Shown here one piece after another: positions 1 through 64,000 of a stretch of DNA of 64,000 nt; position 1 is the stretch's first letter; the number at the start of each line of letters is the position of its first letter. Source of the stretch: Streptomyces deccanensis (lineage in GTDB: Bacteria > Actinomycetota > Actinomycetes > Streptomycetales > Streptomycetaceae); NCBI RefSeq assembly GCF_022385335.1, contig NZ_CP092431.1, forward strand, positions 8,742,001 through 8,806,000, in the 5' to 3' direction. Position numbers and translations under genes: made by a program. The notes beneath the pieces were generated by a model. That model was not told the DNA's origin, ran no database searches, and was given only the letters and a program-made list of their open reading frames with translations.

Positions 1-1
1 G

Positions 2-1084
2 CCGTTCCTGCTGTTCCTCGCCCCGACCGTGCCGCACGCCCCGAGCCTCGCCCCGAAGCTCGGCGCGTACGCCGAGGAGCCCTGGAGCCGCCCGGACAAG
101 GCGCACGCGGCGCAGGTCACCGGTCTGGACACCCTGGTCGGCGCTCTCGTCGACCGGCTCAGGGAGCACGGTATCGACCGGCGCACCGTCGTCCTCGTCA
201 CCAGCGACAACGGCCCGCACGAGGAGGGCGGCACCGACCCGGACCTCTTCGACGGCAACGGCCCGCTGCGCGGCTACAAGCGCAATCTGTACGAGGGCGG
301 CATCCGCGTCCCCCTCATCGCTTGGTCCCCGCAGCGAGTCCCCGCCGGTACCACCGACCGTCCGACCCCGCTGATCGACCTGCTGCCGACCCTCGCCGAA
401 CTCGCGGGCGCGCCCGCGCCGTCGGACATCGACGGGCTCTCCGCGGCTCCCCTGCTGCGGGCCGGCGGCGCCGAGGCCGCCCGCCACGGCCATCTGTACT
501 TCTACCGCAACCACAGCGGCGTCACCCCGCGCGCCGACCGGGTCGACGGCGGCCGGACGCGACGGCTGGCCGAGGCGGTGCGGCGCGGCGACCTCAAGGC
601 GGTGCGGTTCGCCCCCGGCGAGGACCGGACGGCGCCGGACGACCGGTGGCAGGTCGAGCTGTACGACCTGGCCCGCGACCCGGGTGAGCGGAACGACCTG
701 GCGGCGGCCCGGCCCGCCCAGGCCGACGCGCTGGTCCGGCTGATGCGGACCTCCTGGGTGGACGACTACCGGCGCAAGCCCTACGGCGTCACCCTCCACG
801 TGACCCGGCGGGGCGGCACGTTCCTCGTCACCGCGACCTGCGCCAACGGCTCCGCCCGCCCCTGGACCGCCGCACGTCTCGCCCTCACCGCGCCGAACGG
901 CTGGCAGACGCGCGCACTCGGCACGGTCACCGCCGACCGCATCCGCCCCGGCGGACGGTTCGTCGCCCGCTGGGAGGTCACCCCCGCCGCCGACGCCGAC
1001 CAGGGCCGGCTCACGGCCCGGGCCACCGCCACCCACGCGGGCGCCGCGGTGACGTACACCGCACAGGCGTCGGTCGGGAAGTAG
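2..1084 (+). CDS. Sulfatase, C-terminal part (5' end outside window)
   Basis: The frame is open from the first bases, so the gene begins upstream and only its last ~360 residues are visible. They contain TSDNGPHEEGG and GYKRNLYEGGIRVPL, the segment that in alkaline-phosphatase-fold sulfatases carries the metal-binding Asp-Asn pair and substrate-site basic residues. The usual closing motif LYDLARDPGERNDLA lies near nt 656-700. About 100 more residues follow with a beta-rich pattern, probably an accessory module. The family hydrolyses sulfate esters of sugars or aryl alcohols, often outside the cell. The formylglycine site and any signal peptide are outside the window, so substrate and export cannot be judged. 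It converges on the IclR gene across 49 bp. Confidence 0.85.
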   Translation, partial: PFLLFLAPTVPHAPSLAPKLGAYAEEPWSRPDKAHAAQVTGLDTLVGALVDRLREHGIDRRTVVLVTSDNGPHEEGGTDPDLFDGNGPLRGYKRNLYEGGIRVPLIAWSPQRVPAGTTDRPTPLIDLLPTLAELAGAPAPSDIDGLSAAPLLRAGGAEAARHGHLYFYRNHSGVTPRADRVDGGRTRRLAEAVRRGDLKAVRFAPGEDRTAPDDRWQVELYDLARDPGERNDLAAARPAQADALVRLMRTSWVDDYRRKPYGVTLHVTRRGGTFLVTATCANGSARPWTAARLALTAPNGWQTRALGTVTADRIRPGGRFVARWEVTPAADADQGRLTARATATHAGAAVTYTAQASVGK

Positions 1085-1133
1085 ACGGCCGGAAGCGGGG
1101 CGACGGGACGCCCGCCGAGCGGCCGGCTCCTCG

Positions 1134-1955
1134 TCAGGAGGCGGACGTGCCCCGGCCCGGGATCAGCGACCCCCGCCGGGGCGCGTCCGGCTGCCAGCCC
1201 AGGGCGCGTGAGATCCCGCGTGCCGCCACCCGTACTGCGGGCGTCAACACCGGTACCTGGGCGCCGGCTTGCGGCACCACGACCGACACGGCGGCCACCA
1301 CGGACCCGCCAGGCCCGCGTACCGGCGCGGCCACCGACAGCGCGTCCTCGGTGACCTGACGGCTGCTCACCGCCACGCCCGTGCGCCGTACTTCGGCGAG
1401 CACCCGGCGCAAGCGGGGCCCGTCCGTGATGGTGTACGGCGTGAAGGAGGCCAACGGCCCCTGGCAGTAGGCCTCCTGGGAAGCCGTGTCCCCGTGGGCG
1501 AGGAGCGCGAGGCCCACGCCCGTGGCGTGCAGGGGCCAGCGGGCGCCGACCCGGATGTGGACGCCGACGGCGGAGCGTCCGGAGAGCCACTCGATGTAGA
1601 CGACCTCGTCCCCGTCGCGGACCGCGAGCTGCACGTTCTCGTGCGTCGCCTCGTACAGGTCCTCCAGGTACGGCAGCGCGATCTGGCGCAGGGCGAGCCC
1701 GCGCGGGGCGAGCGCCGCGAGTTCCCACAGCCGGAGCCCCACGTGGTAGATCCCGCCCGCGTCGCGCTCCAGGGCGCCCCACTCGGTGAGCGCGCCGACC
1801 AGCCGGTGGGCCGTGGTGAGGGTCAGCCCGGCCCGGCGGCTGATGTCCGTCAGCGAGAGCGCCGGGTGGTCGTGGTCGAAGGCGGCCAGCACGGCGAGCA
1901 GCCGGTCGGGCGCGGAGCGGGCGGCTCCCGCGAGCGCGTCGGTGGTCATCGGCAT
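1134..1955 (-). CDS. IclR family transcriptional regulator
   Basis: This 273-residue protein has the usual IclR length and layout. The N-terminal winged helix-turn-helix is at residues 15-75 (SLTDISRRAGLTLTTAHRLV at 34-53). An effector-binding domain follows, with the family pattern VQLAVRDGDEVVYIEW and LHATGVGLALLA, and a serine/valine-rich core near the end (ALSVAAPVRGPGG). IclR proteins often control aromatic or acyl-CoA catabolism and bind small aromatic acids. The gene starts 7 bp after the MarR stop on the same strand, so the two are probably co-transcribed and may both act on the divergent operon at 2596. The target is inferred from position only. Confidence 0.88.
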   Translation of the reverse strand: MPMTTDALAGAARSAPDRLLAVLAAFDHDHPALSLTDISRRAGLTLTTAHRLVGALTEWGALERDAGGIYHVGLRLWELAALAPRGLALRQIALPYLEDLYEATHENVQLAVRDGDEVVYIEWLSGRSAVGVHIRVGARWPLHATGVGLALLAHGDTASQEAYCQGPLASFTPYTITDGPRLRRVLAEVRRTGVAVSSRQVTEDALSVAAPVRGPGGSVVAAVSVVVPQAGAQVPVLTPAVRVAARGISRALGWQPDAPRRGSLIPGRGTSAS

Positions 1956-1962
1956 CGTGGCG

Positions 1963-2388
1963 TCACCCCAGTCCGGCCTCGGCGATCTTCTGCAGCAGCG
2001 CGTGGAGCGTCTCGCGTTCGGCGGCGTCGAGGGGCTCCACCAGTTCGTCGGAGACCCGCTGTCCGGCCTCGTCGGTGTCCCGGAGGAAGGACCGGCCGTC
2101 CTCGGTGAGCACGACGATACGGCTGCGGCGGTCGTCGGGGGAGGGGCGCCGCTCGGCGAATCCCAGCTTCTCCAGGTCGTCCACCAGCCCGACGATCGCG
2201 CTCGGGTCGTAGCCGAGCGTCGCGCTCAGCTCGCGCTGGAGCGCGCCCGGGGAGGTGGCGAGGAAACGCAGCAGCGCGTAGTGCCGCAGCCGGAGGCCCG
2301 ACTCCTGGAGGGTCGAGTTGAACAGCTGTCCGGACCGCAGCCCCAGCCGGTACAGCAGATAGCCGGTGTCCGCGTGCAGCCCGCGCAT
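1963..2388 (-). CDS. MarR family regulator (CouR-like by context)
   Basis: From ATG at 2388 the product is 141 residues, a normal MarR length. The winged-helix DNA-binding region covers residues 50-98 (LQRELSATLGYDPSAIVGLV, then a basic wing with SPDDRRSRIVVLTEDG). The frame stays open upstream, but no ATG, GTG or TTG with a good ribosome site was seen before 2388, so the start is tentative. The gene is divergent from the SDR/amidohydrolase/ligase/MaoC operon. MarR repressors next to hydroxycinnamate operons (CouR, PhdR) are relieved by the CoA thioester of the substrate. By context this protein probably represses the operon at 2596 through the repeats at 2519-2546. Confidence 0.82.
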   Translation of the reverse strand: MRGLHADTGYLLYRLGLRSGQLFNSTLQESGLRLRHYALLRFLATSPGALQRELSATLGYDPSAIVGLVDDLEKLGFAERRPSPDDRRSRIVVLTEDGRSFLRDTDEAGQRVSDELVEPLDAAERETLHALLQKIAEAGLG

Positions 2389-2518
2389 CCACGGCTCGTG
2401 CGCGTCGATCGAGGCGGCGTCCTGCGTCTGCTGGCGGGCGATGGCGGGCTCCCTGGTCGAGGCCCCGAGCAGGGGCGGCGCGTACGTACCGCACCAGCAT
2501 GGCGCAACGCCCGGGGAA

Positions 2519-2556
2519 CAACAACTATTGACGTCAACAACTATTGCTCTTAACTT
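2519..2556 (+). promoter_or_regulatory. Promoter with repeated operator, MarR/SDR intergenic region
   Basis: The 12-mer caacaactattg occurs twice, at 2519-2530 and 2535-2546, exactly 16 bp apart. Between them lies the perfect palindrome ttgacgtcaa (2528-2537). On the plus strand TTGACG (2528-2533) and TAACTT (2551-2556) are separated by 17 bp, a good sigma70-like promoter. A protein bound to the repeats would cover the -35 box and spacer. A second small inverted repeat (cttcga-tt-tcgaag) follows at 2553-2566. The arrangement is read directly; assigning it to the MarR protein is inference. Confidence 0.65.
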
Positions 2557-2595
2557 CGATTTCGAAGCCGCTCCGCCACTCGAAGGGACCCACTC

Positions 2596-3513
2596 GTGTC
2601 CAGCATCGATCTCACCGGCAAGGTCGCCGTCGTCACGGGCAGTGGCCGTGGCCTGGGCCTCGCCTACGCACAGGCCCTCGCCGCCGCCGGCGCCTCCGTC
2701 GTCGTCAACGACATCGACGAGGCCGTGGCCGAGGCGGCCGTGAAGTCCATCACCGAGGCGGGCGGCAAGGCCGTGGCCGAGGTGGTCCCGGTCGGCACGA
2801 CCGAGGCCGCCGACCGTCTGGTGGGCCGGGCGGTGGAGGAGTTCGGGCGGCTGGACATCCTGGTCACCAACGCGGGCATCCTCCGCGACAAGGTGCTGTG
2901 GAAGATGTCCGACGACGACTTCGACGCCGTGATCACCACCCACCTCAAGGGCACCTTCACCTGCGCCCGCGCCGCCGCGATCCGCATGCGCGAGCAGGGC
3001 GAGGGCGGCTCGCTGATCCTCGTGGGCTCCCCGGCCGGCCAGCGCGGCAACTTCGGCCAGACCAACTACGCCGCGGCCAAGGCCGGCATCGCCGCCTTCG
3101 CCCGCACCTGGGCGATGGAGCTGGGCCGCGCGAACATCACCGTCAACGCGATCATCCCGGTCGCCGCCACCGCGATGACCGAGACCATCCCGGTCTTCGC
3201 CCCGTACGTGGAGGCCCTGCGCGAGGGCAAGCCGTTCCCGGACTTCCTGCGCAAGGGCGAGGGCTTCGGCACCCCCGAGGACTGCGCGGCCCTGATCCCG
3301 TTCCTCGCCTCCGAGGCGGCGCGCGGGGTCACCGGCCAGGCCATCGGCATCGGCGGCGACAAGGTGGCACTCTGGTCGCATCCGCAGGAGATCAAGACGG
3401 CGTACGCGAACGGCGGCTGGACCCCCGAGGCCCTCGCCGACGTCTGGCCGACCTCGCTGGGCGCCGAGCCGCAGACCGTGGGCATCCCCGCCCCGAAGAT
3501 CCCGGAGGCGTGA
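2596..3513 (+). CDS. SDR family NAD(P)-dependent dehydrogenase
   Basis: This 305-residue protein is a classical-type short-chain dehydrogenase with an extended C-terminus. The cofactor motif TGSGRGLGL is at residues 14-22, TNAG at 91-94, a catalytic Ser near 145 and the YxxxK pair at Tyr158/Lys162. It is the first gene of a four-gene operon and its stop overlaps the next start (TGATG). In the cou pathway of Rhodococcus jostii an SDR oxidises the 3-hydroxyacyl-CoA made by the hydratase. The same step is proposed here (3-hydroxy-3-aryl-propanoyl-CoA to the 3-keto thioester). The C-terminal ~50 residues past the fold (from about 250) resemble those of MaoC-linked multifunctional-type SDRs. The exact substrate is not proven. 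Confidence 0.82.
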   Translation: MSSIDLTGKVAVVTGSGRGLGLAYAQALAAAGASVVVNDIDEAVAEAAVKSITEAGGKAVAEVVPVGTTEAADRLVGRAVEEFGRLDILVTNAGILRDKVLWKMSDDDFDAVITTHLKGTFTCARAAAIRMREQGEGGSLILVGSPAGQRGNFGQTNYAAAKAGIAAFARTWAMELGRANITVNAIIPVAATAMTETIPVFAPYVEALREGKPFPDFLRKGEGFGTPEDCAALIPFLASEAARGVTGQAIGIGGDKVALWSHPQEIKTAYANGGWTPEALADVWPTSLGAEPQTVGIPAPKIPEA

Positions 3514-4400
3514 TGAGCCAGGCCATGAACGTCGAGGAACTCGTCGCGATCGACGTCCACACGCACGCGGAGGTGTCCTCCAAGGGCAACTCCTCCCTGG
3601 ACGACGACCTCCACGACGCCTCCTCCGCGTACTTCAAGGTCGAGGGCAAGCGGAAGCCGACCATCGAGGAGACGGCCGCGTACTACCGTGAGCGGAAGAT
3701 GGCCGCCGTGATCTTCACGGTGGACGCCGAGTCCGCGACCGGCACCGAGCCCGTCCCCAACGAGGAGGTCGCCGAGGCCGCCGCCGCCAACGCGGACGTC
3801 CTGATCCCCTTCGCCTCCATCGACCCCTTCCGCGGCAAGGCCGGCGTCAAGCAGGCCCGCCGGCTGGTCGAGGAGTACGGGGTCAAGGGCTTCAAGTTCC
3901 ACCCCAGCATCCAGGGCTTCTTCCCCAACGACCGCTCGGTGGCGTACGACCTGTACGAGGTCATCGAGGAGACGGGCACCATCGCCCTCTTCCACACCGG
4001 CCAGACGGGCATCGGGGCGGGCGTGCCCGGTGGCGGAGGCATCCGCCTGAAGTACTCCAACCCGCTGCACGTGGACGACGTCGCCGCCGACTTCCCGCAC
4101 CTCAAGATCATCCTGGCGCACCCGTCGTTCCCCTGGCAGGACGAGGCCCTGGCGGTCGCCACGCACAAGCCGGGCGTGCACATCGACCTGTCCGGCTGGT
4201 CGCCGAAGTACTTCCCGCCGCAGCTCGTGCAGTACGCGAACACCCTCCTCAAGGACAAGGTGCTCTTCGGCTCCGACTACCCCGTCCTCACCCCCGACCG
4301 CTGGCTCGCCGACTTCGAGAAGCTGTCGATCAAGGACGAGGTCAAGCCGAAGATCCTCAAGGAGAACGCCGCCCGTTTGCTCGGCCTGACGAAACCGTAG
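3513..4400 (+). CDS. Amidohydrolase family protein (probable beta-keto-CoA hydrolase)
   Basis: ATG at 3513 overlaps the SDR stop by one base; the product is 295 residues. It is a TIM-barrel amidohydrolase of the ACMSD-like (amidohydrolase 2) family. The metal motif HTH is at residues 16-18, with FKFHPSIQGF in mid-protein, ILAHPSFPW near two-thirds and FGSDYPVL near the end supplying the last metal Asp. Enzymes of this type sit in hydroxycinnamate operons of Rhodococcus (CouO) and cleave the beta-keto acyl-CoA hydrolytically to the aryl carboxylate in place of a thiolase. The lack of any thiolase or acyl-CoA dehydrogenase in the operon fits that role. The function is inferred from family and neighbours. 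Confidence 0.78.
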   Translation: MSQAMNVEELVAIDVHTHAEVSSKGNSSLDDDLHDASSAYFKVEGKRKPTIEETAAYYRERKMAAVIFTVDAESATGTEPVPNEEVAEAAAANADVLIPFASIDPFRGKAGVKQARRLVEEYGVKGFKFHPSIQGFFPNDRSVAYDLYEVIEETGTIALFHTGQTGIGAGVPGGGGIRLKYSNPLHVDDVAADFPHLKIILAHPSFPWQDEALAVATHKPGVHIDLSGWSPKYFPPQLVQYANTLLKDKVLFGSDYPVLTPDRWLADFEKLSIKDEVKPKILKENAARLLGLTKP

Positions 4401-4449
4401 AGGACGCAGATGGACCTCCCCATGTGCAACGACGGACAGGGGCACAGAC

Positions 4450-5958
4450 ATGCGCAATGAGGGACTGGGGTCGTGGCCCGCCCGCCGGGCCCGCAAGACC
4501 CCGCAGCGCACCGCGCTGATCCACGGCGACACGAGCCTCACCTACGGGGAGCTGTACGAGCGCACCACACGCCTCGCCCACGCCCTGCGCGCCTCCGGCG
4601 TACGCCGCGGCGACCGCATCGCCTACCTGGGGCCCAACCACCCCTCGTACCTGGAGACGCTGTTCGCCGCCGGCACTCTCGGCGCGGTCTTCGTCCCGCT
4701 CAACACCCGCCTCGCGGGCCCCGAGATCGCCTACCAGCTGGCGGACTCCGGGGCCAAGGCACTGGTGTACGGCGCCGGGTTCACCGGACTCGTCGCCGGA
4801 CTGCCCGGCGGCGAGACCGACGTGCGCACGTTCGTGGAGATCGGCACCGAGTACGAGGCGCTGCTCGCGGGGGCCGGCGCCGAGCCGATCGACCAGCCCG
4901 TCACCGCCGACGACACCTGCATCATCATGTACACCTCGGGGACAACGGGCCGCCCCAAGGGCGCGATGCTCACCCACGGCAACATCACCTGGAACGCCGT
5001 CAACGTCCTCGTCGACCAGGACGTCATCACCGACGAACGCGCCCTGGTCTCCGCGCCGTTGTTCCACACGGCCGGGTTGAACATGCTCACCCTGCCCGTG
5101 CTGCTCAAGGGCGGCACCTGCGTCCTGGTCGAGGCGTTCGTCCCGGAGGCCACCTTCGACCTGATCGAACGGCATCGGATCACCTTCATGTTCGGCGTGC
5201 CGACCATGTTCGACCAGATCGCCCGGCACCCGCGCTGGGCCGACGCCGACCTGTCGTCGCTCCGGATGCTCTCCTGCGGCGGCTCCCCGGTCCCGACCCC
5301 GCTCATCGCCAGGTTCCAGGAGCGCGGGCTCACCTTCCTCCAGGGCTACGGCATGACGGAGGCGGCCCCCGGCACGCTCTTCCTCGACGCCGAGCACGCC
5401 GTGAGCAAGGCCGGGTCGGCGGGCGTCCCGCACTTCTTCAGCGACGTACGGGTCGTACGGCCCGACATGACCCCGGTCGACGTCGACGAGCCCGGCGAGG
5501 TCGTCGTCCGCGGCCCGCACGTCATGCCCGGCTACTGGGGGCTGCCGGAGGAGACGGCCGCGGTGTTCGCCGACGGCTGGTTCCGCAGCGGGGACGCGGC
5601 CCGGGTCGACGAGGACGGCTATGTCTTCATCGTCGACCGCATCAAGGACATGATCATCTCCGGGGGCGAGAACATCTACCCCGCCGAGATCGAGGACCAG
5701 CTCCTCGCCCACCCCGACATCGTCGAGTGCGCGGTCATCGGCGTCCCCGACGACAAGTGGGGCGAGGTGCCACGAGCCGTGGTCGTACCCCGCGAGGGCG
5801 TCTCGTTGGACGCCGACGAGGTGCTGGCCTCGCTGGCCGGGCGGCTCGCCAAGTACAAGATCCCGAAGTCGGTGGTGATCGCGGACGAACTGCCGCGCAC
5901 CGCCTCCGGAAAGCTCCTCAAGGCCCGGGTGCGCAAGCGCTACGGCACCAACTCTTAG
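4450..5958 (+). CDS. AMP-dependent acyl/aryl-CoA ligase
   Basis: The 502-residue product has the full ANL ligase layout. It has the P-loop-like motif YTSGTTGRPKG at residues 161-171, GYGMTEAAP in the adenylate-binding region, the hinge after WFRSGD, and the C-terminal catalytic Lys at 488 in TASGK. It activates a carboxylic acid with ATP and then CoA. The gene lies 49 bp after the amidohydrolase and 14 bp before MaoC. In a cou-type pathway it would load p-coumarate or ferulate onto CoA. The sequence alone does not separate an aryl from a medium-chain fatty substrate. Confidence 0.85.
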   Translation: MRNEGLGSWPARRARKTPQRTALIHGDTSLTYGELYERTTRLAHALRASGVRRGDRIAYLGPNHPSYLETLFAAGTLGAVFVPLNTRLAGPEIAYQLADSGAKALVYGAGFTGLVAGLPGGETDVRTFVEIGTEYEALLAGAGAEPIDQPVTADDTCIIMYTSGTTGRPKGAMLTHGNITWNAVNVLVDQDVITDERALVSAPLFHTAGLNMLTLPVLLKGGTCVLVEAFVPEATFDLIERHRITFMFGVPTMFDQIARHPRWADADLSSLRMLSCGGSPVPTPLIARFQERGLTFLQGYGMTEAAPGTLFLDAEHAVSKAGSAGVPHFFSDVRVVRPDMTPVDVDEPGEVVVRGPHVMPGYWGLPEETAAVFADGWFRSGDAARVDEDGYVFIVDRIKDMIISGGENIYPAEIEDQLLAHPDIVECAVIGVPDDKWGEVPRAVVVPREGVSLDADEVLASLAGRLAKYKIPKSVVIADELPRTASGKLLKARVRKRYGTNS

Positions 5959-5972
5959 CTAAGGAACGTCCT

Positions 5973-6428
5973 ATGAGCATCACCGTCAACGGCATCGACG
6001 AGCTCAAGAAGCTCGCCGGCAGCGACCTCGGCACCAGCGAGTGGATCGAGGTCACCCAGGAGCGCATCGACACGTTCGCCGACGCGACCGGGGACCACCA
6101 GTGGATCCACGTCGACCCCGAGAAGGCGGCCGAGGGCCCCTTCGGCGCGCCGATCGCCCACGGGTACCTGACCCTGTCGCTGTTCATCCCGCTCTTCACC
6201 GAGCTGCTGGACGTCGAGGGCGTCTCGACGAAGGTCAACTACGGCCTGAACAAGGTGCGGTTCCCCTCGCCGGTGAAGGTGGGGTCGAAGATCCGGCTGG
6301 TGGGCAAGCTGGCGTCCGTGGAGGACGTGCCGGGTGGGGTGCAGATCACCGTCGACGGGACGATCGAGATCGAGGGGGCGCCGAAGCCGGCGGCGGTGCT
6401 GCAGAGCCTGTCTCGTTTTTACGCCTGA
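5973..6428 (+). CDS. MaoC family (R)-enoyl-CoA hydratase
   Basis: ATG at 5973 gives 151 residues, the normal size of a single hot-dog MaoC hydratase. The catalytic Asp41 and His46 lie in TGDHQWIHVDPEKA, followed by the family sequence GPFGAPIAHGYLTLSL. It hydrates the 2,3 double bond of an enoyl-CoA and would form the 3-hydroxy thioester for the upstream SDR. An AAGGA-like ribosome site precedes it by 7 bp. It is last in the operon; the next gene converges from the other strand after 86 bp. Confidence 0.85.
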   Translation: MSITVNGIDELKKLAGSDLGTSEWIEVTQERIDTFADATGDHQWIHVDPEKAAEGPFGAPIAHGYLTLSLFIPLFTELLDVEGVSTKVNYGLNKVRFPSPVKVGSKIRLVGKLASVEDVPGGVQITVDGTIEIEGAPKPAAVLQSLSRFYA

Positions 6429-6477
6429 GCGCCGTAGAACCTGAGGGACGTGGGGGACTGCGGACCGTCGTGGCTGG

Positions 6478-6499
6478 TCGCGCAGTTCCCCGCGCCCCT
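6478..6499 (+). repeat. Dispersed 22-bp GC element, copy 1
   Basis: A 22-base element (core gcgcagttccccgcgcccc) lies in the convergent gap between MaoC and the PHP gene. Exact or near-exact copies occur at 24944-24965, inverted at 24969-24990, at 42753-42774 and inverted at 54027-54048. An imperfect stem with upstream ggggactgcg (6454-6463) suggests a transcription end. Such elements are common between Streptomyces genes. Confidence 0.8.
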
Positions 6500-6514
6500 A
6501 ACAGAATCCGCCGC

Positions 6515-8203
6515 TCAACTCACGTCCACGAAGACCGGGTTCGAGTAGAACCACGTGTCCTCCCACGGGTCGCCGTCGCCCGGGGCGTGGGGGATCGGGC
6601 CGTGCGGGTCGACGGACGCGCCCAGGTAGCCGGCACCGTTGCGCTTGCCGTCGCTGCCGCGCAGGCGGAGGTAGAAGGACTCGTCGCCCGCCGTGACCGG
6701 GACACGCAGGGTGTACGTGCCCTTGCGACCGCTCACGTCCTTGGTGTGCACGACCCTCGTGTCCGGGGCCTTCCAGACGTCCCGGTCGGTCACCGGACCG
6801 CGCACCGCGCCCCGGATGACGTCGACATGGGCCAACTCCGGCAGGATCCCCTTCGGGTTGGCGCGGGACGCGGTCGTCACCGTCACGTTCAGCGTGAGCC
6901 TCTCGCCCTTGCGGACGCGCAGCCGGCCGCCCAGGGTGACACCCCGGCCGTGGTCACGGTCGCGCTTGACCCGGACGTCCAGGCCGTCCAGTAGGTGGCC
7001 GTGGTCGAGCCAGACGCGGCCCGCGCGCAGGCCCGCCATCACCGAGCGGTATCCGTGGCGGGTGACGCCGACGTGGGTGCGGCTGAACTGGCCGGGCCAG
7101 AAGTCGCTGCCCGGCTGCGGGGTGTCGGTGTTCACCGGGTCGGGCAGCTTGCCCGTGTTGTCGAAGTTCTGCCCGGCCGGCCAGTCACCGTTCTTCCAGG
7201 TGTCGAAGACGATCCGGTGGGCGTCGGAGTTCGTGGTGATCGAGAACAGCCTGCCCTCGGCCAGCATCGCGTCCCAGAGTCCGCCCACGGTCGCCGTCGA
7301 CCAGTCGAAGCCGCCGTACGTCAGGTACGCCTCCGCCGGATAACCGGGCCAGGACTGGGCGGAGGGCTTGTTCTCGTACTCGCCCCGGATCGAGGTCGTC
7401 CCCCGCCAGCCGGGGATGGCCGCGCCCTGGGCGCCGGGGGCGCCCTCCATGCCGATCATGATCTCGGGTGCCGCGTCGCGCCAGTTGCGCAGTTCGTGCG
7501 GGGAGTCGATGCCCAGCCGCAGGGGGTGGTTGGCGAGGACCAGCACGTCGTCGACGTAGCCCGAACGGCGTTGCTGTGCGAGCCACTTGATCGCCTTGAC
7601 CGCGTGCGCCTCGTTGCGGGCGGTGTCCGCGCCGCCGACGGAACCGTCCGTGTAGCCCAGCAGCTTGCCGTCGTACGCGCGCTCGAAACGGGTGAGCAGG
7701 TCGACCTCGTGCCGGCCGGGCGTGGTGAAGACCGTGCAGTGCTCGGCGGCCGGGATGTACCACTCCAGGCCCTGGAAGATCAGCTGTCGAGGGTTCTCGG
7801 CGCGGGCCTTCAAGATCTCCTTGTGCTCCAGCGCGGCCCCGAAGTCGGCGTGCCCGAAGTTGGAGTGCTCGGTGAACACCATCCAGTCGAGACCGTACGT
7901 CGCGCCCGCCGAGGCGAGTTGGGAGAACGTGTACTTGGCGTCGTGGCTGTAGACGGTGTGGATGTGGTGGTCGCCGACGAGATAGGCGAGCCGCGGGTCC
8001 TCGCCCCCGTACGGGCGGGTGCCGGCCGCGGCCGGAGTCGTCAGGGCACCCGTCGCGCCCATCGCGAACGCCGCGCCGAACAGGCCCGCGCCCCGCAGGA
8101 GTCCCCGGCGCGACACCCCCTGCGCGTCCAGGTCGGTGGCGGAGACGGACGGATCGGCCCAGGCGGGCAGCTGCTGTTCGGGTGTGCCGGACAGGTCGGA
8201 CAT
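6515..8203 (-). CDS. Tat-exported PHP-domain protein
   Basis: The 562-residue product starts with a 30-residue leader, then the twin-arginine motif SRRGLLRGAG (31-40), a hydrophobic stretch and an alanine-rich cleavage region near 60. A PHP domain follows at once: DHHIHTVYSHDAKYT puts the metal-binding HxH at residues 80 and 82, with FTEHSN further on. PHP proteins are metal-dependent phosphoesterases, and Tat export suits an enzyme folded around its metals. The C-terminal ~200 residues have a beta-rich accessory pattern. It is the last gene of the minus-strand run, 20 bp after the metallophosphoesterase. A secreted PHP protein in a sugar locus suggests phosphate removal from an extracellular glycan; the substrate is unknown. 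Confidence 0.72.
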   Translation of the reverse strand: MSDLSGTPEQQLPAWADPSVSATDLDAQGVSRRGLLRGAGLFGAAFAMGATGALTTPAAAGTRPYGGEDPRLAYLVGDHHIHTVYSHDAKYTFSQLASAGATYGLDWMVFTEHSNFGHADFGAALEHKEILKARAENPRQLIFQGLEWYIPAAEHCTVFTTPGRHEVDLLTRFERAYDGKLLGYTDGSVGGADTARNEAHAVKAIKWLAQQRRSGYVDDVLVLANHPLRLGIDSPHELRNWRDAAPEIMIGMEGAPGAQGAAIPGWRGTTSIRGEYENKPSAQSWPGYPAEAYLTYGGFDWSTATVGGLWDAMLAEGRLFSITTNSDAHRIVFDTWKNGDWPAGQNFDNTGKLPDPVNTDTPQPGSDFWPGQFSRTHVGVTRHGYRSVMAGLRAGRVWLDHGHLLDGLDVRVKRDRDHGRGVTLGGRLRVRKGERLTLNVTVTTASRANPKGILPELAHVDVIRGAVRGPVTDRDVWKAPDTRVVHTKDVSGRKGTYTLRVPVTAGDESFYLRLRGSDGKRNGAGYLGASVDPHGPIPHAPGDGDPWEDTWFYSNPVFVDVS

Positions 8204-8223
8204 GGTCTGCGTTCCTTCGCGTC

Positions 8224-10053
8224 TCAGTGGTTCATGAACGACTTGACGGGCAGCGCCCGTTCGACGACGCGGACGTCACCGAGGCGCCCGTGCAGGATCT
8301 GGTCGATCTTCCCGGCGTACTCGTAGCCCCCGAGGATCCAGGGCAGGCCGACGGAGGTGAGCCCCACGGCGGTGGCCTTCGGGTTGCGCACGACCGGGCA
8401 GCCCTGGACGTAGAGCGTGGTGTGCCTGCCGTCGTTGACGACCGCGAGGTGCCACCACGTCTCCAGCGGGGTCTCCTGACCCCAGTTGGTCGCGATGCCC
8501 TGCTGGTTGAGCGGGCGCACCGCCCACTGCGGCTCCCGATCGTTCGACAGCGACAGCGTGGCGAGCGGCTCGTCCGGGTCGTCGGCGGTCTTGCCGGCCG
8601 CGCCGCCCGTGCCGGTCCGGCCGAGGAGACCCGCCCAGGCGTGGTGCGAGGGGTTCCAGTCGGCGGGCAGCCGGTAGAACGCCTCGATGGTGTAACCGTT
8701 CCTGAACGTCGCCGAGTTGAGGGGCGCCCCGTCGACCGTCCGCAGGTACGCGCCCGTCAGCGGGGGCTTGCCGCCCTGGAACTCCAGGCTGCCGTGGCCC
8801 GGCTGGTCCGGGTGGTGGTCGGCGGACCAGGTGAGGGAGCCGCCGCCGACGGTCACCAGCGTGAGGTCGTTGCCGTGCCCGGAGCGGTCCGGGACGGTGC
8901 CGGCGACCTTCGCCCCGTCCTGCTGACCGTCGAACCGCCAGTAGGCGACCGTGCCTGGTATCAGCATCTTCGACGCCGGACGGGCCGCACGGGCGGGCAC
9001 CGGCGCGAAACCGGAGAACCGCTTCTCGAAGTCGATCTCGACGGTGAACCGGTCGGCGTCGCCGGAGAGTTCGCTCTCCTGCCGCTCCAGTTCGTTGAGC
9101 CCCTTCCCGGCCCGGCCCAGGATCCACGGGGAGATCGTCTCCACGTCGATGGTGTTCCGGTCGAGGTCGAAGCGGTAGAGCCGGATCATCGCCGCGCCGC
9201 CGAAGTACCGGTTCTGGTAGTTCGTGAGGTGCAGATGGACATCGTTGTCGGCGGCGTTCTTCCGGGTCGCCCGCGCCGCCGGCCAGTAGTGCCCGTTGAG
9301 GGTGAGGAAGATCTGGTCGTGGTCCTCGATCAGTTGGTCCCAGAGCGTCTGCCCGTACGCGGACAGGGAGTCGTCGCCGTCGACCAGCTCGTGCGTGGTG
9401 AGCACGACCGGGGTTTTCGGGTGCCGGGCCAGGACGTCCTTCGCCCAGGCGAAGCCCTTCGCGGAGAGCCGCCAGTCCAGGGCCAGCACCATCCACTGCC
9501 GGCCGCCCGCCTCGAAGAGGTGGAAGGAGTTGTAGCCGTCGGGCGAGGCACCGCCGAAGCTCGGCCCGCCCTTGAAACGGTCGGGCCCGAAGACATCCAG
9601 GTAGGGCGTCGGGCCCCGCTGGTCGTCGGTCGACGAGCGCACGTCGTGGTTGCCCGCGAGGACGCTGTAGCCGACGCCCCTGCGGTCCAGGAGCCGGAAG
9701 GCCTCGCCGATCGCCCCCATCTCCTGCGCGGTGCCGTTCTGGGTGAGGTCCCCGAGATGCGACAGGAACACGATGTTCTCCTCCTCACCGTGCTCCAGGA
9801 GGTACTTCAACGACGCCTCGACGGGCGCCTTGTCGATGCTCGGCCCGTCGAACAGATACTGCGTGTCGGGCATGACGGCGAGCGTGAAGCGACGGCTCGT
9901 GCGATCGGGCCGGAAGCGCTCGGGCGCCGCCTGCGCCACGACGGGCAGCGAGACCGTCGCCGCCGCGCCCAGCAGGGCCGTGGCCCGCAGGAAGTTACGT
10001 CTGCCCGAGCGGGCCTGGGCAGACTCCTGCCCCGGTTCGTGCGAGGTGCACAC
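8224..10053 (-). CDS. Tat-exported metallophosphoesterase with LamG-like domain
   Basis: This 609-residue protein starts with GTG and has a Tat motif GRRNFLR at 17-23 before a hydrophobic segment ending in AQA (~42). The calcineurin-like phosphoesterase domain shows the metal motifs MPDTQ (61-65), HLGDLTQNG, AGNHDVRSS and later HELVDGD and NGHYWPA. After about residue 400 comes a concanavalin/LamG-type module (TIEAFYRLPADWNPSHHAWAG region), which in such enzymes often binds sugars. The gene sits 24 bp after the GH2 gene and 20 bp before the PHP gene. The likely role is extracellular phosphate-ester cleavage on a glycan or glycolipid; the exact substrate is not visible. Confidence 0.8.
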   Translation of the reverse strand: MCTSHEPGQESAQARSGRRNFLRATALLGAAATVSLPVVAQAAPERFRPDRTSRRFTLAVMPDTQYLFDGPSIDKAPVEASLKYLLEHGEEENIVFLSHLGDLTQNGTAQEMGAIGEAFRLLDRRGVGYSVLAGNHDVRSSTDDQRGPTPYLDVFGPDRFKGGPSFGGASPDGYNSFHLFEAGGRQWMVLALDWRLSAKGFAWAKDVLARHPKTPVVLTTHELVDGDDSLSAYGQTLWDQLIEDHDQIFLTLNGHYWPAARATRKNAADNDVHLHLTNYQNRYFGGAAMIRLYRFDLDRNTIDVETISPWILGRAGKGLNELERQESELSGDADRFTVEIDFEKRFSGFAPVPARAARPASKMLIPGTVAYWRFDGQQDGAKVAGTVPDRSGHGNDLTLVTVGGGSLTWSADHHPDQPGHGSLEFQGGKPPLTGAYLRTVDGAPLNSATFRNGYTIEAFYRLPADWNPSHHAWAGLLGRTGTGGAAGKTADDPDEPLATLSLSNDREPQWAVRPLNQQGIATNWGQETPLETWWHLAVVNDGRHTTLYVQGCPVVRNPKATAVGLTSVGLPWILGGYEYAGKIDQILHGRLGDVRVVERALPVKSFMNH

Positions 10054-10077
10054 AGTGACTCCGTAAGGGTTCGTGGT

Positions 10078-13046
<2,969 letters not shown>

Positions 13047-13050
<4 letters not shown>

Positions 13051-14015
13051 GACCGTTCCGAAGTCGTCAGGGGCGGGGGAGAGAAGACCGGCCGGGGCAG
13101 CACCCGCCCCGGCAGGTTCCAGGCGGGGTCGAGGGGGATCCCGAGGCGGTCCAGGACGGTGGGCGCGATGTCGATGAGACGGGGGGAGTCCAGACGGGTG
13201 CCGGGGGAGGTCCCGTACGAGGGAGATCCCGGCTCGGCCAGGACGACGAAGACCTCGCGTTCGGCACGGGTGTCGCCGCCGTGGCCGCCGGTGTCGAGGT
13301 GGCCGTGGTCGGTGGTGACCAGGACCGTCCAGTGCTCGTCCGCGCGGCCGGGGGCCGAGCGCCGGGCGGAGATCGCGTCCAGCAGTCGTCCGAGGTGGGC
13401 GTCCTGGGCGAGCAGGGCACGGTCGTAGGCCGGGCTGAGCGGTCCCGTGGCGTGGCTGGCCTCGTCGGTGGCGCCGAAGTACACGAACAGCGCGTCCGGG
13501 TCGTCCTCGGTGAGCCGGCGCACGGCGGTGTCGGCGACGAGCCGGTCCGCCTCCTCGTAGCCGTCCGACTCCCCGTCGTAGCGCACGCGTTCGCCCACGC
13601 CGGGGCCCAGCGTGCCGCGGTCGATCAGCTCCGGCCAGGACACGACGGCCACCGTACGCAGACCGGGTCGCGCGGCTGCGGCCCGGCTGAGGAAGTCGGG
13701 GTGACGGGCGTAGTCGGCGCCCGCGAAGTCGTTGCCGGTCACGCCGTGCCGGTCGGGCCACACCCCGGTCAGCACGCTCGACCAGCCGGGACCGGAGTCG
13801 GTGTAGGCCATGCTGGTGGACGGCCCGCCCTCGGCCTGGCCGTCCACCTCGCCGTAGGGCAGCAGACCGCGGCCGTGGGCGCCCGCGGCCATAAGGGCGT
13901 GCAGCACCGGTGCCGTGGCCGGCGAGCGGGCGAGCCGGTCGAAGCGCACCCCGTCCATGCCCACCACCAGCACCTTGCCGCGTTCGGGCCGCCCGTCGCT
14001 CCCGGTGCCCACCAC
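13047..14015 (-). CDS. Cytoplasmic nucleotide pyrophosphatase/phosphodiesterase family protein
   Basis: GTG at 14015 is chosen because GGAGG lies 6 bp before it; a second GTG follows directly. The 322-residue product has the alkaline-phosphatase fold of NPP enzymes: VVGMDGVRFD with the first metal Asp, the nucleophile region AYTDSGPGWSSVLTG, and VTTDHGHLDTGGHGG with the remaining metal ligands. No signal peptide is present. The gene is coupled to the GH2 gene by a 4-bp overlap and lies 47 bp after the permease gene. It probably cleaves a phosphodiester or phosphomonoester on an imported sugar compound. Confidence 0.8.
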
Positions 14016-14062
14016 CGCGCCCCTCCGTTCCGCCACCGGCCCGGCTGTCGCCGTACCGCGGT

Positions 14063-14950
14063 TCAACTGCCCTGGACCGCGCCCTCGGTGGCCCCTGCGA
14101 TGAAGCCCCGCGCGAAGACGGCGAAGACGATCACCAGGGGGAGGGAGGCCATCAGCACACCGGCCATCACCATGCTGTAGTCGGTGTTGTGGCCGACGTT
14201 GAGCTGGGCCAGCTCGACCTGGAGCGTGACGTGCTCGGGGTTGGTGAGCACGATCAGCGGCCAGACGTAGTCGTTCCAGGCGCCGACGAAGGCGTAGATG
14301 GCGAGGAAGGACATCGCGGGCCTGATCATCGGCAGCGCGACGTTCCAGTACTGCCGGAGGAACCCGGCGCCGTCGATGCGGGCCGCGTCCAGCAGTTCGT
14401 CGGGCACCCCGTTCTCGATGTACTGGCGCAGCCAGAAGATGCCGAAGGCGTTGGAGAGGGCGGGCCAGACCAGCGCCTTGAGCATGCCGACCCAGCCGAT
14501 CTCCGACATCAGGATGAACTGCGGCAGGACGGCCAGCTGCAGCGGCAGCATCATGAACACCAGGAGCGTGCCGAAGAGGATCTTGCGCCCCGGGAAGTCG
14601 AACTTGGCGAAGGCGAAGGCCGCCAGGGAGTCGACGAGCAGCACCAGGACCGTCGTGACACTCGCGATGACGATCGTGTTGAGCATCGACCCGAAGAAGT
14701 CGACCGTGTCGAGCACACCCCGGATGTTCTCCAGCAGATGCGAGCCGAAGGTCAGCTTCGGCGGGCTCTTGTAGATGTCCCGGGTGGTGTTGGTCGCCAT
14801 CACGATCGTCCACACGAACGGGAAGATCGAGATCACGACGGCCAGGATCAGGAAGAGGTGCGGGGACAGGCCCTTGGGGCGGCGCGGCCGCCCGGCGCCC
14901 GGGTTCGGCTTCGCGGCCGTGGCCGGCCGGGGCGTGGTGGCGGTCGTCAT
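14063..14950 (-). CDS. Carbohydrate ABC transporter permease (MalG type)
   Basis: The 295-residue protein has six predicted membrane segments after a proline-rich cytosolic N-terminus. The EAA loop ELLDAARIDGAGFLRQYW is the coupling site for the ATPase. The signature matches the CUT1 family MalG-type subunit that imports oligosaccharides. Its start overlaps the stop of the other permease by 4 bp. No dedicated ATPase gene is in the operon; Streptomyces CUT1 importers commonly share the ATPase MsiK encoded elsewhere. Confidence 0.9.
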   Translation of the reverse strand: MTTATTPRPATAAKPNPGAGRPRRPKGLSPHLFLILAVVISIFPFVWTIVMATNTTRDIYKSPPKLTFGSHLLENIRGVLDTVDFFGSMLNTIVIASVTTVLVLLVDSLAAFAFAKFDFPGRKILFGTLLVFMMLPLQLAVLPQFILMSEIGWVGMLKALVWPALSNAFGIFWLRQYIENGVPDELLDAARIDGAGFLRQYWNVALPMIRPAMSFLAIYAFVGAWNDYVWPLIVLTNPEHVTLQVELAQLNVGHNTDYSMVMAGVLMASLPLVIVFAVFARGFIAGATEGAVQGS

Positions 14951-15954
14951 GCCTTCCTCCCTCGTTGCACGATGCGCCAGTTGATGACGACGAGCACGAT
15001 GATCAGTACGAAGAAGGCCCACACGATGGCCGCGCCGTAGCCGTAGTCGTTGTCGAGGAAGGCCGATTGGTAGAAGTACAGCAGGGTGGTCAGGCCCGCC
15101 TGGCCCGGCCCGCCGAGGTTCTGGTTGGCGGCGTTGCTGGCGAAGAGCACCTGGGGTTCGCTGAAGCTCTGCAGACCGTTGATGGTCGAGATGACGACGG
15201 TGAACAGGATGATCGGCCGCATGATCGGAATGGTGATCTGGAAGAACGTGCGGATCGGTCCGGCGCCGTCCATCCTCGCCGCCTCGTAGACCGACTGCGG
15301 GATGGCCTGGAGACCGGCCAGATAGATGATCATGTTGTAGCCGGTCCACATCCAGGTCATCAGCAGCCCGATGACCACCTTGATCAGCCACGGGTTGCTC
15401 AGCCACGGCACGGGTGAGATGCCGACCGTGCCCAGGATCGCGTTGACCAGACCGAAGTCGTTGCTGAACACCGCGCCGAAGAAGATCGCCACGGCGACGA
15501 TCGACGTCACGTTGGGCACGTAGAGGGCGATGCGGTAGAAGCCCTTGAAGCGGCGCACCGAGTGCAGCAGCGTCGCCAGCACCAGCGCGCCGAAGAGCGT
15601 GGGAACGGTGGACAGGACCCAGATGATCAGGGTGTTGCGGATGGACAGCCAGAAGACCGGGTCGCTCCACAGGAACTCGAACTGCTGGAGGCCCACGAAC
15701 TCCTTGGTGCCCAGCCCGTCGTAGCGCTGGAAGGCCAGGTACAGCGAGTAGAAGACGGGGACGAACGAGAAGCCGAGGAAGATCAGATAGAAGGGCGAGA
15801 TCGCGAGGTACTGCCGCCAGTACGACAGCACCCCGCGACGCGTGGGCCGAGCGACGCCCGCGGGCGGGGTGCGCCGCGGGCGGAAGCGGGCCGGGCCCGG
15901 CCCGCCACGGTGCTCGGGCACCGTGGCGGGACCGGTCACCGGAGGTGACGACAC
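14947..15954 (-). CDS. Carbohydrate ABC transporter permease (MalF type)
   Basis: This 335-residue protein starts at GTG 15954, one base after the solute-binding protein stop. It has a proline/arginine-rich N-terminus, six membrane segments beginning with YLAISPFYLIFLGFSFVPVF, and the EAA loop SVYEAARMDGAGPIRTFF. It pairs with the MalG-type subunit to form the membrane channel of a CUT1 sugar importer. A perfect 13-bp hairpin lies within its first codons (15901-15930). Confidence 0.9.
   Translation of the reverse strand: MSSPPVTGPATVPEHRGGPGPARFRPRRTPPAGVARPTRRGVLSYWRQYLAISPFYLIFLGFSFVPVFYSLYLAFQRYDGLGTKEFVGLQQFEFLWSDPVFWLSIRNTLIIWVLSTVPTLFGALVLATLLHSVRRFKGFYRIALYVPNVTSIVAVAIFFGAVFSNDFGLVNAILGTVGISPVPWLSNPWLIKVVIGLLMTWMWTGYNMIIYLAGLQAIPQSVYEAARMDGAGPIRTFFQITIPIMRPIILFTVVISTINGLQSFSEPQVLFASNAANQNLGGPGQAGLTTLLYFYQSAFLDNDYGYGAAIVWAFFVLIIVLVVINWRIVQRGRKA
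15901..15930 (-). other. Perfect hairpin at the start of the MalF-type permease gene
   Basis: A 13-bp perfect stem (arms 15901-15913 and 15918-15930, cccgccacggtgc and its complement) closes a 4-base loop (tcgg). It lies in codons 9-18 of the permease, just downstream of the solute-binding protein gene. In mal-type operons stem-loops at this junction protect the upstream mRNA so that binding protein is made in excess over permeases. That role is inferred. Confidence 0.55.
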
Positions 15955-15955
15955 C

Positions 15956-17236
15956 TCACTTCACCCCCTGTCGCCTGGCGATCTGCTTGGCCTGGGAGAC
16001 CGCGTCGTTCCAGGCGTCGTCGGGCTTCTTGCCCTTGGCCTCGATGCTGGTCAGCTCGGCCATGAAGGGGGCCATGACCGCGGAGTCGGCGGGCGCCTCG
16101 TAGCTGACGGGGATGGCCTCGGCGGCCGGACCGAAGACCTCGATGATCTTCTGCCCGCCGAAGAAGGCGTCGGGGCCGGTCATGGCCGGCATCGCGTACG
16201 TCTCCGGGGAGGCGGGGAAGATGGTGGCGTCGGCGAAGCTCTTGGCGTTGTTCTCCGGGCTGAGGATCCAGCTGATGATCTTGAACGCCTCTTCGGGGTT
16301 CCGGCACTGCTTGGGCAGGGTCAGATAGGAGCCGCCCTGGTTGGCCGGTCCGCCGGGGGTCGCGCAGACCCGCCACTTGCCCTTGGTGTTCGGCGCGGCC
16401 GACTCGATGTCCAGCGCGTGCCAGGCGGCGCCGACCTCGGTGGTCAGGCTCTTGCCGACGGCGGCGTTCCAGCTCTGGTCGTTGATCTTGGCGTCGAGGC
16501 CGAGCGTGTAGGCACGGATCGCGTGGTCCCACGCGGCGCGGATGTGGTCCTGGTCGCCGATGAAGTGGTTGTCCTGGTCGATGAACCGCTTGGTGCCCTG
16601 GCCGACCGCGATGCTGAACACCGAGCCCATGTTGTTGATGAGGAAGGTGCCGGGCAGCGCCTTCTTCAGCTCGGTGCCGAGCGCGAAGTAGTCGTCCCAG
16701 GTCTTGGCCTCCGCGGCGACCTTCGCCGGGTCGGAGGGCAGCCCCGCCTTCTCGAACTGGTCCGCCCGGTAGAAGAGCGCGGTGGGGCCGATGTCGATCG
16801 GGAAGCCGATCTGCTTGCCGTCCTCGGTCTGGGCGAGCTTGGTCTTCCACTCCAGGTACTGGGAGGAGATCTTCTTGAAGCCCAGGTCGTTCAGGTCGAG
16901 GAAGCGGTCCGCGTTGGGCAGGAAGGAGGCGATGTCCTCGCCCTTGATGCCGGTGATGTCCGGCACGGAGGAGCCGCCCGCCGCGAGCGTGGTGGTGAGC
17001 TTCTGCTTGAAGTCGCCTCCGATGGAGGAACTGGTCAGCTTGATCTGGCTCTTGAAGTGCGTCTTGGCCTCGGCGACCACCTTGTCGCTGAGGGCTCCGC
17101 CCCAGTACCACATGGTGAGGTTCTTGCCGTTCTTGGTGCCGCCGGAATCGGAGCCGCCGCCGCAGGCGACGGTCAGGCCGGAGGCGGCCGCGGTGAACAC
17201 GGCGGCCTGGAGGAAGCCTCTACGAGAAAGGTCCAC
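15956..17236 (-). CDS. Sugar ABC transporter solute-binding lipoprotein
   Basis: GTG at 17236 is preceded by AGGAG at a 5-bp spacing and gives 426 residues. The N-terminus combines a twin-arginine motif (LSRRGFLQ, 3-10) with a lipobox ending at Cys25 (LTVAC), so it is probably exported by Tat and lipid-anchored. The rest is a family 1 extracellular binding protein (MWYWGG, later ARAAWDHAIRAYTLG and ILSPENNAKSFADATIFPAS). It captures the saccharide for the two permeases that follow. Confidence 0.9.
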   Translation of the reverse strand: MDLSRRGFLQAAVFTAAASGLTVACGGGSDSGGTKNGKNLTMWYWGGALSDKVVAEAKTHFKSQIKLTSSSIGGDFKQKLTTTLAAGGSSVPDITGIKGEDIASFLPNADRFLDLNDLGFKKISSQYLEWKTKLAQTEDGKQIGFPIDIGPTALFYRADQFEKAGLPSDPAKVAAEAKTWDDYFALGTELKKALPGTFLINNMGSVFSIAVGQGTKRFIDQDNHFIGDQDHIRAAWDHAIRAYTLGLDAKINDQSWNAAVGKSLTTEVGAAWHALDIESAAPNTKGKWRVCATPGGPANQGGSYLTLPKQCRNPEEAFKIISWILSPENNAKSFADATIFPASPETYAMPAMTGPDAFFGGQKIIEVFGPAAEAIPVSYEAPADSAVMAPFMAELTSIEAKGKKPDDAWNDAVSQAKQIARRQGVK

Positions 17237-17289
17237 GGTCACTCCTGTTTGTTCCTGTTCGTGGTACTTCAGGGCTTTTGTTCGTGGGG

Positions 17290-18309
17290 TCAGTGGGGCC
17301 GCGCGGGCGGGGTGACCGGGGCGTGGCGCACCGGTGGGCCGACGTCGGCGGGGATGCGGTCCGCGAGGAAGCCGTAGGCCTGCTTCAGCTCGGGGTCGGT
17401 CAGCGAGCGCCACCAGCGCTCGACGCCGTACCAGCCGGGCGCGGCGAGGCCTCCGCCGTGCCGGCCCACGGAGAGTCCGGCGGACAGGACGGCGAACCGC
17501 AGCCGTTCCGTCAGGGGCCAGCCGCCGAGGGAGGCGGCGACGAAGCTCGCGCCGAAGACGTCGCCGGCGCCCGTCGCGTCGAGCACGTCGACGTCCAGGG
17601 CAGGCACCTCCGCGTACTCCCCGGTCGTCTGGTCCACCGCGACCGCGCCCTCGCCGCCGCGGGTGACCACGGCCACCGGCACCAGCTCGCTCAGGGTGCC
17701 GAGCGCGGCGACCGCGCTGTCGGTGCGGGTGTAGGCCATCGCCTCGGTCTCGTTGGGGAGGAAGGCGTGGCACAGGGCGAGTTGGTCGAGCAGGTCGCGC
17801 GACCACTGCTGGGTGGGGTCCCAGCCGACGTCCGCGTAGACGAGCGTGCCGTTCGCGGCGGCCTTGGCGAGCCACTCGCGCGGCTCGGCCTCGATGTGCA
17901 CGAGCGCCGTGCGCGCCTCGGGCGGGTCGCCCATCAGGACGTCCTGCGAGTAGGGCGGTTCCTGGCCGTGGGTGACCAGGGCCCGGTCGTGACCGTGGGC
18001 GAGGGAGACGGTGACGGGGGTGTGCCAGCCGTCGGCGGTGCGCGAGAGGGAGAGGTCGACGCCCTCCTGCCCGGCGAGGACCTCACGGCAGTACTGGCCG
18101 TAGTAGTCGTCGCCGAAGACCGTGGCCAGCGAGGTCCGCAGGCCGAAACGGGCGGTGGCCACCGCCAGGTTGGCGATGCCGCCCGGACCGCAGCCCATGC
18201 CGTCGGTCCAGATCTCCTCGCCGGGTGTGGGCGGCCTGCCCAGCCCCGTGAGTACGAGGTCGTAGAAGAGCAGCCCGGTCAGCAGCACGTCGGGCCGGTC
18301 GTCGTCCAC
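17290..18309 (-). CDS. PfkB family sugar kinase
   Basis: GTG at 18309 with an upstream AGAGGG gives 339 residues. PfkB signatures are clear: GCGPGGIANLAVATARFGL near residue 40 and the ATP/catalytic motif DATGAGDVFGASF near 240, where the second Asp is the base. The family phosphorylates sugars or nucleosides with ATP. It heads the minus-strand run and is divergent from the DeoR gene, so it likely phosphorylates the monosaccharide released by the glycosidases. Which sugar is unknown. Confidence 0.87.
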   Translation of the reverse strand: MDDDRPDVLLTGLLFYDLVLTGLGRPPTPGEEIWTDGMGCGPGGIANLAVATARFGLRTSLATVFGDDYYGQYCREVLAGQEGVDLSLSRTADGWHTPVTVSLAHGHDRALVTHGQEPPYSQDVLMGDPPEARTALVHIEAEPREWLAKAAANGTLVYADVGWDPTQQWSRDLLDQLALCHAFLPNETEAMAYTRTDSAVAALGTLSELVPVAVVTRGGEGAVAVDQTTGEYAEVPALDVDVLDATGAGDVFGASFVAASLGGWPLTERLRFAVLSAGLSVGRHGGGLAAPGWYGVERWWRSLTDPELKQAYGFLADRIPADVGPPVRHAPVTPPARPH

Positions 18310-18342
18310 GCGTGCACCCTCTCGTCGAGACCTGGGGAAGGC

Positions 18343-18372
18343 CTTCGAAGATCACTCTTCAAAAGTCTTCAA
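18343..18372. promoter_or_regulatory. Candidate DeoR operator between kinase and regulator
   Basis: Three related heptamers lie in the 134-bp divergent gap: cttcgaa in the palindrome cttcgaag (18343-18350), tcttcaa at 18356-18362 and tcttcaa at 18366-18372. The last two are exactly 10 bp apart, one helical turn. DeoR proteins typically bind repeated short boxes in their own promoter. Assignment to the adjacent DeoR gene is inference. Confidence 0.45.
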
Positions 18373-18449
18373 TTTCGGTGCACAGATCGTGCGCGCCTCC
18401 GAGAGGTTTGGCAAGAGTCGAGCAGAAGTGAGCATGGATTTGATTGGGA

Positions 18450-19220
18450 ATGACGAGTACTGTTCAGCGCGTGCTGGCAGAGAGACGACACCAACTCATC
18501 CTGCGGGCCCTGCGATCTGGCGGGCCGGCGGCGGTCACCGACCTGTCCGAACAGCTCGGTGTGAGCCCCGCCACCATCCGGCGTGACCTCGTCCGGCTGG
18601 AGGAGGAGGGGCTGCTCACCCGGGTGCACGGCGGCGCGGTCGTGGACGAGGGCGACCAGCCCTTCGCCGAGGTCGCCGAGGTGCGGGTGGCCGAGAAGGA
18701 CGCGATAGCGGCGAAGGCCGCGTCGATGGTCCACGACGGCCAGTCCGTGCTGCTCGACATCGGGACCACCGCCTACCGCCTGGCCCGGCAGTTGCACGGC
18801 CGCCGCCTCACCGTGATCACCAGCAACCTGGTGGTCTATGAGGAACTGGCCGACGACGAGGGCATCGAACTGGTGCTGCTCGGCGGCATGGTCCGCCGCG
18901 AGTACCGCTCCCTCGTCGGCTTCCTCACCGAGGACAACCTCCGTCAACTGCACGCCGACTGGCTCTTCCTCGGTACGAGTGGAGTGCGCCCCGGTGGACA
19001 GGTGATGGACACGACCGTCGTCGAGGTCCCCGTCAAACGCGCGATGATCAGGGCGAGCGACAGGGTCGTCCTGCTCGCCGACTCCGCGAAGTTCCCCGGC
19101 ACGGGGATGGCGAAGGTCTGCGGACCCAGGGAACTCGACGTCGTCGTCACCAACGGGCCGGTGGAGCAGGCCACCCGGGCGTCGTTGGAGGAGGCGGGGG
19201 TCGAAGTGGTCACGCCATGA
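18450..19220 (+). CDS. DeoR/GlpR family sugar-responsive repressor
   Basis: ATG at 18450 gives 256 residues; TTG 6 bp upstream is an alternative and no strong ribosome site decides it. The N-terminal winged helix is typical DeoR (RRHQLILRALRSGG, then VSPATIRRDLVRLEEEGLL and RVHGGAV). The C-terminal domain has the sugar-phosphate isomerase-like fold (DIGTTAYRLARQL, LLGGMVRREYRSLVG, VLLADSAKF). DeoR regulators usually release DNA on binding a phosphorylated sugar, which fits a kinase gene as the divergent neighbour. Confidence 0.88.
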   Translation: MTSTVQRVLAERRHQLILRALRSGGPAAVTDLSEQLGVSPATIRRDLVRLEEEGLLTRVHGGAVVDEGDQPFAEVAEVRVAEKDAIAAKAASMVHDGQSVLLDIGTTAYRLARQLHGRRLTVITSNLVVYEELADDEGIELVLLGGMVRREYRSLVGFLTEDNLRQLHADWLFLGTSGVRPGGQVMDTTVVEVPVKRAMIRASDRVVLLADSAKFPGTGMAKVCGPRELDVVVTNGPVEQATRASLEEAGVEVVTP

Positions 19221-19343
19221 CCGCCCCCGGGGCGGGGAGGCTGACACGTGTCGGGCCCCGCCCGCGCACGGTGGCGGAACGGCCCGGACGAGCAGTGTCC
19301 GAACGGCCCGCACAAACGCACGATCGGCAAAGGTGGTAGTTGC

Positions 19344-20684
19344 GTGAAGCTGACGATTCTGGGCGGCGGAGGATTCCGGGTGCCCCTCGTGTACGGGGCG
19401 CTCCTCGGGGACCGCGCCGAGGGCCGGGTCACCCATGTCGTCCTGCACGACCTGGACGCCGAGCGGCTCTCCGCCGTCACCCGCGTCCTCGCCGAGCAGG
19501 CCGCGGACGTCCCCGACGCCCCCGAGGTGACCGCCACCACCGACCTCGACGAGGCCCTGACCGGCGCTGACTTCATCTTCTCCGCGATCCGCGTGGGCGG
19601 CCTGGAGGGCCGCGCGAACGACGAGCGCGTCGCCCTCGACGAGGGTGTCCTCGGCCAGGAGACCGTCGGCGCCGGCGGCATCGCCTACGGTCTGCGCACG
19701 GTCCCGGTCGCCGTGGACATCGCCCGGCGCGTGGCCCGCCTCGCCCCCGACGCCTGGGTCATCAACTTCACCAACCCGGCCGGTCTGGTCACCGAGGCCA
19801 TGTCCCGCCACCTCGGCGACCGCGTCATCGGCATCTGCGACTCACCCGTGGGCCTCGGCCGCCGGATCGCCCGCGTCCTCGGGGCGGCCAAACCGGCCGA
19901 GGCCTGGATCGACTACGTCGGCCTCAACCACCTCGGCTGGGTCCGCGGTCTGCACATCGCCGGCCGCGACGAACTGCCCCGCCTCCTCGCCGACCGCGAC
20001 CTGCTCGGCTCCTTCGAGGAGGGCAAGCTCTTCGGCGTCGACTGGCTCCAGTCCCTCGGCGCGATCCCCAACGAGTACCTGCACTACTACTACTTCAACC
20101 GCGAGGCCGTCCGCGCCTACCAGGCCGTCGAGAAGACCCGCGGCGCCTTCCTCAAGGAGCAACAGGCCCATTTCTACGAGGAGATGCGCCGCCCCGACGC
20201 CCACGCCCTCAAGGCCTGGGACCGCACCCGCGCCGAGCGCGAGGCCACCTACATGTCGGAGAACCGGGAGACGGCCGGCGCCGGTGAACGCGACGCCGAC
20301 GACCTCTCCGGCGGCTACGAGAAGGTCGCCCTCGCCCTGATGCGGGCCATCGCCCGCGACGAGCGCACCACCCTCATCCTCAACGTCCGCAACAAGGGCA
20401 CCCTCACGACCCTCGACACCGAGGCCGTCATCGAGGTGCCCTGCCTGGTCGACGCCAACGGGGCCCACCCGGTCTCCGTCGCGCCCCTGCCGGACCACGC
20501 CACCGGCCTGGTCTGCGCGGTCAAGGCCGTCGAGCGCGAGGTCCTGGCGGCGGCCGAGGCGGGTTCCCGCACCACCGCCGTGAAGGCCTTCGCCCTGCAC
20601 CCCCTGGTGGACTCCGTCAACGTGGCCCGCCGTCTGGTCGAGGGTTACACGGCCGTGCACCCTGGCCTGGGGTACCTGAAGTAG
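19344..20684 (+). CDS. GH4 family glycosidase (6-phospho-beta-glucosidase-like)
   Basis: GTG at 19344 follows AAAGGTGG and starts directly with the Rossmann NAD motif (KLTILGGGGFRVPLV). The product is 446 residues, normal for GH4. FTNPAG, GICDSPVGLGRR and YVGLNHLGWVRGL supply the NAD/Mn-site Asn, Cys and His of this redox-type glycosidase family. CelF/LicH-type members cleave 6-phospho-beta-glucosides normally delivered by a PTS. Here the neighbouring importer is ABC-type and there is no PTS gene, so either a kinase supplies the phosphorylated substrate or this member uses another glycoside. An upstream frame extension to 19248 is not supported. Confidence 0.85.
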   Translation: MKLTILGGGGFRVPLVYGALLGDRAEGRVTHVVLHDLDAERLSAVTRVLAEQAADVPDAPEVTATTDLDEALTGADFIFSAIRVGGLEGRANDERVALDEGVLGQETVGAGGIAYGLRTVPVAVDIARRVARLAPDAWVINFTNPAGLVTEAMSRHLGDRVIGICDSPVGLGRRIARVLGAAKPAEAWIDYVGLNHLGWVRGLHIAGRDELPRLLADRDLLGSFEEGKLFGVDWLQSLGAIPNEYLHYYYFNREAVRAYQAVEKTRGAFLKEQQAHFYEEMRRPDAHALKAWDRTRAEREATYMSENRETAGAGERDADDLSGGYEKVALALMRAIARDERTTLILNVRNKGTLTTLDTEAVIEVPCLVDANGAHPVSVAPLPDHATGLVCAVKAVEREVLAAAEAGSRTTAVKAFALHPLVDSVNVARRLVEGYTAVHPGLGYLK

Positions 20685-20693
20685 GCTCCCGCC

Positions 20694-20709
20694 CGGAAAG
20701 CGCTTTCCG
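20694..20709. promoter_or_regulatory. LacI-family-type palindromic operator
   Basis: The sequence cggaaagcgctttccg is a perfect 16-bp palindrome with the central CG step typical of LacI/GalR operators. It lies 10 bp after the GH4 stop and 59 bp before the alpha-mannosidase start. No LacI-type gene is in the window. It would allow separate control of the mannosidase gene by a regulator encoded elsewhere. Confidence 0.6.
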
Positions 20710-20767
20710 ACCTGTCCCGTCCCTGCCTCTCCACCCGCTCCCGCACCGCCCTCTCTGGAGACCTCAC

Positions 20768-23700
20768 ATGCATGACGAACGCCGCCGGATCGAGGAACGC
20801 GTAGAGCGCGTCCACACCCAACGCATCAAGCCCGCCGTCTACGCGGCCTCCGTCCCCTTCGAGGTCGCGGCCTGGCAGGCGCCGGGCGAACCGGTCCCCT
20901 TCGAGGAGGCCGCGGCCGCCTCGTACGCCCCGTTCGCCATGGACACCCCCTGGGGCCCGCCGTGGGGCACCACCTGGTTCCGGATGCGCGGACAGGTCCC
21001 CGCCGAATGGGCGGGCCGCCGCGTCGAGGCCGTCATCGACCTCGGCTTCGTCGGCGACTGGCCGGGCAACCAGGCCGAGGCCCTCGTCCACCTCGCCGAC
21101 GGCACCCCGCTGAAGGCCGTCAACCCGCTCAACCAGTACGTGCCGATCGGCAACCCGGTCCGGGGCGGCGAGAGCATCGACTACCTCGTCGAGGCGGCCT
21201 CCAACCCCGACATCCTCGCCGACAACTTCTCCAAGATCACCCCGCTCGGCGACATCCTCACCGCCGGCGACAAGCCGCTCTACACCTTCCGGCGCGCCGA
21301 CATCGCCGTCCTCGACGAGGAGGTCTTCCACCTCGACCTGGACCTCCAAGTGCTGCGCGAGCTGATGGTCCACCTCGGCGAGCACGAGCCCCGCCGCCAC
21401 GAGATCCTGCACGCCCTGGACCGGGCCATGGACGCCGTCGACCTCGACGACGTCTCCGGCAGCGCCACGGCCGTCCGCGAGATCCTCGCCCCGGTCCTCG
21501 CCAAGCCCGCCCACGCCAGCGCCCACACCATCTCCGGTGTCGGCCACGCCCACATCGACTCCGCCTGGCTCTGGCCGATCCGCGAGACCAAGCGCAAGAC
21601 CTCCCGCACCTTCTCCAACGTCACCGCGCTGGCCGACGAGTACGAGGACTTCATCTTCGCCTGCTCCCAGGCCGTGCAGTACGAGTGGGTGCGCGACAAC
21701 TACCCGCAGGTGTGGGAGCGGATCAAGAAGGCCGTCGACAAGGGCCAGTGGGTCCCGGTCGGCGGCATGTGGGTCGAGTCCGACGGCAACCTGCCCGGCG
21801 GCGAGGCCATCGCCCGCCAGCTCGTCCACGGCAAGCGGTTCTTCATCGAGCACTTCGGCATCGAGACCAAGGGCGTCTGGCTGCCGGACTCCTTCGGCTA
21901 CAACGCCTCCTACCCGCAGCTCGCCAAGCTCGCCGGCAACGACTGGTTCCTCACCCAGAAGATCTCCTGGAACCAGACCAACCGCTTCCCCCACCACACC
22001 TTCTGGTGGGAGGGCATCGACGGCACCCGCATCTTCACCCACTTCCCGCCGGTCGACACCTACAACGCCCGCTTCAGCGGCGAGGAGATGGACCGCGCGG
22101 TCCGCAACTACCAGGAGAAGGGCGCCGGTACGCGCTCCCTGGCCCCCTTCGGCTGGGGCGACGGCGGCGGCGGCCCCACCCGCGAGATCATGGAACGCGC
22201 CCGCCGCCTCGCCGACCTCGAAGGCTCCCCGAAGGTCGTCGTCGAACACCCCGACGAGTTCTTCGCCAAGGCCCGCGCCGAGTACGAGGACGCCCCCGTC
22301 TGGAACGGCGAGCTGTACCTCGAACTCCACCGCGCCACCTACACCTCCCAGGCCCGCACCAAGCAGGGCAACCGCCGCAGCGAGCACCGGCTCCGCGAGG
22401 CCGAGCTGTGGGCGACGACGGCCGCGCTCCACGCGCCGGACTACGACTACCCGTACGAGAAGCTCGACCGCCTCTGGAAGACGGTCCTCCTCCACCAGTT
22501 CCACGACATCCTGCCGGGCTCCTCGATCGCCTGGGTGCACCGCGAGGCGGAGGCGGAGTACGCACGGGTGGCGAAGGAGCTGGAGGAGCTGACGCGGGAG
22601 GCCGTCGCGGCGCTCGGCGGCGGTGACCCGCGTGTGTTCAACACCAGCCCGCGCGACCGTGCCGAGGTCGTCCGCACGGCCGGGGGCGCGCCCGTGTACG
22701 TCACGGTTCCCGCGAACGGCAGCGCCCCCTCACCCCCGCCGAACCCCCGCACCCCGTCACCGTCTCCGGCCGCGTCCTCGACAACGGCCTGGTCCGGGTC
22801 GAGATCGCCGAGGACGGCACCCTCGCCTCGGTCCGCGACCTGGTCGCCGACCGCGAGGTCCTCGGCGACAAGGGCAACCTGCTGCGCCTGCACACCGACC
22901 TCCCCAACTACTGGGACGCCTGGGACGTCGACAAGCACTACAGGAACCGCTACACGGACCTGCTGGACGCCGATTCGATCACCGTGGTCGAGGAGGACCC
23001 CCTCCTCGGGGCCATCCGCGTCGAGCGCGCGTTCGGCAAGGGCTCCCGCATCACCCAGACGATCACCCTGCGCGCCGGCAGCCCCCGGATCGACTTCGAG
23101 ACGGACATCGACTGGCACGAGGCCGAGAAGTTCCTCAAGGCCGGCTTCCCCATCGACGTCCGCGCCGCCCACTCCTCCGCCGAGATCCAGTTCGGCCACA
23201 TCCAGCGCCCCACCCACACCAACACCAGCTGGGAGGCGGCCCGCTTCGAGGTCTCCGGCCACCGCTGGGTGCACGTCGGCGAACCCGGCTACGGCGTCGC
23301 GGTCATCAACGACTCGACGTACGGCCACGACGTCTCCCGCACCGTCCGCGAGGACGGCGGTACGACCACCACGGTCCGCCTCAGCCTGGTCCGCGCCCCG
23401 CGCATCCCGGACCCCGAGGCCGACCAGGGCAGGCACCGCCTCACGTACTCGCTCCTCCCCGGCGCGAGCATCGAGGACGCGGTCGCCGAGGGCTACGCCC
23501 TCAACCTGCCGCTGCGCGTCGCGGACGCGGCGGGCGCCCCCGCACCGGTCGTGTCCGTGGACGGCGAGGGCGTCACCGTCGAGGCGGTCAAGCTCGCCGA
23601 CGACGCCTCCGGCGACGTCGTGGTCCGCGTCTACGAGTCGAGCGGCGGCCGGGCCCGGGGCGTCCTGCGCACCGGCTTCCCGCTCGCCGGGGCCCAGCTC

Positions 23701-23820
23701 ACCGACCTGCTGGAACGCCCCCTGTCGGAGGCGGCCACGGACGGCGACGGCGTCCCGGTGACACTGCGCCCGTTCGAGGTGCAGACGCTGCGGCTGGCGG
23801 TTCTTCCCACGAAGAATTAA
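20768..23820 (+). pseudogene. GH38 alpha-mannosidase, one-base frameshift
   Basis: The first ~650 residues read cleanly as a GH38 alpha-mannosidase: SGVGHAHIDSAWLWPIRETK holds zinc ligands, WLPDSFGYNASYPQLAKLAG the nucleophile Asp, and QARTKQGNRRSEHRLREAEL the helical bundle. The frame then breaks at the C run 22725-22729. The correct continuation (VSGRVLDNGLVRVEIAEDG onward, ending LAVLPTKN at 23820) is in the frame one base earlier. Restoring one C (5 to 6) gives a normal ~1017-residue enzyme. Codon bias is intact on both sides, so the lesion is either very recent or a sequencing error. It removes mannose residues in the cytoplasm (no signal peptide). Confidence 0.82.
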
Positions 23821-23838
23821 GGAACCGGTAAATCGGCT

Positions 23839-23869
23839 GGTCGCGGCGGGTGCACCGCCCGCCGCGACC
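23839..23869 (+). terminator. Hairpin after the mannosidase gene
   Basis: A perfect 12-bp G/C stem (ggtcgcggcggg at 23839-23850 with 23858-23869) and a 7-base loop lie 19 bp after the stop. There is no T run, as is usual for Streptomyces terminators. Confidence 0.65.
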
Positions 23870-23962
23870 ACTGCGCGTTCCCTCCACGACACCTGGAATT
23901 CGCCCACTGCCCCTGTGATACGGGGCAACGCGACAGTGCGAAGAAAGTTGTGAGGTGTCATC

Positions 23963-24844
23963 GTGCGAGATCCGCGCATGTCCGTGATCGGCAAGGGGCT
24001 CAGGCGCCGTGGCAGGCTGATCGCCGAGGCGGTGAGCCCGCCGCGCAAGCCGCTGAACGCCGTGCCCGCGCCCCGGACCGACAGCGCGCCCGCCGAGGCG
24101 CCGTACGTCGCCCCGCGCGCGACCCGGCTGGTGGACGCCCCGGTCTTCGTCCTGTCCTCGGTGCGCTCCGGCTCGACGCTGCTGCGGGTGATCCTCAACA
24201 GCCACAGTCAGATCCGCGCGCCGCACGAGATGCACCTGCGGACCGTCCACGTCCATCTCTCCCGGGACTTCACCGGGGACGCGATGAAGGCGCTCGAACT
24301 CGACAAGACCGAGCTGGAGCACGTCCTGTGGGACCGCATCCTCCACCACGAGCTCACCCGCAGCGGCAAGCAGGTCATCGTCGACAAGACCCCGCCCAAC
24401 ACGCTGATCTGGCCACGGCTGCACCGATGTTGGCCGAACGCCCGCTATCTGCTGCTGCTGCGTCACCCCGGGGCGGTGGTGCAGTCCCTCACGAGCCGTC
24501 GCACCGACCCCGACCACGAGGCGATCCGCGCGGAGGTCCTCGCCTACAGCGAGAAGCTGGAGGAGGCCCGGTCGAACCTTCCCGTGCACGTGATCCGGTA
24601 CGAGGAGCTGACGGCGGAGCCGGAGAAGGTCACGCGGGGCATCTGTGAGTACCTGGGGGTGGAGTGGGAGGCGGGGATGCTCGACTACGGCAGCCAGGAC
24701 CATGGCGCCTTCCGTCCCCAACTCGGTGACTGGTCCACCACGATCAAGTCCGGCCGCATCCAACCGGCCCGCCCCGCGGACCCGACAGCGGAACTCCCAC
24801 CCCGCCTCCAGAAACTGGCCGAAGCCTGGGGCTACACCCCCTGA
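23963..24844 (+). CDS. PAPS-dependent sulfotransferase family protein
   Basis: GTG at 23963 gives 293 residues; an in-frame ATG 15 bp later is an alternative. The 5'-phosphosulfate-binding loop is at about residues 65-73 (SSVRSGSTL), followed by LNSHSQIRAPHE. The 3'-phosphate site region is LLLLRHPGAVVQSLTSRR, and DKTPPNT fits the core beta-alpha motif. The family moves sulfate from PAPS to sugars, lipids or peptides. A basic, proline-rich 50-residue N-terminus precedes the fold and no signal peptide is seen. It is monocistronic and converges on the ATP-grasp gene; no substrate can be assigned. Confidence 0.82.
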   Translation: MRDPRMSVIGKGLRRRGRLIAEAVSPPRKPLNAVPAPRTDSAPAEAPYVAPRATRLVDAPVFVLSSVRSGSTLLRVILNSHSQIRAPHEMHLRTVHVHLSRDFTGDAMKALELDKTELEHVLWDRILHHELTRSGKQVIVDKTPPNTLIWPRLHRCWPNARYLLLLRHPGAVVQSLTSRRTDPDHEAIRAEVLAYSEKLEEARSNLPVHVIRYEELTAEPEKVTRGICEYLGVEWEAGMLDYGSQDHGAFRPQLGDWSTTIKSGRIQPARPADPTAELPPRLQKLAEAWGYTP

Positions 24845-24850
24845 CCTTCC

Positions 24851-25070
24851 TCGCCCCCGCCGCCCCTACCCGTCCCATCCCCAGGGGCCGCGCGCCCCTT
24901 CGCCCCCCGCGTCAAAGACTCGGGGCTCCGCCCCGGACCCCGTTCGCGCAGTTCCCCGCGCCCCTGAAAGGGGCGCGGGGAACTGCGCGAGAAGCCCCAC
25001 CGGGCGGACGGCTGGGGGTCGAAGGGGCGCAGCCCCTTCAGGATGGGACGGGTAGGGGCGGCGGGGGCGA
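24851..25070. repeat. Nested inverted repeat between convergent genes
   Basis: Outer arms 24851-24880 and 25041-25070 are exact 30-bp complements. Inside is a second perfect stem of 22 bp (24944-24965 with 24969-24990) with a 3-base loop, made of two inverted copies of the dispersed GC element. Smaller stems such as aaggggcgcagcccctt (25022-25038) fill the rest. The outer structure nearly spans the gap between the sulfotransferase and ATP-grasp stops, so it probably ends transcription from both sides. Confidence 0.8.
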
Positions 25071-25076
25071 GAAGGC

Positions 25077-26243
25077 TCAGACGGCGAGTGGCCGGTCCGC
25101 GGCGGTCGGCTTGCAGGCCACCGGCGGCGCCACAGCCACCGGCCGCGCATCCACCGCGACGGCCACCTCGGCGACCGGCACCTCGGCCACAGGCACCTCC
25201 GCCACCTGATGCGGCAACGACACCGGCCGCACCGGCCGCGGCCCCGACACCACCGTGTAGTCCTGCCCCAACCGCGCCGGCAGCACCTCCCCCGGCTCCT
25301 CGCCGAGCGCCAACCGCACAGCCGCCCACGGCGCGTTGATCCCGCACAGCGCGAGCTGGTGCAGCCCACCCGCCGGACGCGTGTTGACGTCCATCAGGAC
25401 CGGCTCGTCGCCGTACATCCGGAACTGGATGTTCGTCAGGTAGTGCAGCCCGAACCGCTCCGCGATCCGCCGCGCCGGCTCGATCCACGCGGGATGGAGC
25501 GTGAACCCGCGCCGACGGCCGTTCTTGGTGCGGCCCACGGCCATCCGGACCCGCCCGTCGGGGCCGGTGAGGCAGTCGACGGACACCTCAGGCTGCTCCA
25601 GCCGCGGCATCACCATCCAGTCGACCGGCTCCTCGGCCGCCCGCACCGCCTCCACGACCATGTCGAGCTGCACGTACGGGCTCGGGAAACCGCTGAGGTG
25701 ATCGAGCGAGAAGGGGGCGCGCGTGACGACGCGGAAGCCGACACCGCCCGCCCCGGACGCCGGCTTGAAGCACGCCTTGTGCCCCCCGGCCTCCAACTCC
25801 TCGACCGCGGCCACGAGTTCATCGGCGTTCGTGACGCGGAACCACGGCGGGACCGGCACCCCGTGCTCCTGGACCGCCTCGTACGCGGTCACCTTGTCCT
25901 CGAAGACCTCGATGGCCCCGGCGCTCGGCGCCAGCAGGGCCGTACCGACGGCCGCGAACTCCTCGCGGTGCGCGGCGAGGGCGGCCTGGTGCAGCCGGGG
26001 CACGAACACGTCGATGCCGCGCTTGGCGCACTGGTCCAGCGCGTACTCCACGTACGCGGCGGGGGAGAGGCCTTCGGGCTCCAGGTCGGCGGTGTCGGCG
26101 GCGGCGAGTACGGGGGAGTCGGCGTCGCCGTGCGTGGCATGGATGTCCACCGGACGAGCGTGCGGATTATGCCGCAGCTGATCCATGAAGAAGACATTCT
26201 CCGCGTACGTGCGGTTGAGCCAGACGCGTACGCGAGAGACCAT
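25077..26243 (-). CDS. ATP-grasp domain protein
   Basis: ATG at 26243 is chosen because AAAGGCGG precedes it; the frame runs on to 26366 without support. The 388-residue product has an ATP-grasp fold: the pre-domain ends with FEDKVTAYEAVQEHGVPVP, the nucleotide lid has ACFKPASGAGGVGFRVV, and NIQFRMYGDEPVLMDVNTRP carries the metal-binding Asp/Asn near the end. Such enzymes ligate a carboxylate to an amine or thiol through an acyl phosphate. The last 50 residues are repetitive (VAEVPVAEVPVAEV). It is monocistronic with no biosynthetic partner nearby, so the product is unknown. Confidence 0.78.
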   Translation of the reverse strand: MVSRVRVWLNRTYAENVFFMDQLRHNPHARPVDIHATHGDADSPVLAAADTADLEPEGLSPAAYVEYALDQCAKRGIDVFVPRLHQAALAAHREEFAAVGTALLAPSAGAIEVFEDKVTAYEAVQEHGVPVPPWFRVTNADELVAAVEELEAGGHKACFKPASGAGGVGFRVVTRAPFSLDHLSGFPSPYVQLDMVVEAVRAAEEPVDWMVMPRLEQPEVSVDCLTGPDGRVRMAVGRTKNGRRRGFTLHPAWIEPARRIAERFGLHYLTNIQFRMYGDEPVLMDVNTRPAGGLHQLALCGINAPWAAVRLALGEEPGEVLPARLGQDYTVVSGPRPVRPVSLPHQVAEVPVAEVPVAEVAVAVDARPVAVAPPVACKPTAADRPLAV

Positions 26244-26583
26244 GCAGGCCGCCTTTCCAAGGTTCGCGGGCAGGGCGAAGCAGGCCGTGCCCGGCCAGGG
26301 GGGATGGAGGTACGCCGAACCGCCGTACGCGAAGGACGGGCGTGGCGGTGGTGTAGGACGGATCATACGGCCACCGGGGCCCAGGTTTCTGTCACGCGCG
26401 TGTTAATCCTCGTGCGACGGCGTTTCGGGCGGGGCGACGGCGCTCCCGTACGGGCCGACGGCGCTCCCGTACGTGCCGACGGCCTCCCCGGAGAGACGGG
26501 GCGGTGGCACGGCAGGTCGGGCTTGTCCACGGGTGCGCACCTGTGTTCTCGTGTTGATGTTCGGTGTCCGGAAGGGAGCGCGG
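26244..26583. repeat. Divergent intergenic region with 20-21-bp tandem repeats
   Basis: The 340-bp gap holds about four degenerate copies of a 20-21-bp unit starting at 26415, 26435, 26456 and 26477. Copies two and three share an exact 18-mer beginning cgacggcgctcccgtacg. Toward the ATP-grasp gene the minus strand has TATGAT (26362-26367), a good -10 box without a clear -35. No gene is seen. Confidence 0.6.
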
Positions 26584-27495
26584 GTGGAGTCGAGGGTCGG
26601 CCGTCACGGAAATCTGCTGGCCGTGAGTGATCTGCACATCGGCTATCCCGAGAACCGCGCGCTGGTCGAGCGGATGCGCCCGGAGAGCGACGACGACTGG
26701 CTGCTCGTGGCCGGCGACGTCTCCGAGAAGGTCGCCGACATCCGCTGGGCGCTCCGCACCCTCGCCGACCGCTTCGCCAAGGTCGTCTGGGTCCCCGGCA
26801 ACCACGAACTGTGGACCCACCCCAGCGAGACCGTCCCGTACAAGGGCGTCGAACGGTACGACCACCTCGTCGCCCTCTGCCGGGAGCTGGGCGTCGTCAC
26901 CCCCGAGGACCCCTACCCCCTCTGGGAGGGCCCCGGCGGCCCGGTGGTGATCGCGCCGCTGTTCCTGCTGTACGACTACTCGTTCCTGCCCGAGGGCTGC
27001 GCCACCAAGGCGGAGGGCCTGGAGTACGCGCACGGCACCGGAGTGGTCTGCACCGACGAGCACGTGCTGTACCCCGACCCCTACCCGAGCCGCGAGGACT
27101 GGTGCCGCGCCCGCGTCGCCGAGACCGAACGCAGGCTCGCCGAACTGCCGGCCGACCTGCCGAAGGTGCTGGTCAACCACTACCCCCTCGACCGGCACCC
27201 GACGGACGTCCTGTGGTACCCCGAGTTCGCCATGTGGTGCGGCACCGAGCTGACCGCCGACTGGCACCGGCGGTTCAACGTCGAGGTCATGGTCTACGGC
27301 CATCTGCACATCCCGCGGACCACCTGGCTGGACGGGGTCCGCTTCGAAGAGGTGTCCGTGGGATACCCCCGCGAGTGGCGACCGCGTCCGGAACCCCCGG
27401 GCAGGCTGCGCCGCATTCTGCCGATGGAGGTCGGAGCCGGTGATCGAGGAACTGCTCCCGGGAGCGGTCGTGGTCGTGGAGGCGCACGCCCATGA
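26584..27495 (+). CDS. Metallophosphoesterase
   Basis: GTG at 26584 with GGGAG upstream gives 303 residues. Calcineurin-like motifs are in order: SDLHIGYPENRA (first Asp/His), AGDVSEK, PGNHELW, LVNHYPLDRHP and VYGHLHIPR. No signal peptide is present, so it is cytoplasmic. Its 3' end overlaps the phosphopantetheinyl transferase start by 56 bp in another frame, which points to a shared operon with that gene and the polyprenyl synthase. In that setting it might dephosphorylate a prenyl diphosphate, a CoA precursor or a pathway intermediate. This is context only. Confidence 0.82.
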   Translation: MESRVGRHGNLLAVSDLHIGYPENRALVERMRPESDDDWLLVAGDVSEKVADIRWALRTLADRFAKVVWVPGNHELWTHPSETVPYKGVERYDHLVALCRELGVVTPEDPYPLWEGPGGPVVIAPLFLLYDYSFLPEGCATKAEGLEYAHGTGVVCTDEHVLYPDPYPSREDWCRARVAETERRLAELPADLPKVLVNHYPLDRHPTDVLWYPEFAMWCGTELTADWHRRFNVEVMVYGHLHIPRTTWLDGVRFEEVSVGYPREWRPRPEPPGRLRRILPMEVGAGDRGTAPGSGRGRGGARP

Positions 27496-28147
27496 AGCGG
27501 CCGCCGCCGTCGAGGGGGTCGAGCTGTACCCCGAGGAGGAGGCGGTCATCGCCCGGGCGGTGCCGAAGCGGCGCCGTGAGTTCACCCTCGTCCGTGCCTG
27601 CGCCCGGCGGGCCATGGAGAAGCTCGGGGTCGCCCCGCGGGCGATAGTGCCGGGCGAGCGCGGTGCTCCCGGCTGGCCGGACGGTCTGGCCGGCAGCATG
27701 ACCCACTGCGAGGGGTACGCCGCCGCCGCCCTGGTCCGCGCCGTCGATCTCGCCTCCCTCGGCATCGACGCCGAGCCCCACGACGCCCTGCCCGAGGGCG
27801 TCCTGACGGCGATCGCCCTCCCCGCCGAGGAGACGCGACTGCGCCGTCTGACCGCCGACCACCCCTCGGTCCACTGGGACCGGCTGCTCTTCAGCGCCAA
27901 GGAGTCCGTCTACAAGGCGTGGTTCCCGCTCACCCGGCGGTGGCTGGACTTCTCGGAGGCCGACATCGAGCTGACCGTCGACCCCGACGGCCGCTCCGGC
28001 GGGCTGCGCGCCGAACTCCTCGTGCCAGGACCGGTGGTGGACGGCCGTCGTGTCGGTGTTCTCGACGGACGCTGGACCGTCCGGCGGGGGCTGGTGGCGA
28101 CGGCGGTTTCGGTTCCCTTTCCGACGGACGACGAGGACGCCAGATGA
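27440..28147 (+). CDS. 4'-Phosphopantetheinyl transferase (Sfp/EntD type)
   Basis: GTG at 27440 follows GGAGGT at a suitable distance; the product is 235 residues. The Mg/CoA site motif GIDAEP (Asp110, Glu112) and the WDRLLFSAKESVYKAW motif (Lys154, Glu155) are the two hallmarks of the superfamily. SMTHC at 86-90 is the EntD-type CoA-contact sequence. It attaches phosphopantetheine from CoA to carrier proteins of NRPS or PKS systems. No carrier-protein gene is in the window, so it may serve distant clusters. Its stop overlaps the polyprenyl synthase start by 4 bp. Confidence 0.9.
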   Translation: MIEELLPGAVVVVEAHAHEAAAAVEGVELYPEEEAVIARAVPKRRREFTLVRACARRAMEKLGVAPRAIVPGERGAPGWPDGLAGSMTHCEGYAAAALVRAVDLASLGIDAEPHDALPEGVLTAIALPAEETRLRRLTADHPSVHWDRLLFSAKESVYKAWFPLTRRWLDFSEADIELTVDPDGRSGGLRAELLVPGPVVDGRRVGVLDGRWTVRRGLVATAVSVPFPTDDEDAR

Positions 28148-29127
28148 ACACGCTTTCCTATGCGGAGCTGCACAGACAGGTCGCGTCGGACATCGACGCG
28201 GAGATCGCCGGCGCCCTGGAAGGCCTCGGCCCGTCGGCCGCGTCGGTCCGAAGATCCATATCCGGGCTGTTGGACCACCAGCAGATGAAATACCCGCTGT
28301 CCGTGCTCCCGCTCCTGGTGCACGGCTCCGAGACCGGGGCCCCGGGACCGGCCGTCCCCCTGTCGGCCGTGCACGTCCTGTGGTGGACCTCCGCCTGCTA
28401 CCTCGACGACCTCGCCGACGGCCACGGCGCGCACACCCCCGCCGGACTCGGCACGGACGAGGCGCTGCTGGCGTCCGTCCTCAGCGGACAGGCCCTGCCC
28501 ATCAGGGTCGTGCAGGCCCAGTCGGTGCCGGACGCGGTGCGCAACGCCCTCACCCGCGAGATCGTCGACTGCTGGATCGACGCCGTCGAGGGCCAACTGC
28601 GGGACCTGCGCGGCGACCTGGCGAACGCCTCCCGCGACGCGGTCGTGGCCGCCTATCGCGGGAAGTCCGGCGCCCCCTTCGGCATGATCACGGCGATGGC
28701 CGCGATCCTCTCCGGTGCCTCAACCGAACGCACCGAACTGTGGCGGGAGTTCGGCGACGTGTTCGGCATCCTCTGGCAGCTCTTCAACGACCAGGAGGAC
28801 CTGCTCTCCGGCCGTGACGAGGACCTGCGCAACGGCACGGTCACCTACCTCCTCGCCTGCGCCCTGGAGGAGGCGTCCCCCGGCGCCGGGGACCGCATCG
28901 CGGAACTCGGACGCGCCGCGCGCGACTCCGAACAGGCCCGTGCGCGCCTGCGCGCCCTGCTGCTCGCTCCCGCCGTGCTGCGGCGGTTCGAGAAGGACCT
29001 CGCGGCGTTCCGCGACGACGCGCACCGCGTCCTCGACGCACTGGGCGGCGACGAGACCTACCTCCCGGCCCTGCGACAACTGGTCGACCAGGCCGCCGGG
29101 ATGTACCTGACCGAGAGCCGGCCCTAG
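28144..29127 (+). CDS. Polyprenyl (isoprenyl) diphosphate synthase
   Basis: ATG at 28144 overlaps the upstream stop (ATGA) and gives 327 residues. The first Asp-rich motif is DDLAD at 88-92 (CYLDDLADGH) and the second is NDQED at 215-219, where Asn replaces the usual first Asp. GKSGAPFG near 173-180 matches the conserved Lys-Ser/Thr region. The family condenses isopentenyl diphosphate with an allylic diphosphate. Residues near the first motif are not the common chain-length pattern, so product length is open. The pairing with an FAD oxidoreductase 0.5 kb downstream suggests a terpenoid route, but that gene is on the other strand. Confidence 0.83.
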   Translation: MNTLSYAELHRQVASDIDAEIAGALEGLGPSAASVRRSISGLLDHQQMKYPLSVLPLLVHGSETGAPGPAVPLSAVHVLWWTSACYLDDLADGHGAHTPAGLGTDEALLASVLSGQALPIRVVQAQSVPDAVRNALTREIVDCWIDAVEGQLRDLRGDLANASRDAVVAAYRGKSGAPFGMITAMAAILSGASTERTELWREFGDVFGILWQLFNDQEDLLSGRDEDLRNGTVTYLLACALEEASPGAGDRIAELGRAARDSEQARARLRALLLAPAVLRRFEKDLAAFRDDAHRVLDALGGDETYLPALRQLVDQAAGMYLTESRP

Positions 29128-29128
29128 A

Positions 29129-29214
29129 CCGGAACCGGCGACGGCCTGGTCCGGAACCGGCGGCGGCCCTGGACCGGGACCGGCGGCGGCCCTGGTCCGG
29201 AACCGGCGGCGGCC
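29129..29214. repeat. 22-23-bp tandem repeat after the prenyl synthase
   Basis: Nearly four copies of a 22-23-bp unit (core ccggaaccggcggcggcc) occupy 29129-29150, 29151-29173, 29174-29196 and 29197-29214, directly after the stop codon. Internal ccgg steps can form small stems, so it may act at the transcription end. Confidence 0.75.
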
Positions 29215-29254
29215 CGCCGGAGGAACACCCGGCGGACCGTCACCACCCGCGCGC

Positions 29255-29482
29255 TCAGACTTCCGGGCACCAGCTCCGCAGCAGTTCGAAGAACTCCTGC
29301 TCGTTGCCCGAGAGGCCCGCCGCCGCCAGCGCCCGCTCCGCCTCGGCGAGCGCGGCGGGCGGCACCACGGGTGGTCGGCGGGACTCCGGCGGCCCGTCGA
29401 ACGCTGCTCGTACGGTGCCCAGCAGCCGCAGATAGGCCTGTACGGCGGCGCGTTCGCGGTCGGTCAGTACGGCGGTCGGCAT
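29255..29482 (-). CDS. Small conserved-looking hypothetical protein (75 aa)
   Basis: ATG at 29482 is preceded by GGGGAG on the minus strand. The 75-residue product has two predicted helices: TDRERAAVQAYLRLLGTVRAAF, a proline-rich linker, then ALAEAERALAAAGLSGNEQE and a closing FFELLRSWCPEV. Codon bias fits a real gene. I do not recognise the family. A longer frame to 29596 lacks a ribosome site. It lies between the prenyl synthase repeat and the FAD oxidoreductase. Confidence 0.6.
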   Translation of the reverse strand: MPTAVLTDRERAAVQAYLRLLGTVRAAFDGPPESRRPPVVPPAALAEAERALAAAGLSGNEQEFFELLRSWCPEV

Positions 29483-29602
29483 CGAACGGCTCTCCCCTGG
29501 TCGGATCGGCGAAACTCCGTGCCCGCCCCGGCAGAGGGGTGGCACCCTCCCAGCTTGCCGTCCACCACTGACAATCCCGCTCTCCCGCGCGCGCAAGTCG
29601 CC

Positions 29603-31030
29603 CTAGGAGCCCGCTCCCAGCACCGCCCTGCGTTCATCGTCCGTCAGGGGCGGTTCCGTCAAAGGGGGTTTGAGCGGACCGCGCAGCACGGCGAGGACGA
29701 CCTCCGGCCGGACGAGGGCGCTGATCGGCGCGGTGAGGGTGACCACGCCGAGGTACGGCCTGAAGGCCAGGGGCCGGCCGAGCGCGGTCCGCATCAGCCG
29801 CTCCACATAGCGTCCGAAGAGCCTCTGGGCCGCGTTCGGCCGCTTGCCGATGGCCTCCGGGTACCGGATGTCCGTGCCGGTGGCCAGCTCCCAGGCCAGG
29901 GACACCGGCTTCGCCACGGCCCTCTGCACCCGGCGCGCCAGCCCCGGCGCCGTGAGGCCGAGCGCCGCGACCCGTTCCCGCAGCGCGAGGGCGCTCTGCG
30001 CGGCGACCGACATGCCGTGGCCGTAGATCGGGTTGTACGTGGCGACCGAGTCGCCGATCGCGACGAAGCCGTCGGGCCAGCCGGACACCTTCTCGAAGAA
30101 GCGCCGCCGGTTGATCGTGCTGCGGGTGACCACGACGTCCGTCAGGGGCTCGGCGCGGGAGATCAGCTCGCCCACGACGGGATGCCGGACGTCGTCCCGG
30201 GCGAACGGCTCGAACTCCTCGGCACGGGCGGTCGGTTGCCCCCCTCGGGTGCCCGACAGCGTCACCAGCCACCGCCCGTCCTCGATGGGCACGAGCGTCG
30301 CGCTGCGCCCCGGCACCGGCTGCGACCCGTCCGGCTGCACATTGACCACCGGGAACTCCTCGGTGCCCGCCGGCGCACGGAAGATCCGGCTCGCGTACAC
30401 GAGCCCGGAGTCGACCTCCTCCATCGGCGCGGGCGCCACCCCGAGCGCGTCGAGCCAGGCCGTGCCCCGCGAACCGCGCCCGGCGGCGTCCACCACGAGA
30501 TCGGCCGTGAGCACCCGTTCCTCACCGTCGGCGGAGGAGACCCGGATCCCCGTCACCCGGGAGGCGTCGCCCGCCAGGCCCAGGATCTCGGTGCGGTCCA
30601 GCACGGTGACGCGGTCGTCGGCGACGAGCCGGTCACGGACGACCGACTCCAGCAGATCGCGACTGCACGCGATCATGAACTCCATCTCCGGCCAGCGGCG
30701 CAGCCAGCCCTGCGGCGACAGGGACACCAGCCCGGTCGGCAACGGGATGCGCCGGGCGCCGGCGGCCACCCAGGCGTCGGTGACACCCGGCAGCAACTCC
30801 TCCATCGCCCGGGCCCCGCCGGACCACAGCAGATGGGCGTGCCGGGCCTGCGGCACGCCCTTGCGGGGCTCCGGCCCCTCGGGCAGCGCGTCGCGTTCGA
30901 CGACGGTGACCTCGGCGTGGTCGCGCAGCGCGGCGGCGGCCAGCAGGCCGGCCAGGCCCGCGCCGACGACGACGGCACGCCGGGGAGTCGTGCTCGCGCT
31001 GTCGTGCGGGCCGCTAACGGGTTCTCTCAT
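29603..31030 (-). CDS. FAD-dependent oxidoreductase (monooxygenase-like)
   Basis: The 475-residue protein has the dinucleotide motif GAGLAGL at 23-29 and VVERD at the end of the second beta strand. The FAD-ribityl motif is FVAIGDSVATYNPIYGHGMS (~320-340), with DAAGRGSRG near 180. This matches the group that includes geranylgeranyl-reductase-like and aromatic hydroxylase flavoproteins. No signal peptide is seen. Its start overlaps the stop of the membrane-protein gene by 17 bp, so they are one transcript with the HExxH peptidase and HTH genes upstream. The natural substrate is unknown; the prenyl synthase nearby makes a terpenoid possible. Confidence 0.82.
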   Translation of the reverse strand: MREPVSGPHDSASTTPRRAVVVGAGLAGLLAAAALRDHAEVTVVERDALPEGPEPRKGVPQARHAHLLWSGGARAMEELLPGVTDAWVAAGARRIPLPTGLVSLSPQGWLRRWPEMEFMIACSRDLLESVVRDRLVADDRVTVLDRTEILGLAGDASRVTGIRVSSADGEERVLTADLVVDAAGRGSRGTAWLDALGVAPAPMEEVDSGLVYASRIFRAPAGTEEFPVVNVQPDGSQPVPGRSATLVPIEDGRWLVTLSGTRGGQPTARAEEFEPFARDDVRHPVVGELISRAEPLTDVVVTRSTINRRRFFEKVSGWPDGFVAIGDSVATYNPIYGHGMSVAAQSALALRERVAALGLTAPGLARRVQRAVAKPVSLAWELATGTDIRYPEAIGKRPNAAQRLFGRYVERLMRTALGRPLAFRPYLGVVTLTAPISALVRPEVVLAVLRGPLKPPLTEPPLTDDERRAVLGAGS

Positions 31031-32222
31031 GGAAGTCGCTTCCTGACCTGGTCGCGGCGGCCCATTCGCGGGCGGCCGCTACGACGGGTGACTGACGCAG
31101 GGCGATGGACATCCGTACGAGATCACGGGGGTTCTCGGCCGGCGGGGCGGGGGCGTCGGCCGGGGCCGAGCTGATGACCCGGCCCTCCGGGTCGTCCGCC
31201 TTCGCCCGCACCGCCGCCGTCACCATCGCCGCGTCGGCCTCGGCCCGCGCCTGGACGGGCTCGGAGCCCGACGCGACGGCCGCGTCGTAGGCCTTGGCCC
31301 GCACCGCGGAGTCGAAGTACGGGTACAGGCTGAGCATGCCGTCGTGGATGTCGGACTCGCGCTGGGTCATCTGCAGCCGGGCCGGCGCCCACCAGGAGAT
31401 CCGCACCTCGTGGCTGGCCTGGGCCCAGACGGGGCGCAGTTCCCGCCAGAGCGGGCCGAGCCGGCGGTACATGGACCAGATGGTCCAGGAGTCGCCGAGG
31501 CGCTCGCCGGCCAGCGGCAGACAGAAGCCGACCGCGCAGACCTGCGCGCCGACCGACGACAGCACGGGCGCCACGTACGTGCTCAGATAGTCCAGGTCGC
31601 CGCCCTGCCAGCGGGCCACCACGGCGATCAGCTTGACCCCCGCGAACGGGACGTTGAGCAGGAAGCCGAACGCGATGATCAGCAGCCCGGCGCGCAGCCA
31701 GCCGCGCACCTGGAGCGCCCACCGCCAGCACATCACGTTCATGGCGAGGCCCGCGACCATGAACCCGGTCAGGTACAGCACGATCATCTCGCGCAGGAAC
31801 GGGGAGTTGGCGTAGTACGTGTCGAAGTCCCGCACCCGCTCCACGGGGGCGTCGCCGAGCACGAACAGCGTCACGATCGCCGCGCACACCGCGCCGTACC
31901 CGGCGATCCAGCGGCGCGAGAGGCGACGGGTCGTCTCGGCCGGGCCGCCCCGCCAGTTGGTGATCAGCACCAGACAGGAGCCGCTGAACGCGCTCAGCAG
32001 CAGATAGACCACGGCGGCCGAGACGTTGGTGACGCCGGTGACGCGGTTGAGCTCGACGATCGTCGGCGGCGCGGCGAAGCAGAAGACCAGGGCGGCCAGC
32101 GTCATCAGCGCGCACACGGATCTGATCAGCGGATCGCCCCAGTTCCGCAGCAGCGCGGGCGTCTTGAGGGCGAGCGCGATCGTCATCGCGACGGCCGGAA
32201 TGTAGTAGCTGGACCCGTCCAT
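31014..32222 (-). CDS. Multi-pass membrane protein, MAB_1171c/DUF6545-like
   Basis: The 402-residue product starts with about seven hydrophobic segments in the first 245 residues (YYIPAVAMTIALALKT, LMTLAALVFCFAAPP, VVYLLLSAFSGSCLVLITNW and so on). A soluble C-terminal ~150 residues follows, beginning MYRRLGPLWRELRPVW. This layout matches the actinobacterial family named MAB_1171c putative transporters, whose function is not established. Position between an HExxH peptidase gene and an FAD oxidoreductase is a gene order I recall from other Streptomyces. It might sense or move the ligand that controls the module. Confidence 0.72.
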   Translation of the reverse strand: MDGSSYYIPAVAMTIALALKTPALLRNWGDPLIRSVCALMTLAALVFCFAAPPTIVELNRVTGVTNVSAAVVYLLLSAFSGSCLVLITNWRGGPAETTRRLSRRWIAGYGAVCAAIVTLFVLGDAPVERVRDFDTYYANSPFLREMIVLYLTGFMVAGLAMNVMCWRWALQVRGWLRAGLLIIAFGFLLNVPFAGVKLIAVVARWQGGDLDYLSTYVAPVLSSVGAQVCAVGFCLPLAGERLGDSWTIWSMYRRLGPLWRELRPVWAQASHEVRISWWAPARLQMTQRESDIHDGMLSLYPYFDSAVRAKAYDAAVASGSEPVQARAEADAAMVTAAVRAKADDPEGRVISSAPADAPAPPAENPRDLVRMSIALRQSPVVAAAREWAAATRSGSDFHERTR

Positions 32223-32267
32223 GGCTTCGGTGTTCTCGGTCTCGGCGTCTCGGCGTTCCGGGGCCGC

Positions 32268-32816
32268 TCAGCCCTGCGGCCCGCGGTAGCCGAGCGAGGC
32301 GCCGATACGGCCCGCCAGGTGATCGCGGCGCACCGGCCCGCGCAGCGCCGAACCGGCCAGCCAGGTACGGCACTTGCTGGCCAGCAGCAGTCCGAAGCTC
32401 TCGGCGTCCTGTTCGTCGGACAGGTCGAAGCGGGTCCGGGCGGCGACTCGCAGCACGGTCTCCCGCAGATCGGCGTCCTGGCTCAATAAGCGCGCGGCGA
32501 CGGCGGCACCGTCCACGTGCTGACCGCAGTGCCCCGCCTGCATGTGCCACAGCTCGTGGCCGAGGATCACCAACTGGTGGTCGGGTGCGGTGCGTTCCTC
32601 GATGACGACCAGGTCCTGTTCGGCCATGTCCAGCCACAGCCCACTGGCCGTACCGGGCGGGAAGGCGGCGGTGCGGTAGTGGACGGGGCGGCCGCGGCGT
32701 CTGCTCATGGCGTCGCACAGGGCGCTGTAGAGGTCGGCGGGGTCCGCCGGTGCCGGCAGGGTGAGTTCGCCGACCAACTCGCCGCACAGGCGGCGCATTT
32801 CCTTTCCGATGCCCAC
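32268..32816 (-). CDS. HExxH metallopeptidase-like protein (ImmA/IrrE type)
   Basis: GTG at 32816 with GGGGGAG 4 bp before gives 182 residues. ILGHELWHMQAGH at residues 85-97 is a zinc-peptidase HExxH motif (His87, Glu88, His91). A following acidic/serine-rich helix (DEQDAESFGLLLASKC) may supply the third ligand. Such small proteins next to HTH regulators are often named toxin components, but ImmA and IrrE cut the partner repressor. The gene begins 13 bp after the HTH stop, so a peptidase-repressor pair is likely. Cleavage is inferred. Confidence 0.78.
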   Translation of the reverse strand: MGIGKEMRRLCGELVGELTLPAPADPADLYSALCDAMSRRRGRPVHYRTAAFPPGTASGLWLDMAEQDLVVIEERTAPDHQLVILGHELWHMQAGHCGQHVDGAAVAARLLSQDADLRETVLRVAARTRFDLSDEQDAESFGLLLASKCRTWLAGSALRGPVRRDHLAGRIGASLGYRGPQG

Positions 32817-32829
32817 AGATCTCCCCCGG

Positions 32830-33486
32830 TCAGGACTCGGGCCGCTTGACGCTCTCCAGCAGCATGTCCAACCACTCCGCGACCTTGTCGCGGTGCTGGT
32901 CGGTGGGCAGCTGCGCCGCCCGCCAGGCGATGGAACGCACACCGTGGTTCTGGAGCAGCCGCTGCAGAGGGTCGTCCGCGGCCTCGGCCGCCGCCCGCTC
33001 GCGGTCGGCGAGCTGCTGGAGGAGCTCCTGCTCGGTCCGCATCAGGGCGCTCGCCAGCGCCTCGGGATCCTCGGCGGTGAGGAAACCGGCGTGCACTCTG
33101 AAGAAGCGCTGGATGGCGTCGCAGTGCTCCATCGTGGGACGCCGGTCCCCGTTGATCAGGGCACCCGCCTGCTGGCGCGACATGCCCGCGCCGTCGGCGA
33201 TCTCCTGCTGGGTGTACTTGCGGCCGTTGGGCTTGAGCCGGGTGCGTCGCAGCAGGTCGAGGCGTTGCAGAAAGCGGGCCTGGACGTCCGGCTCACCGGC
33301 GCGCCGGCCGCTCAGCAGGGCCTTCACGACCGGCTCCGGCACACCCGACGCCACCGAGAGCCGCCGGGTGTCGAAGACCTCCGCGTGCCCCACGCGCAAC
33401 TTGTCCGCCAGCGCGGTGACACGGGCCACGACGGCCGGCAGCAGAACCGTCGCCGCGGCGTCCGGAACCTCGAAGCCATCCGTCAC
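32830..33486 (-). CDS. XRE-like helix-turn-helix regulator paired with a peptidase
   Basis: GTG at 33486 is preceded by GGAG at 8 bp; the product is 218 residues. A Cro/C1-type HTH is at about 88-130 (YTQQEIADGAGMSRQQAGAL, then INGDRRPT). Residues 15-85 form another helical region with a second HTH-like pattern (RLSVASGVPEPVVKALLSG). The C-terminal part is highly charged and helical (EQELLQQLADRERAAAEAAD). It is the first gene of the peptidase/membrane/FAD run and divergent from the MmyB-domain gene. It probably represses its own promoter at the palindrome 33629-33650. Confidence 0.78.
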   Translation of the reverse strand: MTDGFEVPDAAATVLLPAVVARVTALADKLRVGHAEVFDTRRLSVASGVPEPVVKALLSGRRAGEPDVQARFLQRLDLLRRTRLKPNGRKYTQQEIADGAGMSRQQAGALINGDRRPTMEHCDAIQRFFRVHAGFLTAEDPEALASALMRTEQELLQQLADRERAAAEAADDPLQRLLQNHGVRSIAWRAAQLPTDQHRDKVAEWLDMLLESVKRPES

Positions 33487-33628
33487 CGACAGATCTCCTA
33501 CGTCTCTCTCAGGCCAATTTCGCGGTACTGCGGAATCCGTGGATCCAAGCCTGGCGCGAGACCCTGGTCCCGGCAAGTACACCGTGAACTGCGGGGAGAC
33601 TAGCGGTTCGGTCGAACTCACATCCAGG

Positions 33629-33650
33629 TCTCGCCACAACTGTGGCGAGA
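33629..33650. promoter_or_regulatory. Perfect palindrome in the HTH/MmyB divergent gap
   Basis: Two perfect 10-bp arms (tctcgccaca and its complement, 33629-33638 and 33641-33650) flank a 2-base centre. It lies 143 bp before the HTH start and 111 bp before the MmyB-domain start, in a 274-bp gap. The symmetry and spacing suit a dimeric HTH repressor controlling both directions. Confidence 0.65.
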
Positions 33651-33760
33651 TTCAGCCGTCAACCGTCGCCGAATGCCACGATAGTTGACACGCCTCCGTC
33701 CAGGGCAGGAGGATCAAGGAGCCGCGTGAAGGCCGCATAGGCAAGAGGGGTGACCTCCCG

Positions 33761-34444
33761 ATGGCATATCAGGCAGGAGGGCAGCGGTCGGTACCGCGGC
33801 CCGTCCCCGACACTCTCGAAGCCCAGGAAGCACAGGCATACCTCCAGGACTACGCCGTACTGCTGGATTCCGTCCTGTTCCCGTCCGTCGTCCTCGACCA
33901 CCGCTGGGACGTCGTCCTGAGCAACGCCGCGTTCCGGGCGCTCTTCACCGGCGTGGGACCCCACCCGACGGCCATGCCGGACGACAACTTCCTCCGCTTC
34001 GTGCTCTTCCACCCGGACGCCGCCACCGTCCTCGGTGACCACGAGTCCAGCTGGTGCCTGCCGATGCTCGCCCACTTCGCCGCCGCCGTGGAACGCCACC
34101 CCCAGGACCGGGGCCTGCAGTCCATCCGCCGCGAGATCGCCCAGGACCCCATCATGGACGCCGCCTACCGCCACGGACTGCCGCACTGGCTGCGCACCGT
34201 CGGCCCCGGCGCCGGCCGGCACGACGGCGCCGTGCGCCCCGTGGTCCACCCCGATCCGCGCTGGGGCGCCACCCTCTGCCGGGTCGTCGGCGAGAGCCCC
34301 GACGCCCTCCACGACCTCGGCTACCACCGGATGACCCTCGTCCTGCGCGAAGTGGGCCGCCCGACCGACCCCGCCCGCAGGGCCCGCCGGCCCCGCCGCG
34401 CCGCATCGACCCACCTGAGCGTGGTGCCCTCCCCCGAGAGGTGA
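33761..34444 (+). CDS. Stand-alone MmyB-like ligand-binding domain protein
   Basis: The 227-residue protein matches the PAS-like ligand-binding domain normally found after an XRE HTH in MmyB regulators. It has LLDSVLFPSVVLDHRWDVVL, SNAAFRALF, then NFLRFVLFHPDAATVLGDHE, and LPHWLRTVGP in mid-protein. No helix-turn-helix precedes it and no in-frame upstream start with a ribosome site was found. The C-terminal tail is basic (PARRARRPRRAAS). It is divergent from a separate HTH gene, so the two could act as a split MmyB-type regulator. That is inference. Confidence 0.72.
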   Translation: MAYQAGGQRSVPRPVPDTLEAQEAQAYLQDYAVLLDSVLFPSVVLDHRWDVVLSNAAFRALFTGVGPHPTAMPDDNFLRFVLFHPDAATVLGDHESSWCLPMLAHFAAAVERHPQDRGLQSIRREIAQDPIMDAAYRHGLPHWLRTVGPGAGRHDGAVRPVVHPDPRWGATLCRVVGESPDALHDLGYHRMTLVLREVGRPTDPARRARRPRRAASTHLSVVPSPER

Positions 34445-34453
34445 GGGACACCC

Positions 34454-34496
34454 CCTCCGGCGCCGCCGGCGTTCAGGTCGCCGACGGCGCCGGAGG
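34454..34496. terminator. Bidirectional terminator hairpin
   Basis: Arms 34454-34471 and 34479-34496 form an 18-bp G/C stem with one mismatch and a 7-base loop. It fills most of the gap between the convergent MmyB-domain gene (ends 34444) and the ABC ATPase gene (ends 34497) and touches the latter's stop. Confidence 0.75.
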
Positions 34497-35292
34497 TCAA
34501 CCCTTGTCCACGACGACCCCCCGTTTGGCCGCCTGGATCTGCTCGTACACCTGGGTGCGCAGTTCCGCGAAGCGCGGTGCCACCCGCGTGTGCAACTGGT
34601 CGCGCTCCGCCGGGAGATCGATCGTCAGCCGCTCCTGGACGACCGTGGGGGGGGGCGGAAAGCACCAGGACACGCTCGCCCAGGTAGACGGCTTCGTCGA
34701 TGTCGTGGGTGACGAAGAGGATCGTGATCCCCCGCTCCCGCCACAGCACCCGTACCAGGTCCTCCAGCTCGGCACGGGTCTGGGCGTCGACCGCCGCGAA
34801 CGGCTCGTCCATCAGCAGGATCTCCGGCTCGTACGCCAGCGCGCGGGCGATGGCCACGCGCTGCTGCATGCCCCCGGACAACTGCCACGGGTACGCGCCC
34901 GCGGCGTCGGACAGACCGACCGAGGCGAGCGCGTCGTCCACCAGCCCGCGCCGCCGCTCCCTGCCGAACCTCTTCTGCTTGAGCGGCAGTTCGACGTTGT
35001 CGCGGACCCGCATCCAGGGGAAGAGACTGCGCCCGTACTCCTGGAAGACGACCGCCATGCCCGGCGGTGGCCCCTCCACCGGCCGTCCCCCCAGACGGAC
35101 TTCACCCGCCGTCGGCCGCAGCAGCCCGGCCACGCACTTCAGCAGGGTCGTCTTGCCGCAGCCCGACGGGCCCACCAGACAGACCAGTTCACCCCGGTCG
35201 ACGGTGAAGGTGAGGTCCCGCACCGCCTCCACCCGTCGCCCCGCACCCTCGTAGACCTTCTTCAGGCCCGCCACGTCAAGCAAGGCGTGCAT
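34497..35292 (-). pseudogene. Sulfonate/nitrate-type ABC ATPase, one-base frameshift near C-terminus
   Basis: From ATG 35292 the protein has Walker A GPSGCGKTT, Q-loop VFQEYGRSLFPW, signature LSGGMQQRVAIARAL, Walker B ILLMDEPFAAVD and H-loop VTHDIDEAV, a complete SsuB/TauB-type nucleotide-binding domain. After VLVLSAPP the frame breaks in a run of nine C on the coding strand (34647-34655 on plus). The matching C-terminus (TVVQERLTIDLPAERDQ to VVVDKG, stop 34497) is in the other frame. Eight C would give a normal 264-residue protein. As read, translation runs on to 34321 with an alien tail. The ATPase core is intact, so activity could survive. An assembly error or a variable tract are both possible. 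Confidence 0.82.
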
Positions 35293-35318
35293 CGCCTGCC
35301 GCCCCTTCTCGAGTTCCA

Positions 35319-36095
35319 CTACGACCGCCGGGAGGACGCGCGCAGACCGTGGTACCAGCCGAGCACGCGCCGCTCGACCAGCCGGAAGACGACGGACAGC
35401 ATGAACCCCAGCAGACCGAGGACGAGGATGCCGGTCCACATGTCGGGGATCGCGAAACCGCGCTGGAACTGGACGATGGTGTGGCCCAGTCCGTTGCTGG
35501 ACGCGGTCATCTCGCTGATGACCATCAGGATGATGCCGACGGACAGCGCCTGGCGCAGCCCCGCGAAGATCTGCGGGCTCGCCGAACGCAGCACGACGTG
35601 CCGCAGCCGCGCCGCGCCCGTGATGCCGTACGACCGGGCCGTCTCCGCCATCACCGAGTCCACCGCGCGCACGCCCTCGACCGTGTTGAGCAGGACCGGC
35701 CAGACGCAGCCGCTCGCGATCACGGCGATCTTCATCGTGTCGCCGATGCCCGCGAACAGCATGATGACCGGGACGAGCACCGGCGGCGGCACCGCCCGCA
35801 GGAACTCCAGGACCGGTTCGCAGACCGCCCGCACCCGCCGGTAGGAGCCGATGACCGTGCCGAGCGCCACACCGACGACCGCCGCCAGGGCGTAACCGGC
35901 GGTCAGCCGCAGCAGGCTCGGCAGGACGTCGGCGCGCAGCCGCTCGGCCGTCCAGACGTCCGGGAAGGTGTCGAGGATCGTGCGCAGCGGCGGCCAGTAC
36001 ACATCGGTGCTGTCGTCCGACGCGAGCCACCACACGGCGACCAGGACGAGGGGGAGGGCGACGACGAACAGCAGCCGGAGCAGGACACGGCTCAC
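35319..36095 (-). CDS. ABC transporter permease (SsuC/TauC type)
   Basis: GTG at 36095 follows GGAGG by 7 bp and gives 258 residues. Six membrane segments and the EAA loop AETARSYGITGAARLRHVVL place it in the sulfonate/nitrate/taurine permease family. The start overlaps the preceding permease stop by 4 bp. Two different permeases in one operon suggest a heterodimeric channel. Confidence 0.88.
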   Translation of the reverse strand: MSRVLLRLLFVVALPLVLVAVWWLASDDSTDVYWPPLRTILDTFPDVWTAERLRADVLPSLLRLTAGYALAAVVGVALGTVIGSYRRVRAVCEPVLEFLRAVPPPVLVPVIMLFAGIGDTMKIAVIASGCVWPVLLNTVEGVRAVDSVMAETARSYGITGAARLRHVVLRSASPQIFAGLRQALSVGIILMVISEMTASSNGLGHTIVQFQRGFAIPDMWTGILVLGLLGFMLSVVFRLVERRVLGWYHGLRASSRRS

Positions 36096-36865
36096 ACCGC
36101 CACCTCCCCGCGCACCGACTGGTGCCAGGCCAGCGCCCGCCGCTCCACCGTCCGCGCCCCCACGTTGATCAGCAGCCCCAGCAGTCCGGTGACCACCACC
36201 AGGGCGTACATCTCCGGCACCGCCTGCGAGGTCTGCGCGACCGCGATGCGCTGCCCCAACCCCGGTGCGCCGATGACCAGTTCGGCGGTCACGGCGAGGA
36301 TGAGGGCCACGGCGGCGGCCAGCCGGACGCCCGTCATGACGTACGGCAGGGCGGTGGGCCACAGCACATGGCGGATCCGCGCCCAGGTGCCGAGGCCGTA
36401 GGAGCGGGCGGTCTCCTCCGCGACCGGGTCGACGTCCTGGACGCCGTACAGCGTCTGGATGAGGATCTGCCAGAAGGACGCGTAGACCACCAGCAGCAGC
36501 ACCGACCGCAGCTCGGTGCCGTACAGCAGGACCGCGAGGGGGATCAGGGCGACCGAGGGGATCGGGCGCAGGAACTCGATCGTGGAGGACGTCGCCTCGC
36601 GCAGATACGGCACGACGGCGATGACGACCCCCACCGCGATCCCGGCCGTGACGGCGATCAGCAGCCCCACCGCCCAGCCGGTGAGGGTGTCGCCGAGCGC
36701 CGTCCAGAAAGTTCCGTCGGCGAACTCGGTGCCGAGCGCGCCCGCGACCCGGCTGACCGGCGGCAGGAAGTCGTCCTCGACGACGCCGAGCCGCGGGACC
36801 GCCTCCCACAGGGCGAGGAATCCGGCGAGGCCCGCCGCGCCGAGGACGGCGTGGGAACCCCTCAC
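36092..36865 (-). CDS. ABC transporter permease (SsuC/TauC type), second subunit
   Basis: The 257-residue product starts at GTG 36865, overlapping the binding-protein stop by 4 bp. It has six membrane segments and the EAA loop EETARSYGLGTWARIRHVLW. It is clearly related to the downstream permease, consistent with an ancient duplication and a two-permease importer. Confidence 0.88.
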   Translation of the reverse strand: MRGSHAVLGAAGLAGFLALWEAVPRLGVVEDDFLPPVSRVAGALGTEFADGTFWTALGDTLTGWAVGLLIAVTAGIAVGVVIAVVPYLREATSSTIEFLRPIPSVALIPLAVLLYGTELRSVLLLVVYASFWQILIQTLYGVQDVDPVAEETARSYGLGTWARIRHVLWPTALPYVMTGVRLAAAVALILAVTAELVIGAPGLGQRIAVAQTSQAVPEMYALVVVTGLLGLLINVGARTVERRALAWHQSVRGEVAV

Positions 36866-37845
36866 GGCAGCAGCTCGTCCAGGTCCGGGGACTTCTCGAA
36901 CAGGCCGTCGCGCTGCCCCAGTTCGGCCAGCCGCTCGATCGACGCCCGGTCCGGCTCGGCGGGCCAGCGGGGCAGGACGACCGTCTCCAGCAGGCTCTCG
37001 GGAATCTTCGTGTACGTGGTGATGATCTCCCGTACCTCGTCGGGGTGTTCGTCGGCGTACGCCAGCGACTCGGCCGTGGCCTCCTGGAACTTCTTCACCA
37101 ACTCCGGGTTCTTCCGCGCGTACTCCTGGGAGGTGAAGTACATGGCCACGGTGAGGTCGGGGGACACGTCGACGAAGTTCGACGCGAGGACCGTGCCGCC
37201 CTGGGACTTGATGGTGGCGAGCGCGGGCTCCACCACACAGGCCGCGTCGACCTGCCCTTTGGACAGGGCCGCCGGCATCTGGTCGAAGGGCATCTCCACG
37301 TACTCGACCTTCGACGGGTCGCCGCCGTCCTTGCGGACCGACTCGTTGACCGAGGTGTCGCAGATGTTGCCGAGGGTGTTCGCCGCGACCTTCTTCCCCT
37401 CCAGGTCCTTGGCGGACTTCAGGGGGCTGCCCTTCGGGACGGCGATCTCCGCGAAGTCGGCGCCCGCCTTCCCGGTGGAGGCGACCCCGTTCACCACGGC
37501 CTCGACCGGCATGTTCTTGGACCGGGCGACCAGCAGGGAGGTCATGTTGCTGAAGCCGAAGTCGAACTGGCCGGAGACGACACCGGGCACGATCGCCGCC
37601 CCGCCCTGGGCGAGCGTGGGCTCCAGCTTCAGCCCGCGCTCGCCGTAGAAGCCCTTCTTCTCACCCAGGTACAGGGGAGCGACGTCGATGATGGGGATGA
37701 CACCGAGCTTGAGGGTGGTGGTGCCGCCGGACGCCGAACCTCCGCCGTCCGAACCGGAGTCCGACGAGCCGGAGTCGGACGAACCGCAGCCGGTCGCGGC
37801 GGTGCATAAGATCCCGGCCGCGAGGCCGATGAGCAGACGACGCAT
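36862..37845 (-). CDS. ABC substrate-binding lipoprotein (NMT1/SsuA type)
   Basis: ATG at 37845 gives 327 residues with a signal peptide and lipobox ending at Cys20 (TAATGC), followed by a Ser/Gly/Asp linker. The mature part has the SsuA/NMT1 pattern: LKLGVIPIIDVAPLYLGEKK, VSGQFDFGFSNMTSLLVARS, and GKKVAANTLGNICDTSV. This family binds sulfonates, nitrate, thiamine precursors or aromatic acids. The frame continues to 37968 but that extension has no ribosome site and precedes the signal peptide. The Rieske oxygenase genes upstream make an aromatic or sulfonated substrate plausible. Confidence 0.87.
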   Translation of the reverse strand: MRRLLIGLAAGILCTAATGCGSSDSGSSDSGSDGGGSASGGTTTLKLGVIPIIDVAPLYLGEKKGFYGERGLKLEPTLAQGGAAIVPGVVSGQFDFGFSNMTSLLVARSKNMPVEAVVNGVASTGKAGADFAEIAVPKGSPLKSAKDLEGKKVAANTLGNICDTSVNESVRKDGGDPSKVEYVEMPFDQMPAALSKGQVDAACVVEPALATIKSQGGTVLASNFVDVSPDLTVAMYFTSQEYARKNPELVKKFQEATAESLAYADEHPDEVREIITTYTKIPESLLETVVLPRWPAEPDRASIERLAELGQRDGLFEKSPDLDELLP

Positions 37846-37890
37846 GACTCCCCCTGATGGAACCGCGCTTCGACGGGTTACCTCGACATG

Positions 37891-37953
37891 CTGTGCGCAC
37901 ACCGCACAGAAGTGCTCAGCGGGAAGGTAGAACGCCGTCGGTTGCGGGTCAAT
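37891..37953 (-). promoter_or_regulatory. Promoter and operator of the ABC importer operon
   Basis: On the minus strand TTGACC (37947-37952) and TACCTT (37924-37929) are 17 bp apart. Fifteen bp downstream of the -10 box is the inverted repeat ctgtgcg-N5-cgcacag (37891-37909). A further inverted repeat (gccgtgc-tgc-gcacggc, 37955-37971) lies just upstream of the -35 box. Repressor control is likely; the regulator is not identified. Confidence 0.55.
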
Positions 37954-38108
37954 GGCCGTGCTGCGCACGGCGGTTGACAGTCGCTGCTCGATCCCGAGCG
38001 GTGCGGCGCGGCCGGCGACCGCACTTTGTGAGGCCTGAGCCGGGGTGCCCCGGCCGGGCCGGGCCGACGCCGGGGGTCACGGCTCGCGCCCGGCCCGCGC
38101 CACCGCCA

Positions 38109-39074
38109 CTACAGGTCGAGCACCAGCCGTGACCCCTGGCAGCGGGACACACAGATGAGCATGGTCTCCCCGGCCGCGCGCTCGTCCTCGCTGAGCACCG
38201 AGTCACGGTGGTCCGGGGTGCCCTCCAGGACGTCCGTCTCGCAGGTGCCGCACGTGCCCTCGGCGCAGGAGTACAGCACCTCGACCCCGGCGGCCCGCAC
38301 GGTGTCGAGCACGGAGACCCCGACGGGAACCGTGACGGTCTTCCCCGACCGCTCCAGCACGACCTCGAACTCGCCGTCCGGGCCGGTCTCCTGCTCCTTC
38401 GGCCGGAACCGCTCGACCCGGAGCGACGTCCCCGGGCACCGCTCCTCGACGGCGTCGAGCAACGCGCCGGGACCGCAGCAGTAGACGAGGGTGTCCTCGG
38501 GCAGCCCGTCCAGCACGGACCCGAGGTCGAGCAGCCCGGTCTCGTCCTGCGGGGCGACCGTCACCCGGTCCCCGTACGCGGCCAACTCCTCCCGGAACGC
38601 CATGGACGCACGGCTGCGTCCGCCGTACAGCAGTGACCACTCCGCGCCGGCCGCCTCGGCGGCGGCCAGCATCGGCAGGATGGGCGTGATGCCGATGCCG
38701 CCGGCCACGAAGCGGTAGCGGGGCACCGGCTCCAGCGCGAAGTTGTTCCGCGGCCCGCGCACCCGGACCTTGTCGCCCCGCGCCAACTCCGTGTGCACGT
38801 ACGCCGATCCGCCGCGCCCGTCGGGCTCCCGCAGCACCCCGATCCGCCAGGTGTGCCGGTCCGCCGGGTCGCCGCACAGGGAGTACTGCCGCTCCAGCTC
38901 GGGACCGAGCAGCACATCGATGTGCGCGCCCGGCTCCCACACCGGGAGCTCCTCGCCCAGCGGATGCCGCAGGGTGAGGGCGAGAACGCCGTCGGCGGCG
39001 AACTCCCGGCTGTCGACGACGAGTTCGGCCTCGTAGACGGACGAGGTGGAGGATGCGGTGGAGGACGAGGTCAT
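38109..39074 (-). CDS. FMN/2Fe-2S oxidoreductase (VanB/PDR family reductase)
   Basis: ATG at 39074 gives 321 residues, the usual size of phthalate-dioxygenase-type reductases. Flavin-binding RQYSLCGD and the NAD domain (GGIGITPILPMLAAAEAAG, YCCGPGALLDAVEE) are followed by a C-terminal plant-type ferredoxin with SCAEGTCGTCETDVLEG and a fourth Cys in LICVSRCQG. It passes electrons from NADH through flavin and the 2Fe-2S centre to the Rieske oxygenase encoded two genes upstream. Its start overlaps the small protein's stop by 4 bp. Confidence 0.9.
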   Translation of the reverse strand: MTSSSTASSTSSVYEAELVVDSREFAADGVLALTLRHPLGEELPVWEPGAHIDVLLGPELERQYSLCGDPADRHTWRIGVLREPDGRGGSAYVHTELARGDKVRVRGPRNNFALEPVPRYRFVAGGIGITPILPMLAAAEAAGAEWSLLYGGRSRASMAFREELAAYGDRVTVAPQDETGLLDLGSVLDGLPEDTLVYCCGPGALLDAVEERCPGTSLRVERFRPKEQETGPDGEFEVVLERSGKTVTVPVGVSVLDTVRAAGVEVLYSCAEGTCGTCETDVLEGTPDHRDSVLSEDERAAGETMLICVSRCQGSRLVLDL

Positions 39075-39253
39075 GTGCTGTTTCCTTGCGGCTCGTGTCC
39101 TTGCGGGTGGGCGAGCATCCACTCCCACATCTCGATGGGGTCCTGCGCGGTGTGCTCGCGCCCGCAGTGACAGGTGCCGTGCAGGATGTCCGTGCCCGGC
39201 AGCCAGGCGATGCGGTAGACCTCCCCGGTCCGGAACCCGGGCGACGTGGTCAC
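39071..39253 (-). CDS. Small CxC protein (60 aa) in the Rieske oxygenase operon
   Basis: GTG at 39253 overlaps the oxygenase stop and the product's own stop overlaps the reductase start. The 60 residues contain HGTCHCGREH near position 30, a Cys-x-Cys pair next to two His, and EMWEWMLAHPQGH near the end. It could bind a metal or help cluster assembly or subunit contact, but I know no assigned function. The tight double overlap argues that it is a real gene made in step with both enzymes. Confidence 0.72.
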   Translation of the reverse strand: MTTSPGFRTGEVYRIAWLPGTDILHGTCHCGREHTAQDPIEMWEWMLAHPQGHEPQGNST

Positions 39254-40314
39254 TGGACCTTCTCCACCGGCTTCTCGCCCTGCTCGACCAGCCGGGCGAG
39301 GATGCGGCGGGCGGCCAGACCACCGGTGTCGATGTTGATGCTCAGCTCCTGGTAGCCGGTGCGCTCGGAGCCCAGCGTCTCCTGGAGCAGGTTCAGCGCG
39401 ACGACGTCCTGCATGACGACCGTGTGGTTGTTGCCCTTGAGGAACTCGGTGACCTCGTCGTCGTCGGTCGCCCAGTCCCGGGAGACCATCCAGAAGTCGT
39501 AGACCTTGCCGTCCGTGGACGGGGTGATCGCGTAGGTGATCTCGGTGTGGAAGCCGTTCGGGTCGCTGCCGTCCGCCTCGGGGAGCACGCCCACGGGCGC
39601 GATCCGGCTGTGCAGCAGATACAGGCAGGGCGCGAAGTACTCGATGTCCTGCCAGCGGGTGATGCGGCCCTCGATGCCGGTCGACTTCGCGTAGAACGGG
39701 GGGCACTCCGCGTCGTCCATGTGCCGACTCACCCGCACCACGCCCGCGCCCTCGTCGACCTCGGTGGTGATCGGCGTCTCGGCGACCTCGGGGGTGCCGA
39801 TGTAGCCGCCGTGCAGATACGTCTCGTGGGACAGGTCGAGCAGGTTGTCGACGAGGAGGCCGTAGTCGGCGTCGATCGGCTCCATGCCGCGCACGGTCGT
39901 CCAGCCGGGGGCGGCCAGGTGCTTGGCGCGCGGGATGGTCTGCGGGTCGGCGAGCGCCGGGTCGCCTATCCACACCCAGATCAGCGAGTCCTGCTCGACC
40001 ACCGGGTAGGAGGCGACCCGAGCCGTCCGGGGGATCCGCTTCTGCCCCGGCACGTACACGCAGGCGCCGGTCGTGTCGTACGTGAAGCCGTGGTAGCCGC
40101 ACACGATCCGATCCCCGTCCAGCCCGCTCTTCGACAGCGGGTACCGGCGGTGCACACACCGGTCGTGCAGCGCGACCGGCGTCCCCTCCTCCTCCGTCCG
40201 GTAGAACACGAGCGGCTCACCGAGGATCGTCCGACCCAGCAGCTCCCGCCCGACCTCTTCGGCGTAGGCGGCGACGTACCACTGATTCCTGGCGAAGGCG
40301 GTCATGTGAGGCAT
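39250..40314 (-). CDS. Rieske 2Fe-2S aromatic oxygenase (vanillate O-demethylase-like)
   Basis: The 354-residue product starts MPHMTAFARNQWYVAAY; the second Met is an alternative start. The Rieske centre is CVHRRYPLSK plus CGYHGF (Cys-His and Cys-His about 20 residues apart). The mononuclear iron site is in NLLDLSHETYLH. YVPGQ and IWVWIGDPALADP are typical of VanA-type single-component oxygenases, which demethylate vanillate to protocatechuate with formaldehyde release. With the reductase downstream this is a two-component system. Protocatechuate would feed the pca operon at 50-57 kb. Related enzymes demethylate other methoxy or N-methyl compounds, so the substrate is not certain. Confidence 0.83.
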   Translation of the reverse strand: MPHMTAFARNQWYVAAYAEEVGRELLGRTILGEPLVFYRTEEEGTPVALHDRCVHRRYPLSKSGLDGDRIVCGYHGFTYDTTGACVYVPGQKRIPRTARVASYPVVEQDSLIWVWIGDPALADPQTIPRAKHLAAPGWTTVRGMEPIDADYGLLVDNLLDLSHETYLHGGYIGTPEVAETPITTEVDEGAGVVRVSRHMDDAECPPFYAKSTGIEGRITRWQDIEYFAPCLYLLHSRIAPVGVLPEADGSDPNGFHTEITYAITPSTDGKVYDFWMVSRDWATDDDEVTEFLKGNNHTVVMQDVVALNLLQETLGSERTGYQELSINIDTGGLAARRILARLVEQGEKPVEKVQ

Positions 40315-40609
40315 GGCGATCCCGTCCCTGAGAACCCTGAGAACCCTGTGAGCGGGGCCACGTCACCCCGCGTGCCACCACATTCCTGAGCGGGCCAGGA
40401 CCCGGGCAAGACCGCTTCCGTCAGACGGAAGGGCCGCCGCGTACGGCTTTGCCCGGCCGTGGCACGCCCGCCCGGCGCTGTTCGCGCGGCGGCCCCCGGC
40501 GCGTCACACCCGCGCCACGGACCCTTCCCCGGCGTTCGTTCCTCTTGGACCATTCCTTGCGCGCAGGTCACATCCGACGCACCACGTCAGGACAAGAGGT
40601 CTTTCACCC
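40315..40609. promoter_or_regulatory. Divergent intergenic region with 17-bp palindrome
   Basis: This 295-bp gap between the oxygenase operon and the phospholipase gene holds cttccgtc-a-gacggaag, a perfect inverted repeat with one central base at 40415-40431, 101 bp before the oxygenase start. It is a candidate operator for the oxygenase operon. No small gene is seen. Confidence 0.5.
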
Positions 40610-42661
40610 ATGCCTGAAGTCAACCGGCGGCGATTCCTCCAAGTCGCGGGCGCCACGACGGCGTTCAGCGCACTGTCGGCCAGTATCGAGCGGGCCGCGG
40701 CGCTGCCCGCGCACCATGGTTCCGGCACCATCGAGGACGTTGAGCACATCGTCGTCCTCATGCAGGAGAACCGGTCCTTCGACCACTACTTCGGCTCGCT
40801 GAGAGGCGTACGGGGCTTCGGCGACCCGCATCCGGTGACGCTGGACAACGGCAGGAGCGTGTGGCACCAGTCGGACGGCACGAAGGACGTGCTGCCGTTC
40901 CACCCCGAGGCCGACGATCTCGGCATGCAGTTCCTGGAGGGCCTGCCGCACGGCTGGCCGGACGGGCACGCCGCCTACAACGGCGGCAAGTACGACAAGT
41001 GGGTGCCGGCCAAGGGCACCACGACGATGGCGTACCTGACGCGTGAGGACATCCCGTTCCACTACGCCCTCGCCGACACCTTCACCGTCTGCGACGCCTA
41101 CCACTGCTCGTTCATCGGCTCGACCGACCCCAACCGCTACTACATGTGGACGGGGTACACGGGCAACGACGGCAAGGGCGGCGGCCCCGTCCTCGGCAAC
41201 GACGAGCTGGGCTACGACTGGACCACCTACCCCGAACGCCTCGAAGCCGCCGGGATCTCCTGGAAGATCTACCAGGACATCGGCGACGGCCTGGACGCGG
41301 CCGGCTCCTGGGGCTGGATAGCCGACGCCTACCGGGGCAACTACGGCGACAACTCGCTGCTCTACTTCAACAAGTACCGCAACGCCAAGCCGGGCGACCC
41401 CTGGTACGACAAGGCGCGCACCGGTACGAACGCCAAGGCCGGCGACGGCTACTTCGACCTGCTGAAGGCCGACGTCAAGGCGGGGAAGCTGCCGCAGATC
41501 TCCTGGATCGCCGCGCCCGAGGCCTTCTCCGAGCACTCCAACTGGCCCTCGAACTACGGCGCCTGGTACATCTCCCAGGTCCTCGACGCGCTGACGTCCA
41601 ACCCGGCGGTCTGGGCGAAGACAGCCCTCTTCATCACCTACGACGAGAACGACGGCTTCTTCGACCACCTCGTGCCGCCGCTGCCGCCGCGCGGCGCGGC
41701 CCACGGCAAGTCGACCGTAGACGTGTCCCTCGACCTCTACAAGGGCGACGCCAACCGGGTCGCCGGGCCCTACGGCCTCGGCCCGCGCGTGCCGATGCTG
41801 GTCGTCTCCCCCTGGAGCAAGGGCGGTTACGTCTGCTCGGAGACCCTCGACCACACCTCGATCCTGCAGTTCATGGAGCGGCGGTTCGGGGTGCGCGAGC
41901 CCAACATCTCGCCGTGGCGGCGGGCCGTCTGCGGTGACCTGACCTCCGCGTTCGACTTCTCCCGCAAGGACACCCGGCCCGCGGCGCTGCCGGACACCGA
42001 CGCGTACGAGCCGCCGGACCGAGAGCGGCACCCCGACTACCGGCCGACCGTGCCGGCGGACCCGAGCATGCCCCGGCAGGAACGGGGGCTGCGGCCCGCC
42101 CGGCCGCTGAAGTACGCGCCCCGGGTGGACGGTTCGGCCGATCCGAAGGCCGGGACCCTCACCCTGACGTTCGCCTCCGGCGGCAAGGCCGGCGCGGCGT
42201 TCCTCGTCACGTCCGGCAACCGTACGGACGGGCCGTGGACGTACACCACCGAGGCGGGCCGGACCGTGTCGGACACCTGGGACTCCGCGGTCTCCGGCGG
42301 CTCGTACGACCTGACGGTCCACGGGCCGAACGGTTTCCTACGGGTCTTCGCGGGGCCGGGGCGGACGGTCGGGGGCGGGCCCGAGGTCACCGCGCGCCAC
42401 GTCGGCGACGACGTGGAACTCACCTTCACCAACAAGGGTTCCGCCGCGGTCAGCCTGAAGGTCGCGAGCGCGTACGGCGGCCGGGCCCGTACGGTCCGGG
42501 TGCGGGCCGGGGCGACCGTCCGGCAGGTCGTGGAACTCCGGTCCAGCCGCCGCTGGTACGACCTGACGGTGACCGGCGAGAAGGGCTTCCTCCGGAGGTT
42601 CGCCGGACACGTGGAGAACGGACGGGCCGGGGTGAGCGATCCGGCGCTGGGGGTCAGGTAG
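40610..42661 (+). CDS. Tat-exported phospholipase C (phosphocholine-specific type)
   Basis: The 683-residue protein has a Tat motif NRRRFLQVAG (5-14) and a signal ending near residue 31. The phosphoesterase domain starts with QENRSFDHYFG at 52-62 and has DAYHCSFIGSTDPNRYYMWT, LFITYDENDGFFDHL and SPWSKGGYV, the metal and catalytic blocks of acid-phosphatase-like PLC enzymes. Two C-terminal ~85-residue modules follow (from ~500: GTLTLTFASGGKAGAAFLVT; from ~590: VELTFTNKGSAAVSLKVASA). Enzymes of this layout release phosphocholine from phosphatidylcholine or sphingomyelin outside the cell and are often phosphate-regulated. Confidence 0.9.
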   Translation: MPEVNRRRFLQVAGATTAFSALSASIERAAALPAHHGSGTIEDVEHIVVLMQENRSFDHYFGSLRGVRGFGDPHPVTLDNGRSVWHQSDGTKDVLPFHPEADDLGMQFLEGLPHGWPDGHAAYNGGKYDKWVPAKGTTTMAYLTREDIPFHYALADTFTVCDAYHCSFIGSTDPNRYYMWTGYTGNDGKGGGPVLGNDELGYDWTTYPERLEAAGISWKIYQDIGDGLDAAGSWGWIADAYRGNYGDNSLLYFNKYRNAKPGDPWYDKARTGTNAKAGDGYFDLLKADVKAGKLPQISWIAAPEAFSEHSNWPSNYGAWYISQVLDALTSNPAVWAKTALFITYDENDGFFDHLVPPLPPRGAAHGKSTVDVSLDLYKGDANRVAGPYGLGPRVPMLVVSPWSKGGYVCSETLDHTSILQFMERRFGVREPNISPWRRAVCGDLTSAFDFSRKDTRPAALPDTDAYEPPDRERHPDYRPTVPADPSMPRQERGLRPARPLKYAPRVDGSADPKAGTLTLTFASGGKAGAAFLVTSGNRTDGPWTYTTEAGRTVSDTWDSAVSGGSYDLTVHGPNGFLRVFAGPGRTVGGGPEVTARHVGDDVELTFTNKGSAAVSLKVASAYGGRARTVRVRAGATVRQVVELRSSRRWYDLTVTGEKGFLRRFAGHVENGRAGVSDPALGVR

Positions 42662-42752
42662 GGCGCGTGGGGGCTCGGCGTGCCTGAGGCTTGGGGCGCC
42701 TGAGAGCTCGGTGGGGGCTGTGAGCGGGCGGCGAGCGGCCGGATGTGGCTGA

Positions 42753-42807
42753 TCGCGCAGTTCCCCGCGCCCCTGAAAAGCAGGGGCTGCGCCCCGTGCT
42801 TTTCAGG
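42753..42807. terminator. Dispersed GC element followed by a terminator hairpin
   Basis: The 22-bp GC element (42753-42774) runs into a hairpin of arms 42772-42782 and 42797-42807 (cctgaaaagca with its complement), extended inward by a 4-bp gggg/cccc pairing. It lies in the convergent gap between phospholipase C (ends 42661) and the DMT gene (ends 42883). A bidirectional terminator is likely. Confidence 0.72.
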
Positions 42808-42882
42808 CCCGCAGGGCCGGGCCAACCCCGGTGTGGGCGCGCGGTGGCCTGTGAGTGCTGGGGCGTGCCTTGCCGTCTTGGT

Positions 42883-43872
42883 TCAGAGGGCGGTGAGGTG
42901 CCCCGGTGTCGGGGTGCGCGGGTGGCGCGGTAGCAAGGACGGTTCTGTCGGGGCGTGGTGGGGCTCCAGGGCCAGGACCGCCGCCACGGGGTGGTCCTCG
43001 GGCACGGGGGCGGGACTCACCGGCCGGTCGGGGTCCGTGGGCCGGATCACGGCCTCGGGGGTCACCCGGGTCAGCAGCACCACACCCCGCGCCGCCACCA
43101 CGGCCCCCGCCCCCGCGAGCAGCGCCCCCGCCACCCCACCCCGCAGGCCCTCCCCGAGGAGGGAGAGGCCGATCACGGCGGCGGTCAGCGGGTTCGCCAG
43201 GGTCACGACCGCGAGGGGGGCGCCGAGGCCCCCTTGGTACGCCGTCTGGGAGAGCAGCAGCCCGCCCACGGCGAACGCGGCCACCAGCAGGGCCACCACG
43301 ACGACCTCCACGTCGAGGAGCGACCCCGATCGGTCCGTCGCCGCGACCGTGACGGTCTGGGTGAGCGCGGAGGCGACACCCGAGGTCATGCCCGAGGCAC
43401 CCGCGTGGCGCAGCCCGGGCTTGGCGCCGGGCCGCGACAGCAGTCCGACCAGGGCGACGGTCGCGCCGGCCACGGCGACGGCCTCCGGAAGACTCAGTAC
43501 GTCGTCCGGCGCGGACCCGGACGCGACGACCAGGATCGCGGCGAGACCGGCCAGCGTGAGCGCGGTGCCCCGCCACTCCGTCGAGGTGACCCGGCGCCCC
43601 GCCACCCGCGCCCCGAGCGGCACCGCGGCCACCAGCGTGAGCGCGCCCAGCGGCTGCACGACCGTGAGGGGGCCGTACTTGAGGGCGACGACGTGCAGCA
43701 GCGCGGCGCCCGCGTTGAGCGCGACCGAACTCCACCAGGCGCCGCTGGCGAGCATCCGCCCCACGCCCGAGCCGGCGCTGCGCGAGGCGAGCCGCTCCTG
43801 GGCCACGGCGGCGGCCGCGTAGGCCACGGCGGAGACCAGCGACAGGGCGACGGCGACGAGGGTGGCGTTCAT
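42883..43872 (-). CDS. DMT/EamA-type transporter
   Basis: ATG at 43872 gives 329 residues with about nine or ten hydrophobic segments (VAVALSLVSAVAYAAAAVAQ, PLTVVQPLGALTLVAAVPLG, LAVVTLANPLTAAVIGLSLL and others), the drug/metabolite exporter layout with an internal repeat. The last ~45 residues are a Pro/His/Glu-rich cytosolic tail. Its start overlaps the PAP2 stop by 4 bp, so the two are co-transcribed, probably under the TetR regulator. The cargo is unknown. Confidence 0.82.
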   Translation of the reverse strand: MNATLVAVALSLVSAVAYAAAAVAQERLASRSAGSGVGRMLASGAWWSSVALNAGAALLHVVALKYGPLTVVQPLGALTLVAAVPLGARVAGRRVTSTEWRGTALTLAGLAAILVVASGSAPDDVLSLPEAVAVAGATVALVGLLSRPGAKPGLRHAGASGMTSGVASALTQTVTVAATDRSGSLLDVEVVVVALLVAAFAVGGLLLSQTAYQGGLGAPLAVVTLANPLTAAVIGLSLLGEGLRGGVAGALLAGAGAVVAARGVVLLTRVTPEAVIRPTDPDRPVSPAPVPEDHPVAAVLALEPHHAPTEPSLLPRHPRTPTPGHLTAL

Positions 43873-44669
43873 CGGGCCGCTCCCACCAGGACGGGTTCCT
43901 CGACCGGAACGAGGGTTGCGGAGTTTTGCCCGGCGGCCGTGGCCGTCCGGTGCGGGAGCGGGACCACGGCGAGGACGACGGCCAGCAGCGCGCCCGCCAC
44001 GATCGCGTCCAGCCAGTAGTGGTTCGCGGTGCCGACGATCACCACCAGGGTCACCAGCGGGTGCAGCAGCCACAGCAGGCGCCAACGGGAGCGGGTCGCG
44101 GCGATCAGGCCGACCGCGACCATCAGGGCCCAGCCGAAGTGCAGCGAGGGCATCGCCGCGAACTGGTTCGCCAGCGAGTCGGTCGCCGGCGCCGCCGAAT
44201 ACACCGACGGCCCGTACACCTGCCCGGTGTCGAGGAGGTGCGCGCCGTCCAGCATCCGCGGCGGGGCCAGCGGGAACGCGAGGTGCAGCAGCAGCGCGGC
44301 GGCGGTGAGCGCGGCGAGGACCCGCCGCGCCCAGACGTAGTGCCCGGGGCGCCGCAGGTACAGCCAGACCAGGAAGGCCGCGGTGGCGGGGAAGTGGACG
44401 GTGGCGTAGTAGACGTTCGCGACGTGGATCAGCGTGTCGCCGTGCAGCAGCGCGGCCTGCACGGAACCCTCGCCCGGCAGGCCGAGGGCGCGCTCCCAGC
44501 TCCACACGTCGTGGGCGTTGCGGAAGGCCTCGGCGGTGTGCCCGTTGGCCAGCAGCCGGCCGAACTTGTAGACGAGGAAGAGCCCTGCGACGAGCAGGAA
44601 CTCACGGACGAGGGGCGGCCGCGGTATCGCGGCGGCCGGCTCTCGCGCAGGCGCGGTGCGGCATTCCAT
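43869..44669 (-). CDS. PAP2 superfamily membrane enzyme (AUR1-like)
   Basis: ATG at 44669 gives 266 residues with about six membrane segments. The PAP2 catalytic motifs are AAMPSLHFGWAL (C2 region, His) and ANHYWLDAIVAG (C3, His and Asp), with YATVHFPATAAFLVWLY between. This pattern fits the AUR1-like branch, which includes inositolphosphotransferases and lipid phosphate phosphatases. The 104-residue upstream frame extension runs through the operator array and is rejected. Paired with a DMT exporter and a TetR gene, it may handle a lipid or prenyl phosphate at the membrane. Confidence 0.8.
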   Translation of the reverse strand: MECRTAPAREPAAAIPRPPLVREFLLVAGLFLVYKFGRLLANGHTAEAFRNAHDVWSWERALGLPGEGSVQAALLHGDTLIHVANVYYATVHFPATAAFLVWLYLRRPGHYVWARRVLAALTAAALLLHLAFPLAPPRMLDGAHLLDTGQVYGPSVYSAAPATDSLANQFAAMPSLHFGWALMVAVGLIAATRSRWRLLWLLHPLVTLVVIVGTANHYWLDAIVAGALLAVVLAVVPLPHRTATAAGQNSATLVPVEEPVLVGAAR

Positions 44670-44762
44670 CCCCGGCCCTTTCACTGACGGCGCTGGTGGC
44701 GCTGGTTCCCTTGGCGGCACAAAGATCGACACGACGATCCCCACGACGATCGACACGCCGTA

Positions 44763-44885
44763 GTACCGATACGTGCTGGTACCGATACGAGAGTGTACCG
44801 ATACGTTCCCGTACCGAAACGAGGGGGTATCGATACGCCACTGTACCGATACGGAGCCGTTCCGGTACAGTGGCGTTTCGACAGG
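44763..44885. promoter_or_regulatory. Array of 16-bp-phased operator-like repeats
   Basis: The 11-mer gtaccgatacg or a close variant starts at 44763, 44779, 44795, 44811, 44827, 44843 and 44859, each exactly 16 bp apart; an eighth decayed copy starts at 44875. Four copies are identical and one (gtatcgatac) is a perfect 10-bp palindrome. The five bases between units differ from copy to copy. Weak matches continue left to about 44724. The array lies between the divergent PAP2 (44669) and TetR (44923) starts. A TetR dimer probably binds each unit. Confidence 0.85.
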
Positions 44886-44922
44886 CCTTTCGGCATGGGG
44901 ACGACCGAAGGAGACACGAGTC

Positions 44923-45537
44923 ATGACGTCGCAGGCAGCGGAGGGGCCGGAGACGGCCGCCGCCTCGCGCCGCTCCAAGCTCACGCCCGAGCGCGAGCTG
45001 GAGTTCTTCGACGCTGTGCTCGAACAGATCCGTGAGTGCGGTTACGACTCGGTGACCATGGAGGGCGTCGCCGCGAGCACGCGGTGCAGCAAGTCGACGC
45101 TCTACCGGCAGTGGCGGACGAAGCCGCAGTTCGTGGCGGCCGCGCTGCGCGCGCGCCGCAGTGTCCGCTTCGCGGGGATCGACACCGGCACTCTCGCCGG
45201 CGACCTGCGCGAGGTGGCCAGGCAGGCGGGAGAGGGCTACGTTCTTGAGGGGCGGCTGTTCCAGGCCCTCGGCCATGCCGTCGTGCAGGACGAGGAGTTG
45301 AAGGCGGCCCTGCGTGACGCGCTGGTGGAGCCGGAGATCGACGCGCTGCGGGCGATGATCGCCCGTGGGGTGGCGCGCGGCGAGGTCCCCGCGGACCACC
45401 CGGCGCTGGAGTTCGTCCCGGCGCAGATCTTCGGCGTCCTGCGGGCCCGGCCGGTCCTGGAGGGCCAGGACGCGGACGAGACGTACATCACCAAGTTCAT
45501 GGAGGCGGCCGTGCTGCCGACGCTCGGCCTCTCATAA
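44923..45537 (+). CDS. TetR family transcriptional regulator
   Basis: ATG at 44923 with AAGGAG upstream gives 204 residues. The HTH is at 43-65 (YDSVTMEGVAASTRCSKSTL, then YRQW), the standard TetR N-terminal pattern. The C-terminal helical ligand domain is of the common actinobacterial type (ALRDALVEPEIDALRAMIAR). A GTG-initiated extension from 44773 through the repeat array is rejected. It very likely controls itself and the divergent PAP2/DMT genes through the array. Confidence 0.9.
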   Translation: MTSQAAEGPETAAASRRSKLTPERELEFFDAVLEQIRECGYDSVTMEGVAASTRCSKSTLYRQWRTKPQFVAAALRARRSVRFAGIDTGTLAGDLREVARQAGEGYVLEGRLFQALGHAVVQDEELKAALRDALVEPEIDALRAMIARGVARGEVPADHPALEFVPAQIFGVLRARPVLEGQDADETYITKFMEAAVLPTLGLS

Positions 45538-45876
45538 GGCTCAGGCCGCCGTCCGTGAGTCGACCGGACGACGACCTGATCGCGCCGCACCGTGGGGACG
45601 GGGGCGGCGCGTAACCCCGGCCGGGTGGGATTCCTCTGGAGCGGAGAGGAACCCCACCCGGCCGACTTGTCTGACCGACCTTTTGTGCGGGCCGATCACG
45701 TCGCAGTGCGGGCGGATCGCGTCGCAGTGCTGGCGGATCCAGTGCCGGCCGATCGCGTCGACGGCCGACGGTTCATGCGGGCGGGCGCGGCTGGCCTCAC
45801 GGCCGCCACCGCCTACGGCTGCCGCCGCCCCGAGGCCGCACGCCGCCCCGCCACCGCCCCGCGGCCGCACCCCGCC
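45538..45876. terminator. Convergent gap: long hairpin and 21-bp repeats
   Basis: The gap after TetR and before the DUF2510 stop is 339 bp. Arms 45619-45637 and 45645-45663 form a 19-bp stem with one mismatch and a 7-base loop, a strong bidirectional terminator candidate. Next to it a 21-bp repeat (gatcgcgtcgcagtgctggcg type) starts at 45694 and 45715 with partial copies at 45736 and 45751. No convincing gene is seen. Confidence 0.65.
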
Positions 45877-46920
45877 TCACACCTCCTGGCCGCTGCCGCC
45901 CCCGCTGATCGACGCCTTCTTGATGCCCTTGGTGATCTCGTCGATGACCGACTGCTTGGGCGCCTTGTCGCTCACGTCGATGCCGAAGCGGACCACGACG
46001 AGCCGCGAGGAGTCGGCCGGGGAGGGGAAGGCGAGGGACTCGACATAGCCGTCGTCGCCCTTGCCCGTGACCACCTTCCAGCGGACGTAGTACCCCTTCT
46101 CGCCGGCCACGGTCACCGCCTTGGAGGCCAGCTCCTCGTGCGAGGTGATCTTCCCGTAGCCCTCGCTGCCGTAGGCGTCCTCGGCGTTCTGGGCGATGTC
46201 CTCCTTGGCGGCCGCCTCGGCTGTCGTTGCCTTGAGCTTGAGCAACTCGGCGGGTGTGGAGTACGCGCCGCCGCGCGTGCAGGTCTTGGAGGGGTCGGCC
46301 GGGCAGTCGTACGACGCCTCGGTCGTCACCTGGGCGCCGACCTGCAGCGGTGAGGTGACCCAGCCCTCGGGCACGGGGATGCTGATGCCGCTGGTCGTGT
46401 CGGTGGCGTACCCGTCCTCCTGCGGCGGCTGCCCCGACCCGTCCGGCCCGGGCGTCCGACCACCGGAACCACCCGAGCCGCCGGGGCCGCCCTGGCCACC
46501 GGAGTTGCCGCCCTGGCCGCCGTCGTCACCGGGCCCGCCGTTCTGCCCGCCGGGCCCCTGGGAGGTCGTACTGCCCTCGCTGCCACCGTCGTTGCTGGTC
46601 AGCGCGTACACGCCCACCCCGATGCTGGCCAGCACCGCGGCGGCCACGGCGACGGCTATCCCGACGCGCAGGCCGCGCTTGGGGGTGGGAGCCGGGGCCG
46701 GGTATCCGGGGTACCCGGGGTATCCGGGGTGGCCGCCGGGCCCCTGCGGATAGGGGCCGGCCCCCGGCGGGTAGGCCGGCGGACCGAACCCCGCGGCGGC
46801 CGAGCCGACGGGGCGGACCTGGTCCGTCCACGCCTTGCCGTCCCACCAGCGTTCGGTGGCGGGCGCGTCACTTGTCTGCCCCGGGTCGGGGTACCAGCCG
46901 GGAGGAGTCACCTGCGTCAT
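45877..46920 (-). CDS. DUF2510 domain membrane protein
   Basis: ATG at 46920 gives 347 residues. A DUF2510 motif is at the N-terminus (PPGWYPDPGQ and ERWWDGKAWTDQVRP). A Pro/Gly/Tyr-rich stretch (GYPGYPGYP) and one membrane segment (VGIAVAVAAAVLASIGVGVY, ~86-105) follow. The outer part has a Gly-rich linker and a ~170-residue domain (GISIPVPEGWVTSPLQ, ILKKAS-type end). DUF2510 proteins are common in actinobacteria with unknown function. Codon bias is normal. Confidence 0.82.
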   Translation of the reverse strand: MTQVTPPGWYPDPGQTSDAPATERWWDGKAWTDQVRPVGSAAAGFGPPAYPPGAGPYPQGPGGHPGYPGYPGYPAPAPTPKRGLRVGIAVAVAAAVLASIGVGVYALTSNDGGSEGSTTSQGPGGQNGGPGDDGGQGGNSGGQGGPGGSGGSGGRTPGPDGSGQPPQEDGYATDTTSGISIPVPEGWVTSPLQVGAQVTTEASYDCPADPSKTCTRGGAYSTPAELLKLKATTAEAAAKEDIAQNAEDAYGSEGYGKITSHEELASKAVTVAGEKGYYVRWKVVTGKGDDGYVESLAFPSPADSSRLVVVRFGIDVSDKAPKQSVIDEITKGIKKASISGGGSGQEV

Positions 46921-47450
46921 GGGGCAACCGTATGAGGCCGGAGTGAAAACCGGATGAGAGGGGCGGAGATTCGCCCCCGAGCCGCCCCGATACCCGGCGG
47001 CTTCCACCGCAGCCCGCCCCCGTGACTCACGAGGAGGAGGCCCCGGTGCCCCCGGCGTCACCGATCCCAGCACGCTGGGACGGCAGGCGCCCGTGCTCGA
47101 CGGGGCGGTGCCCACCGGCCGGAAGAAGACGCCAGCGCGAACGAGGCGTACGTCGCACGAGTGCCTCCGCCTCGCCGCCGCCCTCCGGGGTGACGAAGCG
47201 CGCGGCGATGATCGTGGCGAAGTGTGGGGACCCGCCACCACCGGAAGTCCGGCAAATCATCTTTCGATCACGGCAAGTTGACTACCCGTCACGACCAACG
47301 CGCCAGGTGGGCGCCGGGATGCGTCGTCCCGGAGCCTTCCGTCGTCACCCGACACGGCAATAGGTGCCCGGACCAGCCTCCACTTGGGCGGTCGGAGGGC
47401 TACGCTCAATGACCTGTACGTCGTTCGGGCGACGCTGGGGAGGTAACGGG
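46921..47450. other. Intergenic region without a supported gene
   Basis: This 530-bp gap separates the DUF2510 gene from the STAND ATPase gene. Open frames of 60-113 codons exist on both strands, but they are rich in Arg/Pro, have weak third-position bias and lack good ribosome sites. TTGACT at 47278-47283 could be a -35 box but has no matching -10. I see no other structure. Confidence 0.5.
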
Positions 47451-50123
47451 ATGACGGAGGGACGGCCCGACGAGGCCGCCTCGGCTCCCCTGTGGGAGCG
47501 CGACACGGAGATCGCCGCCGTCGCACAGGCGATCGACGAACTCCGGGTCGACAAGGCATCCCCGGGCAGTGTTCTGGTGTTCAGCGGTGAGGCGGGCATC
47601 GGCAAGACCGCCCTCCTGACCGAGGCCCGCCGGCTCGCCGAGGCACGGGGCTGCACGGTGTGGTACGCACGCGGCGGCGAGACCGTCGCCTCCGTCCCCT
47701 TCAATGTCGTACGGCAGTTGCTGCAGCCCGCGTTGATCGGGCTGTTGGAAGAGGAGATCCGCGAGTACCTGGGCGACTGGTACGACATGGCCGGACCGGC
47801 GCTGGGGCTCACGGAGCCGGGCGCGGGCACCGCCGACCCGCAGGCCGTGTGCGACGGGCTGGTCGCCGCGGTGAACCGGCTCTCCCGACGTACCTGGCCG
47901 CTCGTGCTGCTCATCGACGACGCCCACTGGGCCGACCAGGAGACGCTGCACTGGCTGTCCGCAGTCGTCGACCGTCTGACGGAGATGTGTGTCCTCGTCG
48001 TGGTGGCCCGCCGCCCTGGTGAGGCCACCGGTGAAGGCACCCGCCACCTCGCCCGGATCGCCTCGAAGGCCCGCCCGCTGGCCCCGCTCAGCTCGCTCAC
48101 CCCCGACGCCACCGCCGGACTCACCCGTGCCACGGTCGGTGAGCACGCCGACGATCCGTTCTGTCGCGAGGTCTGGGCCGTCACCGGCGGCAACCCGTAC
48201 GAGACCGTCGAACTGCTCGCCAAGGTGCAGGACAGCCCTCTCGAACCGGTCGAGGGATCCGCCGCCGAACTGCGCGATCTGAACCGCTCGGCACGCGGCC
48301 GGGGCCTTGTGGCCCGGCTGGAGACGCTCGGTGTCGACGCCACTCGCTTCGCCTGGGCCGCGGCCATCCTGCACACCGGTATCTCTGTGGACATCGTCGC
48401 CCGGCTCGCCTCGTTGAGCAGGGAGACGGCGGCCGAGTGCGCCCGCCTGCTGACCGACGCGCGCATTCTTACGGAACCGAGTCCGGTGAACCGCCGGGCG
48501 GAGGACGGCGATCTCGAGTTCGTGCATCCTCTGATCGCCACAGCGGTCTACAAGTCGATCCCGCCGGGCATCAGGACCGCGTTCCACGGCGTGGCCGCGA
48601 CCGTCGTCAGCGAGTCCGGTCGCGGAGCCGCGGCGGCATCGCGCCACCTCGTCGAAGTGCACGCCGACGGTGACCCCGAACTGGTCGAGCAGCTGCGCGC
48701 CGCCGCGCGCGAGCACCTCGCCGTGGGCGCCCCGGACGCCGCCCGTCGTTGTCTGGAGCGGGCGCTGAAGGAGCCGCCGGAGCCGGACGTCCGTGCCCGC
48801 GTGCTGTACGAGCTGGGCTGTGCCACTCTGCTCACCTCGCCCGCCACCACCGTCGAGTACCTCCGCTCGGCGCTCGCCGAACCGGGGCTCGACGACGACG
48901 AACGCGTGGACGCGGTCTTCAGGCTGTCCCAGGCGCTGCTCCACAACGACCAGTTGGAGGAGGCCGTCCGCACGGTCGACGCCGAGGCCGCCCGGCTGGA
49001 ACCGGGGCCGGCCCGGATGCGACTCCAGGCCGCCCACTACATGTGGGAGGTCATCCACGCCGACGTGGAGCTCTCGCCCACCCACTCCCAGGAGCTCTCG
49101 GCCCTCGCCGCGACCTGCACGGGGAAGGACAACTCCGAGCGCGCGCTGCTCATCCTGCGAGGCTTCGAGGCGGTGGTCCGGGGCGAGAACGCCGAAGAGG
49201 TCGTCGAGTTCTGCGACCGCGCCCTCGTCAACGGCCGACTGGCGCCCGGCCTCGGCTGGACCGACAGCGAATGGGACATCGAACTGCCGCTGATGCTGGC
49301 CATCGCGTACGCCTACGCGGACCGGCTCGACCGGGCGGAGAGCCTCTACACAGAGGCTCTGCGCACCTATGAGACGGCCGGGTGGAGCGGTGGTCATCTC
49401 GCTCTGGCCCATGCCTATGTCGGACACGGGCATCGCATGCGGGGCCGCCTCAAGCAGGCGGAGGAGTCGCTGCGCAAGTCACTGGCCTTCGCCGAGAGGG
49501 TCGGCCGCGGGCTGCCGCTGCACTGGTCGTCGACCTGCAACCTCGTCGACACGCTGCTCGCCCGCGGTCATGTGCAGGAGGCGTGGGACGTCGCCGAGGA
49601 ACACGGCTTCGCGCCACCGTACCCGTCCACCGTGGTGCTGCCCGACCCCCGTTCCGTCCGCGGGCGGTTGCTGCTCGCCGTCGGCCGAACCGAGGACGGC
49701 ATCAACGAGTTGGAGGCCGCGGAGAAGGCAGCCGCCTCCCGCGGGCATCACAACACGGTCATCGCCCCCTGGGGCGGGGACCTCGCCCGGGCCCTCGCCA
49801 CCGAGGACCCGCGCCGTGCCGCCGAGTTGGCCCTGAACGTCCGTCGCCGTGCCGAACGCCTCGGCACGGACACCGCCATCGGTGAGGCCCTGCGGCTGGA
49901 GGCCTACCTCGCCACCGGCAAACAGGCCTCCTCCCTGTACGCCAAGGCGGTCACCTACCTGGCGGCCTCGCCCTCCGCCTACGAACACGCGGCGGCGCGT
50001 GTCGACTACGGCATCGCGATCCGTTCGGCCTCCGAACTCAACCGGGGTCTGACCCTGGCGGAGTCCTGTGGAGCGGACGGGCTGGTCAGGCGGGCGAGGG
50101 AGGCCCTGGACCGGTTGGTGTAG
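47451..50123 (+). CDS. Large STAND/AAA ATPase, LuxR-family (LAL)-like but without HTH
   Basis: ATG at 47451 follows GGGGAGG and gives 890 residues. Walker A is GEAGIGKT at 46-53 and Walker B LVLLIDDAHW at 151-160, the LAL regulator type. A winged-helix-like region and about 500 residues of TPR-like helices follow (PDAARRCLERALKEPPEP, LAHAYVGHGHRMRGRLKQAE). LAL proteins of ~900 residues normally end in a ~65-residue LuxR HTH; here the protein ends in TPR-like sequence (REALDRLV) and only 1 bp separates its stop from the convergent pcaL stop. It may signal through a partner or have lost DNA binding. Confidence 0.8.
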   Translation: MTEGRPDEAASAPLWERDTEIAAVAQAIDELRVDKASPGSVLVFSGEAGIGKTALLTEARRLAEARGCTVWYARGGETVASVPFNVVRQLLQPALIGLLEEEIREYLGDWYDMAGPALGLTEPGAGTADPQAVCDGLVAAVNRLSRRTWPLVLLIDDAHWADQETLHWLSAVVDRLTEMCVLVVVARRPGEATGEGTRHLARIASKARPLAPLSSLTPDATAGLTRATVGEHADDPFCREVWAVTGGNPYETVELLAKVQDSPLEPVEGSAAELRDLNRSARGRGLVARLETLGVDATRFAWAAAILHTGISVDIVARLASLSRETAAECARLLTDARILTEPSPVNRRAEDGDLEFVHPLIATAVYKSIPPGIRTAFHGVAATVVSESGRGAAAASRHLVEVHADGDPELVEQLRAAAREHLAVGAPDAARRCLERALKEPPEPDVRARVLYELGCATLLTSPATTVEYLRSALAEPGLDDDERVDAVFRLSQALLHNDQLEEAVRTVDAEAARLEPGPARMRLQAAHYMWEVIHADVELSPTHSQELSALAATCTGKDNSERALLILRGFEAVVRGENAEEVVEFCDRALVNGRLAPGLGWTDSEWDIELPLMLAIAYAYADRLDRAESLYTEALRTYETAGWSGGHLALAHAYVGHGHRMRGRLKQAEESLRKSLAFAERVGRGLPLHWSSTCNLVDTLLARGHVQEAWDVAEEHGFAPPYPSTVVLPDPRSVRGRLLLAVGRTEDGINELEAAEKAAASRGHHNTVIAPWGGDLARALATEDPRRAAELALNVRRRAERLGTDTAIGEALRLEAYLATGKQASSLYAKAVTYLAASPSAYEHAAARVDYGIAIRSASELNRGLTLAESCGADGLVRRAREALDRLV

Positions 50124-50124
50124 C

Positions 50125-51258
50125 TCAGGCCTGCCCCTCCTCCTCCGCCAACACCCTCTGCGCAGCGGCGAACGCCGAGTTCGCGGCCGGTACGCCGCAG
50201 TAGACCGCTGATTGGAGGAGGACGGCGCCGATGTCGTCCGGGGTGAGGCCGTTGCGGCGGGCCGCGCGGATGTGCATGGCCAGTTCGTCGTAGTGGCCGT
50301 GGGCGATCAGCGCGGTCAGTGTGATCATGCTGCGCTCACGGCGGGACAGCGTCGGGTCGGTCCAGATCTCGCCCCACGCGTAGCGGGAGATGAAGTCCTG
50401 GAAGCGGGCCGTGAAGGGCGTCTGCCGGGACTGGGCGCGGTCCACGTGCGCGTCGCCGAGCACCTGGCGCCGTACCTCCATCCCGCGCTTCGGGTATCCG
50501 TCGACATGCCCGCGCAGTGCCGCCAGTACGGCCTCCGGCCGCTCCGCGGGGGCGAGGTGCGACGCCCCCGGGATCTCGGTGAGCGTCGCCCCGGGCACCG
50601 CGTCCGCGATCTCCCGCAGATGCGCGGGCGGCGTCGCCGGGTCCTCGCGGCCGGCGACGAGGAGCGTGGGCACGGTGATCCCGGGCAGCTCCGCGCGGAT
50701 GTCGAACGCGGCGAGCGCGTCGCAGCAGGCGGCGTACGCCTCGGGGTCGGCGCGGCGGTGGTCCTCCACCAGCTCCGGTACGGTGAAACCGGGCGTGAAC
50801 CACCGCGCGTCGGCCGTCTCCGCGAGCCCGGCCAACGCTTCCCGTCCCTCCCGGCGCACCCGTTCCGCCCGTTCCTCCCATGGCTTGGAGCCGTTGAAGT
50901 GGGCCGAGGAACAGAGCACCGCCAGGGACGAGACCCGCTCCGGGTGGTGCGCGGCCAGCCACAGACCGACCGCGCCGCCCAGCGACACCCCGGCGTACGC
51001 GAACCGTTCGACGCTCAGCGCGTCCGCCAGGCGCAGCACCAGGGCCGCCAGGTCACCGACCGTCGCCCCCGGCGCGATCAGCCCGGCGGAGGAGCCGCCG
51101 TGCCCGGGCAGGTCCCAGCGGATCACCCGGTGCGTGATCGACAACTCGGGCGCCACCTTGTCCCACAGCCGGGTGGAGGTACCGAGGGAGGGGCCGAGCA
51201 GGAGGGGGGGAGCGGAAGGGGCGCCCTCCGCACGGTGGTTGAGCAGTTGGTCGGTCAA
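50125..51258 (-). CDS. pcaL: PcaL: beta-ketoadipate enol-lactone hydrolase fused to 4-carboxymuconolactone decarboxylase
   Basis: TTG at 51258, with GGAG 5 bp before and a 4-bp overlap with the pcaB stop, gives 377 residues. Residues 1-255 are an alpha/beta hydrolase (nucleophile in GVSLGG, later LVAGREDPATPP and the His in GASHLAP), the PcaD part. Residues 260-377 are the PcaC decarboxylase (RRERSMITLTALIAHGHYDE, SAVYCGVPAANSAF). This PcaD-PcaC fusion, PcaL, is known from Streptomyces and Rhodococcus. It decarboxylates the muconolactone and then opens the enol-lactone to beta-ketoadipate. Confidence 0.93.
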   Translation of the reverse strand: MTDQLLNHRAEGAPSAPPLLLGPSLGTSTRLWDKVAPELSITHRVIRWDLPGHGGSSAGLIAPGATVGDLAALVLRLADALSVERFAYAGVSLGGAVGLWLAAHHPERVSSLAVLCSSAHFNGSKPWEERAERVRREGREALAGLAETADARWFTPGFTVPELVEDHRRADPEAYAACCDALAAFDIRAELPGITVPTLLVAGREDPATPPAHLREIADAVPGATLTEIPGASHLAPAERPEAVLAALRGHVDGYPKRGMEVRRQVLGDAHVDRAQSRQTPFTARFQDFISRYAWGEIWTDPTLSRRERSMITLTALIAHGHYDELAMHIRAARRNGLTPDDIGAVLLQSAVYCGVPAANSAFAAAQRVLAEEEGQA

Positions 51259-52586
51259 CGTCGCTCCAGGGCGCGGTCGGTGAGGGCTCCGGCGGAGCCC
51301 GTGTAGCGGGTGGGGTCCGTGAGGTCCGCGAGGTCGAGGTCCTTCAACTCCGGTTCCTCGGCGAGCAGCTCGCCCAGCGGACGGCCTTCGGCGTAGACGC
51401 GCTCGGCCGTCCGGGTCAGCAGCTCCTTGGCGCGGGCCCTGCCCAGCACCGGCGCGAGCTCGGCGGCCAGCCGCTCCGAGACGATCAGCCCGTGGGTGAG
51501 GTCCAGGTGCCGGCGCATCGCGTCGGTGTCCACGCGGAGCCCCCGCGTGAGCTCGACCGCGTCCCGGGCGGCACCCCCGACCAGCCGGAGCAGCTCGCGC
51601 AGCGGCTCCCACTCCGCGTGCCACGCCCCGGCCGGCCGTTCGTCCTCGGCCGCCAGCGACCCGTACAGGGTCGCCGCCAGGTGGGGCGCGCGCCGGGCCG
51701 CCGCCGCGATCAGCGTCGACCGTACCGGGTTCGCCTTGTGCGGCATCGCCGACGATCCGCCCCCGCTGCCCTCGGCGACCTCCGCGATCTCGGTACGGGC
51801 CAGGGTGAGCACATCCACCGCGATCTTCCCCAGGGCGCCGGCGGTGAACGCCAGCGCTCCGGCCAGGTCCGCGATCGGGGTACGCAGGGTGTGCCAGGGC
51901 AACTCGGGTGCGTGGAGGCCGAGTTCACGGGCGTAGGCGGTGCTCAGGGCGGCGGTGTCGGTCGCCCCGAAGACGGTGAACGCCGCCAAGGTGCCTGCCG
52001 CGCCCCCGAGTTGGGCCGGCAGCGTCGCCCGTACGACGGCCAGCCGGTCCCGGGCGTTCAGGAGCAGGGAGCGCCAGCCGGCGGCCTTCAGCCCGAAGGT
52101 CGTCGGCACGGCGTGCTGGGTGAGGGTGCGGCCGGGCATCGCGGTGTCCCGGTGCGCGGCGGCGAGCGCCGCCAGCGCGGCCTCCGTACCGCCGAGGTCG
52201 GCCAGGACCAGATCGAGGGTGCGCGCGGCGACCAGCATCGTCGCCGTGTCCAGGATGTCCTGACTGGTCGCGCCCCGGTGGACGTACCGGCCGTACTCCG
52301 TGCCGACCGCCTCGGTGAGGTCCGCGACCAGCGGGATCACCGGGTTGCCGCCGCCGCGCGCGCGTTCCGCGAGGGAGCGTACGTCCAGGACGGCGGCGTC
52401 CGCCGCCGAGGTCACCGCGGAGCCGGCCGCGGCGGGGACCAGCCCCAGCGCGGCCTGGGCGCGGGTCAGCGCGGCCTCCGCGTCGAGCAGCGCCCGCAGA
52501 TAGGCGGTGTCGCTCGTCGCGGCCGCGGCCGGGGAACCGGCCCACCCGGGGGCGAGCAGACCGGTGTCGGCGTCGGCAGATGTCAC
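51255..52586 (-). CDS. pcaB: PcaB: 3-carboxy-cis,cis-muconate cycloisomerase
   Basis: GTG at 52586 overlaps the pcaG stop and gives 443 residues. It belongs to the fumarase/aspartase superfamily, shown by the signature loop GGGSSAMPHKANPVRS and by HRGATSQDILDTATML near residue 110. It closes carboxymuconate to 4-carboxymuconolactone. The 4-bp overlaps on both sides show a tightly coupled operon. Confidence 0.93.
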   Translation of the reverse strand: MTSADADTGLLAPGWAGSPAAAATSDTAYLRALLDAEAALTRAQAALGLVPAAAGSAVTSAADAAVLDVRSLAERARGGGNPVIPLVADLTEAVGTEYGRYVHRGATSQDILDTATMLVAARTLDLVLADLGGTEAALAALAAAHRDTAMPGRTLTQHAVPTTFGLKAAGWRSLLLNARDRLAVVRATLPAQLGGAAGTLAAFTVFGATDTAALSTAYARELGLHAPELPWHTLRTPIADLAGALAFTAGALGKIAVDVLTLARTEIAEVAEGSGGGSSAMPHKANPVRSTLIAAAARRAPHLAATLYGSLAAEDERPAGAWHAEWEPLRELLRLVGGAARDAVELTRGLRVDTDAMRRHLDLTHGLIVSERLAAELAPVLGRARAKELLTRTAERVYAEGRPLGELLAEEPELKDLDLADLTDPTRYTGSAGALTDRALERR

Positions 52587-53188
52587 TGGAACTCCAGGAA
52601 GACCGTTTCGCCTTCGCCCTGAAGGCGGATGTCGAAACGGTAGGTGCCGTGACCCTGGTCCTCGGCGATCAGCGTGCCCCGGCGCGCCTCGTCCACCCGG
52701 GAGAGCAGCGGGTCGGCGGCCAGTGCGGCGTCGTCGCCCGGCAGGTAGATCCGGGTGTACAGGTGGACCAGCAGGCCCCGCGCGAAGACGCACACGCTGA
52801 GGTACGGCGCGTTCCGCCCGCGTGCGCCGGGGCGCAGCGTACGCGCGGTCCAGTGCCCGCTGGCGTCGGTCTGGACTCGGCCCCAGCCGGTGAACTCCAC
52901 CCCGTTGCGGCCCAGGAAGCCGCCGCTCGCGGAGTCGCGGCGCATGGAACCGTCGACCCGGGAGACGTTGCCGTCCGGGTCCGGGCCCCACAGCTCCAGG
53001 AAGGCGTCCGGCAGCGGGTTGCCCTCGCCGTCGAGGATGTGGCCCTGGAGGGAGATGGTGTCGGGGTGGCCGAGGGGAGCGATGTCGCCGCCGCCGGGGA
53101 AGGGCAGGGCGTGGCCGTAGAAGGGGCCGACCGTGTGCGACGGGGTCGGCAGCACCGTCTCCGGGCGGCTGGTGTCGATCTTCGTCAT
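52583..53188 (-). CDS. pcaG: PcaG: protocatechuate 3,4-dioxygenase alpha subunit
   Basis: The 201-residue protein has the intradiol dioxygenase beta-sandwich pattern: HTVGPFYGHALPFPGGG, ISLQGHILDGEGNPLPDAFL, and RNAPYLSVCVFARGLLVHLY. The alpha subunit has the fold but lacks the complete iron ligand set of PcaH. Its start is 6 bp after the pcaH stop. Together they cleave protocatechuate to 3-carboxy-cis,cis-muconate. Confidence 0.93.
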   Translation of the reverse strand: MTKIDTSRPETVLPTPSHTVGPFYGHALPFPGGGDIAPLGHPDTISLQGHILDGEGNPLPDAFLELWGPDPDGNVSRVDGSMRRDSASGGFLGRNGVEFTGWGRVQTDASGHWTARTLRPGARGRNAPYLSVCVFARGLLVHLYTRIYLPGDDAALAADPLLSRVDEARRGTLIAEDQGHGTYRFDIRLQGEGETVFLEFQ

Positions 53189-53194
53189 GGCAGG

Positions 53195-53968
53195 TCAGCG
53201 TCCTTCTTCGATCCAGGTGGCCTTCGGGCCGTCGAGCACGATGTCCCAGACGTAGCCCATCGAGAACTCCGGCACGGACAGGCTGTGGTCGTACGTCGCG
53301 ACCAGCCGCTGCCGGGCCGCGTCGTCCGTCACCGACTGGATGATCGGGTCGTACGGGAAGAGCGGGTCGTTCGGGAAGTACATCTGCGTCACGAGCCGCT
53401 GGGTGAACGCCGAGCCAAAGAGCGAGAAGTGGATGTGGGCCGGCCGCCAGGCGTTGACGTGCTGGCGCCACGGGTACGGGCCCGGCTGGATCGTCGTGAA
53501 GTGGTAGTGGCCGTCGTCGTCGGTGAGCGTGCGGCCGACGCCCGTGAAGTTCGGGTCCAGGGGCGCGTCGTGCTGTTCGCGCTGGTGGGCGTAGCGGCCG
53601 GCCGAGTTGGACTGCCAGATCTCGACCAGCTGGCCGCGCAGCGGGCGTCCGTCGCGGTCGAGGAGCCGCCCGGAGACGGTGATCCGCTCACCGATGGGCT
53701 CGCCGTCGTGCTGCCGGGTCAGGTCGTTGTCGATCTCGGTGATGTCCCGCTCCCCGAAGGCGGGGGAGGACAGCTCCACCAGCTCGGGATCCTTGGTGAC
53801 GTCGATGGAGATCGGCGGCTGCTTGGGGTGCCGCAGCACCGAGGACCGGTAGGGCGCGTAGTCCCGGCGGGGCTGGTGCTCGACGGGCGCGCCCTCGGCG
53901 AGCCGCTTCTCGTAGGCGGCGTGTTCGGCCGCGATCTCCCGATCGATGTCGGCTTGGGTGAGAGTCAT
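53195..53968 (-). CDS. pcaH: PcaH: protocatechuate 3,4-dioxygenase beta subunit
   Basis: ATG at 53968 gives 257 residues. The four non-heme Fe(III) ligands are visible: Tyr126 (SAGRYAHQRE), Tyr165 (QPGPYPWRQH) and His178/His180 (RPAHIHFSLFG). It forms the active site with PcaG. The 128-bp gap before it separates the gene from pcaF and contains a G/C hairpin, so pcaHGBL may have reduced or separate expression. Confidence 0.94.
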   Translation of the reverse strand: MTLTQADIDREIAAEHAAYEKRLAEGAPVEHQPRRDYAPYRSSVLRHPKQPPISIDVTKDPELVELSSPAFGERDITEIDNDLTRQHDGEPIGERITVSGRLLDRDGRPLRGQLVEIWQSNSAGRYAHQREQHDAPLDPNFTGVGRTLTDDDGHYHFTTIQPGPYPWRQHVNAWRPAHIHFSLFGSAFTQRLVTQMYFPNDPLFPYDPIIQSVTDDAARQRLVATYDHSLSVPEFSMGYVWDIVLDGPKATWIEEGR

Positions 53969-54015
53969 GGAGGTTCCTGAGGTCTTGTCGGTCTCGTCGA
54001 AGTCGGCGGCTGGAT

Positions 54016-54048
54016 CGCGCCCCGTCAGGGGCGCGGGGAACTGCGCGG
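54016..54048. repeat. Hairpin and inverted GC element between pcaF and pcaH
   Basis: Arms 54016-54023 and 54028-54035 (cgcgcccc with its complement) form a perfect 8-bp stem with loop gtca. The right arm is the start of an inverted copy of the dispersed GC element (54027-54048, one terminal mismatch). It lies inside the pca operon and could attenuate transcription into pcaHGBL. Confidence 0.65.
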
Positions 54049-54096
54049 CCAGCCACGTACGGCCCGCAGTCGGCGAACGGCGCTTACAGCGGAGCG

Positions 54097-55310
<1,214 letters not shown>

Positions 55311-55311
<1 letters not shown>

Positions 55312-55955
55312 CACTGGCCCTCCTCGGGGACGCGCACCTTCGCGGCGGTCTGGGCGACGATCTCCTCGACGGTGACTCCGGGCGCGGTCTCCAAGAGCAC
55401 CAGGCCCTCGTCGGTCACGTCGAGCACGCCCAGGTCGGTGATGATCCGGTTCACGCAACGCTTGCCGGTCAGCGGCAGCGCGCACTCCTCCAGGATCTTC
55501 GCCGAGCCGTCCTTGGCGGTGTGGGTCATGACCACGATGACCGTACGCGCGCCGTGGACCAGGTCCATGGCACCGCCGATCCCAGTGATCATCTTGCCCG
55601 GGACGGCCCAGTTGGCGAGGTCGCCCCGGGCTGAGACCTGCATCGCGCCGAGGACGGCGACGTCGATGTGGCCGCCGCGGATCATCGAGAAGGACAGCGC
55701 CGAGTCGAAGAAGGAGGCCCCCGGCAGGACGGTGACGGTCTCCTTGCCCGCGTTGATCAGATCGGGGTCGACCTGGTCCTCGGTCGGGTACGGGCCGGTG
55801 CCCAGGATGCCGTTCTCCGACTCCAGGATCACCTCGACGTCGTTCGGGAGGTGGTTCGGGATCAGTGTCGGCAGTCCGATGCCGAGATTGACGTACTGGC
55901 CGTCGCGCAGTTCGCGGGCGGCGCGGGCGGCCATCTGTTCACGGGTCCAGGCCAT
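55311..55955 (-). CDS. pcaJ: PcaJ: beta-ketoadipate:succinyl-CoA transferase beta subunit
   Basis: ATG at 55955 overlaps the pcaI stop by one base; a GTG directly before it is possible. The 214-residue protein has the family I CoA-transferase active-site Glu47 in [11 protein letters not shown], with [14 protein letters not shown] before it. It forms the transferase with PcaI and moves CoA from succinyl-CoA to beta-ketoadipate. Confidence 0.92.
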
Positions 55956-56734
55956 CACTCGCTCACCGTGCCCTGTGCCGCGACGGAGACCGTCCGCTTC
56001 TCGATCTTCTTGTCGGCCGCCTGCTCGGGGGTGAGGGCGATGACGCGCTGCACGAAGACGCCGGGCACATGCACGGCGTCCGGGTCGATCCCGCCGGGCT
56101 CGACCAGCTCCTCGACCTCGGCGATCGTCACCTTGCCCGCCATCGCCGCGAGAGGGTTGAAGTTGCGGGCGGACTTGTTGAAGACCAGGTTGCCGTGGCG
56201 GTCGCCCCGGGCGGCGCGGACGAGCGCGTAGTCGGTGCGGATGCCGCGTTCGAGCACGTACTCGACGCCGTCGAACTCGCGGACCTCCTTGGGCGGCGAG
56301 GCCAGCGAGACGCCGCCGCTGCCGTCGTAGCGCCAGGGGAGGCCGCCCTCGGCGACCTGGGTGCCGACGCCGGCGGGGGTGTAGAACGCCGGGATGCCCG
56401 CGCCGCCCGCGCGCAGCCGCTCGGCGAGCGTGCCCTGCGGGATCATCTCGACCTCCAGCTCACCGGCCAGGTACTGCCGCGCGAATTCCTTGTTCGCCCC
56501 GATGTACGAACCGGTCACCCGTGCGATCCGGCCGGCCGCGAGCAGGACCGCGAGGCCGGACTCCATGGCTCCGCAGTTGTTCGAGACGACCCCGAGGCCC
56601 GACACCCCGCGCTCGTGGAGCGCCTGGATCAGTGCGTTCGGCACACCGCTCAGCCCGAATCCGCCGACGGCGAGGGTCGCGCCGTCCGGCACATCGGCCA
56701 CTGCCTCCAGGGCTGTGGCGACCACCTTGTCCAT
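55955..56734 (-). CDS. pcaI: PcaI: beta-ketoadipate:succinyl-CoA transferase alpha subunit
   Basis: ATG at 56734 gives 259 residues; in-frame starts at 56761 and 56791 exist but add unusual sequence. CoA-transferase alpha-subunit motifs are [26 protein letters not shown] and [20 protein letters not shown]. It is the first gene of the pca operon and divergent from the MarR gene. Confidence 0.91.
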
Positions 56735-56795
56735 CCGTGAGGCCCCATCTCGTCCGCGCATCCGGTGACCATTAATCAGGGCACTGAGCATTTGG

Positions 56796-56811
56796 GTGAA
56801 GTTTCTTTCAC
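56796..56811. promoter_or_regulatory. Candidate PcaV operator/promoter region (pcaI-pcaV gap)
   Basis: The inverted repeat gtgaa-N6-ttcac (56796-56811) overlaps a possible minus-strand -35 box TTCACC, which is 17 bp from GATTAA. A second imperfect dyad around gtgcac (near 56914) lies close to the pcaV start. The gap is 209 bp. PcaV of S. coelicolor is known to repress the divergent pca operon and to release DNA with protocatechuate; which dyad it uses here is inferred. Confidence 0.5.
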
Positions 56812-56943
56812 GCTGCCACTCGTCGGCTCCGTCGTCAAGAGCTGCGAAAAGGGTGGGAAGGCGGGGTGCGCGTTATGGACACACCCCGAGGGTCGGCGGG
56901 TATCGTTCAGTGCACGGACGAATTGCCGAGCCGAGGAGCGAAC

Positions 56944-57399
56944 ATGGCCGCGGTGGACCTCTCCACCCACCCCGGGCACCTGGCCCGACGGCTGCAGCAG
57001 GCCCACTACCTGCTGTGGAACGTGATGGTCTCCGAGGAGATCACCTCGCCGCAGTTCGCGGTCCTCAACACCCTCGTCGCCGAACCGGGGCTCGACCAGC
57101 GCACGGTGGGGGAGCGGGTGGGGCTCGACCGGTCCACGATGTCCGAGGTCATCAGCCGGCTCGGGCGCCGGGGGCTCCTCGACAAGGTGCGCGATCCGCA
57201 GGACGGGCGACGGTTCCTGCTGCGGCTCACGGACGACGGGGTGCGCACGCACCGCAGGCTCACGGTGCGGACGGCGCGGATGAACCAGGTGTTCCTGGGC
57301 CCGCTCTCGGCGGAGGAACAGGACGTGTTCTTCGACCTGATCCGACGGGTGGCCGACGCGGCGGAGGAACTGCGCAGCCCGGTGGAGGCGCTCCGCTAG
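56944..57399 (+). CDS. pcaV: PcaV: MarR family repressor of the pca operon
   Basis: ATG at 56944 follows GAGGAG and gives 151 residues. The start MAAVDLSTHPGHLARRLQQA and the winged helix QRTVGERVGLDRSTMSEVIS with wing DPQDGRRFLLRLTDDG match the Streptomyces PcaV type as I recall it. Gene order (pcaV divergent from pcaIJFHGBL) is the same as in S. coelicolor. The known ligand of that protein is protocatechuate. Confidence 0.9.
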   Translation: MAAVDLSTHPGHLARRLQQAHYLLWNVMVSEEITSPQFAVLNTLVAEPGLDQRTVGERVGLDRSTMSEVISRLGRRGLLDKVRDPQDGRRFLLRLTDDGVRTHRRLTVRTARMNQVFLGPLSAEEQDVFFDLIRRVADAAEELRSPVEALR

Positions 57400-57417
57400 C
57401 GGGTGCCGGGCGTCGCG

Positions 57418-57445
57418 GTGCCGGGTGCCGGGTGCCGGGTGCCGG
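57418..57445. repeat. Four exact copies of a 7-bp tandem repeat after pcaV
   Basis: gtgccgg repeats four times without mismatch, 18 bp after the pcaV stop, inside a wider stretch of related sequence (57400-57470). It could vary in copy number by slippage; no function is apparent. Confidence 0.75.
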
Positions 57446-57495
57446 GCATCGCGGGGCCGGGTGCCGGGCGTCGCGGACACGGCCCGGGCACCCCG

Positions 57496-58506
57496 CTACG
57501 AGCGGTCGGCGGCGTACACCACCCACACCTGGCCCTCGGCGAAGTTCATCGGTTCGCCGCCGGTCGTCGTGAAGTCCGTGCCGTCGGTCGCGGTCTTCCG
57601 CTCCCAGCCGGCCTCGAAGACCCTGCCGTCCCGCAGGACCTCCGCGCGGCCCGAGCCGACCGTCTCCGTGTACGGGGTGTTGTTGCCGAGGAAGTCGTGG
57701 AACCGGGACTCGCGGATCTTCACGTACTGGACGACCACCGTGGCCGGGGCGACGCGGACGTCGTCGGTGGTGACCGTAGGGCGCCCGTCCATCGAGACCT
57801 GCCAGCGGCGGCTGTCGTCGGACCACGTGAACGTGAAGCGCGCCGCCGGGTAGCGGACGGTGCGGGAGTCCTCGGGGGTGCCGCCGGAGGGGGCCGGGCC
57901 GTGGCGGAAGCCCGTGGTGAGGGCGTCGGCGCCGGGCGCGGAGCCCATCAGTTCAGCGGGCCGCAGATACAGGTTGTGCGGTGCGGGCTTCTCGTCGCCC
58001 CGGAAGTAGGCGTCGTCGGCGTCCTCGGGGGTCTTCGCGTGCAGGGGCGCCTTGTCGATCAGCGGAAGGAGCTTGCCCTGCGCGCCCGAGAACGCCAGGG
58101 TCGGCTCGTCGAACTGGCGCAGCAGCTCCAGATCGGACTCGCGGGCACTGCGCACCGGTCCGACCGCCTCCGGGAACCGGGTCGCGTACACGGCCATCAG
58201 TCGGCTGAGGCCGCCCTCGACCTGCTCGGCGTAGACGATGTCCGCGGCGTCGAGGCCGGTCTGAGGGCGGGCGGGGGAGACGTTGTCGATCTTCACCGCG
58301 AGTACGGAGCCGACCGGTGGGGCGCTGATCGGGTCGTCCCTGCGGCTGTCGCCCTGTCCTTTCCCGTCGTCGCTGTCCGTGCCGGTCGAGGTGCATCCCG
58401 CCAGCAGGGTGGCCGCGATCGCGGCGGCGAGCAGTGCCCCTGTCGTCGCGCCGCGCCGGGCCCCTCGCGTCCGCGATCTGTCGCGCACCGTACTCAAGTC
58501 GCTCAT
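57496..58506 (-). CDS. DUF3048 lipoprotein (YerB-like)
   Basis: The 336-residue protein has a signal peptide and a lipobox ending at Cys38 (TLLAGC) followed by a charged linker. The DUF3048 pattern is clear: VLAVKIDNVSPARPQTGLDA, ADIVYAEQVEGGLSRLMAVY, GPVRSARESDLELLRQF, and PHNLYLR further on. The C-terminal part ends YVKIRESRFHDFLGNNTPYT and GQVWVVYAA. B. subtilis YerB has this domain; the family function is unknown. It is convergent with pcaV. Confidence 0.87.
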   Translation of the reverse strand: MSDLSTVRDRSRTRGARRGATTGALLAAAIAATLLAGCTSTGTDSDDGKGQGDSRRDDPISAPPVGSVLAVKIDNVSPARPQTGLDAADIVYAEQVEGGLSRLMAVYATRFPEAVGPVRSARESDLELLRQFDEPTLAFSGAQGKLLPLIDKAPLHAKTPEDADDAYFRGDEKPAPHNLYLRPAELMGSAPGADALTTGFRHGPAPSGGTPEDSRTVRYPAARFTFTWSDDSRRWQVSMDGRPTVTTDDVRVAPATVVVQYVKIRESRFHDFLGNNTPYTETVGSGRAEVLRDGRVFEAGWERKTATDGTDFTTTGGEPMNFAEGQVWVVYAADRS

Positions 58507-58637
58507 GATGCATCCGATTGTGCACTTATCCGTTCATGGATGGCCATAGTGGATTGTTTCTGACTGGTTCGGGAGTGAGGCGCCGGGTACTCGGCCGCCA
58601 CCTGCTGAATCAGGCGAGGGAACGGAGTGTGGGCACG

Positions 58638-59828
58638 ATGAAGGCAGTGACGTGGCAGGGCAAGCGGGACGTACGCGTGGAGACCGTGCCCGATCCGGTG
58701 CTGAAGGAGCCGACCGACGCGATCATCCGAATCACCTCCACCGGGCTCTGCGGCTCCGACCTGCACCTCTACGAGGTGCTCACCCCGTTCATGACACCGG
58801 GCGACATCCTGGGCCACGAGCCCATGGGCATCGTCGAGGAGGTCGGCGCCGGGGTGCCCGACCTCGCGGCGGGCGACCGGGTCGTCGTGCCGTTCCAGAT
58901 CGCCTGCGGCAGCTGCTGGATGTGTCTCACCGGGCTCCCCACCCAGTGCGAGACCACCCAGTGCACCGGCGAGGGCATGGGCGCGGCCCTCTTCGGCTAC
59001 ACCCGGCTGTACGGCGCGGTCCCCGGGGCCCAGGCCGAGTATCTGCGCGTCCCGCAGGCCCAGTTCGGGCCGATCAAGGTGCCGGAGGGGCCGCCCGACG
59101 ACCGGTTCCTCTACCTGTCCGACGTGCTCCCCACCGCCTGGCAGGCGGTCGAGTACGCGCACGTCCCGCCCGGCGGCAGCGTCGCCGTGCTCGGCCTCGG
59201 CCCCATCGGCGACATGGCCTGCCGGGTGGCCCTGCAGCGGGGTGCCGAGCACGTGTTCGGGGTCGACCTGGTGCCCGAGCGGCTGCGCAGGGCGCGCGAG
59301 CGGGGCGTGCAGACCTTCGACCTCAGGGACTTCGACAGCGAGAAGGAGCTGGTCGGCGCGATCCAGGACCGGACCGCCGGACGCGGCCCCGACTCCGTGA
59401 TCGACGCCGTCGGCACCGAGGCCCACGGCAGCGCGGCCGCCCGGCTCGCCCAGAACGCCACCGGGATGCTGCCCCGGGCCATCGGCTCACGCCTCACGGA
59501 ACGCCTCGGCGTGGATCGGCTCGCCGCCCTCTACACCGCCATCGACCTCGTACGACGCGGCGGCACGATCTCCCTCTCCGGCGTCTACGGCGGCAAGGTC
59601 GACCCGCTGCCCCTGCTCACCCTGTTCGACAAGCAGATCCGGCTGCGCATGGGCCAGGCCAACGTCCGCACCTGGAGCGACGACATCCTGCCCCTGCTCA
59701 CGGACGACGACCCCCTAGGCGTCGACGACTTCGCCACCCACCGGGTGCCGCTCACCGACGCCGCGCACGCCTACGAGATGTTCCAGCGCAAGGAGGACGG
59801 GGCCGTGAAGGTGATCATGGAGCCCTGA
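58638..59828 (+). CDS. Zinc-dependent alcohol dehydrogenase
   Basis: ATG at 58638 gives 396 residues. The catalytic zinc site is Cys38/His60/Glu61 (TGLCGSDLHLYE, GHEP), the structural zinc Cys cluster is CGSCWMCLTGLPTQC, and the NAD fold has VAVLGLGPIGDMACRVAL. It belongs to the glutathione-independent formaldehyde dehydrogenase/threonine dehydrogenase-like group of the MDR superfamily. Formaldehyde oxidation would suit a genome that demethylates vanillate, but the substrate is not shown. The frame is open from 58518, but the 40-residue extension lacks a ribosome site. Confidence 0.85.
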   Translation: MKAVTWQGKRDVRVETVPDPVLKEPTDAIIRITSTGLCGSDLHLYEVLTPFMTPGDILGHEPMGIVEEVGAGVPDLAAGDRVVVPFQIACGSCWMCLTGLPTQCETTQCTGEGMGAALFGYTRLYGAVPGAQAEYLRVPQAQFGPIKVPEGPPDDRFLYLSDVLPTAWQAVEYAHVPPGGSVAVLGLGPIGDMACRVALQRGAEHVFGVDLVPERLRRARERGVQTFDLRDFDSEKELVGAIQDRTAGRGPDSVIDAVGTEAHGSAAARLAQNATGMLPRAIGSRLTERLGVDRLAALYTAIDLVRRGGTISLSGVYGGKVDPLPLLTLFDKQIRLRMGQANVRTWSDDILPLLTDDDPLGVDDFATHRVPLTDAAHAYEMFQRKEDGAVKVIMEP

Positions 59829-59865
59829 GCGCCTCAGATCTGAGCCCTGAGCCCGGCGACCGGGT

Positions 59866-60933
59866 TCAGGTGCCCAGGATCTCCGCCAGGTCGTAGGTCA
59901 CCGGCTCCTCCAGCTGCGCGTAGGTGCAGCTCTCCGCCGTGCGGTCCGGGCGCCAGCGCCGGAAACGGGCCGTGTGGCGGAAGCGGACGCCGTTCTCCAT
60001 GTGGTCGTACGCCACCTCGGCCACATGGTCGGGGCGCAGCGGCACCCAGGAGAGGTCCTTCTTCGCCGACCACCGGCTCGGCGCGCCCGGCAGCCGTGCC
60101 GTCTCGTGCGCGGCCTCCTCGGACCAGGCGGCCCAGGGGTGCTCGCGGATGTCCTCCAGCCGCAGCGGCTCCAGCTCCTCCACCAGCTCCGCGCGCCGCT
60201 TCATGGGAAAGGCCGCGCACACGCCGATGTGCTGGAGCGTGCCCCCGTCGTCGTAGAGACCCAGCAGCAGGGAGCCGACCACGGGTCCGCTCTTGTGGAA
60301 GCGGTACCCGGCGACCACCACGTCCGCCGTCCGCTCGTGCTTGATCTTGAACATGGCCCGTTCGTCCTGCCGGTAGAGCAGGGTGAGCGGCTTGGCGATC
60401 ACCCCGTCCAGCCCCGCCCCCTCGTACTGCTCGAACCACTGCTCGGCCAGCTCACGGTCCGTGGTCGCCGGCGCGAGATGCACCGGGGCCGTCACCCCGG
60501 ACAGGGTCTGCTCCAGAAGGGCACGCCGGTCGGTGAGCGGGACGTGGAGCAGCGCCTCGTCGTTCAGCGCGAGGATGTCGAAGGCGACGAAGGAGGCCGG
60601 GGTCGTCGCACCCAGCATCCGGACGCGGGAGTCCGCGGGGTGGATACGCTCGGTGAGGGCGTCGAAGTCCAGCCGCCGCCCGTCCCGGACGATCACGATC
60701 TCGCCGTCCAGCACGCAACGCGCCGGCAGCCGCTCCCGCAGGGCCGCCACCAGCTCGGGGAAGTACCTGGTCAGCGTCTTCCCGGTACGGCTGCCGAGTT
60801 CCACCTCGTCCCCGTCGCGGAACACGATCGCCCGGAACCCGTCCCACTTCGCCTCGTAGTGCATGTCCGGCGGGATCTTCGCCACGGACTTGGCGAGCAT
60901 CGGTTTCACGGGCGGCATCACCGGAAGATCCAT
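59866..60933 (-). CDS. ATP-dependent DNA ligase (LigC/NHEJ type)
   Basis: The 355-residue protein has ligase motif I EAKWDGFRA with the adenylated Lys29. Further nucleotidyltransferase motifs follow: LDGEIVI (III), ASFVAFDIL (IIIa), GLDGVIAKPL (IV) and MFKIKHER (V). The OB-fold C-terminus starts near 220. Bacterial enzymes of this size repair breaks with Ku or fill base-excision gaps. It is divergent from a LigD-type polymerase gene, a common actinobacterial pairing. Ku is not in the window. Confidence 0.9.
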   Translation of the reverse strand: MDLPVMPPVKPMLAKSVAKIPPDMHYEAKWDGFRAIVFRDGDEVELGSRTGKTLTRYFPELVAALRERLPARCVLDGEIVIVRDGRRLDFDALTERIHPADSRVRMLGATTPASFVAFDILALNDEALLHVPLTDRRALLEQTLSGVTAPVHLAPATTDRELAEQWFEQYEGAGLDGVIAKPLTLLYRQDERAMFKIKHERTADVVVAGYRFHKSGPVVGSLLLGLYDDGGTLQHIGVCAAFPMKRRAELVEELEPLRLEDIREHPWAAWSEEAAHETARLPGAPSRWSAKKDLSWVPLRPDHVAEVAYDHMENGVRFRHTARFRRWRPDRTAESCTYAQLEEPVTYDLAEILGT

Positions 60934-61022
60934 GCCTCCGATTCTGCGACCGCGCGGGAGCCGCCGCTCGGCGAACCTCGTCCGGTATGCGGCATCCGAC
61001 CGTTCCGCCTACCGTGGCTCGC

Positions 61023-62033
61023 ATGGGCGAAGCGGTGGAACTGGAGGCGGCGGGACGGACGGTACGGCTGTCCAGCCCCGGCAGGATCTTCTTCCCGGAG
61101 CGCGGCTTCACCAAGCTGGACCTCGCCCAGTACTACATCGCCGTCGGCCCCGGCATCCTGCGCGCCCTGCGGAACCGGCCCACCACCCTGGAGCGCTACC
61201 CGGAGGGCGTGACGGGCGAGAACTTCTTCCAGAAGCGCGCCCCCAAGAACATGCCCGACTGGATCCCCACCGCGCACATCACCTTCCCCAGCGGCCGCAG
61301 CGCCGACGAGATGTGCCCGACCGAGGTCGCCGCCGTCGTCTGGGCCGCCCAGTTCGGCACGCTCACCTTCCACCCGTGGCCCGTCCGCCGCGACGACGTC
61401 GACCGGCCCGACGAACTCCGCATCGACCTCGACCCGCAGCCCGGCACCGACTACGCCGACGCGGTGCGCGCCGCGCACGAACTGCGGGAGGTCCTCCACG
61501 AGTACGGCGGACTGCGCGGCTGGCCCAAGACCTCCGGCGGCCGCGGTCTGCACGTCTTCGTGCCGATCCGGCCCGACTGGACCTTCACCCAGGTACGCCG
61601 TTCGGCCATCGCCGTCGCCCGGGAACTGGAGCGCCGGATGCCGGACCAGGTGACCACGGCCTGGTGGAAGGAGGAACGCGGCGCGAAGATCTTCGTCGAC
61701 TACAACCAGACCGCCCGCGACCGCACCATCGCCTCCGCCTACTCCGTACGCCCCCGCCCGTACGCCCCCGTCTCGGCGCCCCTCACCTGGGACGAGGTGG
61801 GGGTCGCCGTGCCGCGTGACTTCGACCTGGGGACGATGCCGGGGCGTTTCGCCGAGGTCGGTGACGTCCACGCCGACATGGACGAGCACGCGTTCTCGTT
61901 GGAAGCGCTGCTGGAGCTGGCGGCACGGGACGAACACGACCACGGGCTCGGGGACCTGCCGTATCCGCCGGAGTACCCGAAGATGCCGGGGGAGCCGAAG
62001 CGGGTGCAGCCGAGCAGGGCCAAGAAGACATGA
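61023..62033 (+). CDS. ligD: LigD-type polymerase/primase domain protein
   Basis: ATG at 61023 gives 336 residues, a stand-alone NHEJ polymerase domain of the archaeo-eukaryotic primase type. RIDLDPQPG holds the metal Asp135/Asp137, KTSGGRGLHVFVP is the nucleotide-binding block, and FVDYNQTARDRTIASAYSVR matches the C-terminal catalytic part. It fills or extends break ends, preferring ribonucleotides in related proteins. The 89-bp divergent gap with the ligase suggests shared control. Confidence 0.88.
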   Translation: MGEAVELEAAGRTVRLSSPGRIFFPERGFTKLDLAQYYIAVGPGILRALRNRPTTLERYPEGVTGENFFQKRAPKNMPDWIPTAHITFPSGRSADEMCPTEVAAVVWAAQFGTLTFHPWPVRRDDVDRPDELRIDLDPQPGTDYADAVRAAHELREVLHEYGGLRGWPKTSGGRGLHVFVPIRPDWTFTQVRRSAIAVARELERRMPDQVTTAWWKEERGAKIFVDYNQTARDRTIASAYSVRPRPYAPVSAPLTWDEVGVAVPRDFDLGTMPGRFAEVGDVHADMDEHAFSLEALLELAARDEHDHGLGDLPYPPEYPKMPGEPKRVQPSRAKKT

Positions 62034-62077
62034 CGGCGGCCCGTGCCCCTCGCGGGACACGGGCCACCTTCGGTTCC

Positions 62078-64000
62078 CTACAGTTCCTTGATCCGGATGT
62101 CGCGGTAGGAGACGACGTCCGTCGTGCCGTGGACCTGGAGTCCGATGTAGCCGGAGGCGAACCGTCGCCCGTCCGTGCCCGGGTCGTCCGAGCGGGGCGG
62201 GGTGAAGTCCTGGCCGCCGGTGTTGTCGAACTCGTTGATCAGGACGCCGTTGCGGTAGACCGAGTAGCGCTGGTCGACCACCCTGATCTCGTAGTCGTTC
62301 CAGGTGCCCTTCTGGGTGACGCCCGCCCCGGCGAGCCCCACCCGGTCGAAGCCGTAGACCGACCCCGTCTTGTACATGTCGCCGTCGGGCCGGTCGAGGA
62401 CCTGCACCTCATGGCCGTACTTGATGGCCACCCACTCCGGCCGTGACTCCTCCGGGTGGTCGTGGACGCCCGGGAAGCGCACGAACACACCGGAGTTGGC
62501 GTTGCCGGTGCCGGGCGCGTCGTCCCGCCACTGCAGGCGCAGGGAGAAGTCGCCGTACTTCCGTTCGGGGAACCACAGCATGCCGAGCCCGGCCTTCGTC
62601 GTGCCGGAGGTGATCGAGCCGTCGGTGTTCAGCCCGAACGAACCGCCGCCCACCTGCTGCCACTTGGCGAACGACTCGGCCGTGCCGTCCAGGATCGTGC
62701 GGTAGCCCTCCGTCTGGCCGGGCCTGCCGATGCCGGACTCCTCCGCCGCCTCCTTCACGGCGGTGTACTCGCGCAGGTCGACGACCCCCTCCCGGAACAG
62801 CTTGTCGAGAACGGTGTCCACGTGCTTCAGGAACAGCGCGTGGGACGTCCACTCCTTCTCGTCCTCGATCAACTCGTTGATGCGGCAACGGTTGTTGGTG
62901 ACCCGGTTCGGCACGCCCGAGTCGACCGTGCCGACGAAGACCGTCAACCGCTCGTCGTACTCGGCGCAGTTGGGCGCGGGGACCCCGCCGCCGGCGACGA
63001 CGGTGAAGCTGACCGAGCGCGCGGCGGCCGTGTTGCCCGCCTTGTCGCTCGCCCGGTACGCGACCGTGTGGGTGCCCGCCCGGTCGACCACCACGGGGGC
63101 GGTGTAGGCGAGATAGGGGCCGCCGTCCAGCGAGTACTCGACGGCGGCCACGCCCGAGCCACCGTGGTCGGTCGCGCTCACGGTGACCTTCGCGCTCTTC
63201 AGGTACGCCCCGGCGGAGTTCCGGTCGCCCTCGACGGTCACGCCCGTCACCGGGGGTGTGGTGTCGGTGGCGGGCGGGGCGACGACGGTGAAGCCGACGC
63301 TCTTCGCGGCGGCGACGTTGCCCGCCTTGTCCGTGGCCCGGTACCGCACCTTGTGCGTGCCGACCTCGTGCACCATCACGGGCGCGGTGTACGGCTGCCA
63401 GGCCCCCGAGTCGCCGAGGGCGTACTCGATGGTGTTGACCCCCGACCCGGTGTCCGACGCGGAGACGGTGACCGTCGCCATGGACACGTAGTCGCCCTGC
63501 GGGTTCTTCTCGCCGGCCACGGTCGCCGAGGTCTCCGGCGCGGTCGCGTCGTCGGTCGGCGGTGCCACGACGGTGAAGCCGACGCTCTTCTCGGCCGCCG
63601 TGTTGCCCGCCTTGTCGACCGCGCGGTAGCGGATCTTGTGCGTGCCGACCTGGTCGACGACCACCGGCGTGGTGTACGGCAGCCAGGCTCCGGTGTCACC
63701 GACGGCGTACTCGATCCGCTCGACACCCGAGCCGCCCGGGTCGCTCGCGCTCACCGCCACGGAGGCCGAACCGACGTACGCGCCCTCCGAGTTCTGCGTC
63801 CCGGCGACCTGGGCCGAGGTCTCGGGCGCGGTGGTGTCCTCGCCGGTGCCCTCGGTCACCACGAGGATGCCCTGCATCTGGCCGTGCCCGGGGATCGTGC
63901 AGTAGTAGCGGTAGCGGCCGGGGGTGAGCGTGACCTCGGCGGTGTGGCGGCCGCCCTGGTCGTCGCCGGGGTTGGCGAGGATGTTGAGCGGCACGTCGTT
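62078..64000 (-). CDS. Secreted multidomain protein: cupredoxin-like, three Ig-like repeats, DUF1080 (5' end outside window)
   Basis: The frame is open to the window end, so the N-terminus is missing; 640 residues are visible. Visible order: a cupredoxin end (GRYRYYCTIPGHGQMQGILV, with Cys, His and Met copper ligands); three ~95-residue repeats each ending with GTHKIRYRAVDKAGNTAA-type sequence (OmpL47/Ig-like); a linker with NNRCRINELIEDEKEWTS; and a C-terminal DUF1080/concanavalin domain (LWFPERKYGDFSLRLQWRDD, NSGVFVRFPG). DUF1080 occurs in 3-keto-sugar hydrolases and lectin-like proteins. The protein is probably secreted and binds or cuts a polysaccharide. Confidence 0.83.
   Translation of the reverse strand, partial: NDVPLNILANPGDDQGGRHTAEVTLTPGRYRYYCTIPGHGQMQGILVVTEGTGEDTTAPETSAQVAGTQNSEGAYVGSASVAVSASDPGGSGVERIEYAVGDTGAWLPYTTPVVVDQVGTHKIRYRAVDKAGNTAAEKSVGFTVVAPPTDDATAPETSATVAGEKNPQGDYVSMATVTVSASDTGSGVNTIEYALGDSGAWQPYTAPVMVHEVGTHKVRYRATDKAGNVAAAKSVGFTVVAPPATDTTPPVTGVTVEGDRNSAGAYLKSAKVTVSATDHGGSGVAAVEYSLDGGPYLAYTAPVVVDRAGTHTVAYRASDKAGNTAAARSVSFTVVAGGGVPAPNCAEYDERLTVFVGTVDSGVPNRVTNNRCRINELIEDEKEWTSHALFLKHVDTVLDKLFREGVVDLREYTAVKEAAEESGIGRPGQTEGYRTILDGTAESFAKWQQVGGGSFGLNTDGSITSGTTKAGLGMLWFPERKYGDFSLRLQWRDDAPGTGNANSGVFVRFPGVHDHPEESRPEWVAIKYGHEVQVLDRPDGDMYKTGSVYGFDRVGLAGAGVTQKGTWNDYEIRVVDQRYSVYRNGVLINEFDNTGGQDFTPPRSDDPGTDGRRFASGYIGLQVHGTTDVVSYRDIRIKEL

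Follow-up and report, generated by a model that had tools for sequence, protein, structure and literature searches.

TetR-family regulators, which are some of the most common switches in bacteria, are generally depicted with one or two binding sites. A 64,000-nucleotide stretch of the single-contig 10.1-Mb genome of Streptomyces deccanensis (hereafter the window) raises the question of what one such regulator might do with many more, as the gap upstream of its gene houses a long row of palindromes spaced at exactly 16 bp. We asked which bases of this row make up one site, and how the row could act on the genes at either side. The answer that we consider likely, judging from comparison of related loci, is that overlapping operators for the neighbouring TetR protein make up the array, and that this protein would repress both its own gene and the divergent PAP2 gene from a conserved core.

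The regulator, a protein of 204 residues encoded on the forward strand (44923–45537), matches PF00440 (1.6e-08) and PF16859 (TetR_C_11; 2.6e-22), each above its cut-off, and hence contains both the TetR_N helix-turn-helix and the C-terminal domain. It is not a BetI or KstR equivalog, scoring 20.4 bits against the NCBIfam cut-off of 201.3 for BetI and 19.7 against 280 for KstR. We propose that this protein binds the array and represses its own gene. Divergent from it, on the reverse strand, is the gene for a membrane phosphatase-like protein (PAP2_3, PF14378; 43869–44669), the proposed target, the end of which is overlapped by a reverse-strand gene for an EamA/NIPA-like (DMT) membrane protein (42883–43872; matches below curated cut-offs) that would be the second gene of the target operon. 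The TetR and PAP2 genes are separated by 253 bp, within which the whole array lies, and a consensus scan of 44600–45000 found no terminators. Two further repeats occur in the window: a 21-bp tandem repeat downstream of the TetR gene (45685–45754) that ends in a 15-bp repeat, and a dense 7-bp/36-bp tandem repeat of CGGGTGC (57400–57476) that is unrelated to the operator array.

Seven units begin where the original prediction had placed them, at 44763, 44779, 44795, 44811, 44827, 44843, and 44859, on a perfect 16-bp grid, and the copy at 44827 reads as a perfect palindrome (GTATCGATAC). The decayed eighth unit claimed at 44875 is present, with the sequence GTTTCGACAG, but it proves to be a conserved terminal half-site with the consensus GTATCGAT. 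A ninth, left-terminal unit at 44747 (CGATCGACACG) had been overlooked and fits the conserved left end of orthologous arrays. The complete array (44747–44885, unstranded) is composed of nine 16-bp units, the terminal two of which are half-sites, corresponding to eight overlapping proposed operators. Self-identity at a lag of 16 is 0.64 over the 140 bp around the array, a value reached at any lag from 8 to 40 in none of 5000 dinucleotide shuffles. Among the seven units, mean pairwise identity is 0.87 for the 11-bp part and 0.22 for the 5-bp spacers. Immediately to the left (44718–44760) are three GATCGACACGAC-like words spaced 12 bp apart, and one word of this series, ATCGACACG, resembles the array half-site and may be a decaying extension of the array on another period.

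The unusual feature is the array rather than the single 11-mer word: allowing up to two mismatches, 16 such words occur in the window against 13.1 expected, and they are thus not rare. Exact copies of the 11-mers GTACCGATACG and GTATCGATACG are confined to the array across the 10.1-Mb genome. GTAYCGRTACG has 21 matches elsewhere, of which 20 are GTACCGGTACG and one (at 6974876) is GTATCGGTACG, the opposite strand of which contains the 10-mer GTACCGATAC. For a two-unit pattern, the array is the sole match in the genome. A genome-wide regulon was rejected because the exact site occurs nowhere else in the genome.

Conservation among orthologues and distant relatives

The orthologue pool of 138 loci (the best 80 of 138 confirmed in named genomes, the window, and 29 and 28 further loci) consists of the best-scoring loci rather than a random sample, at identities of about 69% or more, and yielded 127 distinct upstream regions after loci with an identical last 200 bp were dropped. 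Among these best 80, the closest TetR relatives in named genomes are all from Streptomyces, the top ones being 97% identical (S. caniscabiei and Streptomyces sp. MNU76). A class-wide sample gave a match at 1e-40 in 26 of 296 genomes, every one of the same genus as the window. At 109 of the 110 orthologous loci checked, the fetched DNA encodes a PAP2 relative, and a DMT relative was found at 105 of the 110. The sole locus missing PAP2, L096, carries the array with neither a PAP2 nor a DMT relative in the fetched DNA, which counts against the proposed explanation.

Alignment of these loci, as the original prediction had suggested, showed that the unit and its 16-bp period are retained across the 127 regions rather than reduced to one site with no period. 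With no phase imposed, unit matches of at least 10/11 number 538, whereas 20 sets shuffled by mononucleotide averaged 4.6. Exactly 16 bp separates 396 of the 411 successive pairs, none is spaced by 15 or 17 bp, and the remaining 15 spacings comprise one of 42, one of 48, and 13 above 200; the view that selection acts on both the sites and their exact spacing is thereby upheld. On the grid, arrays contain 4 units in 5 regions, 5 in 64, 6 in 32, 7 in 8, 8 in 3, 9 in 10, 10 in 2, 11 in 2, and 12 in 1; counted as operators, the runs comprise 3 to 11; a walk along the inner half-sites gives slightly different unit numbers over the same range. Because 125 of the 127 arrays have exactly two units rightward of the left core unit, length varies on the PAP2 side.

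The spread from 4 to 12 units between species, with the longest arrays in one group around S. scabiei, is what might be expected of a recently expanded 16-mer that has no function. The grid, however, is maintained over all 127 regions, the core is nearly invariant, and spacers are unrelated (0.22) while units are not (0.87). On these grounds, we rejected neutral tandem duplication, to which we give almost no credence.

A lower-identity set of 60 further loci was picked by hand from the match lists. All 21 loci at 55–66% identity (L168–L187 and L224), five of which (L181, L182, L183, L187, and L224) belong to another genus of the same family, have a run of 2–7 operators, and 20 of them have a PAP2 relative (the exception is L185). 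Four PAP2-linked loci at 48–51% (L188, L189, L191, and L194) contain three units each; a strict count recovers one operator in three of the four (one half-site being CGAGACG) and a looser match recovers two in all four. L216 (53%) has three operators and a DMT relative with no PAP2 match. The other 34 loci (41–52% identity) have no PAP2 match and no run of more than one operator: one match is present in 15, two or three off the 16-bp grid in 12, and none in 7, with weaker unit matches yielding two 16-bp spacings. At a paralogue in the same genome (C1:4339790-4340386, within locus L243 at C1:4339590-4341386; TetR 40% identical), CGAAAC-type palindromes are situated about 46 bp apart and no 16-bp chain was found.

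For a tree of 91 TetR sequences, we took 35 of the 127 orthologues (roughly one in four, with a few picked in addition) and, after dropping four short proteins, 56 of the 60 other loci. It splits with 100/99 support into 60 rows with operator runs, nearly all PAP2-linked, and 31 rows in which no run exceeds a single operator. Since the tree is rooted at its midpoint, gain and loss of the chain are indistinguishable. The longest arrays (8–11 operators) fall in the group of S. scabiei, S. stelliscabiei, and S. torulosus together with the window. L179, on its own long branch, has a seven-operator array upstream of TetR whose extension seems to have occurred separately from that in the S. scabiei group. 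The two-operator loci L181–L183 and L224 are placed inside the long-array part of the tree, at a position without support; as they nest there, if weakly, array growth would not have been one-way.

Register of the proposed operators

Two dyad axes alternate down the array, one in each unit and one in each spacer. The original prediction adopted the first, with one TetR dimer on each palindromic GTAYCGRTAC and seven to eight dimers side by side. This choice follows what is visible, in that the palindrome is the unit, one copy is perfect, and the spacers vary within the array. Moreover, the unit matches its dyad at 8/10 positions (GTACCGATAC), compared with 6 or 7 of 9 pairs in the proposed operators and 4/9 in the last one; in symmetry, the unit equals or exceeds the proposed operator, which counts against a register centred on the spacers.

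The claim that each palindromic unit is one dimer site is nevertheless unsupported, as the ends of the array, the operators of relatives, and published recognition-helix spacings argue for dimers over the spacers. A row of unit-centred sites would be expected to end in whole units, yet the outer half is lost at the left end of all 127 arrays and at the right end of 125: the left outer GT is intact in no array and the right outer AC in two, among arrays of all lengths between 4 and 12 units, whereas the same letters stand at 99–100% in 251 inner units. The 127 regions are related to each other, and the end counts do not represent 127 independent events. A spacer-centred chain must end in a half-unit, which a unit-centred row need not, and the truncation thus favours the spacer axis. 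Partial conservation is also seen in the bases that stand in place of the lost outer halves (C in 80% at left position 2 and G in 87% at right position 10 over the 127 regions), a pattern for which the operator model gives no explanation.

The second line of evidence is what the terminal units retain. They keep ATCGATACG and GTATCGAT, with A and T flanks at 84–92%, and these half-sites and flanks match the operators found at 29 of the 34 loci without PAP2, where CGAAACG-N4-CGTTTCG occurs at a level of at least 12/14 (raw match count; 14/14 in 19 of them) with A...T flanks in 90% and 86%. The equivalence of the retained ends with the half-site of the relatives' operators argues again for the spacer axis, and the array repeats this geometry about its spacers. 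The five remaining loci without PAP2 (L192 and L219–L222) do not have CGAAACG-N4-CGTTTCG and count against the proposed explanation, as do the 12 loci with two or three matches off the 16-bp grid.

The third argument is one of distance. Half-site centres are 10 bp (∼34 Å) apart if sites are centred on spacers and 5 bp (∼17 Å) apart if centred on units, and the recognition helices of TetR, SimR, QacR, and CprB are 31–38 Å apart according to the accessible part of a structural study (PMC4150764); the spacer-centred distance fits this range. Unit-centred dimers, which we regard as improbable, were rejected on the three lines of evidence together.

Most likely, then, the palindromic unit is the overlap of two neighbouring 22-bp operators, such that n units would accommodate n−1 dimers, eight in the window, with 6 bp common to each neighbouring pair. 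Proposed operator 1, the left terminal one (44749–44770; outer half ATCGACACG), takes its register from the relatives' operators and the array ends. Operators 2 (44765–44786), 3 (44781–44802), 4 (44797–44818), and 5 (44813–44834) follow from the sequence register, as does operator 8 (44861–44882), the right terminal one and the weakest in this genome. For operator 6 (44829–44850), in the conserved core, and operator 7 (44845–44866), at the centre of the conserved dyad, the sequence register is joined by conservation among orthologues.

The recognition helix differs between the two TetR clades at residue 55 (S to C) and residue 58 (A to S). In an alignment made by eye from the residues named in the accessible part of PMC4150764, position 58 coincides with the base-contacting G44 of CprB. 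The change at residue 58 tracks that of the half-site from CGAAACG to CGATACG only loosely, with L012 and L024 (A58 and mostly CGATACG) as exceptions, and a coupling between the two was set aside.

The conserved core and a proposed mechanism

The rightmost four units form a dyad centred at 44855.5, with 25-nt arms that are 88% complementary. Spacers lack conservation, as originally stated, within the array and, between species, at the remaining positions, but two of them are conserved between species, cCAST before 44843 and ASTGG after 44859. These flank the two central units and, together with the unit edges, spell TACAST on both strands. We infer that the mirrored words are the −10 boxes of divergent promoters: TACAGT on the forward strand (44866–44871; columns 23–28) is the candidate for TetR, with TACAST conserved at 98–100% per column in the 127 regions, and its mirror image on the reverse strand (44840–44845; columns −3 to 2) is the candidate for PAP2. 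A consensus scan of 44600–45000 found no sigma-70-like promoters.

The fifth bases of the two boxes (44841/44870, columns −2/27) form a complementary pair, GC in 83 and CG in 38 of the 127 regions. Complementarity in this mirrored column pair is 0.95 against 0.56 expected, and this covariation and the long arms of the dyad are what might be cited for RNA structure, or for sites of another protein such as a partition or nucleoid protein or a recombinase. The covariation is weak, requiring only 5 changes on the tree with at most two independent pairs on starred branches, and was set aside as proof of a symmetric complex or a hairpin. In addition, the array accompanies the TetR clade and this locus, and its operator geometry is common to sites beside related tetR genes. 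That the sites serve another protein or act as RNA structure is accordingly very improbable.

We propose that one TetR dimer would bind the spacer-centred 22-bp pseudo-palindrome A(T/C)CGAWACG-N4-NGTWYCGAT. Such operators would follow every 16 bp with a 6-bp overlap, GTAYCGRTAC being the stretch in which the right half of an operator coincides with the left half of its successor. As 16 bp is about 189° beyond a full turn at 10.5 bp per turn, neighbouring dimers, if bound, would lie on opposite faces of the helix, in keeping with the original prediction, and every second dimer would come back to nearly the same face. The conserved core (the last four units and three operators) would span the back-to-back candidate tetR and PAP2 promoters and repress both. 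TetR would thus silence itself and the PAP2 operon through dimers stacked on alternate faces, with the core as the switch, and a putative ligand would release repression. Operators added on the PAP2 side would stabilise the complex and steepen or tighten repression. Along the conserved chain, numerous repressor molecules would probably stack on the DNA and hold both genes tightly shut. A cooperative oligomer, a sharp switch, or wrapping of the DNA, all put forward in the original prediction, may be how such an array acts.

The extra PAP2-side units could also have a different part to play. Only the core would then be a regulatory operator, and the additional units, which would lie in the PAP2 leader, would either hinder transcription as a roadblock or titrate TetR as a sink. 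In agreement with such a role, array length varies on the side of the PAP2 gene, beyond the putative start of its transcript. The extra units, however, match the core in both grid and sequence, a hint of joint binding, and the promoter positions are ones that we infer. We consider a roadblock or sink rather unlikely, and it overlaps with the preferred chain of operators, modifying it.

An extension of the operator chain that we put forward tentatively, and favour less than its negation, is that TetR dimers alternate between faces in a two-sided, open-ended stack, in effect a short filament with a length dictated by the number of operators. Were this true, the relatives would constitute a natural series from isolated operators to chains of 2, of 3–5, and of up to 11, and the sharpness with which one repressor switches would have been tuned in evolution through gain or loss of overlapping sites, always in steps of 16 bp. 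With 2 to 11 overlapping, phased operators among similar proteins and promoter layouts, the family offers a test of how operator number affects the steepness or tightness of repression, and allows one to ask whether TetR dimers stack along DNA without limit. For phased operator arrays in general, the locus warns that the palindrome one sees may mark where two sites join instead of a site itself.

Comparison with known multi-dimer operators

Known TetR-family complexes, as far as the accessible part of PMC4150764 describes them, contain one dimer, or a pair of dimers on 22–32 bp. Dimer pairs of the latter kind are found for QacR, CgmR, CprB, and Ms6564, with those of CprB on opposite sides of the DNA, and binding of the QacR and CprB pairs is cooperative (PMC4150764). 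The operator overlap and 16-bp phase, both present in its sequence, would place the array with QacR and CprB if the predicted dimers bind on opposite faces. In these four systems, the same portion of that paper describes two dimers only, whereas the orthologues here have a periodic chain of 3–11 operators. Because the paired CprB dimers do not touch (PMC4150764, accessible part), stacking need not mean protein contacts, and cooperation could also act through the DNA.

Mycobacterial EthR likewise places several TetR-family dimers cooperatively on one operator (cited in PMC9210681). As given in the part of that article available, it is an octamer on a 55-bp operator with two direct and two inverted repeats (PMC9210681), as opposed to the exact 16-bp period and variable length here. 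SCO7222 of S. coelicolor is another Streptomyces TetR protein with repeated intergenic operators, giving three gel-shift complexes; the available part of its description reports three palindromes of another sequence and mentions no overlapping chain (PMC3511530). Our literature search, which was thin on subscription journals, found no published TetR operator chain of such regularity or length, nor the motif.

MetJ has an unrelated, ribbon-helix-helix fold. Several of its dimers occupy adjacent short met boxes around the DNA, which makes it, by the accessible part of PMC2775130, the nearest mechanistic likeness outside the TetR fold, although its boxes are 8 bp long and its co-repressor is SAM (PMC2775130). 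Multi-dimer TetR operators are thus already known, and the array described here, as read from its sequence, is longer than the precedents found.
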